Positions 1 through 27,592 of a stretch of 27,592 nt of DNA are shown one piece after another. Numbering within the stretch: the first letter of the stretch is position 1; each line of letters begins with the position of its first letter. The stretch is from a virus, in the IMG/VR virus record IMGVR_UViG_3300033151_000191, positions 1 through 27,592 of that record; one strand, written 5' to 3'. Below the pieces are notes generated by a model, which saw only the letters and a list, made by a program, of their open reading frames with translations, searched no databases and had not been told where the DNA came from. The position numbers and the translations under genes were made by a program.

Positions 1-98
1 GCATCTACTTCTTCCGCATCTACTTCTTCACCACCGCTTAGTATGTCAGTGACAGCTGTAACGCTCGATTCTGGTATGTTCGAGTTAGTTTGTGCCAT
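1..98 (-). CDS. Partial head-module gene (scaffold-like position), N-terminus only
   Basis: A leftward reading frame begins with ATG at 98-96 and runs out of the window, so only about 32 residues are visible. The start is supported by an AGGAG ribosome binding site 6 nt upstream and by a 14-nt overlap with the preceding gene. The visible part (MAQTNSNIPESSVTAVTDIL...) is polar, then turns acidic with a repeated EEVDA, encoded by a short direct repeat at the window edge. In podoviruses the gene just after the portal is often the scaffold, which is usually acidic and helical. Position and acidity fit that, but so little is visible that the role is inference only. Confidence 0.6.
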   Translation of the reverse strand, partial: MAQTNSNIPESSVTAVTDILSGGEEVDAEEVD

Positions 99-342
99 TT
101 GTTGCTCCTATTTTTGCTAGTTTACCTGTTTGAATAGCTGTCTGTATCTCTTCTTCTAACAGCTTAAGTGACTTAAGAGTACGTTTTATTTCTAATATAG
201 TGTTAACTTTATCGATGTCTACAGCATCAAAGGCGTCTATAAGCTGTTCACGTTTGTCACGAATAAAGGGCCCTATGAATTCACTATACGCGGCCTCTGC
301 TCTCTTACCTGTAGCTATCTCATCTCTTATTTGATTATTCAC
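85..342 (-). CDS. Small helical protein downstream of portal, unknown function
   Basis: An 85-residue protein that starts at GTG (342-340) inside the 3' end of the portal gene and ends overlapping the next gene, so it is probably translationally coupled on both sides. It is mostly charged and predicted helical by eye. It contains IRDEIATGKRAEAAYSEF, a central DKREQLIDAFDAVD and a Leu/Lys-rich helix near residues 50-65. It has no Cys, no signal peptide and no membrane segment. Small helical proteins of this kind are common beside podovirus portal genes, and a head-assembly role is possible. I do not recognise a named family. Confidence 0.7.
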   Translation of the reverse strand: MNNQIRDEIATGKRAEAAYSEFIGPFIRDKREQLIDAFDAVDIDKVNTILEIKRTLKSLKLLEEEIQTAIQTGKLAKIGATNGTN

Positions 343-2575
343 TCACTGTACCCATATTCTCTGTATAGTTATCATTTTGCTCTTTTAGCTTATCAGCTTC
401 TATGCGTGTGAGCTCTAGAGTTGTCTGTTGATCAACTGTGTACTTACGTAAGGCAAGGTCCGCTGATTTCACTGTAGCATCAGCCACCGCTTTTGCTTCT
501 TCTAGCTGCTGCTTAAGAAGCTTAGTCTCTGACTCGCTAGTTTGTTTCTGTAAAGTAAGCTGATTTTTTATAGCTTCTACTTGGGCCTTAGACTGAGCTG
601 AGTATATCTGCGCTTGTGCTTTAGCTTGCTCAGCAGCGGCTAAATCAAGCTGTGATTTAGCCATAGCTTGCTGCATTTGCAACTCGCGGTTAAGGTCTTC
701 TTCCGACTTCTTATTATTATGCATTTCAAGCTGCTTACCTTTAGGGCTCTCAGGGTCCAAAAAGTAGCGTGAGGCTCCGTTTAACCCTGAGTATTTACAG
801 AAATCGTCCAGGGCGGCGTAGGCTTCTTTTTGAGTGACCAGCGAGGCTTTAGGGTTAGATACTATCTCTTTTTGTATCTGTAGCACAGCTTGCAGCGCCG
901 CTACCTGCCTATTATGGTCACCAGACCCTGTGCCGACTCTTACGGTTGTCTTTGTTCTTTCAGGCCATTTAGCAGGATTAACCTTTCTCCATACACCTCT
1001 AAACCTAAAGTCGGTGATGGCATCTGTGTGTTCTACGGCTAAATCACGCACTTTACAACACAAAGGCTTTATACCTGTCTCAGCGATTACACGTATGATA
1101 AGACCTACCAACTCTTCTTTGGCTGACATCATCCGATCTACACCATTAGAGCCTACACGGTCGCCTATATCCTGAGGTGTAGCGGTTCCGTCAGCTTCTA
1201 CACCTGTACGGCCGGCCCTGACTTTATCTAAATAGCCTAAAGTATTAAGCGCTGCGTCCCCTATCGCCGGTGTTACCAGTGGAGCTATAGCGTTTATGTT
1301 CTTAGTACGTATGACCCCGCCTGGCCTACTAACTAGCAAATCGGCAATTTCTACCTGGTTATCTACTATTATTGTTCTCTGATTATTCTGTAAGTAGAAA
1401 TTATCTAGTGTGTTGCGTAGCACAGCTGTTTTCTGTTGTTGTATCTCTTTAATTCTATCTGTTATAGACCGCCCTTGAAACTTATGGCTCATTATTATAG
1501 GCGTAACTGTAACCCAGGGTAATCTGTCAACTTCTTCTATAGATAAGATATCAGTAGGTGTATCAACTCCTACAACAGTTATCTTCATTAGTTTCGCTAT
1601 ACCAGTATCATCTATATCTATATTGATATAACACTCAGCCACATCCACCTCGCGTTGAGAGTCGTCACCGTTATCTGTGTCTGATGTTACTAACGCGGAC
1701 CCTTCTTGCAACGCAAACCTATAGTCTTCAGAGTTAATTTTCGTATCTGACGGTAAATCCTTTAAAGTCTCTTCTGATATATCATACTCTTTACGAATGT
1801 CGGATACTGTTTTGCTTGTAACATGAGCAGAGAATCTAACGTTTTCAGTGTCTATACTATTGTGGCCTGCCGCTATTCTAAACTCTTCTGGTGCCACAGG
1901 GTCTATGACTATTTTACCGTTAGAATCTGTAAACGCGACTCTAACATCATGAACTTGTACCGGCTTAGCTAACTCTTTTTGAATAGCTATAACTTTACTA
2001 TTATCACCTGTTTGCTGAGCTTGCTGTTGCGCAGCTTGCATTTGACTACTTAGTTGCTGTTTTTTCTGTTGCGTAGCTACCTCATCCACGTAGCTACTTT
2101 GCTCTAACAGCTCAGAGTTAGGAACTGCTAGCAATGCCATTAATTGTTGCTCTGGTATTCCTGTAAACTCTTTTACAGTGGTGGTCTCTGTTTTGTCGTA
2201 GTATACTTTTAATATACCGTTACGTTGCATTAGAGCGTCTTTAACCATCTGATGTATAGCGACGAACCCATTGTTCTGCTTCATTATAACATCATACACA
2301 TACTCTGATTCGAGCTCTGCTTGCGTTTCATCGCCATCGTGTACGGGATCAAAAATTACTATCTCGTTATTTTGAGTGAACGACTTCATTATCTGCGGCA
2401 TTATCCACTCAATGGTATCTGCTACGTCTGTAGAAGTTGTCGTGCTACGGCCCTCTACTTCTTCGCCATTAGGATTACCTAGATACAAATTCAAGGCTTC
2501 AGCTAAATCCGACTCGTCTGTAAAAGAGTTTGAAAGCTCATTACCTATAATTGATAGCACATCGTCTTTGTTCAT
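335..2575 (-). CDS. Portal protein (P22-like head-tail connector)
   Basis: A 746-residue protein in the usual place after the terminase. Portals form the dodecameric channel at one head vertex through which DNA is packaged and ejected. The length matches P22-type portals (about 700-750 residues), which are much longer than the ~500 of lambda or T7 types. Residues 160-200 are a Gln/Ala-rich helical insert. The middle part (IMSHKFQGRSITDRIKEIQQ, then VLRNTLDNFYLQNNQ) looks like the portal core. The last ~130 residues (after about 620) are a long Gln/Ala/Lys coiled coil, as in the barrel helices of P22-like portals. The ATG at 2575 follows GAGATAAG. A TTTGTATATACAAA palindrome lies 10-25 nt upstream of the start. 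The family call rests on length, context and composition, not on a database hit. Confidence 0.88.
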   Translation of the reverse strand: MNKDDVLSIIGNELSNSFTDESDLAEALNLYLGNPNGEEVEGRSTTTSTDVADTIEWIMPQIMKSFTQNNEIVIFDPVHDGDETQAELESEYVYDVIMKQNNGFVAIHQMVKDALMQRNGILKVYYDKTETTTVKEFTGIPEQQLMALLAVPNSELLEQSSYVDEVATQQKKQQLSSQMQAAQQQAQQTGDNSKVIAIQKELAKPVQVHDVRVAFTDSNGKIVIDPVAPEEFRIAAGHNSIDTENVRFSAHVTSKTVSDIRKEYDISEETLKDLPSDTKINSEDYRFALQEGSALVTSDTDNGDDSQREVDVAECYINIDIDDTGIAKLMKITVVGVDTPTDILSIEEVDRLPWVTVTPIIMSHKFQGRSITDRIKEIQQQKTAVLRNTLDNFYLQNNQRTIIVDNQVEIADLLVSRPGGVIRTKNINAIAPLVTPAIGDAALNTLGYLDKVRAGRTGVEADGTATPQDIGDRVGSNGVDRMMSAKEELVGLIIRVIAETGIKPLCCKVRDLAVEHTDAITDFRFRGVWRKVNPAKWPERTKTTVRVGTGSGDHNRQVAALQAVLQIQKEIVSNPKASLVTQKEAYAALDDFCKYSGLNGASRYFLDPESPKGKQLEMHNNKKSEEDLNRELQMQQAMAKSQLDLAAAEQAKAQAQIYSAQSKAQVEAIKNQLTLQKQTSESETKLLKQQLEEAKAVADATVKSADLALRKYTVDQQTTLELTRIEADKLKEQNDNYTENMGTVSE

Positions 2576-2585
2576 CTTATCTCGT

Positions 2586-2599
2586 TTTGTATATACAAA
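2586..2599. promoter_or_regulatory. TTTGTATATACAAA palindrome (copy 1)
   Basis: A perfect 14-bp palindrome in the 26-nt gap between two leftward genes, just upstream of the portal start. The same 14 bp recur at 11986-11999, 14241-14254 and 19082-19095. In copies 1-3 the palindrome lies 10-25 nt before a start codon and is followed by AAC on the coding strand. A dimeric regulator site or an mRNA 5'-leader element are both possible. Confidence 0.55.
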
Positions 2600-2601
2600 T
2601 T

Positions 2602-3891
2602 TTATTTTTGTGCATCTATTTGAGCTTGCAACTTGCTACCTAGACCCCAGTCATCTTTAGTCGGTATTTTATGCTGAATCACATCCGGCTTGGAGGCTAT
2701 AGTGGACTCGTATAAATCATTAAGGTCAGCTCTTTCAGCTTGACTGCGCTTATCCATCTTTTGCTGTTGAGCCCTCATAGCGTCTCTAGCTGCAGCTCTC
2801 TGTAAATCAGCTGGATTATCTTTGCCGTACGCTATGTGTGCTGGGCTTGACCATGGACCTCTTGACTCAGGCGTACCATCGCTTTTTAAGTAGCCGATAG
2901 ACTCGTTATAATCTCTGTCTTGTGCTATACGGCTATTTGTAGTCTGTTCTCTTATCGGCACGCCCATTTCGAATGGTGGGTGCTTCTCAAGATAGTCTAT
3001 TATCTCTTCATCTGACTTACCGGCTTTTCGTAATAGTAACGTCATTGTCAAGCGCTCAGCTGCCACGCGAGCTTCATTCATGCCTGCATTAGTACTATAG
3101 TTAGGGTCTCTAGCATAAGTACCAGGTGAGAACCTTTCTATCTTTCCTATGGCTAACTGGTTAAGTTGCTCGAACATAGGAAGTAATTGGTTTTGACCTA
3201 AAGTAGCTTTTGCTATATCGTTAGGCTTTAACTCTCTGCTTATATCAAATTCATGCATGCCGGCGTTCTTATAAATACCACTTCTATATGACGCGTTGAA
3301 GCCAGGTGGCGTGCGCTTATCGCCCATCATACTGATTAAAGCTCTTTGCTCTATCTCAGGGTAGGCGTAATTAGTTCTAGGACTTCTGTAGTAGTCACTT
3401 AACGGGCTAGTATCACCTACTTTTTTATTAGCTATCGAATATAGATTGCCCCGCCTAACATCTGTAGGTGGCACTTCCATTTTAAAGTCTGCTATAGGCT
3501 TTGGCTCACCCATTAAATCTCTTATGTTTTCAGGCAACTCTGGCTGATTAGCGTTATTGTATCGCTTGCTAGGATATATCCCGAAGCCGCCATCTTTTAT
3601 CGACTCGTCCCATATCTCTTTAGCGGTAGCACGCTCGTTGTACATACCTTCAGCTTTATCGCCCGCTGCTTTGTCCCACAGCTTACTATTTTTCCCTTGG
3701 AGCGACCCAACACCAACTACACCGTAATCACCTGTGCGCGGGTCCATAGATAATGAGTCGCCAAGCGCTTCGCCGAATCCTTCAGGCGTAAGTCGTTTAC
3801 CTACACCTGAAGCATACTCTTTTAGCCACTTCTCCGGCTGGTCTTTACCTGCTTCGTTAACATAATTTATGATGTCTATTAAACTAGACAT
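2602..3891 (-). CDS. Unknown 429-residue protein between terminase and portal
   Basis: The ATG overlaps the terminase stop by one base (TGATG), and an AAAGG site lies about 9 nt upstream in the end of the terminase gene, so translation is probably coupled. The protein is soluble-looking, rich in Asn, Pro, Lys and Arg, with no signal or membrane segment. It has a helical stretch near residues 280-305 (EARVAAERLTMTLLLRKAG) and a basic, Gln-rich C-terminal region (RAAARDAMRAQQQK). I do not recognise a family. The co-transcribed place between terminase and portal suggests a head-assembly or virion-packaged protein. Its length is unusual for this slot, which in most P22-like genomes is empty or holds a short gene. 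Confidence 0.75.
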   Translation of the reverse strand: MSSLIDIINYVNEAGKDQPEKWLKEYASGVGKRLTPEGFGEALGDSLSMDPRTGDYGVVGVGSLQGKNSKLWDKAAGDKAEGMYNERATAKEIWDESIKDGGFGIYPSKRYNNANQPELPENIRDLMGEPKPIADFKMEVPPTDVRRGNLYSIANKKVGDTSPLSDYYRSPRTNYAYPEIEQRALISMMGDKRTPPGFNASYRSGIYKNAGMHEFDISRELKPNDIAKATLGQNQLLPMFEQLNQLAIGKIERFSPGTYARDPNYSTNAGMNEARVAAERLTMTLLLRKAGKSDEEIIDYLEKHPPFEMGVPIREQTTNSRIAQDRDYNESIGYLKSDGTPESRGPWSSPAHIAYGKDNPADLQRAAARDAMRAQQQKMDKRSQAERADLNDLYESTIASKPDVIQHKIPTKDDWGLGSKLQAQIDAQK

Positions 3892-5294
3892 CAGACGATA
3901 CCTTTATTGTTGTACTCGATATCTTTGTTCTTAAAGCCACCGATTACGCGCTCGCCGCCTACAGCCCCTAGTACCATGTATTGTAGTGCATCGGCGACGT
4001 GCGAGTAGCGGCCTTTATCAGGCTTGTCTTGGAACTTACTCTCACCTGCTACTTGCATCCGTTTATATTTATAACCGCCAGCTAAGGCCTTACGTAGCAT
4101 CTTAGCTTTAGGACCGACAACAAAGGCAGGCTTGCCAGTGAAACATAATCTACCCATGTAGTCGGCGACGGCTTCACGACGGATCGTAAAGTCATTTGTA
4201 TATGTCGGCCAAGCGTCAATGCCTAGATTCCATAAAATCTGAAAAGGTGTTACCTCATCAGTTTGCGCTCGCTGCTCACCGGCAGGGTCCGCGTAAATCT
4301 CTAATTCACAACCGCAGTACTCAGTGCTTAGCTTCTCGTGTAATAGCTTACCAAAATTGACAGCGCCCATGTCTTCTGTTACAAGCTCGTCTAATAACTG
4401 TATCTGTCCGGATGCTGTTTTCTGACCTATAACAGCTGCCGGGGTTAGACCAAAGTCTATGCCGACATACACTGTGCCATTACCCGTTAATGGCAATTCG
4501 TCATTAGTATGATGAATATCATCATTATACTCAGGCCATACAGGTTTACCGTCGGCTATAAATCCATACTTACCATGCACGTAAACATTCACCCATTCTT
4601 TGTCTTTACCGGCCTGCATCTTATCATAATAACCGTCAGGTAGATTTTCTACATTCTCAGCGTCGTCAGCTTTACCTGACGGCTGGTAGAAGATGCTATG
4701 ATTATCCGGTAGGTTCTCTTCAAATAACTTATAATACCAGTGGTCATTATCTGGTGGATTAGTGTCCATTATAACACCGAACCATGACGGTCCCCCATCT
4801 CTTTTAGAAGGGTAACGGCCGCAGCGCCCTGCCCCCATATCTAATACCGCTTTGGGTATCTCTCTGGCTTCGTTTATCCACATACCAGTTATTTCTAGAG
4901 ACAGCAGCTTTTTAATATCATTTGGCCTGTCTAGAGCTCTAAACAAGAACTCTGCGTGAACATGCGTGCCATCTGGCAGGTCTAGTTTTAAGGTGTACTT
5001 GCTATTCATCGCTGAGTAGTCACCTAGTTCTTTCGGGAACCAGTCGAAAAACGACTCCATTGTAGTGTCTAGCAGCTCGCGATAAGTATTACGAATCACC
5101 GCCCATCGGGTCTTACGGACCATCTTTTTATCTTTGCTGGACCAAAAAGGCTCTTGGTCTAGAGATTTTTTAACCATCTCCATTATGCATGCGACAGACT
5201 TGCCGCTGCCGATAGGTCCCATAATTGTTCTTACGAAGTTGTCATCAGCGTGGAACTTACACATAGTGCGAGCCGCTTCGTAATTAACCTGCAT
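3891..5294 (-). CDS. terL: Terminase large subunit (packaging ATPase/nuclease)
   Basis: The motor that cuts concatemers and pumps DNA through the portal. From the ATG at 5294 it is 467 residues. The ATPase domain has Walker A GPIGSGKS (residues 26-33) and a Walker B-like SLEITGMWINEA (about 132-143). The C-terminal RNase H-like nuclease has VYVGIDFG (Asp 280), YADPAG (Asp 336) and the late acidic motif SHVADALQYM, giving three metal-binding Asp. I chose this ATG because relatives begin shortly before an NYEA..FH.sd.FVR segment, as here, and it overlaps the previous gene by 11 nt. A GTG at 5324 would add 10 residues (MCNLTSIWLK). The gene follows the candidate small terminase and is coupled to the next gene. 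Confidence 0.94.
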   Translation of the reverse strand: MQVNYEAARTMCKFHADDNFVRTIMGPIGSGKSVACIMEMVKKSLDQEPFWSSKDKKMVRKTRWAVIRNTYRELLDTTMESFFDWFPKELGDYSAMNSKYTLKLDLPDGTHVHAEFLFRALDRPNDIKKLLSLEITGMWINEAREIPKAVLDMGAGRCGRYPSKRDGGPSWFGVIMDTNPPDNDHWYYKLFEENLPDNHSIFYQPSGKADDAENVENLPDGYYDKMQAGKDKEWVNVYVHGKYGFIADGKPVWPEYNDDIHHTNDELPLTGNGTVYVGIDFGLTPAAVIGQKTASGQIQLLDELVTEDMGAVNFGKLLHEKLSTEYCGCELEIYADPAGEQRAQTDEVTPFQILWNLGIDAWPTYTNDFTIRREAVADYMGRLCFTGKPAFVVGPKAKMLRKALAGGYKYKRMQVAGESKFQDKPDKGRYSHVADALQYMVLGAVGGERVIGGFKNKDIEYNNKGIV

Positions 5295-5520
5295 TTTTAA
5301 CCATATCGAAGTTAAATTGCACACCGCTTGTCACTTTGCCGCTGAACTCAATAGCTTTATTTTCAGCTTCTACGTACTTAGCGATAGTTTTGTGTACAGT
5401 TATCTGATCACCAATTGTCGCGTCTGCCTCTTGCGTGAGGTCTAACAAAGCGCTAAGCGGGTGGTAGTTAGAGTTTTTTGAGTGCTCTCGCAGCATTTTT
5501 AACACTGACTCGTTAGACAT
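5284..5520 (-). CDS. Candidate terminase small subunit
   Basis: A 78-residue protein directly upstream of, and overlapping, the large terminase. It is the first gene of the leftward operon and has a strong AGGTGA site before ATG 5520. It reads HPLSALLDLTQEADATIGDQ...HKTIAKYVEAENKAIEFSGK. The pattern of an N-terminal helix, 'hPl..Ll.la' and 'l..ia.Yv..k.KaiE.sg' is common in small proteins that precede TerL genes. It is shorter than typical small terminases (140-180 residues) and no clear helix-turn-helix is visible. The role is inferred mainly from position. Confidence 0.65.
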   Translation of the reverse strand: MSNESVLKMLREHSKNSNYHPLSALLDLTQEADATIGDQITVHKTIAKYVEAENKAIEFSGKVTSGVQFNFDMVKNAG

Positions 5521-5546
5521 AAATCACCTTTTAATATTATGTATAT

Positions 5547-5575
5547 ATAATATCACAATAAAGCCGAAAAGTAAA
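5547..5575 (-). promoter_or_regulatory. Leftward sigma70-type promoter for the terminase/head operon
   Basis: Read on the minus strand: TTTACT (5575-5570), 17 bp, TATTAT (5552-5547), ending 26 nt before the small-terminase ATG. The TGTGA just before the -10 box is shared with the rightward promoter at 20123-20151. Confidence 0.6.
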
Positions 5576-5635
5576 CACTTATTTATTTGTATTATGCAAA
5601 AAGCTAAAAAGTTCGTAAAATTCTGCGCTTCTCCC

Positions 5636-5661
5636 GGTTAGAGCCGCGCGCGGCTCTAACC
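5636..5661. repeat. 26-bp perfect GC-rich palindrome
   Basis: Each half is GGTTAGAGCCGCG, joined with no spacer. It stands out as a GC island in very AT-rich DNA and is followed at once by a C-rich run (5661-5674). A bidirectional terminator, a DNA hairpin for replication or packaging, or a protein site are possible. There is no T-tract on either side, so an ordinary intrinsic terminator is unlikely. Confidence 0.7.
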
Positions 5662-5862
5662 CCCCCGCCCGCCCGGAAGCACTCGCTTTTAGATGTTATA
5701 ATTAATTATAAACAGTATATAATATATCTATTAAATAAATAAATAAATTATTAATTATTTAATTTATTTAATTAAGCTGAACCTGTTCCATCTTCAGCCG
5801 ATGCTCTTTTAAAATTCGCATAATAAAATTATATTAATAAAATATAATAATTAATATCCAGT

Positions 5863-5881
5863 TATAATAGTCCGGTATAAT
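5863..5881 (+). promoter_or_regulatory. Possible early promoter -10 boxes inside inverted-repeat arm
   Basis: Two TATAAT boxes (5863-5868 and 5876-5881) lie 18-36 nt before the ATG of the first early gene. No good -35 box is found 17 bp upstream of either, so an activator or extended contacts might be needed. Overlap with the repeat arm suggests the arm could also be an operator. Confidence 0.4.
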
Positions 5882-5898
5882 ATACAGGATTAAATATA

Positions 5899-6135
5899 AT
5901 GAACATAAATAAAAGTTGTTTAGAAAGTAGAGCCTACTATATAGATTTTAATCTGTCCGTTAGCGGTCAGGTAGAAATAGACGGTATAGTAGATAAGTAC
6001 GGCGTATGCGATATGACGGCTCGGCGCGATATTCAAATGTACAAGGCCCGCAATAAAGATGTAAGCGGTAGTAATAATCTTATAACTAGGGACGACGGAT
6101 TTAAAAGTTTGTACGGTAATAAAATAACTAAATAA
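5899..6135 (+). CDS. Small DNA-binding protein with DeoR-like helix-turn-helix
   Basis: A 78-residue protein; AGGA lies 8 nt before the ATG. Residues 27-48 (EIDGIVDKYGVCDMTARRDIQMY) match the pattern of DeoR/LacI-class helix-turn-helix segments, in which '.la..fgVS..TiRRDl..L' is typical, including the Thr-x-Arg-Arg-Asp of the recognition helix. No effector or dimerisation domain follows; the rest is polar and basic. It is the first rightward gene after the divergent control region, a usual place for an early regulator. It is enclosed by 27-nt inverted repeats whose left arm overlaps TATAAT boxes, so autoregulation through the arms is possible. The HTH call is by pattern; targets are unknown. 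Confidence 0.6.
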   Translation: MNINKSCLESRAYYIDFNLSVSGQVEIDGIVDKYGVCDMTARRDIQMYKARNKDVSGSNNLITRDDGFKSLYGNKITK

Positions 6136-6173
6136 AAATAATTACCGGGCTATTATAACTGGATATTAATGAA

Positions 6174-6644
6174 TGATACTGTATAGTTATAGTCTTGCTC
6201 AATTGAATTAATAAAGCGGGATAAGATTATGACTGATACAACAACAACTGTAAAATTAGTAGTAGAAAAATTAAGTAGCGGTAGAACAATTGAAGATATA
6301 ACAGTACTACTGTTTATGAATGAATTGTTCAAGACTAAAGCCGAAGCGCGTAAGTATGTTACCGATATACAAGAATCGCACGGCTTAGTTGAAGCGAAAA
6401 AAGTACCGATGTCTGAACAACTAAAGACCTGGTTTCATGCGCAACCTGACCCATTAAAGGTTACTAAGAAACAGATAGAAGACCAGATAAAATATATCGG
6501 TATGTCAGGCGGTAGCGTCGCTTGGTATGTTCGCGTATACATGGAAGTAATAAATATAAGTAGTACATTAATACGAGCGTCTAAGTTCGTAGGACCAATA
6601 GCCAAGTAACAACCAACCTGCAAGACTATAGCTATACAGTATCA
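6174..6644. repeat. Inverted-repeat cassette 2: 25-nt arms enclosing the 126-residue gene
   Basis: The left arm is 6174-6198 and the right arm 6620-6644. They are reverse complements at 24 of 25 positions, and the exception is again a G-U pair in the rightward RNA. The arms differ in sequence from cassette 1, although both contain AGTTATA followed by AGTC within 6 nt. The cassette begins 3 nt after cassette 1 and ends 3 nt before cassette 3. Confidence 0.85.
6229..6609 (+). CDS. Unknown small protein, paralogue of the 200-residue acidic-tail protein
   Basis: 126 residues, ATG preceded by a weak GGGATAAG. Two similar helical units can be seen: residues 20-56 (IEDITVLLFMNELFKTKAEARKYV...) and 61-110 (MSEQLKTWFH...VTKKQIEDQIKYIGMS...YVRVYMEV). 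The second unit resembles residues ~125-175 of the protein encoded at 20211-20813, sharing the pattern MSxQLxxWF, then 'I......G.S..S..YV.VY..V'. The first unit resembles that protein's N-terminal part (EDEIVLAIHG...TIKEAQSEYYA). The two are probably paralogues built of a repeated small helical domain. The function is not recognised; a DNA-binding role is possible but unproven. The gene sits inside inverted-repeat cassette 2. Confidence 0.65.
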   Translation: MTDTTTTVKLVVEKLSSGRTIEDITVLLFMNELFKTKAEARKYVTDIQESHGLVEAKKVPMSEQLKTWFHAQPDPLKVTKKQIEDQIKYIGMSGGSVAWYVRVYMEVINISSTLIRASKFVGPIAK

Positions 6645-6647
6645 ACC

Positions 6648-7206
6648 AAGCGCTTCGCTCTAGGCTCTACGAACCTGGAGCTACATTATGTATATAACAA
6701 CAACTGATTTACTGAGACTAACTGCTATACTAGCTAAAATGACTGTATCTTTTAGCGCCGAATTTGTTCACTATCTTTGTGAAGGTGAACGCTCAGAGCC
6801 AAAAGACGGCGCCCCGCCTGTTTATTCCGTTCATATTAACGAGCACACACCTGTTTATGACATTGAGGTCGTCTTAAATTGTATGAAGGAAGGAAATACT
6901 ATAACGTTTGAGTATGACAACGACGAAATTAATGTCGTTATCACCTCGCCAGAATCTGAACCAGTTAAACCAATCAGAATTGCGTACGACTCTGATTACT
7001 TTACTGATATAGATATGCCTGGCGATAAGCTACCAAATATAGGCTCTTATGCCGTATTTGAATTGCCTAGTCGGTTCTCTACTGACCCTAGCGCTTTGAT
7101 AGAATTTATGTTAGACCTAGGGCCCAGCACGTACGATAAAGTTGAAAATGTAATAACACTAGAATCTTAACCAATTAAATAATGTAGAGCCTAGAGCGAA
7201 GCGCTT
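6648..7206. repeat. Inverted-repeat cassette 3: perfect 23-nt arms enclosing the 160-residue gene
   Basis: The left arm is 6648-6670 and the right arm 7184-7206; they are exact reverse complements. Each arm contains AGCGCT and TAGAGC. The short continuation AATG before the right arm also has a partner (CTACATT at 6679-6686), but displaced by 14 nt on the left side, as if a short insertion or duplication had moved it. The left arm ends 17 nt before the start codon and GGAG lies between. Confidence 0.85.
6688..7170 (+). CDS. Unknown 160-residue acidic protein
   Basis: The start is fixed by GGAG 7 nt before the ATG at 6688. The protein is acidic, particularly in residues 85-130 (FEYDNDEINVVITSPESE, then YDSDYFTDIDMPGDK), with alternating hydrophobic and polar residues suggesting a beta-rich fold and no membrane segment. 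It has only two Cys (residues 31 and 69). No family is recognised. Small acidic early phage proteins often inhibit host enzymes or mimic DNA, but nothing here shows this directly. It is enclosed by inverted-repeat cassette 3. Confidence 0.6.
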   Translation: MYITTTDLLRLTAILAKMTVSFSAEFVHYLCEGERSEPKDGAPPVYSVHINEHTPVYDIEVVLNCMKEGNTITFEYDNDEINVVITSPESEPVKPIRIAYDSDYFTDIDMPGDKLPNIGSYAVFELPSRFSTDPSALIEFMLDLGPSTYDKVENVITLES

Positions 7207-7218
7207 AAAAGGATTGAA

Positions 7219-7440
7219 TTGATTATAATAAAAACTGAACAGCTAAGCGCGACGCACGAAGCGCTTAGCACTGAGTACCATTGTATTAACGATGGATTAA
7301 CTTTAACCATTAAACAAGAAGGAGACCTTTTTTTAGAAGTTCAGAACGTCGTACGCTTAATACTAAGCGCGACGCACCAGGCGGTTGGCGCTATTAATTT
7401 TAATAGTTACGACACCGCAATAATAAAATGTACTAAATAA
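7219..7440 (+). CDS. Unknown 73-residue protein with TTG start
   Basis: The only plausible start is TTG at 7219, with AAAAGG about 7 nt upstream; there is no Met later in the frame. The protein contains LSATHEA (residues 9-15) and LSATHQA (48-54), both encoded by an identical 15-nt repeat (7243-7257 and 7363-7377). The first copy also forms a 9-bp hairpin. The middle is amphipathic beta-like (GLTLTIKQEGDLFLEVQNVVRLIL). No family is recognised. It lies right after cassette 3 in the same direction. The non-ATG start and internal repeats make it less certain than its neighbours. Confidence 0.45.
   Translation: MIIIKTEQLSATHEALSTEYHCINDGLTLTIKQEGDLFLEVQNVVRLILSATHQAVGAINFNSYDTAIIKCTK
7242..7269 (+). 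repeat. Hairpin GCTAAGCGC / GCGCTTAGC within the 73-residue gene
   Basis: A 9-bp perfect stem with a 10-nt loop near the 5' end of the gene. Its left half and loop recur without the right half at 7363-7377. Confidence 0.5.
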
Positions 7441-7469
7441 TGGTTTTTGTATACGCAAAACGATAAAGT

Positions 7470-7512
7470 ACGCGCAAAATTTATTTGCGTAATACAAATA
7501 AATTTTGCGCGT
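7470..7512. repeat. 18-bp perfect hairpin in non-coding DNA
   Basis: The arms 7470-7487 and 7495-7512 are exact reverse complements with a 7-nt loop (CGTAATA). The stem starts ACGCGCAAAA. No T-tract follows, so it is not a standard terminator. Related ACGCAAA/TTTGCGCGT words recur through to 8490. Confidence 0.75.
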
Positions 7513-7663
7513 GTATATTAGCAAAAACATATATGCTCCTGGTTTGTCCATATTGGAGTTATTATTATTTTATATAATAACATAAGGGCTAAGGCATAAA
7601 AATCAAAATTTGGAGCTGTACGGCATCAAAGAATGAGTTATAACACAATATAAAAGGTGAGAT

Positions 7664-7852
7664 ATGAAAAATCAAAAATATATAGTAATGATTGACACAG
7701 AAGAAGGTACGTTTAAGCTTACAGGACCATTATCTATGTCTGATGCTAGCGATTATATCATTAGCGAAGAAGCTTTCCATCCTGATAGTGCCATGTACCT
7801 CGCACCATGTAATGGTAGACTAGCCGTTTCGCTTGAAGGGCTGAGCGGTTAG
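7664..7852 (+). CDS. Unknown 62-residue protein
   Basis: A clear AAAAGGTGA site lies 3 nt before the ATG. The protein starts MKNQKYIVMIDTEEGTFKL and is short, mildly acidic and probably alpha/beta; residues 23-38 (SMSDASDYIISEEAFH) look helical. There is no membrane segment and no recognised family. It stands alone between two hairpin-rich non-coding stretches, so it probably has its own promoter; an AT-rich TATAAT occurs at 7573-7578 but with no convincing -35 box. Confidence 0.55.
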   Translation: MKNQKYIVMIDTEEGTFKLTGPLSMSDASDYIISEEAFHPDSAMYLAPCNGRLAVSLEGLSG

Positions 7853-7864
7853 CACTTTGTGCGA

Positions 7865-7903
7865 GTGCAAATACTTTGTGCGTGTGCAAAGCAGTATTTG
7901 CAC
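7865..7903. repeat. 11-bp perfect hairpin GTGCAAATACT / AGTATTTGCAC
   Basis: The arms 7865-7875 and 7893-7903 are exact, and the 17-nt loop contains a further CTTTG/CAAAG pair. It lies 12 nt after the 62-residue gene and lacks a T-tract. Confidence 0.55.
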
Positions 7904-7961
7904 TTTGTACACGCAAAATTTTAAATTACACTCTTTGTCTAAATACAAACCACTTGGCCCT

Positions 7962-7986
7962 AAGCCCTTGATTTTAAAGGGTTTTT
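7962..7986 (+). terminator. Possible intrinsic terminator
   Basis: AAGCCCTT pairs with AAGGGTTT across a 7-nt loop (GATTTTA), including one G-U pair, and is followed by TTCC. The T-run is mostly inside the stem, so strength is doubtful. The loop and 3' half are nearly repeated at about 8056-8080 (TTGATTTTAAAGGCTTTTTT). Confidence 0.4.
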
Positions 7987-8325
7987 CCTTTGTTACACTT
8001 GCTTGTCACTTCGCTACTTTTGGCTGTGTAACAGCTTTTTTGCCCCTAACTTATTGATTTTAAAGGCTTTTTTTCCATAATGGAAGTGAAATCACACGCT
8101 ACACCTGCCCGCTTCAAACCTATATATATAGGCCATATATGCATATATGATATTTATATAGTATAAAAGTATGTAACATGTAACAATATATAAATTTATT
8201 TATAAAAATCAAGCACTTAGGCTAAAATCTATGGAGGTAGCAAAAGTGCCTCGCGACACGCAGCGTGTGCTTAATAACTGGCACATACGCAATATTTTGC
8301 AAAAATACAAAAAAAACTGGTCATG

Positions 8326-8365
8326 CAAGAGCTTTTTGCGCTATACAAGAGCTTTTTGCGCTATA
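8326..8365. repeat. Tandem duplication, 2 x 20 nt
   Basis: The unit CAAGAGCTTTTTGCGCTATA occurs twice without a gap, and CAA follows. It lies within the ACGCAAA-rich region. Confidence 0.8.
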
Positions 8366-8498
8366 CAAATAAATTTGCGCGTACTTCATGCAAATTTTGT
8401 ACCAACGCAATATTTTGTATTCACAAATACGCAAAATATTTGTATACGCAAATTTATTTTGTGTAGCACAAAGCCTTTTGCGTGTACAAATATGGTAG

Positions 8499-8527
8499 TG
8501 TACAACCAACACAGTATGTGTTATAAT
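8499..8527 (+). promoter_or_regulatory. Sigma70-type promoter for the replication operon
   Basis: TGTACA (8499-8504), 17 bp, TATAAT (8522-8527). It shares GTAGTGTACAACC and the exact spacing with the promoters at 11938 and 14193. Transcription would start about 175 nt before the primase ATG. Confidence 0.7.
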
Positions 8528-8710
8528 ATATATTCAGATTAACTTTAGTGAGTTATCTGGAGTAGCACTAACTACTTTCTCACCAACAATACTGCGAACC
8601 AACCACCACAGGTACCCTCTTGTACCGAAGTATGTAGAATAGAGCGTGGCGCTTGGCACTTATTGCTAAGCTACGTCTACATTTAGTGGTAGTAGTAAGG
8701 TAATAAAAAT

Positions 8711-10885
8711 ATGGTAAATGCACCAAAATGGATGCAGAACAATGTATTCCCTTTATATCTAATAAACGAAAAAGTCGTGCCACCTAAAGGTTGGCCAACT
8801 AAAGAGTCTAGCGATTACAACTGGAATCAAGATAATATAATTGGTTATGGCATAAGAGGTGGGGACAACCTGCTTATTATAGACATAGACAACAAAGATG
8901 ACCAGTCAGCTACAGCGCAGCTAACCATGCTAATAAATGCAGGGCTTGACGCTGACACCTATATGCAACGTACTAAGTCCAACGGCTTTCATCTTATCTA
9001 TAACAACAAAACAGGTATTGACATAAAAACAAGGGCTGCTTTACCGGCCGCCATAGAACATGGGGCGATGCACGTAGATATACGTGGCTCAGGTGGTTAT
9101 GTTGTTGGCGCGGGTAAGTATCCAGGAGGTACTTATGAGGTAATAAATGACGTACCACCCGCTGACTACGACGACACACAAATGGCTATATTACAATTAG
9201 AAGAGCGCGGCGCTAAGTCACCACCAGCCGACATATCAGCACTACCATCAATTGATGATATGACAGCTTTTATTAACCCTGATGAGCTGACAGTCCAACA
9301 GATGTTATCCGGCTCACTTATAAAAAATGGGGTACGCGACCAGCACTTATTAAAACTATCAGGCTATATCGTAGATAACAACTTATCTAAAGCCCAGGTA
9401 AAAGAGATATTCACAGCGCTTAATATAGAAGGTACAGACTTTAGTCTTGAAGACCTTGTCAGTAAAGTGGATAGAGATAAGCTTAAAACAGCTGATGTTG
9501 ACAACTACTACACGACAAGACTGATATACATAGAGGAGGACAACTCTATATGGGACAGACAGACTAAATTCAATAAGAAGTTCGTGGATATGAAGCTACA
9601 CATACCACAGCGCATACCGTCCGCCTCAGGGAAGACCACAAGAAGCGTCATAGATGTATGGAACGAGAGTCCTAATAGACAGGTGGCACAAGCTATTGGG
9701 TGGCAACCTACATTAGAAGAGACTTTCTACGACGGGCTTGACACTATAGTTAACACGTTTAAAGCTACAGAGATAATTCCATGGGATAAGCCTGTAGACA
9801 TAAGTGATGAAGACTTAGCTGACTACTTTAAGATTATGAGGCTGGTGTGTGATAACAAGGAGCAAACATTTCACTTGATGCTCGGACAGCACGCCGCTAA
9901 GTTACAAGACCTTACATGGAAACCAGGCTGGGGCTTTGTGATTATCACACCAGGCACACATAACAGCGGCTATCGGATAGGTAAAGACTTCATAGCTAAT
10001 GTCTTCGGCTCGATGTTAGGTAATGGTACATATAAAAAGACTATCACGACTGTTGACGTGCAAAGCGGTAGGTTTACAGGTATGCTTAACTCGCTGCTAA
10101 CTGTTATTAACGAGCCGGGAGGCGCGACGGGCAACTCGTTTGGCGCTACAGCTTATCAAGAGAATCTTAAAATGTTATTCTCTGAGAAATCAATGTCGAT
10201 TAAGGAGTTCTATAAAGACCGGGCAGCCGACAAACCTATTTATAGTATAGCACAGATGCACTCTAACTACCATGACGCTGCTAATATAAGTCAGGCAAAT
10301 AAACGTTTTGCTCCTATTATATCTAAGCAACAAGCGCTTAACAGTAACTTCTATGCGGCCACTGCTAAAGAGGCTTTTAATAAGCAGAGCCCTTTAATAC
10401 GTAAGCTGTATAGGCTGTTAATGGATTGGGAGGTACCATCAGAGATAAATGAGGCCGCCGCACCAGACATGGTAGATAGCGCTATAGCTGCCAAGCTAAG
10501 CATCGGTGAGGATATAAACGCTATCTGCGACGCTATAGATGAGAACTTATTAATATGGCAGTCGGACATTCAAACAGTAGCTACTATATCCTTAGCGCTT
10601 AAAGTACATCACAATATAATTAATGCGTCACATGTTAGAAGTATTATGCGTCGGCTGACTGACAATGGGTTAATCAAATCACTCACTAATAGAGCGCGTG
10701 GTTTGCCTGAGATAAGTATGGATGATAACGACACTTACGGTGACATGATAGAATCTCTAACTAAGAGAAAATCTACTGCGACGCCTAGAGTGTTCACTAT
10801 ACGTAACCATGACATCCACGCTAGTAAGACTAAACAACGTGGCTACGTAAAAGATAATTTCTTCCCTAAAGTAGGGAGCAGGTAA
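8711..10885 (+). CDS. Bifunctional prim-pol primase / superfamily 3-like helicase
   Basis: 724 residues. The N-terminal ~150 residues match the archaeo-eukaryotic-type prim-pol fold: LLIIDIDNKDD (metal-binding Asp 58 and 60), SNGFHLIY (residues 90-97, catalytic-type His 94) and HVDIRGSGGYVVGAGK (121-136, third Asp). The C-terminal part looks like the helicase of phage primases: a P-loop-like PGTHNSGYRIGKDF (414-427), followed by a Walker B-like LLTVINE (462-468), then a winged-helix-like end. It would prime and unwind DNA at the phage fork. The P-loop is atypical: Asp follows the Lys and no canonical GxxxxGK[ST] is present. The ATG follows AAGG at a 10-nt spacing. Strand polarity and the ATPase activity of the helicase are uncertain. 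Confidence 0.88.
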   Translation: MVNAPKWMQNNVFPLYLINEKVVPPKGWPTKESSDYNWNQDNIIGYGIRGGDNLLIIDIDNKDDQSATAQLTMLINAGLDADTYMQRTKSNGFHLIYNNKTGIDIKTRAALPAAIEHGAMHVDIRGSGGYVVGAGKYPGGTYEVINDVPPADYDDTQMAILQLEERGAKSPPADISALPSIDDMTAFINPDELTVQQMLSGSLIKNGVRDQHLLKLSGYIVDNNLSKAQVKEIFTALNIEGTDFSLEDLVSKVDRDKLKTADVDNYYTTRLIYIEEDNSIWDRQTKFNKKFVDMKLHIPQRIPSASGKTTRSVIDVWNESPNRQVAQAIGWQPTLEETFYDGLDTIVNTFKATEIIPWDKPVDISDEDLADYFKIMRLVCDNKEQTFHLMLGQHAAKLQDLTWKPGWGFVIITPGTHNSGYRIGKDFIANVFGSMLGNGTYKKTITTVDVQSGRFTGMLNSLLTVINEPGGATGNSFGATAYQENLKMLFSEKSMSIKEFYKDRAADKPIYSIAQMHSNYHDAANISQANKRFAPIISKQQALNSNFYAATAKEAFNKQSPLIRKLYRLLMDWEVPSEINEAAAPDMVDSAIAAKLSIGEDINAICDAIDENLLIWQSDIQTVATISLALKVHHNIINASHVRSIMRRLTDNGLIKSLTNRARGLPEISMDDNDTYGDMIESLTKRKSTATPRVFTIRNHDIHASKTKQRGYVKDNFFPKVGSR

Positions 10886-10912
10886 GTGCCACCTTTGACG
10901 GCATGGAGTAAT
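10880..10912 (+). repeat. 33-nt duplicated leader, copy 1
   Basis: 31 of 33 positions are identical to 11237-11269. It contains TGCC...GGCA, a short stem, then GGAG as the ribosome binding site of the Gp49-family gene. In copy 2 the stem reads TGCC...GGTA, which still pairs through a G-U. Confidence 0.75.
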
Positions 10913-10916
10913 GAAA

Positions 10917-11222
10917 ATGAACGACAATGAAATAGAACAAGAAATAAAAGAAAAAGACCTTACAGCACCCAGAGTTACACCTGAACGCATTAAGGAAGTT
11001 ATTGTATCAGAAGATTATCATGTTTTCAGTGGTAGCCAATTGACTATTTGCTGCTTAACCCTTGAAAACGGCTTTACAGTAAGTGGTGAGAGTGCTTGTG
11101 CAAGTCCTAAAAATTTTGATGCTGAACTTGGTAAAAAAATTGCGCGAGATAATGCAGTAAATAAAATCTGGATGCTTGAAGGTTATCTGTTAAAGCAAAA
11201 ACTTTATGAAGGTCTTGTTTAG
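10917..11222 (+). CDS. Gp49 / Sf6 gp66 family phage protein
   Basis: 101 residues from the ATG at 10917; an in-frame ATG at 10911 would add two. I prefer 10917 because GGAG is then 8 nt away, as in the duplicated leader of the next gene. The segment RVTPERIKEVIVSEDYHV...LTICCLTLENGFTVSGESACASP...FDAELGKKIARDNAVNKIWMLEGYLL matches the phage family typified by N4 gp49 and Sf6 gp66 (Phage_gp49_66) along nearly its full length. The family is widespread in phages and its molecular role is unknown. It lies between two copies of a 33-nt leader, so the unit may have arisen by duplication or cassette insertion. Confidence 0.9.
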   Translation: MNDNEIEQEIKEKDLTAPRVTPERIKEVIVSEDYHVFSGSQLTICCLTLENGFTVSGESACASPKNFDAELGKKIARDNAVNKIWMLEGYLLKQKLYEGLV

Positions 11223-11236
11223 TCTAACAACTGAGT

Positions 11237-11269
11237 AGGTAAGTGCCACCTTTGACGGTACGGAGTAAT
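11237..11269 (+). repeat. 33-nt duplicated leader, copy 2
   Basis: The second copy of the leader at 10880-10912, here placing GGAG 9 nt before the ATG of the dihydrofolate-reductase-like gene. Confidence 0.75.
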
Positions 11270-11274
11270 TAAAA

Positions 11275-11475
11275 ATGAGTAAGATGGAATTTCCAGAAAA
11301 AAGCAAATACAACTACGGTGATGCGGTCAAGAAAAAATCAGGACGAGCTGAGTGGTCAGGAACAGTTGTCGGATTTTATTCGAGCTCTTTGACAAAAGAG
11401 GGTTATGCGGTTGAAAGCGACGCCCATTATGGTACAGTGCAAATATACCCTGTTGAGGCTCTTGAATTAAAATGA
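11275..11475 (+). CDS. dfrB-like: Type B (R67-like) dihydrofolate reductase homologue
   Basis: 66 residues, GGAG 9 nt before the ATG. From residue 14 it follows R67/DfrB almost throughout: [11 protein letters not shown]27, [17 protein letters not shown] and [11 protein letters not shown]67 enzymes are small SH3-like proteins that assemble as a tetramer with one central pore, reduce dihydrofolate with NADPH, and are intrinsically insensitive to trimethoprim. The active-site VQIY (Val66-Gln67-Ile68-Tyr69 in R67) is intact as residues 55-58, and the KK corresponding to Lys32-Lys33 is present. Differences are Thr for Ser65 and one extra residue before the Trp. A reductase would regenerate tetrahydrofolate after the ThyA-family enzyme at 21308. 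Homology is clear to me; catalytic activity is inferred. Confidence 0.88.
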
Positions 11476-11657
11476 AGATAAAGAGTGTAGTAATATACAG
11501 ACGCGGTGTATCTTACAAAGTAGGTTATACTTACGATGGTCGTAAGTTACACCGTATAGAGAAAGACGATAGTGGCTACACAGGCTACACTGAGTGCTCA
11601 AATCTAGTATTTAAGGCACCGAATAACTACGTAATAGAGTACTTAGAAAATGACTAA
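11472..11657 (+). CDS. Unknown 61-residue basic protein
   Basis: Starts with an ATGA overlap on the reductase-like gene, so it is probably co-translated. It is rich in Tyr, Lys and Arg ([20 protein letters not shown]) with beta-type alternation and one Cys. No family is recognised. It ends overlapping the next gene by 8 nt. Confidence 0.6.
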
Positions 11658-11937
11658 AGTGTCGTCGTACTTAGCGCCTAGCGCTAAGTACGTTCATGTC
11701 AAAGGCTCGCTATTCTTTTATGGCGACCAGCCTATTATTATTAGAGACGAGGAGGTAGAACTTACTAATGACTTAAAGAATACAATGTACGTCTATGGCT
11801 GTACACAGTCCAGCAGTTTTGCAGGTAGCAAGATGGCGCAACATAAAGAAGAGCTGAAGAGCGTCTTCAAAGAGTATGATTTAGAGTTTAGCGACGGCTA
11901 CTGGACCAGTTTAAGATTAAAGAAGGTAAATCAGTAG
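11650..11937 (+). CDS. Unknown 95-residue protein
   Basis: The start ATG lies in the end of the previous gene. The protein has a beta-like N-terminal half (YVHVKGSLFFYGDQPIIIRDEEVEL) and a charged helix (MAQHKEELKSVFKEYDLEF). It has one Cys and no membrane segment. No family is recognised. Its stop codon lies within the 96-nt duplicated promoter/leader that begins the next transcription unit. Confidence 0.6.
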   Translation: MTKVSSYLAPSAKYVHVKGSLFFYGDQPIIIRDEEVELTNDLKNTMYVYGCTQSSSFAGSKMAQHKEELKSVFKEYDLEFSDGYWTSLRLKKVNQ

Positions 11938-11966
11938 TGTACAACCGAGTAAAATCTGTTTATAAT
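11938..11966 (+). promoter_or_regulatory. Sigma70-type promoter before the coiled-coil/polymerase genes
   Basis: TGTACA (11938-11943), 17 bp, TATAAT (11961-11966), 50 nt before the ATG at 12017. Part of the duplicated leader. Confidence 0.75.
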
Positions 11967-11985
11967 ATAGGCATACAAAATTAAA

Positions 11986-11999
11986 TTTGTATATACAAA
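11986..11999. promoter_or_regulatory. TTTGTATATACAAA palindrome (copy 2)
   Basis: Lies 20-25 nt after the -10 box and 17 nt before the ATG, so it would sit in the 5' part of the transcript. A bound repressor here could block initiation or early elongation. Confidence 0.55.
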
Positions 12000-12016
12000 A
12001 CTAAAAAGGTGATAAA

Positions 12017-12379
12017 ATGTCAAGCTTAAAAAAAGTAAAAGCCGAACTAGAAAATTGTGCGCTCGGGAGTAACAAAGAGTTAGTAGAAAGAAACGAGACG
12101 CTTAGTCAGATGCTAGTAGTTGCTAGAGCTGAGATTGAAGAGCTTAAAAAACCTGTAAATAAACAAGTAATCAATGAGCTGCGAGTACCTTATAATGGTA
12201 TAATGCTCGATGTTGGCTTTACATTTACGCCGCTAGGTAATGGCGCGTATGATATAGACGTGACGTCTATGACTACTGAAGATGATGTAGCTGTTTTAAT
12301 TGAAGCAGAGGTTGCTGAGCTAGAAGAGGTCGTCATCTCAGCTATTATAACAGGGCATAAAAAAGGTCTTAACCCGTGA
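12017..12379 (+). CDS. Unknown 120-residue protein with N-terminal coiled coil
   Basis: A strong AAGGTGA site and ATG lie at the end of the duplicated leader. Residues 1-45 form a charged heptad-like helix (KKVKAELENC...NETLSQMLVVARAEIEELKK). Residues 50-85 look beta-rich, and the end is acidic with AELEEVVISAI. No family is recognised. The stop overlaps the GTG of the DNA polymerase gene, so it is co-expressed with the polymerase and could be an accessory factor, but nothing shows this directly. Confidence 0.65.
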   Translation: MSSLKKVKAELENCALGSNKELVERNETLSQMLVVARAEIEELKKPVNKQVINELRVPYNGIMLDVGFTFTPLGNGAYDIDVTSMTTEDDVAVLIEAEVAELEEVVISAIITGHKKGLNP

Positions 12380-14184
12380 GACAGGTATATGCTCTCGACA
12401 CGGAGACAGGCCCTTATCCTATGCCAGAAGGTGTAAAAGGCGCCTTTGCCCTAGAACCTTATCGCAAAGAGTTTTACATGAAGTTGTTCGGCTTATATGG
12501 TGCAGGTGTAAGCATAGCAGCTGATGCGATAAACCGCCGTGATAAGATAATAGAAGCTATTACAAAGCTACGAGGTGAGATAGTATACTGTCATAACACT
12601 ATCTTTGACATAGCAGTGCTTATGCGTTATTTAGGCCCTGACCACTACGAGCTACTAGCGAGTATACGCTGGCGTGATACTTCACTGCTAGCAAAATGGG
12701 TTAATAACTCACAATCGTCTGAACATTTTCGCTACTCACTTCGTAACTGCGTAGATAAATGGCTACCTGACAGCGCTGAGAAAACAGAGTTTTTAGAGCT
12801 GAAGGATAATATAGAGGACGACTATAATTACTGGCTCGAGCGCGTAGTAGCTGATTGTAAGCTAACACAAGAGCTAGCTCTTGTGTTAGAAGACTTGTTA
12901 CCGGAAACTTCGCGTCAAGGCTTTATCACTGAATGTCGCTGCTTATGGCCACTGGCTAAAGGGTGGAAGCAAGGCATACTAGTTAATCCAGATAAGGTGG
13001 ACGAGCTAGCTATTATATACCGTGTGAGGGCTAACAAGTTATTAAAAGAGATAGGATTAGACGAAGCTACTCTACGGTCACCTAAAAAGCTACGAGCTGT
13101 GCTGTTCGAAGAGTGGGGCCAGGAGCCTGTAAGCTTCACCGCTAAAGGGGAGCCTAGCACTTGCGCTGGTGATATTAAATACATAGCTCTGAACTCTAAG
13201 GATGATAGACTGCTTAAGTTATTAGAAGCTAAACAGCACTTGACAGTTATTAGTAAGTACGCTAATAGCTACGAGAAAGCTATGCTTTACCTAGGAGAGC
13301 CTAAAATACACCCTAGCCCTAAACTGTTTAATAGCTACACTGGGCGCATGACGTATAACAGTAAGTTATTTAAAAAGCACCAGGTTGGTATAGCTCTACA
13401 TCAACAACCTCGCAAAGCCAAAGAAGTAAAGCGATGTATGGAAGCACCTCAAGGATATAAGTTCATCTATATGGATTTCGCAGCGCAAGAGCTCAGAATT
13501 ATGGCTCAGATGTCCAACGATGAGGCTATGATAAACGCTTTTAATGATAATAAAGACTTGCACGCTGTAATGACTGAGAGTATTTACGCCACTCCTTATG
13601 ACGAGATTGTAGCAGGCAATAAATCAGGTGATAAACGTATAATGGATGAACGTAACTGTGGTAAATTAACTAATTTATCATCTATGTACCGTATAGGTGC
13701 TAAGGCTTTAAAAGCTAAGTTCTTTATAGGTTATGACACCATGATTACACTGCGAGAGGCTACACACTTCTTAAACTCATACAAGAAGTCGTTTAAATGT
13801 ATTCCTAAGTACTGGGAGTCTATTATACGAGCCGCTAAGCGTCAAGGCTATGTAGAGTCGCTAAGCGGTAGGCGCTTTTATCTTAAAGCCAACGATTGGC
13901 AAGGGGAGTCGTCAGCCATTAATATGCCAATACAAGGAAGTGGTGCTGACTTAAGCGAGTTATTAATAGCTTTATTAGATACTAAGTTCCCAGAACTTAT
14001 CTTCCAGGTACAAGTACACGACTCTTTAGTATGGCTTATACCTGATGAATTAAACTCATTAGAACTTAAGGAGTTCGTCGATAGTATCGATTACAATAAG
14101 TATTTCGAAGCTGATTTGAAAGTAGATTTTCCTCTGGACTTCGCGCTAGGCACTAATTTAATGGAGATGAGCCCACTAGCGTAA
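12376..14184 (+). CDS. polA-like: Family A DNA polymerase with 3'-5' exonuclease domain
   Basis: 602 residues, GTG start overlapping the previous stop (GTGA). The exonuclease part has ALDTET (Asp 8, Glu 10), CHNTIFDIAVL (Asp 78) and VVADCKLTQEL (Asp 160). The polymerase part has SYTGRMTY (320-327), motif A MDFAAQELRIMA (Asp 367), the O-helix ERNCGKLTNLSSMYRIG (Arg 426, Lys 430, Leu 434, Tyr 438) and motif C QVHDSLVW (Asp 549). No 5'-3' exonuclease domain is present, as in T7-like polymerases. Leu 434 aligns with E. coli Phe762, a position where Phe, Tyr and Leu types of viral PolA are distinguished. Ser 550 replaces the usual Glu of the HDE motif. The gene should be the phage replicase. Confidence 0.95.
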   Translation: MRQVYALDTETGPYPMPEGVKGAFALEPYRKEFYMKLFGLYGAGVSIAADAINRRDKIIEAITKLRGEIVYCHNTIFDIAVLMRYLGPDHYELLASIRWRDTSLLAKWVNNSQSSEHFRYSLRNCVDKWLPDSAEKTEFLELKDNIEDDYNYWLERVVADCKLTQELALVLEDLLPETSRQGFITECRCLWPLAKGWKQGILVNPDKVDELAIIYRVRANKLLKEIGLDEATLRSPKKLRAVLFEEWGQEPVSFTAKGEPSTCAGDIKYIALNSKDDRLLKLLEAKQHLTVISKYANSYEKAMLYLGEPKIHPSPKLFNSYTGRMTYNSKLFKKHQVGIALHQQPRKAKEVKRCMEAPQGYKFIYMDFAAQELRIMAQMSNDEAMINAFNDNKDLHAVMTESIYATPYDEIVAGNKSGDKRIMDERNCGKLTNLSSMYRIGAKALKAKFFIGYDTMITLREATHFLNSYKKSFKCIPKYWESIIRAAKRQGYVESLSGRRFYLKANDWQGESSAINMPIQGSGADLSELLIALLDTKFPELIFQVQVHDSLVWLIPDELNSLELKEFVDSIDYNKYFEADLKVDFPLDFALGTNLMEMSPLA

Positions 14185-14192
14185 ATCAGTAG

Positions 14193-14221
14193 TGTACAAC
14201 CGAGTAAAATTGGTTTATAAT
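14193..14221 (+). promoter_or_regulatory. Sigma70-type promoter before the peptidase/nuclease genes
   Basis: TGTACA (14193-14198), 17 bp, TATAAT (14216-14221), starting 9 nt after the polymerase stop. It is the duplicate of the promoter at 11938. Confidence 0.75.
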
Positions 14222-14240
14222 ATAGATATACAAAATTAAA

Positions 14241-14254
14241 TTTGTATATACAAA
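14241..14254. promoter_or_regulatory. TTTGTATATACAAA palindrome (copy 3)
   Basis: Placed exactly as in copy 2: 17 nt before the ATG and about 20 nt after the -10 box. Confidence 0.55.
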
Positions 14255-14271
14255 ACTAAAAAGGTGATAAA

Positions 14272-14625
14272 ATGTCGAGATTAAAAATAAAAAACGGCGT
14301 TATTATGCAAGGTTTACAGGTAGCGATGCAGCCTGTATTAATTGAGGCTGCGCAACTGTGGGACGAAGAAGGTGAACAGTTGGTAGTAACCTCAGCGCTT
14401 GACGGCGAGCACTCACCAGGTAGTCTGCATTATTATGGCTATGCGCTAGACTTCAGAACACGTTATTTTGATGACCGCGTGGCTGTCAGGGCAGCTCGTA
14501 TGCTACAAGAGCGTCTAAATAGCACTAGTTTGCTAGGCGACGTCGACACCCACGGCTTATACACTGTAATATTTGAGAGAACCCATATTCACGTACAATA
14601 CAACGGAGTAACCCATGTCTACTAA
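14272..14625 (+). CDS. M15-family zinc peptidase (endolysin-like)
   Basis: 117 residues with a strong AAGGTGA site. The core SALDGEHSPGSLHYYGYALD (41-60) and HIHVQY (105-110) match the peptidase M15 / D-Ala-D-Ala carboxypeptidase fold seen in phage endolysins. His 53 and Asp 60 (SxHxxGxAxD) and His 107 are the expected zinc ligands, and Glu 102 or Asp nearby could act as catalytic base. Such enzymes cut peptidoglycan cross-links. There is no signal peptide, so release would need a holin; the small membrane protein at 23172 is one candidate. Its place among replication genes is odd for a lysis enzyme. A non-lytic role cannot be excluded. Confidence 0.82.
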   Translation: MSRLKIKNGVIMQGLQVAMQPVLIEAAQLWDEEGEQLVVTSALDGEHSPGSLHYYGYALDFRTRYFDDRVAVRAARMLQERLNSTSLLGDVDTHGLYTVIFERTHIHVQYNGVTHVY

Positions 14626-15433
14626 CATCGCGACAAAGAAACCACGCAAAATAACTAAAACCGACGAAGCTTGGAAAGGTTATATAGCTACAGGATTGCG
14701 TAAGACAGCTGAAGCCACGCTAGACACAGCGAAGCGTATAGCTTCCTTCAAAGCCAATATGTCTAAACCAGAAGAATTCCAAAGCAAAATGGATGAGTGG
14801 TTTAATATGAGTGCTGCCCACTTATCATACTGGTCACGTATAAATGAAAACATGCCGCGGTTTTTAGAAAATATCGCTGTGTTGCCAGCCAGTACCCGTA
14901 CATTGTATGAGCTTTCCGCACTAGACGACAGCTTATGGGATGAGTTGGTACAGACAGGTAAAATAAAAACCTCACTGACTGTAGACCAGGCTAAGGACCT
15001 TAAAACCGACGGAGGTATACGTAAGAAGGTTATGGCCGAATACGGTGATGCGGATAACTATTTAGATATTATAAATAAACTTAATAGTTTGTTAGAGAAC
15101 ACTGGTAATATACCTGAGGCCATAACAGAATTCTCAGCTTGGATTATAGACAATCCAGCGGAATATGACACGTTAGAAGTAGACGACGAGCCGTTAGTCG
15201 AACCAGAAGTTGTAAAAGAAGTGACCGGCGAGCTTCTACCTAAAGCTACGGCTACACCTGTAAAAGCTGCAGTTGTTACAGGGCCAACACCAGAACTTAG
15301 AGCTAAGTGTTTAGCTCTTTTTGGTATCTATACACACAAAACAATTGTTGATGATGAGGTTCTACGCTTCTTGGACAGACAAGCCGGAAGTGACGAAGCT
15401 AAATTAGCAGCAATTTCAACCTTAGAGGAATAA
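14615..15433 (+). CDS. Unknown 272-residue protein with ParB/DUF3102-like helical segment
   Basis: The ATG overlaps the peptidase gene end by 11 nt. Residues 15-80 are helical (KGYIATGLRKTAEATLDTAK, then DEWFNMSAAHLSYWSRI). Residues 85-125 read FLENIAVLPASTRTLYELSALDD...LVQTGKIKTSLTVDQAKDL, resembling the 'LP.s..TLYELa.l......a...G.I.p.mt...a' segment of phage and plasmid DNA-binding proteins such as DUF3102/ParB-like proteins. The C-terminal third is acidic and Pro/Val-rich, then ends in a small helical domain. A DNA-binding or regulatory role is plausible. The gene ends 2 nt before the next, so it is in the same operon. Confidence 0.65.
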   Translation: MSTNIATKKPRKITKTDEAWKGYIATGLRKTAEATLDTAKRIASFKANMSKPEEFQSKMDEWFNMSAAHLSYWSRINENMPRFLENIAVLPASTRTLYELSALDDSLWDELVQTGKIKTSLTVDQAKDLKTDGGIRKKVMAEYGDADNYLDIINKLNSLLENTGNIPEAITEFSAWIIDNPAEYDTLEVDDEPLVEPEVVKEVTGELLPKATATPVKAAVVTGPTPELRAKCLALFGIYTHKTIVDDEVLRFLDRQAGSDEAKLAAISTLEE

Positions 15434-15435
15434 TT

Positions 15436-16122
15436 ATGACGGAAACACACACACCATTATCTTGGTCAAGAGTAGCTGTTTACAGACAATGTCCTAGACA
15501 GTATGAAGCTAAGTTCTTAACTAAAGAGTATCCTGATGAGTCAGATAATCCAGCATTTGCTAAAGGTAACGCGGTACACTCTCAATTAGAGGCTTATATC
15601 AAGGCTTTAAAAGGTAGTAAAGTCAAACCAGTTATGGGTACTATAGCTACTAATCTGATAGGTGTTATTAATAGCTACTTTAAACGTATCGATGCTAATA
15701 ATATTCATGCTGAGAAGCAACTAGCGGTAGACTTAAACTACAAATCTGTGGGGTGGTTTACTGCAGATATAAAGTGGCGCGCGATTATCGATATGCTAGT
15801 CGAGACACGTGCTGACCGCTTACATGTGAATGACTTTAAAACTGGTAAAGTAAGGGATTATGACGACGACCGTGGACAGTTACATCTAACCGCTGTGCTT
15901 TTGTTTGAGTTATACCCGAAGGTAAATCAGATAACCTGCGCTTACTTATTCGCAGAGCATAAAGAAACCCGCACTGTAGTATTCCATCGAGAAGACCATG
16001 CTAAGAACAAAGCCGCCTTCGACTTGGAATGGTTAAGCATAAACGAAGACACTGATTTTAAAGCTGTTAAGAATAAGTACTGTTATTTCTGTGGTATTAA
16101 AGAGCAGTGTGAATTCGGGTGA
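15436..16122 (+). CDS. Cas4/RecB-like PD-(D/E)XK nuclease with iron-sulphur-type cysteines
   Basis: 228 residues, AGAGGA before the ATG. It opens with LSWSRVAVYRQCPRQYEAKF, the usual start of RecB-family (PDDEXK_1) nucleases. Catalytic-type residues are His 48 (GNAVHSQLE), Asp 119 (AIIDMLVE) and Asp 133/Lys 135 (NDFKTGK), then a QLHLTAV helix. Cys 19 with Cys 216, Cys 219 and Cys 225 (YCYFCGIKEQC) is the one-plus-three arrangement that holds a 4Fe-4S cluster in Cas4 and AddB-type nucleases. The expected activity is ssDNA end processing, with a role in phage recombination or replication. It is followed at once by a VRR-NUC nuclease and a helicase. No Cas1/Cas2 or repeat array is present, so it is not a CRISPR gene here. 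Confidence 0.88.
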   Translation: MTETHTPLSWSRVAVYRQCPRQYEAKFLTKEYPDESDNPAFAKGNAVHSQLEAYIKALKGSKVKPVMGTIATNLIGVINSYFKRIDANNIHAEKQLAVDLNYKSVGWFTADIKWRAIIDMLVETRADRLHVNDFKTGKVRDYDDDRGQLHLTAVLLFELYPKVNQITCAYLFAEHKETRTVVFHREDHAKNKAAFDLEWLSINEDTDFKAVKNKYCYFCGIKEQCEFG

Positions 16123-16415
16123 AGGAGTCAGTAGTACAGAAGAAGCTTATGGATGCGATTAAGGAGTCGTTTCCTGACGCTAAAGTACGTAAGATTCACC
16201 AGTCTATGTACTCACAGGGAGGTATACTAGATATAGTATGCTGTATAAAGTCTAAGTATGTCGATATAGAAGTAAAGACAGAAAGTGGTACGCTCTCACG
16301 GCTGCAGCAACGAGAGCTAGCCGCCACCAGTTTAGCTGGCGGCATAGGATTAACTTGTTATGGCCAGAGAGGTATAAAAGATGTCATACAAATTCTTAGG
16401 AATGAAACCGTATGA
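16119..16415 (+). CDS. VRR-NUC domain nuclease
   Basis: 98 residues starting at GTG (GTGA overlap with the previous stop). The VRR-NUC signature is visible: Gln 7 and Lys 9 in the first helix, GGILDIV (Asp 38), DIEVK (Glu 51, Lys 53) and LSRLQQRE (Gln 63-64). Stand-alone VRR-NUC proteins in phages are small PD-(D/E)XK-type endonucleases, and the family is known for activity on branched DNA. It overlaps the next gene by 35 nt and lies between two other DNA-processing genes, which suits a role in resolving replication or recombination intermediates. Confidence 0.88.
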   Translation: MKESVVQKKLMDAIKESFPDAKVRKIHQSMYSQGGILDIVCCIKSKYVDIEVKTESGTLSRLQQRELAATSLAGGIGLTCYGQRGIKDVIQILRNETV

Positions 16416-17715
16416 GAAGCAACTACAAGTTATTAAGTTCATGCTTAATAACAAGCGCGGCTATAACTTCTCAGACTTAGGGAGCGGTAAGACAGCTGCT
16501 ACCTTATGGTTTTGTGATATTTTGTTTGAAGCTAAGAAGATTAAAAAAGTACTTATTGTATGTCCGTTATCTATAATGCAAGCTGTGTGGGCTGAAGAAA
16601 TAAAGAATGTCACGCCTAATCGTAGTTACAGTATAGTACACGGACCTAAGGACAAACGACTAAAGGCTTTAAAAAAACCAGCTCATTTTTATATTATCAA
16701 CACTGATGGTGTGCGCTATTATTACAATGAGTTGATAGCAACCGGCTTTGACGTTGTTATACTAGACGAGGTGGATGGGTTTAAAAATCCAAGCAGTAAG
16801 CGCTCTAAGTATATGAAGGTGATAGCTAGTAAGGCTAGAGCTTGTTATGGTTTAACAGGCACACCCATGGGTAATTCGCCTGAAGAAGCTTTCGGCATAG
16901 GTAAAGTGGTTAATCCGGCCAATCTGCCAACGCCTTATATAACTACGTGGCGTCAGTTAACCATGATACAAATTGCAGCTTATACCTATATACCGGTGCA
17001 CAATGCTGAGGAGATAGTGCACAAAGCTCTACAACCAGCTATAAGATTTAAGCTATCAGACTGCGCCGAGATACCTGATATAGTGTACGAGTATAGAGAA
17101 TTTAAAATGGATAAGGACCAGGAAAAACTATACAAAGAAATATTCACTCATCAGGTAGCAGAGTATAATAGTGGAACTATAGTAGCAGCTACCGCCGGTA
17201 TAAAGTTCAACAAACTACTACAGATAGCGTCAGGCGCTGTGTACGACGAGGCTGGTAATACTATAGCCTTGCCTATTAAGGATAAAGTACAAGAAGTTTT
17301 GCATATACAAAAACAGGCTGGGCAGTTAATAGTTTTCGCTCAGTTTGTAAGTATATTAGAAAAGCTTGCAGAGGTTTTACCTAACTCTAGAGTTATATAT
17401 GGTAAAATCAGTCAGACAAAACGAGCTTCTATATTAGCTGATTTTAAAGCTGGTAAGTTTGATATACTTATCGCTCAGCCTAGAGTAGCAGCTCACGGTT
17501 TGAATTTACAGTTTGTACATACTGTTGTATTCTTCGGCCCTATTGTAGGTAATAACTATTATAGACAAGCTATAGGACGAGTAAGGAGGTCCGGACAAAA
17601 ACACAAACAGGTTATAATTAACTTCTTTTCTGCGCCTGTAGAAAAGAAGTTGTACAAGACGCTGGAAACTAAGAACGTATCCAGCGAATTACTATTAAGC
17701 ATGTATGAGGACTAA
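16381..17715 (+). CDS. SNF2-like superfamily 2 DNA helicase/translocase
   Basis: 444 residues; AGAGAGG stands before ATG 16381, inside the VRR-NUC gene. Motifs in order are: Q-like MKPYEKQLQVI (8-18), Walker A DLGSGKT (32-38), motif Ia VLIVCPLSI, DEAH-box position ILDEVDGFKN (127-136), LTGTPMGN (158-165), motif V AHGLNLQ and motif VI QAIGRVRRSGQ. The LDExxxxKN and GRxxRxGQ signatures place it among SNF2-type translocases common in phages. These move along duplex DNA or remodel joints rather than acting as the main fork helicase. It probably works with the two nucleases upstream. Confidence 0.93.
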   Translation: MSYKFLGMKPYEKQLQVIKFMLNNKRGYNFSDLGSGKTAATLWFCDILFEAKKIKKVLIVCPLSIMQAVWAEEIKNVTPNRSYSIVHGPKDKRLKALKKPAHFYIINTDGVRYYYNELIATGFDVVILDEVDGFKNPSSKRSKYMKVIASKARACYGLTGTPMGNSPEEAFGIGKVVNPANLPTPYITTWRQLTMIQIAAYTYIPVHNAEEIVHKALQPAIRFKLSDCAEIPDIVYEYREFKMDKDQEKLYKEIFTHQVAEYNSGTIVAATAGIKFNKLLQIASGAVYDEAGNTIALPIKDKVQEVLHIQKQAGQLIVFAQFVSILEKLAEVLPNSRVIYGKISQTKRASILADFKAGKFDILIAQPRVAAHGLNLQFVHTVVFFGPIVGNNYYRQAIGRVRRSGQKHKQVIINFFSAPVEKKLYKTLETKNVSSELLLSMYED

Positions 17716-17719
17716 AAAA

Positions 17720-18112
17720 ATGGCTAAAATAGACGAGTTAGTAGATCGATTCATTGACTTACGTGACCAGGTGTCACACAAAACGAAGAAGCTAAAGGAC
17801 TTCAAAGCAAAGTGTAAAGTAGAGCAAGACAGTATAGAGCTAGAGCTGATAGCTTTCAGCGAAGAGCTTGGCGTTAATAGTTTTGCTACAGCTAGCGGTA
17901 CAGCGTTCAGAACAGAGAAAACCTACGCTAAAATGTTATCTGGTACTAAGCGTATAGAGTACGCTATAGAGTCAGGCGATTTTAGCTTGTTCACCAGTCA
18001 TATTAACAAGCTACACGCTATTGAGCTAGCTGAAAATGGTATAGGCGAAGACGTGACAGGTGTAGTAATAGAACGTGAAACAGTAATCCAAATAAGAAAA
18101 GGAACAAAGTAA
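17720..18112 (+). CDS. Unknown 130-residue protein, Gam-like N-terminal coiled coil
   Basis: I take ATG 17720 because GAGG lies about 10 nt upstream; an upstream ATG at 17705, inside the helicase gene, has no site. Residues 1-50 are a charged coiled coil (DELVDRFIDLRDQVSHKTKK, then FKAKCKVEQDSIELELIAF). They are followed by LGVNSFATASGTAFRTEKT and a helical end with ENGIGEDVTGVVIERETVIQIRKG. A helical hairpin followed by 'g...f.t..Gt..r' is seen in small phage proteins near ssDNA-binding genes, and loosely recalls host-nuclease-inhibiting Gam proteins. The stop overlaps the next start (TAATG). The function is not assigned. Confidence 0.65.
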   Translation: MAKIDELVDRFIDLRDQVSHKTKKLKDFKAKCKVEQDSIELELIAFSEELGVNSFATASGTAFRTEKTYAKMLSGTKRIEYAIESGDFSLFTSHINKLHAIELAENGIGEDVTGVVIERETVIQIRKGTK

Positions 18113-18921
18113 TGGCAATATCTGCAAAAGTAAAAGCGATGCTAGCGGCGTCGCAAGTGACAACTACAGAAGAAATGGAAGGCACAAGTGGTGGAGTGTC
18201 TAGAATAACGCTTCGCAAGTCTAAGTTCACGCTGAAACATGATGGCGAAGAGAATGTGCTGAAAGACCCCCATTTGGATGTTGTGATTTTAAGTATATCC
18301 CCTAAAATAGGATTCACACATACGTACTACGAAGCAGGCTACACACCAGGTGCTGCAGAAGCGCCGGACTGCTCGTCTCTTAATGGCACACATCCAGATA
18401 GAGGAGTTGGACAGCCACAGTCTGATTTGTGCCGTAAGTGCCCGCAACAAGTGTGGGGCTCGGCGAAAAGCATGAGTGGTGGTAAAGCTAAAGCCTGTAA
18501 GGATAGTAAACATTTATATGTTAAACTGGCTGAGGAGCTAGACGATGATGCGGCACCTATCTACCTTTTAAACGTAACCATTATGTCTCTAAGAGCGTTC
18601 GGGGCTTACGGTAAAGCTTTACACAAAGATGGTATTACTACCCCTGTTATCGTAATAACACGACTAGAGTTTGATGATGCGGCTGATGTACCAGTGCTCA
18701 CATTCGAAAACTTAGGTTTGTTAGATGATGATAGTTGCGAGTTAGCTATTAACCAGTCAGTGGCACATGGCGAAGAACTACATCTCACACTATCTCAAGC
18801 TTCAAGCGCTGCTTTAGAGGCCGACCCAGGAACTAAGGCTATAGAGCAGAGCAAAGAGATATTAGGCATTAAAAAAGACTTGCCAGATGACGACATAGAC
18901 AGTGTCACGCAAAATTGGTAA
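18112..18921 (+). CDS. Putative ssDNA-binding protein with zinc-finger-like cysteines
   Basis: 269 residues, TAATG overlap with the previous gene. The middle holds CSSLNGTHPD..., CRKCPQQVWGSAKSMSGGKAKAC (Cys cluster at about 89, 108, 111 and 126), a metal-site-like layout with basic surroundings. It is followed by beta-rich segments (LYVKLAEELDDDAAPIYLLN, then PVIVITRLEF). The C-terminus is acidic and ends DDDIDSVTQNW, that is, an acidic tail with a terminal aromatic, as in T7 gp2.5 and related ssDNA-binding proteins. That, plus the place among replication genes, suggests a single-strand binding role. I do not recognise a named family, so this is inference. Confidence 0.7.
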   Translation: MAISAKVKAMLAASQVTTTEEMEGTSGGVSRITLRKSKFTLKHDGEENVLKDPHLDVVILSISPKIGFTHTYYEAGYTPGAAEAPDCSSLNGTHPDRGVGQPQSDLCRKCPQQVWGSAKSMSGGKAKACKDSKHLYVKLAEELDDDAAPIYLLNVTIMSLRAFGAYGKALHKDGITTPVIVITRLEFDDAADVPVLTFENLGLLDDDSCELAINQSVAHGEELHLTLSQASSAALEADPGTKAIEQSKEILGIKKDLPDDDIDSVTQNW

Positions 18922-19354
18922 GTTACTTTATAAGTACATAGGTCTTCACGGTAGACATACTGTGTTTACAGGCGGCTCTATAAAAGAGTCGCTGCTCTAC
19001 TGTGACACATCTATTCTATTAATGCTGTGGTGCTTAGCGGATGGAGGTGAGACTACTATACCAGAATTGTTAAAATCAGATTTTGTATATACAAAATCTG
19101 ATTTTAACCTGTTAAAAATCGCGACGCTATATAATAAGTATGACGTCCTTTATAATTGTAATGCAGTGGCTAATCTGTATAATAACTTATTAGTCAGAGG
19201 TATAACAATAAACGAAGTACTAAGCGCTAAGCATGACTTAGAGCAGTACTTTATAACTAAGTACAGTTTAAAATCACTAGAGGTGATATATGAGTTCGAC
19301 GAAAACGAGATTTGGGAAAGCTGTAGAGTTCAATCGAGAAGTGTTAGGGTTTAA
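18902..19354 (+). CDS. Unknown 150-residue protein carrying a 40-bp palindrome
   Basis: The longest frame starts at GTG 18902, overlapping the previous gene by 20 nt; no clear ribosome site is seen. The stop overlaps the next gene by 65 nt. The protein is rich in Leu, Tyr and Asn (IATLYNKYDVLYNCNAVANL) and probably helical, with no signal or membrane segment and no recognised family. Its residues 57-69 are encoded by a perfect 40-bp palindrome and so read LLKSDF...KSDFNLLK. The gene fills what would otherwise be a 370-nt gap. A regulatory non-coding region with a chance frame is the alternative. Confidence 0.5.
   Translation: MSRKIGKLLYKYIGLHGRHTVFTGGSIKESLLYCDTSILLMLWCLADGGETTIPELLKSDFVYTKSDFNLLKIATLYNKYDVLYNCNAVANLYNNLLVRGITINEVLSAKHDLEQYFITKYSLKSLEVIYEFDENEIWESCRVQSRSVRV
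19069..19108. repeat. 40-bp perfect palindrome centred on TTTGTATATACAAA (copy 4)
   Basis: Each 20-bp half is GTTAAAATCAGATTTTGTAT with no spacer. The inner 14 bp equal the palindrome found upstream of three genes. It lies within a reading frame, 180 nt before the MazG-kinase gene. Confidence 0.85.
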
Positions 19355-20138
19355 ACCGCCACAAACCGCTTCAGCCTTACTTAAACGTGATGGCCAGATA
19401 AGCGTTATGCAACTGATGGAGGAAGCTACAGAGCTAGGCGACGCTGTTATAGAAGACTCTTTAACAGACCAAGTTGACGCTTTAGTAGATTCAATTTACT
19501 TCGCTTACGGCACCTTATTTAAAATGGGTATTAGAGAGCACGTGCTAGATGAGATATTCGAAGTAGTACATAGCGCTAACATGACTAAGGCTATAGGTGT
19601 GAAAAAAGGTCGTGAGGTGGAAGGTGCAGTAGATGCTATCAAGCCTAAAGGTTGGGTTGGGCCGGAAGAACAAATTGCAAAAATTCTAGATAGACCTAAC
19701 AAGTCCATCGTTCTAGAGGGTCCTAACGGTGCCGGTAAATCAGCTCTAGCTAAACACTTAGCTTTGAAGTATAATTTACCAGTGGTGCATACCATAAAAC
19801 CTAAAAATTACCCTCAGCTTGTAGTTAGCCAACAATTGTCTTGTTGTGAAGAAGGGTGCAAAGCTATCTTTGACCGCTGTCAGGCTATATCAGGCTTAGT
19901 TTATAGTGGTGCAGGCGACCTGTTAGACGCTAAGCGCTTAGCTGATGAAGCTATAGTTATATACTGTACAGCCGACGGTGAGCGCGATGTGGACAAGCCT
20001 CACTATGACACAGAGCTAGTAGAAGCGACAAAGGACCAAAAAGCGATAAGAGCTAAGTACGAAGAAGTCATGGGTGTAATACCACATATAAAATTTAATT
20101 TTAAACAAAGTGAATATAGTAGTTTACAACTGAAGTAA
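19290..20138 (+). CDS. Fusion of MazG-like pyrophosphohydrolase and P-loop (d)NMP kinase
   Basis: 282 residues; AGAGGTGATAT stands before the ATG. The N-terminal ~130 residues match MazG-like/PRA-PH all-alpha pyrophosphohydrolases: Glu 44, Glu 45 and Glu 48 in QLMEEATELGDA, then Asp 63 and Asp 67 in QVDALVDSIYFAYG, and the later NMTK...GREVEGAVDAIKPKGW typical of phage members. From about 138 a kinase begins: SIVLEGPNGAGKSALAKHLA (P-loop 144-151), DRCQAISGLVYSG (about 195-207, like the DR..xS motif of thymidylate kinase) and YCTADGERD. The kinase half is short (about 145 residues) and lacks an obvious full lid. Probable roles are cleaving non-canonical or host (d)NTPs and phosphorylating a deoxynucleotide for phage synthesis. 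Confidence 0.82.
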   Translation: MSSTKTRFGKAVEFNREVLGFKPPQTASALLKRDGQISVMQLMEEATELGDAVIEDSLTDQVDALVDSIYFAYGTLFKMGIREHVLDEIFEVVHSANMTKAIGVKKGREVEGAVDAIKPKGWVGPEEQIAKILDRPNKSIVLEGPNGAGKSALAKHLALKYNLPVVHTIKPKNYPQLVVSQQLSCCEEGCKAIFDRCQAISGLVYSGAGDLLDAKRLADEAIVIYCTADGERDVDKPHYDTELVEATKDQKAIRAKYEEVMGVIPHIKFNFKQSEYSSLQLK

Positions 20139-20151
20139 AATGTGATATAAT
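20123..20151 (+). promoter_or_regulatory. Sigma70-type promoter before the acidic-tail protein
   Basis: TTTACA (20123-20128), 17 bp, TATAAT (20146-20151), 60 nt before the ATG at 20211. It overlaps the end of the MazG-kinase gene. The spacer GAAGTAAAATGTGA resembles that of the other rightward promoters. Confidence 0.75.
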
Positions 20152-20210
20152 AGATTTATCTTATAAGAATAAGATTTTTGATTTTAATACAACAAAAGAG
20201 AGAAATAAAA

Positions 20211-20813
20211 ATGCCAAAAGATGAAAATAAGTTCTTGTCTGTTTACGAAGAAAACAAAGACCTGTCTGAAGATGAAATTGTATTAGCTATTCATGGTGCC
20301 GCTGATGGTGACTTAACCATTAAAGAAGCTCAATCTGAATATTATGCTATTGCTGTAAGCGTCGGTGCTGTACTAACTCCAGCAGCACGTAAGGCTAAAT
20401 GGGTGGCAGAAACCGTCGAATTGGACATGAACCTAGATAGCGATATTAGTAAAGCAGAATCATGCGGTGCAGGTCTAGGTATCGGTGAGACAACTGTAAC
20501 TAAGTACATTAAAGCTCTAGCTTCTAAGCAAGGTGTTAAGTTACCAGATAGTGTATCTAAGTCGCGAGCTGATTCTATGTCAGGTCAACTAACTAGCTGG
20601 TTCAAGGACAACATCAACGCGTCTAAAGAAGATATTCTTGCTAAGGCTAAAGAGTTAGGGCTTAGCGATACGTCAGCTAAGTACTACGTTAACGTATACA
20701 AGCTGGTAGTTGAAGTGATTAAGGCTCAGACGCCTGAAGAACTTGAAGAAGAACTTGAAGAAGAACTTGAAGAAGAACTTGAAGAAGAACTTGAAGAAGA
20801 ACTTGAAGACTAG
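20211..20813 (+). CDS. Unknown 200-residue protein with highly acidic repeat tail
   Basis: I take ATG 20211 after AAGAGAGAAAT; a TTG 33 nt upstream is less likely. It has three helical units: residues ~17-50 (SEDEIVLAIHGAADGDLTIK), a middle region with IGETTVTKYIKALASKQG, and ~124-170 (MSGQLTSWFKDNINASKEDI, then LSDTSAKYYVNVYKLVVEV). The first and last units resemble the 126-residue protein at 6229, so the two are likely paralogues. The C-terminus is six copies of EELE plus D, a strong negative tail such as ssDNA-binding or DNA-mimic proteins carry. The gene has its own promoter and a strong terminator right after it, so it forms a single-gene unit and may be highly expressed. Confidence 0.72.
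   Translation: MPKDENKFLSVYEENKDLSEDEIVLAIHGAADGDLTIKEAQSEYYAIAVSVGAVLTPAARKAKWVAETVELDMNLDSDISKAESCGAGLGIGETTVTKYIKALASKQGVKLPDSVSKSRADSMSGQLTSWFKDNINASKEDILAKAKELGLSDTSAKYYVNVYKLVVEVIKAQTPEELEEELEEELEEELEEELEEELED
20736..20807 (+). repeat. 12-nt tandem repeat x 6 (GAAGAACTTGAA)
   Basis: Encodes the EELE tail. The repeat copies appear identical, so it probably expands and contracts by slippage. Confidence 0.9.
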
Positions 20814-20835
20814 CAGTTAACTTTTAGCGTTATAG

Positions 20836-20859
20836 CAAAACCGACTTATGTCGGTTTTG
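20836..20859 (+). terminator. Intrinsic terminator after the acidic-tail gene
   Basis: A 10-bp perfect stem, CAAAACCGAC / GTCGGTTTTG, with loop TTAT and TTATATT following. It lies 23 nt after the stop and 21 nt before the next gene. Confidence 0.8.
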
Positions 20860-20879
20860 TTATATTAGGAGTAATAGAA

Positions 20880-21311
20880 ATGACTAATCGATTAAGTAAT
20901 GATGCTTATTTTATAGGTATAGCTAAAGCTGTGTCCGCGCGAGCTACTTGTGGCAGACGTAAAGTAGGTTGTGTTATAACAGACGAGTACCATCAAATAC
21001 TAGCCACTGGTTATAACAGCGTAGCATCTGGCTTGCCACACTGCCCAACAGAAAAAGCGTGTCCAGGAGTTAATGATAAGTCAGGCGACTCATCAAGATG
21101 TCAAGCTAGACACGCTGAAGATGTAGCGCTTATGAAGTGCAACGACATCTACCGTATAGAAACTGTGTATGTAACGACACAACCGTGCTCTTCTTGTGTC
21201 CGCCGCTTGTTAGACACTACGGCTAGAACGATTGTATTCAAAGATTCTTATCCAGACCTTGAAGCAAAAGAAATATGGGTAAAAGCCGGAAGAAATTGGA
21301 GACAGGTATGA
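20880..21311 (+). CDS. dcd-type (comEB-like): dCMP deaminase
   Basis: 143 residues; AGGAG lies 9 nt before the ATG. The zinc site is His 78-Ala-Glu 80 (CQARHAEDVAL) plus Cys 103 and Cys 106 (TTQPCSSCVR), the pattern of the cytidine/deoxycytidylate deaminase family. The insertion with Cys 55, Cys 61 and Cys 74 between strands is typical of dCMP deaminases. The reaction dCMP to dUMP supplies the substrate of thymidylate synthase. The stop overlaps the next gene's start (ATGA), so the two are co-translated. If the next enzyme uses dCMP instead, the two would compete for one pool. Confidence 0.92.
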   Translation: MTNRLSNDAYFIGIAKAVSARATCGRRKVGCVITDEYHQILATGYNSVASGLPHCPTEKACPGVNDKSGDSSRCQARHAEDVALMKCNDIYRIETVYVTTQPCSSCVRRLLDTTARTIVFKDSYPDLEAKEIWVKAGRNWRQV

Positions 21312-22099
21312 GATATTATGATTTTGAATATAGTCGGTTAGTAAAGGAAGTGCTGAGAGATGGCGTTAAGCGCAAGACTCGTAACGCTAATACTGTAGCT
21401 AAGTTTGCTACCACATTAGTGATAGACGCTCTAAAGTATGATTCCTTCCCTCTACTTACTAGCCGTAAGATGTTTATAAAAGGTATAGCCGGTGAAATGG
21501 CAGCCTTCCTTGTAGGCCCGAAGAAGCTTAGCGATTTTACAGATAAAGGGTGCAACTACTGGAAAGAGTGGGCTGACGACGACGGCTCTATAAGAGTTGA
21601 CTACGGTAATAAATGGTTAGATTTTAACGGTGTGAACCAGTTAAGAGATTTGGTAAATAAGATAAAAAATGACCCTACTGACCGTAGACTATTAGTTAGT
21701 GGTTGGGACCCATCTAGTCTGCCTAGCTTATCTCTTCCGTGTTGCCATCTGTTGTATCAGTTTTATGTTACAGACGACGGTTATGTAGATATGATATGGT
21801 ATCAACGCTCTGCTGATGTAATGATTGGCGTCCCTAGCGACGCAGTGCTAGCCGCTATATTCTTAATACTTGTAGCTAATTCTACAGGATTAAAACCAGG
21901 TGTTATTACTATGCACTTCGGTGATACCCATATATATGAAGACCATATAAAACAGGCTAATGACTTCCTAACGCTCGACCATGCTACACTCTCACCTGAT
22001 TACGTGCTAGAATCAGGTCTGTTCGATTTTGAGCCTCAAGATTTAGTAATCAGTAACTATAATCCAGGCACGAAAATAAACTTTAAACTTCACAGGTGA
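21308..22099 (+). CDS. thyA-like: Thymidylate synthase family enzyme with Asp at the dUMP-selecting Asn
   Basis: 263 residues from ATG 21308 (GGAGACAGGT upstream, ATGA overlap). The family signatures are all present: Glu 63 (GEMAAFL), NYWKEWAD (83-90), catalytic Cys 146 in LPCCHLLYQF, YQRSADVMIG (165-174) and FGDTHIYEDH (204-213). In E. coli ThyA the next segment is GLPFN, whose Asn177 binds the uracil ring. Here it is GVPSD, with Asp 178 at that place and Ser for the Phe. T4 dCMP hydroxymethylase also has Asp at the equivalent place (Asp179). The enzyme may therefore methylate or hydroxymethylate dCMP. The protein may still be an ordinary thymidylate synthase; substrate is inference. Confidence 0.9.
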   Translation: MRYYDFEYSRLVKEVLRDGVKRKTRNANTVAKFATTLVIDALKYDSFPLLTSRKMFIKGIAGEMAAFLVGPKKLSDFTDKGCNYWKEWADDDGSIRVDYGNKWLDFNGVNQLRDLVNKIKNDPTDRRLLVSGWDPSSLPSLSLPCCHLLYQFYVTDDGYVDMIWYQRSADVMIGVPSDAVLAAIFLILVANSTGLKPGVITMHFGDTHIYEDHIKQANDFLTLDHATLSPDYVLESGLFDFEPQDLVISNYNPGTKINFKLHR

Positions 22100-22102
22100 T
22101 TT

Positions 22103-23179
22103 ATGGAATTGTACAGATTAGATGCTAAAAAAGTGATGCGTATTTGGAAGATAAAAGTGATAGGTGAACGGCTTATTATAGAGTACGGCGCTATGTTTGG
22201 TAAGCTCAGCAAGGTAATAGAGCAGGTGCCTAAAGGCTTAGCAGGTCGTTCTATTAGTTGCCAAGTACGTAGTCGTATGAACTCACGCATTAATAAGCAG
22301 CTCGCAAAAGGCTACTTTATATCTACAGAAGAAGCAACTAAGAACTTTGGTAAGAACGAACTAAAGTCTTATAAGCCTATGTTAGCACAGCAGTTTAATA
22401 AACAAACAATCGTGGACACAACAGGCGCGCTTCTACAGATGAAGCTAGACGGTAACCGTATGCTTGTTACCAAACAAGATGGTGTTATAACCGCTTACAC
22501 ACGTAACGGTAAACCGGTAACTACATTAGACCATATTACAGAGCGACTAGGCTGGATTAGAGAGGGTCAGACTGTGGATGGCGAGGTGTACGTACACGGT
22601 ATGCCTTTAAAGGATATAAACTCTAGAATACGTAGAAAGCAGGAAGGTACAACAGATTTACAGTACCATATATACGACACCGTATCTGACAAGCCATTTG
22701 TAGAGCGTTTTTTGAACTTGCCTAACAGTGATGTTTTTGCTACAAGTAGCGAACCTACAAACCATACAGTACAGCTTGTTAAAACTTATGCTGTTGATAG
22801 TGAAGCTGACACAGAAGCCTTGTTTCTAAACGCAAGGCGCAAAGGTTATGAAGGTCTTATTATGAGGCTAGACGGTTATGGTTACGAGGTTGGTAAACGG
22901 TCTAAAGGGTTACTCAAAATAAAGCATAGATACGACGCAGAGTACAAAGTAATAGGCGTCGAGGTTGGGCGAGGAGGTATAGGTATCTTAGTCTTAGAAT
23001 TACCGAATGGTAAAGTTGTTAAAGGCGTCGCGCCAGGCTCTAAGCCTAGTAAGATCGCTGTAGCTACTAACCCTGACTTTTACATAGGTAAACTATGTAC
23101 TTGTTCCTTCGCTTACCTTACAGATTACGGTATTCCATTCCATTTAACATGTGACGCTTGGAGAGATTCTAATGAGTAG
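22103..23179 (+). CDS. ATP-dependent DNA ligase with N-terminal WGR-like domain
   Basis: 358 residues; AGGTGA stands before the ATG. Residues 8-72 (RIWKIKVIGERLIIEYGAMFGK...GRSISCQVRSRMNSRINKQLAKGY) look like a WGR-type or related DNA-end-binding module found at the front of some phage ligases. The ligase part has the adenylation motif QMKLDGNR (Lys 114), TVDGEVYVHG (motif III, Glu 161), YHIYDTV (IIIa), EGLIMR (IV) and LLKIKHRYDAEY (V). An OB-fold follows with GKLCTCSFAYLTDYGIPF near the end. It seals nicks in phage DNA using ATP. It overlaps the next small gene. Confidence 0.93.
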   Translation: MELYRLDAKKVMRIWKIKVIGERLIIEYGAMFGKLSKVIEQVPKGLAGRSISCQVRSRMNSRINKQLAKGYFISTEEATKNFGKNELKSYKPMLAQQFNKQTIVDTTGALLQMKLDGNRMLVTKQDGVITAYTRNGKPVTTLDHITERLGWIREGQTVDGEVYVHGMPLKDINSRIRRKQEGTTDLQYHIYDTVSDKPFVERFLNLPNSDVFATSSEPTNHTVQLVKTYAVDSEADTEALFLNARRKGYEGLIMRLDGYGYEVGKRSKGLLKIKHRYDAEYKVIGVEVGRGGIGILVLELPNGKVVKGVAPGSKPSKIAVATNPDFYIGKLCTCSFAYLTDYGIPFHLTCDAWRDSNE

Positions 23180-23384
23180 TAGCAGACAGAGACGTAAGAT
23201 GAGACGGTTAAATAAAGCTAAGGAACAAGCTTTGTTAAAAAGTCCTAATGAGCCCGCAGACCAAGACGACTTTTATGAGTACGTACCGATGGATAGTGGC
23301 TATGACCATCAAGCTACAATCGTAGTAGCTTGCGGTATCGCATTCATGATAGCTATAGTTATATACGAAGTCTTAATCAGATAA
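23172..23384 (+). CDS. Small single-pass membrane protein (holin-like candidate)
   Basis: 70 residues from ATG 23172, chosen because GGAG lies 8 nt upstream, in the end of the ligase gene. The N-terminus is strongly basic (SSSRQRRKMRRLNKAKEQ), the middle acidic, and residues 47-69 (ATIVVACGIAFMIAIVIYEV) are one clear membrane helix near the C-terminus. Such tail-anchored small proteins can be holins, antiholins or host-membrane effectors; one helix alone does not decide. It is the last rightward gene and its end overlaps, tail to tail, the end of the leftward ejection operon by 12 nt, with no visible terminator between. Confidence 0.65.
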   Translation: MSSSRQRRKMRRLNKAKEQALLKSPNEPADQDDFYEYVPMDSGYDHQATIVVACGIAFMIAIVIYEVLIR

Positions 23385-25481
23385 ATAAGTTCTACGCAAC
23401 CTATCTATTAAGCCGTCTTTAGTGTCAATTACAGCCTCAGGGTGTTGACTAGTTAATACCCCAGCCACTGGCCCAGCACTTCTAATAGAGCCAAGCGCGT
23501 GGGGCTTACCAGACCGTTGTCTACCAGAAAAGAAGTAATCACTAAGCTGCTTAGGACCAAGTTGCCCTACTAGTGGTATACTAACAGCTACGTCCCCGGC
23601 GTCAGGTATAGCAGCTACCGCTGACTCCTTCCAACCACCTGTTCTAGGCGCGAAGCGCTTAGACTCCGGAGAGGCTATATTTAGCCTCGTAACCTTTTCT
23701 AGCTTATCCAATTTAGCCATAGTAGACTTATCAAACAACTCCTTCATAACAGGCCTAGATATAGATTTGTAATTTATAACGAACTTATCTAGGTCAAACC
23801 CATCGGCTTCCTTACCAGGTACAAACAGCTTAGCTAACATCTCCTGTCTTAATGGCACTTTAGCATCTGGATTACGGTTGAGTACCTCCTGTAAACCTTT
23901 TGTATCTGAGCCTTGTAGTATAGAAGCCATAAAGTCTTGAGACGTTACACCGCCATCTTTAGAGCTGATAGCTTTACGTATAGCCGGTGACGTGATAGAA
24001 GTGCTAAAGTCTTTTTTAGCTTTATCAGCCGCCAACATTCTAGCTACAGCTGGTTTACTAGCGTTGCGATGACTAACATACTGCTTCTTAGTTATAACAT
24101 CATCAATGGTATTACGTACGTCTAAAGCGGCTGATTTAGCCACTTTAGAGTGCATAGCGTCAAACGACTCGTCGGCTATATTTAATAAGTCTCTTTCAGC
24201 CTTTATCAGTTTATTCAAGTCTCCTACTCTAGTCTTACCTGACCTACCGCCTAGTGGTACAGGCGTCTCATTTAGAGTTGAGAATATATTTTTAAATTTC
24301 TCTCTGAATTTACCAGTGACAAATGCAGAGGCGCCGCTAACCGCTAAATTCTCCCCTATTTTATCTCTTAATCCTGACATTATCATAGGGTCGGTGATAG
24401 CTATAGGGGTAGAGTCTAGCAGGTTATCTCTAACGGCTTTATCTCTAACTACTCTGGACGCTTCAATACTATCACGTAGTTTGTTAAGAGGTTGGTAACC
24501 ACCAGCGGCTTCTCCAGGCCGTGTAGGTACTGATGTACCCGTTGCCTCTTTACGTATAGCATCTATATTATAATGAATATCTTTGTTAGCTCTAGCTACT
24601 ACATCCGCTGCTCTATCAGTAGCCATTTTGAAAGTAGGTTCGTTAGTAGCTAAGCGATTCAACCTATTAATATCAGGTCGGCGCTCTGGATAAAGTCTAG
24701 CAGGTGGCGTTCTTACTGGAACATCTAGTCCCTCACTAGCGGCCTTCATGTCCTTACTACCTTGACGGCGTAACGCTAAATTAGAGCCTGCACTACCTAG
24801 CAAATCAATAGCGCCACCTAGAGCCGCACCTGTACCCGCCATAGTTAACCGTTGTTTCCACTGCTCGTCAGCTGACAGATTAGGGTCCACCATATAGCTA
24901 CCAGCGTGGGCGCCACCTGTGGTCATACCTTCTATACCAGGCATTAACATTCGACCTTCTTTATAACCCATTTGTGTGGCTAATGAGCCGAGCTCTTTGC
25001 TTGTAGCACTAGCGCCTAGCTTGCCAGCAGCCTTAGACGCTAGATTCATAGCGCCAGGACCTCCAGCCATATATGGTAATACATTCAAGCCGAAGCCAGC
25101 CACTTGGCCGCCTGTGCTATGCTCGTAGCTGTCGTACAACTCCTTCATTCTCCAGGTTTCTTTTACGTCTTCGCTATAGTCAACGCCCGGTATAAAGCTT
25201 GTTGCTAGCTGCTTAATACCTGCCCCGTGCTCTTTTAGCGTCTTGCCTGCGTGCGTAAACATTCCTCCAGGGTTAGGTATAAAAGGTGGCGAGCCAAATA
25301 TACCTACTGTAGAGGCGTAGTCAGCTTTAGGCTTGATAATAGGACCAGGCTTGACAGGGAGCCCGGCGCTTCGCTGTTGCTTTACAGCTGGAATACTCTT
25401 ACTAGCTAACTGCTCACCTTCTTGTGTCCAGCGCCCAGCGCTAGGCGCTTCTATAGTCTCGTCGTCTAATACCCAAGCCAT
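23373..25481 (-). CDS. Large ejection-type (internal virion) protein, 702 residues
   Basis: The last gene of the leftward block; its ATG overlaps the previous stop (TAATG). The first ~110 residues are Pro/Gly-rich (PGPIIKPKAD, PPFIPNPGGMF). Residues ~120-235 are Gly/Ala-rich and mildly hydrophobic (AGFGLNVLPYMAGGPGAMNL, GTGAALGGAIDLLGSAG), of the type that can insert into membranes. The remainder is long and helical with many basic residues. This make-up and its place after two similar genes resemble podovirus internal/ejection proteins that cross the cell envelope ahead of the DNA. No lysozyme or transglycosylase motif is visible. Assignment is by context and composition. Confidence 0.72.
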   Translation of the reverse strand: MAWVLDDETIEAPSAGRWTQEGEQLASKSIPAVKQQRSAGLPVKPGPIIKPKADYASTVGIFGSPPFIPNPGGMFTHAGKTLKEHGAGIKQLATSFIPGVDYSEDVKETWRMKELYDSYEHSTGGQVAGFGLNVLPYMAGGPGAMNLASKAAGKLGASATSKELGSLATQMGYKEGRMLMPGIEGMTTGGAHAGSYMVDPNLSADEQWKQRLTMAGTGAALGGAIDLLGSAGSNLALRRQGSKDMKAASEGLDVPVRTPPARLYPERRPDINRLNRLATNEPTFKMATDRAADVVARANKDIHYNIDAIRKEATGTSVPTRPGEAAGGYQPLNKLRDSIEASRVVRDKAVRDNLLDSTPIAITDPMIMSGLRDKIGENLAVSGASAFVTGKFREKFKNIFSTLNETPVPLGGRSGKTRVGDLNKLIKAERDLLNIADESFDAMHSKVAKSAALDVRNTIDDVITKKQYVSHRNASKPAVARMLAADKAKKDFSTSITSPAIRKAISSKDGGVTSQDFMASILQGSDTKGLQEVLNRNPDAKVPLRQEMLAKLFVPGKEADGFDLDKFVINYKSISRPVMKELFDKSTMAKLDKLEKVTRLNIASPESKRFAPRTGGWKESAVAAIPDAGDVAVSIPLVGQLGPKQLSDYFFSGRQRSGKPHALGSIRSAGPVAGVLTSQHPEAVIDTKDGLIDRLRRTYLSD

Positions 25482-26821
25482 TAGTTATCCCTCCATGTAC
25501 GTGTTCTCCCATCTGGGCCGACCCACTTATCCCCGTCTTTAGGATTCGTCGGAGGTTTATCGCTGATAAGTTCATTAAATAAGGCAGTGTCTAGTAGCTT
25601 ACCGCCATTTTTAGACTCGTTACCTGCAGCTACTAGACGTTCTAGTTTGTTAATCTTAGACATAGCAAGTGCTGGACTATCAGGGTTTAGACCGCCGATT
25701 GTAGGAATCAAGCCTCTAGCCCTAACTATGTCACCATCAGATAAACTACCGACTGTTCCTAAAGCTCTAACCATAGGTGACAAGGTACCTTCTGTATACG
25801 CTGTAGCTGCGGCGTAACGAGGGTCATTTTGTGCTACATTTTCCCAGTTAGATTTAGCTATAAATTTCACACGGTCTTGCCAATTAGCTCCTACACCTTT
25901 ATATAACGCGTCAGGATTGGTGAATAATATCTTCTTATACTCGTCAACAGTAGCGTTTGATATGTTCTGCGACGTTTGTGCTGTTTGCTGCCCAGCTGTA
26001 CGAAGTCTGTATTTACCACTGTCCAGTTCGGCATATGTTGATGGATGGTTACCTGACTCGTCAGAGTAACGCAGCGCATCAGTCGTTTTAAGTCGCTGCC
26101 CTGGCATATTCACATTGACAGTGGATTTACCAGCATTTTTAAGAGCTAGCTGATTAGCTGCAAAACCTGGGTCTTCCAGCCCGGCTAAGTAGTTCTGCAT
26201 AGCTGTCGTGCCTTTAGGTTCATCTTTACCGTATTGTTTAATAGCCATATCTTGCAAGCCCGGAGTATTAAACGCTTCGCGCTGTGCTTGATCTTTTATA
26301 TGCTTATCAGCCCAAGCTGATATACCCTGCTGCTTCTTCTGAGCTTGTTGCATAGACGCTAAGCGCTTATCCCACGCGTTCTGAGCGGCGGCTACATTGT
26401 TATCATTATTACGCATCGACGCTTTGTCATATAGCATACGCTCTAGTAGATTACGCTGTATGTTCTTAGGTCTAGGCTGCATAGGAGCTTGCTGCATAGG
26501 AGCTTGCTGCATAGGAGCTTGCTGCATAGGAGCTTGCTGCATAGGAGCTTGCTGCATAGGAGCTTGCTGCATAGGAGCTTGCATAGGAGCTTGCATAGGA
26601 GCTTGCTGCTTTATCTGGTTACCAAGCTGTACACCTTGAGCGAAACCTTGAGGGTCTTGTTTGGCTAGAGCTTGCGTAGCCTCTGGTGTAGACACTTGCT
26701 GCATAAATCCAGCTATACCTGTGTCAGTTCTAGTAGGTGCTTTACCCGCTAGAATCTCACTGAAGAAGTTATCATACCTTGGCTGTTGTTCTTGTAAGAA
26801 CTGATCAATCATCTCGCTCAT
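25481..26821 (-). CDS. Virion protein with Gln-Gln-Ala-Pro-Met repeats, ejection-type
   Basis: 446 residues; ATGA overlap with the upstream gene. Residues ~70-117 consist of QQAPM/QAPM repeats. After this come a basic helix (NLLERMLYDKASMR) and a long helical, Ala/Gln-rich part. The final ~150 residues include SPMVRALGTVGSLSDGDIVRARGLIP and INKLERLVAAG, a segment I associate with podovirus structural/DNA-transfer proteins. The second of three co-oriented genes with TAATG/ATGA junctions, so they are probably made in fixed ratio and assembled together. Confidence 0.72.
   Translation of the reverse strand: MSEMIDQFLQEQQPRYDNFFSEILAGKAPTRTDTGIAGFMQQVSTPEATQALAKQDPQGFAQGVQLGNQIKQQAPMQAPMQAPMQQAPMQQAPMQQAPMQQAPMQQAPMQQAPMQPRPKNIQRNLLERMLYDKASMRNNDNNVAAAQNAWDKRLASMQQAQKKQQGISAWADKHIKDQAQREAFNTPGLQDMAIKQYGKDEPKGTTAMQNYLAGLEDPGFAANQLALKNAGKSTVNVNMPGQRLKTTDALRYSDESGNHPSTYAELDSGKYRLRTAGQQTAQTSQNISNATVDEYKKILFTNPDALYKGVGANWQDRVKFIAKSNWENVAQNDPRYAAATAYTEGTLSPMVRALGTVGSLSDGDIVRARGLIPTIGGLNPDSPALAMSKINKLERLVAAGNESKNGGKLLDTALFNELISDKPPTNPKDGDKWVGPDGRTRTWRDN
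26476..26604 (-). repeat. 15-nt tandem repeat x 7 plus 12-nt x 2 (QQAPM/QAPM)
   Basis: The unit GCTGCATAGGAGCTT (plus strand) occurs seven times, then GCATAGGAGCTT twice. The 12-nt form lacks one Gln codon, so the reading frame is kept. Copy number is likely to vary. Confidence 0.92.
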
Positions 26822-27592
26822 CGCATTAGTCCATAGTTAGGTAGCATCATCGGTTGCACAGGTGGTGGCCCAGGTAGTGGTGCTAGCTGAGCGTTAGCTG
26901 GTGGTAGCGGAGCCGCTTGTATTGGTTGTTGAGGTGGAGGCTGTTGATTTGAGGGCCCACCCATTAATCCGGTCTTTTGACCTAGATTAGCTAACGTCTT
27001 CACCTTGCTCGCTATAGTGTCAATAGGCTGATTACTAAAGTTACTAAAGTCCATTAGGCTCTTTACTTGCTTAGCTTCTTCTGCAAAGTACTTATTACCA
27101 GCATCTCCAAGTTGTGACATTAGCGATTGAGAAGGTCCGCTGTTAGGTAGGTTAGACGCGAGGTTGCCGCCCATATTAGTACCGACTACTCCCGAGCCAC
27201 CACCCATAGTGCCGCCTAGCGCTGTGGCACTAGTACCTGGTATAGCTCCCACTGTGCCCATAGCGCTCGGCGCCATGGCCCCGGCGCTTGTTCCTGCACT
27301 AAGCGCTGTTGTTCCTGCGCTTAGTGCTGTGGGGGCCATGGCGCCGCCGGCTGTAGCGCTAAGCGCTCCAGAGCCTAGTGTACCTGTTACACCTGTACCC
27401 ATTAGTCCGGTACCTGCGCCCATTGCGCCACCTAACGCTGAGCCTGTAGTAGCGCCAGCTCCTAAGGTTCCTAACGCTCCGGCACTTAAGCCACCAGCTG
27501 CGGTGCTTGCACCTAAAGCTCCGGCACCTGCCGCAGCACCGCCTAAAGCTCCGGCACCTGCTGCGGCTGTACCTGCGGCGCCTAAAGCTCCG
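26818..27592 (-). CDS. Gly/Ala-rich virion protein, 5' part outside the window
   Basis: The frame stays open to the right edge; an internal ATG at 27423 is not needed as a start, because the same Gly/Ala-rich pattern continues upstream to 27592. The visible ~257 residues begin with short GALGAA- and AAGAGALG-type repeats and continue Gly/Ala/Thr/Ser-rich (VTGTLGSGALSATAGG). A helical part follows (MSQLGDAGNKYFAEEAKQVK), and then a Pro/Gln-rich end (PPPQQPIQAAPLPP). This resembles small glycine-rich ejection proteins such as the pore-forming component of podovirus internal proteins. It overlaps the next gene by 4 nt. Confidence 0.75.
   Translation of the reverse strand, partial: GALGAAGTAAAGAGALGGAAAGAGALGASTAAGGLSAGALGTLGAGATTGSALGGAMGAGTGLMGTGVTGTLGSGALSATAGGAMAPTALSAGTTALSAGTSAGAMAPSAMGTVGAIPGTSATALGGTMGGGSGVVGTNMGGNLASNLPNSGPSQSLMSQLGDAGNKYFAEEAKQVKSLMDFSNFSNQPIDTIASKVKTLANLGQKTGLMGGPSNQQPPPQQPIQAAPLPPANAQLAPLPGPPPVQPMMLPNYGLMR
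27512..27592 (-). repeat. Short repeats encoding Gly/Ala units at the right edge
   Basis: The 20-nt word CCTAAAGCTCCGGCACCTGC occurs at 27512 and 27542, and its first 12 nt again at 27581. The array probably continues beyond the window. Confidence 0.75.

Follow-up and report, generated by a model that had tools for sequence, protein, structure and literature searches.

The window, i.e., the whole stretch of DNA that was analysed (27,592 nt), is a 27.6-kb viral record of a podovirus in which a small dfrB-like gene lies in a primase/replication operon. According to a motif count, the promoter-like element GTAGTKTACAAC-N15-TATAATA is present in 4 + strand copies (at 8495, 11934, 14189, and 20119) versus 0.02 expected by chance, and these copies likely mark the starts of + strand transcription units. 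The first of the units delimited in this way is composed of the primase, the gp49-like gene, dfrB, and 2 small ORFs:

8495 to 8528, + strand: promoter-like element GTAGTKTACAAC-N15-TATAATA, start of the dfrB unit (motif count)
8711 to 10885, + strand: Prim-Pol primase/helicase-like gene (PF09250, E 5.8e-12)
10876 to 10917, + strand: first copy of a 42-nt leader, at the start of the gp49-like gene (repeat comparison)
10911 to 11222, + strand: N4 gp49/Sf6 gp66-like gene (PF13876)
11233 to 11274, + strand: 42-nt leader directly 5' of the dfrB ATG, 90% identical to 10876-10917 (repeat comparison)
11262 to 11265, + strand: GGAG ribosome-binding-like site, 9 nt 5' of the dfrB ATG (sequence)
11275 to 11475, + strand: dfrB-like coding sequence (DHFR_2), 66 aa, ATG to TGA (ORF list, Pfam, alignment, Foldseek)
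11472 to 11657, + strand: 61-aa ORF whose ATG overlaps the dfrB TGA; no family found (ORF list, domain search)
11650 to 11937, + strand: 95-aa ORF, the last in the unit, with the next promoter-like element at 11934 (ORF list)

The sequence GTGCCACCTTTGACGG within the repeated leader occurs twice (0.06 expected). A search for relatives of the window via this 42-nt leader gave no match, and a search for close relatives via the DNA polymerase gave no true match. Elsewhere in the window, a 119-bp direct repeat with 91% identity (11926-12044 and 14181-14299) takes in 2 of the promoter copies along with the beginning of the gene that follows, and 15-bp repeats (TGCATAGGAGCTTGC) at 26446-26609 encode QQAPM repeats in a minus-strand protein.

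Sequence and structure searches agree on the identity of the 66-aa protein, which the earlier note had described as a homologue of R67/DfrB-type dihydrofolate reductases. Pfam assigns it to PF06442 (DHFR_2) with 79.4 bits and E 1.8e-22 (gathering cut-off 25 bits), R67 chain sequences from the PDB match it with E 1.6e-18 over its residues 6-64, and the top Foldseek matches of its AlphaFold2 monomer model (pLDDT 87.6) are the R67 structures 2gqv and 1vie, with an rmsd of 0.7-0.8 A. The resemblance is thus not due to chance. The model has the SH3-like five-strand barrel of the DfrB superfamily; R67 structures are, however, part of the AlphaFold training set, so that the fold match mainly confirms the sequence match and adds little beyond it. 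As for the NCBIfam exception model for resistance DfrB (NF000331), the protein scores 89 bits, below the curated cut-off of 137 bits, and therefore counts as a homologue rather than as one of the named DfrB resistance alleles.

The motifs on which the earlier assignment was based are all located on the alignment with R67. The lysine, tryptophan, and VQIY that characterize the DfrB superfamily are present, with K32, K33, W38, Y46, T51, H62, and S65 of R67 corresponding to K20, K21, W27, Y35, T40, H51, and T54 of the window protein, and with VQIY (V66-Y69 in R67) at V55-Q56-I57-Y58; the GYAVES segment occupies residues 43-48. Both differences from R67 named at the outset are also found there. 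Thr54 takes the Ser65 position, where 1 of 58 phage sequences has Thr, and the stretch from G35 to W38 (R67 numbering) is longer by 1 inserted residue, which sits just before W27. Inserts between these 2 positions occur in only 3 of ~90 dereplicated homologues (the window, L016, and L231). Judged by its sequence, the window protein is confirmed as a genuine member of the DfrB/R67 superfamily with intact pore and ligand residues.

Relatives of this gene are commoner in phages than reported, and widespread. A tblastn search gave 26 matches among phage records, many already annotated as dihydrofolate reductase, and at least 267 contigs encode a DfrB relative according to an IMG/VR scan, 80 of these contigs being the matches listed. 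Two architectures are observed: some copies are standalone proteins of ~60-70 aa, and others form a domain, often the C-terminal one, within proteins of 150-490 aa that are mostly unrecognised and variable in content. Most phage copies are of the latter kind, fused to long variable proteins and with no folate genes in view, and one of these long proteins also contains a Lar restriction-alleviation domain.

Among 58 dereplicated phage sequences, no substitution is seen at K32, W38, Y46, or T51, while the flanking positions 31 and 33 vary; the main viral search pattern did not include any of the four invariant residues. VQIY is likewise invariant in this set except for one VQVY, although for the IMG/VR matches this conservation is biased because the search pattern contained VQIYP; isolate-phage loci from the tblastn search also keep VQIY, with one VQVY. 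According to previous work, K32 serves in ligand binding rather than in the fold (PMC9835603). In 14 related phage contigs, 10 of which form a single subclade, the median dN/dS of the DfrB gene equals 0.02, indicating strong purifying selection in this related phage subclade.

A maximum-likelihood tree of 92 DfrB cores (57 columns), a placement the earlier note had asked for, puts the window protein in a 26-sequence all-phage clade (99/94), next to standalone phage copies; given the 57 columns and the long window branch, its exact sister is unsure. Integron DfrB proteins form a separate 11-row clade together with Burkholderiales genomes (95/86), and Burkholderiales have been named as the original hosts of resistance dfrB (PMC11662351). 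The suggestion that phages such as this one are a possible reservoir of resistance dfrB is therefore not borne out, as the window copy lies outside the integron/Burkholderiales clade. Standalone DfrB-like proteins of ~71-87 aa from Rhizobiales and Sphingomonadales (KKGRASWRGKIVGWYRTDLT...; L234, L235, L237, L243, L244, and L245) make up another separate clade, apart from the resistance clade. Recent acquisition of the gene from a resistance integron, with trimethoprim resistance as its function, agrees with the ~60% identity to DfrB1 and DfrB6 but is extremely improbable. Besides the position of the window copy in the tree, apart from integron DfrB, no integron or resistance gene is seen near dfrB in the window, the gene and the phage agree in GC content (0.413 and 0.417), and the identity of the window copy to any copy found is at most ~70%. 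Integron origin was rejected on the basis of the tree, the gene surroundings, and GC content. Phage DfrB matches should accordingly not be taken as resistance genes, with the window copy lying below the curated cut-off and outside the resistance clade.

Phage DfrB is also not new as such. Homologues were reported from freshwater viromes (PMC7265639), and 2 phage proteins, DfrB-H3 from a Pseudomonas phage and DfrB-H4 from a Vibrio phage, were tested in 2023 (PMC9835603). DfrB-H4 conferred trimethoprim resistance, while DfrB-H3 did not, which its authors blame on a lack of soluble expression (PMC9835603). From the hosts and the neighbouring methyltransferase genes we infer that the respective phages are PS-1 and Vibrio phage 1.030.O; DfrB-H4 is taken to be L007, and the species of the Methylobacterium homologue DfrB-H5 matches that of L250. 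The homologues known to be active, DfrB1, DfrB-H4, and DfrB-H5 (PMC9835603), all fall outside the clade of the window protein, and the nearest tested homologue, PS-1 (DfrB-H3), falls inside it.

Regarding folate metabolism, the ThyA-family enzyme that the earlier note had seen in the same genome is indeed present, in the last promoter-delimited unit and 10 kb from dfrB:

20880 to 21311, + strand: dCMP deaminase, in the unit of the TS-family gene (promoter-like element 20119-20152; domain search)
21275 to 22099, + strand: thymidylate-synthase (TS)-family enzyme with Asp at E. coli position 177, Leu143 and His147 kept (domain search, alignment)

The Asn177 of canonical dUMP thymidylate synthases is absent from this enzyme, which has Asp there; counting the window, Asp is found in 78 of 80 aligned members of the family. 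The Asn177-to-Asp change switches specificity from dUMP to dCMP (PMC8670742), so that the window enzyme probably acts on dCMP. In addition, alignment shows Leu and Val in place of Asp145 and Ser94, residues whose roles in the T4 gp42 dCMP hydroxymethylase have been described (PMC6400193). Since these 2 residues are missing and His147, kept as in TS, is accompanied by Leu143, the enzyme is possibly a dCMP methylase that releases dihydrofolate; if it hydroxymethylates, no dihydrofolate is made and its proposed link to DfrB falls. The closest TS-family genes belong to the podoviruses Edwardsiella KF-1, Vibrio VPMS1, and Dickeya Amaethon, a group that the other window genes match weakly or not at all (tblastn). 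Records of this podovirus group label the Asp177 enzyme thymidylate synthase; the residue makes cytosine modification of their DNA possible.

Co-occurrence across phages does not tie DfrB to this enzyme. PF00303 is found in 6 of 50 DfrB records: 5 among 12 isolates (3 of them related Schitoviridae) and 1 among 38 IMG/VR contigs, compared with 0 of 44 control contigs selected by random 14-mers (Fisher p 0.46 within IMG/VR). Vice versa, none of 50 contigs of phages with the window's TS type contains PF06442, in a search that did detect the window DfrB, which makes dfrB a sporadic accessory gene. ThyX is likewise not tracked by DfrB. ThyA co-occurrence was dropped as support for a DfrB role on these counts (1/38 versus 0/44, and 0/50 in reverse). 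Thus, the thymidylate-synthase argument for a nucleotide-metabolism role is weak: the enzyme lies 10 kb away in another unit, carries Asp177, and does not co-track with DfrB. FolA-type DHFR (PF00186), in contrast, is present in 5 of 50 phages with the window's TS type versus 0 of 44 controls, a difference that is only suggestive of a reductase role. In one of them (L364:7003-8327) the stop of the Asp177 TS-family gene overlaps the start of the FolA-type DHFR gene, and in L416 a FolA-type DHFR directly follows a 756-aa primase-like gene that occupies the primase position of KF-1. Of 51 DfrB-bearing records, counting the window, none has a FolA-type DHFR. These findings lend modest support to the idea that DfrB takes the place of FolA functionally in the window phage.

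A different gene context is observed in a freshwater subclade of 10 contigs (L025, L029, L030, L038, L041, L064, L065, L088, L093, and L100), where QueD lies 5' of dfrB in 10 of 10 contigs and QueE 3' of it in 8 of 10, most of them downstream of FolE. Several gene ends in these queD-dfrB-queE islands overlap or abut. What passes from QueD to QueE is a tetrahydropterin, a metabolite whose reduced state could be maintained by a pterin reductase. QueD, QueE, and FolE are 7-deazaguanine pathway genes (PMC6884629). No mention of a dfrB-queD/queE pairing was found in a literature search, and no FolA was found in the QueD-QueE slot.

The native role of DfrB proteins has been called unknown (PMC9835603). 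For the window copy we favour, with a probability of roughly 0.6, an accessory NADPH-dependent dihydrofolate/dihydropterin reductase. The observations behind this reading are homology, the predicted fold, the intact residues, the operon position, and purifying selection in the related subclade; we infer the tetramer, the reductase activity, the substrate, and the benefit to the phage. Four copies of the small SH3-like barrel are predicted to assemble around a central pore, where VQIY and K20 would bind NADPH together with a dihydropterin (dihydrofolate) so that hydride passes directly between them. As an accessory gene of the phage primase operon, dfrB most likely serves to bring dihydrofolate, or some other dihydropterin, back to its tetrahydro form during phage nucleotide synthesis. 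Pyrimidine methylation by host or phage enzymes would be the source of the dihydrofolate, and the phage dCMP-type TS-family enzyme would count among these enzymes if it methylates rather than hydroxymethylates. Against the reductase reading stand the lack of resistance with DfrB-H3, the absence of co-tracking between DfrB and TS, and the fusions without folate genes, as well as the window insertion beside W38, which would fall at the dimer-dimer interface.

Alternatively, the domain may be a non-catalytic module for binding or oligomerisation with an SH3-like fold, the dihydrofolate reductase activity of its relatives being incidental to a symmetrical pore. Long variable partners, one with a Lar domain, the location of DfrB near tail genes in one Vibrio phage, and the lack of a stable folate context across phages fit such a module, as does the proximity-based nature of DfrB catalysis, which involves no catalytic residue (PMC9835603). 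We nevertheless consider it rather unlikely, as the ligand residues K32 and VQIY are among the best-conserved positions in very different proteins (VQIY partly owing to search bias), and standalone copies of 60-70 aa have no partner to attach to. Another alternative keeps the catalysis and changes the substrate: the native role would be reduction of a pterin other than dihydrofolate, with dihydrofolate reduction as a by-activity of a promiscuous pore. For the freshwater subclade this pterin would be 6-carboxy-tetrahydropterin, the product of QueD and substrate of QueE, kept reduced for 7-deazaguanine DNA modification. The flanking queD and queE genes with their abutting or overlapping ends and the presence of FolE in 8 of 51 DfrB records versus 1 of 44 controls speak for it, and R67 already binds a dihydropterin ring and NADPH. 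However, DfrB occurs in only 2 of 80 contigs with a close QueD, and the QueD-QueE gap is occupied by various unrelated genes, so that a single inherited dfrB insertion is possible; furthermore, the published pathway requires no reductase at this step (PMC6884629), and FolE is absent from the 27.6 kb of the window. This alternative is therefore unlikely, and queD-queE, rejected as a strong functional link on the reverse test and the variable slot, remains a lead.

A broader proposal, quite improbable at present, is that DfrB proteins originated as pterin reductases of phages (and bacteria) and were recruited into several pterin pathways, which would include 7-deazaguanine DNA modification between QueD and QueE in one freshwater group and a dCMP-methylating TS homologue in the window. 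If DfrB did begin as a pterin reductase, the resistance enzyme R67 would be a by-product of older pterin chemistry. The standalone minimal DfrB of a folate-using phage and the strongly conserved subclade linked to FolE, QueD, and QueE offer testable candidates for the native role of the family.

Compared with known systems, phage FolA-type DHFR (T4 frd-like, PF00186) presumably catalyses the same reaction as the window DfrB with an unrelated fold. R67/DfrB1 (PDB 1VIE, 2RK1; PF06442) shares with the window protein the predicted fold, K32, W38, Y46, T51, H62, and VQIY, with 57-61% identity over the core. The window protein differs from it in its length (66 versus 78 aa, owing to a shorter N-terminal tail), the insert before W38, Thr at Ser65, and its location in a phage operon instead of an integron. 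DfrB1 reportedly requires its N-terminal tail to be expressed in a well-folded form (PMC9835603). DfrB-H3 (PS-1) and DfrB-H4 (1.030.O) are, like the window protein, phage SH3-like DfrB domains with K32, W38, and VQIY (PMC9835603), but they are parts of larger proteins (read here as 184 and 218 residues), whereas the window protein is a standalone one of 66 aa. Systems with a similar arrangement are the 'R67 dihydrofolate reductase' of Podoviridae sp. ctOsX528 (MW202697), which is standalone, small, and located beside replication genes, and the standalone small DfrB-like genes of Sinorhizobium phage phiM9 and Rhizobium Schitoviridae, which also adjoin replication genes. All of these, however, belong to other phage lineages, and their proteins have no insertion before W38.

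What the first reader, a model, noticed from the sequence alone, without database searches (positions are those of the whole stretch)
21308..22099. ThyA-family enzyme with Asp at the Asn177 position: possible dCMP (hydroxy)methylase
The uracil-reading Asn of thymidylate synthases is replaced by Asp 178 (GVPSD for GLPFN). Asp at this place is a known feature of T4 dCMP hydroxymethylase, and N177D changes in bacterial ThyA shift preference to dCMP. Catalytic Cys, QRS and GDTHIY motifs are intact. If correct, phage DNA may contain 5-methyl- or 5-hydroxymethylcytosine. A methylase would make dihydrofolate, fitting the reductase homologue; a hydroxymethylase would not need it.
Basis: partly seen in the sequence, partly recalled or inferred. 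Interest (0 to 1): 0.75.

Follow-up and report, generated by a model that had tools for sequence, protein, structure and literature searches.

The report
Phage enzyme predicted to make 5-methyl-dCMP
A phage gene that databases call thymidylate synthase carries the one residue change that makes such enzymes act on cytosine nucleotides, so the phage probably builds its DNA with 5-methylcytosine, and the same change also appears in the T4-like phages whose unknown DNA base had been a puzzle.

Summary
Window 21308-22099 encodes a complete ThyA-family enzyme in which E. coli Asn177, the residue that reads uracil, is Asp178. This is inherited, not noise: Asp is present in all 8 named or isolated close members and in 78 of 80 metagenomic relatives, in one well-supported clade of about 40-48 kb phages.
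I favour methylase over hydroxymethylase. The clade keeps Leu143, Trp80, Tyr94 and a TS-type C-terminal tail, with Trp (rarely Phe) at 83. The hydroxymethylases examined (T4, RB69, SPO1) have Asp or Glu at 143.
The gene overlaps a dCMP deaminase by 4 nt, downstream of a PRA-PH pyrophosphohydrolase/P-loop kinase fusion. This resembles phage XP-12, which replaces C by 5mC and makes dTTP by deaminating 5-methyl-dCTP.
An independent test supports the reading. Among 22 T4-like phages, Asp177 td occurs in 10 of 10 that lack dCMP hydroxymethylase without being known canonical-C phages (Gaprivervirus, ZZ1, 133, MP1). Asn177 occurs in all 10 with hydroxymethylase and both canonical-C phages.
Substrate and product are inferred; nothing here is biochemical. 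A new variant of a known kind, and a testable explanation for the unknown Gaprivervirus base.

The parts
21308..22099 (+). ThyA-family enzyme with Asp178 at the Asn177 position; predicted dCMP methylase
21839..21841 (+). codon GAC for Asp178 (E. coli ThyA Asn177)
21734..21748 (+). L143 P144 C145 C146 H147: Leu (not Asp/Glu) three residues before the catalytic Cys146, and His147
   Evidence: signature from PMC6400193
20880..21311 (+). dCMP deaminase (PF00383; HAE, PCxxC, GYN motifs), overlapping the ThyA-family gene by 4 nt (ATGA)
19290..20138 (+). PRA-PH/MazG-like nucleotide pyrophosphohydrolase fused to a P-loop kinase-like domain; candidate dCTP pyrophosphatase plus dNMP kinase (role inferred)
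12376..14184 (+). family A DNA polymerase, which would have to accept 5-methyl-dCTP (context)
22103..23179 (+). ATP-dependent DNA ligase, next gene downstream (context)

Best explanation
The protein is a dCMP methylase of the thymidylate-synthase fold. Cys146 attacks C6 of dCMP, Asp178 reads and protonates the cytosine ring in place of Asn177, methylene-tetrahydrofolate supplies the carbon, and hydride transfer (not water addition) completes a 5-methyl group, giving 5-methyl-dCMP and dihydrofolate. The phage would convert dCTP to dCMP with the PRA-PH domain, methylate dCMP, rephosphorylate it with the fused kinase and host kinases, and build DNA with 5-methylcytosine in place of cytosine. The overlapping deaminase would turn part of the 5-methyl-dC nucleotide into thymidylate, as reported for phage XP-12. 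Shown here: the sequence changes, their conservation, the gene context and the correlation in T4-like phages. Inferred: substrate, product, DNA composition and the roles of the neighbours.
For: (1) Asp177 in 8/8 named and 78/80 IMG/VR clade members, with Leu143, Cys146, His147, Trp80 and Tyr94 invariant and Trp (Phe in 5/80) at 83. PMC8670742 states, citing the 1992 mutant studies, that Asn177->Asp can switch a canonical TS from dUMP to dCMP and yields 5-methyl-dCMP; the clade has that residue combination naturally. (2) Hydroxymethylases carry an acid at position 143 (T4 D, RB69 E, SPO1 D); the Xp12-type enzymes of 5mC phages have Asn and this clade Leu; T4 D145N makes no 5hm-dCMP (PMC6400193). 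(3) The deaminase overlaps the gene; in clade loci with full flanks it is present in 39/46 Asp177 loci and 0/2 Asn177 loci (Fisher p=0.03). (4) One TS-family gene per genome in 28/28 clade genomes. (5) The PF00303/PF01503/PF00383 neighbourhood and Asp177 are associated with modified-C contigs in MetaGPA (PMC8670742). (6) T4-like phages: 10/10 gp42-less phages not known to have canonical C have Asp177; 10/10 gp42+ and 2/2 canonical-C phages (RB43, RB49) have Asn177 (p=1e-4 uncorrected). (7) Predicted structure (pLDDT 94.9) is closest to TS; T4 dCMP hydroxymethylase is not among the 50 best matches listed.
Against: No biochemistry and no base composition. His147 is retained, whereas MetaGPA found position 147 to differ in modified contigs, so this clade is not typical of that set. 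The deaminase is missing from 7 of 46 Asp177 loci and a PRA-PH match from about a third, so the pathway is not uniform. PRA-PH and kinase specificities are guesses. The window is a fragment. The T4-like correlation rests on two or three independent changes, not ten.
Confidence: 0.7

Rival explanations
1. It is a dCMP methylase whose main purpose is thymidylate supply by the reversed order (dCMP -> 5-methyl-dCMP -> dTMP by the overlapping deaminase), with little or no 5mC left in virion DNA.
For: Deaminase gene overlaps by 4 nt and tracks Asp177 rather than Asn177 within the clade. DCTD enzymes accept 5-methyl-dCMP, and XP-12 makes dTTP by this order (PMC12088426, citing Wang & Ehrlich 1982 and Kuo et al. 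1982).
Against: Some Asp177 phages (VPMS1, Kolga) have no deaminase match but do have PRA-PH. Gapriviruses with Asp177 carry DenA, DenB and Alc, which would attack or block their own unmodified C-DNA (PMC8056088, PMC12115623).
Confidence: 0.13
2. It is a dCMP hydroxymethylase and the DNA contains 5hmC or a derivative.
For: Asp at 177 is shared with T4 and RB69 gp42; one relative is annotated 'pyrimidine hmase'.
Against: Leu at 143 instead of Asp/Glu, Trp80/Trp83 retained, TS-type C-terminal tail present, closest folds are TS; no PF16861 or PF09198 match in 29 clade genomes.
Confidence: 0.07
3. It is an ordinary thymidylate synthase that tolerates Asp at 177.
For: NCBIfam TIGR03284 scores it above its thymidylate synthase cut-off (164 vs 108 bits); catalytic residues are otherwise TS-like; the deaminase would supply dUMP.
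Against: Asp is kept in 86 of 88 clade enzymes, and the two that carry Asn have no nearby deaminase match, the reverse of what a dUMP-fed TS predicts; T4-like phages show the same change where gp42 is missing and C-specific nucleases are kept (PMC8056088); published Asn177->Asp mutants turn to dCMP (cited in PMC8670742).
Confidence: 0.08

Closest known systems
Xp12-type enzyme (genus Bosavirus/Pamexvirus: Xp12, AXL1, DLP4), 5mC phages
   Same: Asp177, no acid at 143, dCMP deaminase and nucleotide pyrophosphohydrolase next to it; Xp12 DNA is 5mC (PMC7653180)
   Different: Separate branch with 98% support; Pro147 and Asn143 instead of His147 and Leu143; their cluster includes DHFR.
T4 dCMP hydroxymethylase gp42
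   Same: TS fold, catalytic Cys, Asp at the Asn177 position
   Different: Acid at 143, Val instead of Trp83, Thr147, no C-terminal tail (PMC6400193); makes 5hm-dCMP
Gaprivervirus / Acinetobacter ZZ1 and 133 td enzymes
   Same: Asp177 with Leu143 and His147; single TS-family gene; dCMP deaminase in SP18
   Different: Arose within T4-like td; Asn83; frd (DHFR) adjacent in SP18 and other Gapriviruses; not named as dCMP enzymes in the papers I could read
E. coli ThyA N177D / L. casei TS N229D mutants
   Same: The same single change, with Leu143 and His147 kept; reported to methylate dCMP (cited in PMC8670742)
   Different: Laboratory mutants, not natural enzymes

Membership tests
Thymidylate synthase (ThyA) fold family PF00303 | Profile match over the whole domain, catalytic Cys, R126/R127, QRS, H-x-Y | tested here: met
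Canonical dUMP thymidylate synthase | Asn at position 177 reading uracil | tested here: not met
   Asp178 in window; 86/88 clade enzymes Asp
dCMP hydroxymethylase (T4 gp42 type) | Asp/Glu three residues before the catalytic Cys | tested here: not met
   Leu143 in window and in 80/80 IMG/VR relatives
[quoted passage not shown]
   Trp in window and 75/80 relatives, tail present and aligned
dCMP methylase (5-methyl-dCMP forming) | Asp at 177 with TS-type hydride-transfer residues | tested here: met
dCMP methylase (5-methyl-dCMP forming) | Activity on dCMP giving 5-methyl-dCMP | not testable with these tools
   needs enzyme assay
5mC-substituted phage (XP-12 type) | Cytosine replaced by 5mC in virion DNA | not testable with these tools
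   needs LC-MS of virion DNA
5mC-substituted phage (XP-12 type) | dCMP deaminase-type enzyme encoded with the methylase | tested here: met
   4-nt overlap, 20880-21311; matches in 23 of 28 other clade genomes

The most novel reading that the evidence does not exclude
A single Asn-to-Asp change has repeatedly turned phage thymidylate synthases into dCMP methylases: once at the base of this podovirus clade, separately in Gaprivervirus, in Acinetobacter phages ZZ1/133 and possibly in Morganella MP1 and a further set of contigs. Together with the Xp12 type, 5mC-substituted phage DNA would then be common and hidden under the label 'thymidylate synthase', and it would be the missing base of Gaprivervirus.
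Probability: 0.6. Interest if true: 0.78.

Novelty: new variant of a known kind. Interest (0 to 1): 0.64.

Why it matters
If right, a large clade of phages annotated as carrying thymidylate synthase (NCBIfam still names them so) instead replaces cytosine by 5-methylcytosine, which blocks many restriction enzymes and exposes the DNA to methyl-dependent ones. The same residue rule would explain the 'currently unknown' non-canonical base of Gaprivervirus phages, which matters for their use in therapy (PMC12115623), and gives a one-residue screen for 5mC phages. It would also suggest that the reversed thymidylate route known from XP-12 is widespread.

Tried and rejected
A DHFR partner in the window: none at E<=1. 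A second, canonical TS in the same genomes: none in 28 clade genomes. The 'bifunctional dihydrofolate reductase-thymidylate synthase' annotation in MW202744: no DHFR match and only one TS match in that record, which is the Asp177 enzyme itself. A single-sequence search of IMG/VR found no relative; the alignment search found 155 and returned 80. Palindrome avoidance as a proxy for modification: only GATC is depleted and I had no control set, so it is not used as evidence. The 1992 E. coli mutant paper and the XP-12 deaminase paper are not in the library, so they are cited through later papers. Xp12's own record is not in the phage collection under its accession; AXL1 and DLP4 stand in for it.

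Full report
Observation. The ORF at 21308-22099 (+) encodes 263 residues and is a full-length ThyA-family protein (PF00303, E=4.6e-64). Against an E. coli ThyA sequence verified on PDB 1AOB, Asp178 (codon GAC, 21839-21841) occupies the place of Asn177. Cys146, His147, QRS and GDTHIY are intact. The start codon overlaps the stop of the upstream dCMP deaminase ORF as ATGA.

Is it chance? No. The seven closest distinct relatives among deposited phage records (52 to 42% identity) all carry Asp, as do 78 of 80 IMG/VR relatives fetched with patterns that did not include this position. The clade has 99% SH-aLRT support in a 149-row tree. The other active-site positions are TS-like and nearly fixed: Trp80, Tyr94, Leu143, Cys146 and His147 invariant, Trp (rarely Phe) at 83.

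Methylase or hydroxymethylase? Work on T4 dCMP hydroxymethylase names an acid three residues before the catalytic Cys as the signature of water addition, with Leu in TS, and reports that the T4 enzyme lacks Trp83 and the C-terminal tail (PMC6400193). In my alignments the hydroxymethylases (T4 D, RB69 E, SPO1 D) have that acid; Xp12-type enzymes (relatives of a phage with 5mC DNA) have Asn; this clade has Leu. The predicted structure (pLDDT 94.9) is closest to TS, and T4 gp42 is not among the 50 matches listed. No beta-glucosyltransferase or carbamoyltransferase was found in 29 clade genomes, while the T4 control gave the former. I conclude methylase, as reported for Asn177->Asp laboratory mutants (cited in PMC8670742).

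Context. Each of 28 clade genomes has a single TS-family gene. A dCMP deaminase was found in 24 of 29 including the window, and a PRA-PH pyrophosphohydrolase in 20 of 29. In the window PRA-PH is fused to a P-loop kinase-like domain. DHFR is rare: two clear matches and two weak ones below the family cut-off, none in the window. MetaGPA found the same domain neighbourhood and Asp177 associated with modified cytosine, but also a change at 147 (PMC8670742), which this clade lacks. In clade loci with full flanks the deaminase is near 39 of 46 Asp177 enzymes and neither of the two Asn177 enzymes (L017, L059). That is the reverse of what a deaminase feeding dUMP to a TS predicts. XP-12 deaminates 5-methyl-dCTP to dTTP, and DCTD enzymes accept 5-methyl-dCMP (PMC12088426), so a deaminase acting after methylation is a reasonable reading.

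Independent test. Two papers note that Gaprivervirus phages lack dCMP hydroxymethylase but keep DenA, DenB, Alc and dCTPase, and suggest an unknown base; the 2021 paper makes the same assumption for Acinetobacter ZZ1 and 133 and lists Morganella MP1 as lacking known base-synthesis enzymes (PMC8056088, PMC12115623). I first saw Asp177 in the td of Gapriviruses, then looked at ZZ1, 133 and MP1 as a test. SP18, VR7, VR20, VR25, CJ20, TH40, Yersinia P8, ZZ1, 133 and MP1 all have a single TS-family gene and Asp177 (MP1 also has Val147). T4, RB69 and eight other phages with gp42 have Asn177, as do RB43 and RB49, described as having canonical DNA. Fisher p=1e-4 is not corrected for descent; the tree shows two events inside T4-like td, with MP1 on a long unsure branch. 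I found no paper in the library naming td as the source, but the library is not complete.

Verdict. dCMP as substrate: about 0.85. Methyl rather than hydroxymethyl product, given dCMP: about 0.9. Substantial 5mC in virion DNA: about 0.65. All are predictions from sequence and context.

Noticed in passing
L091, L197-L199, L293-L295, L298-L303: td of Gaprivervirus phages and of Acinetobacter phages ZZ1 and 133 carries Asp177; these lack gp42 and were reported to have an unknown or unexplained non-canonical base.
   Followed up: yes
L244-L276 (the LPYDIAMYG-type rows): A further well-supported Asp177 lineage among IMG/VR contigs; neighbours not examined.
   Followed up: no
L017, L059: Two clade members carry Asn177 at separate places in the tree; neither has a nearby dCMP deaminase match.
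   Followed up: partly
window, whole: GATC occurs 9 times against about 61 expected; it is also the most depleted 4-base palindrome across the clade (median 0.60). GGCC, GCGC and CCGG are not strongly depleted. No control set was run.
   Followed up: partly
window 19290-20138: PRA-PH domain fused to a P-loop kinase-like domain in one ORF; in several relatives the pyrophosphohydrolase is annotated as a gene of its own.
   Followed up: partly
L007 1-875: MW202744 gene annotated 'bifunctional dihydrofolate reductase-thymidylate synthase' has no TS or DHFR match; probable misannotation.
   Followed up: partly
window 20178-20813: ORF with a repetitive acidic C-terminus (EELEEELEEELEE...), function unknown.
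   Followed up: no
window 25481-26821 (-): ORF with a run of near-identical QQAPM repeats in the N-terminal part.
   Followed up: no
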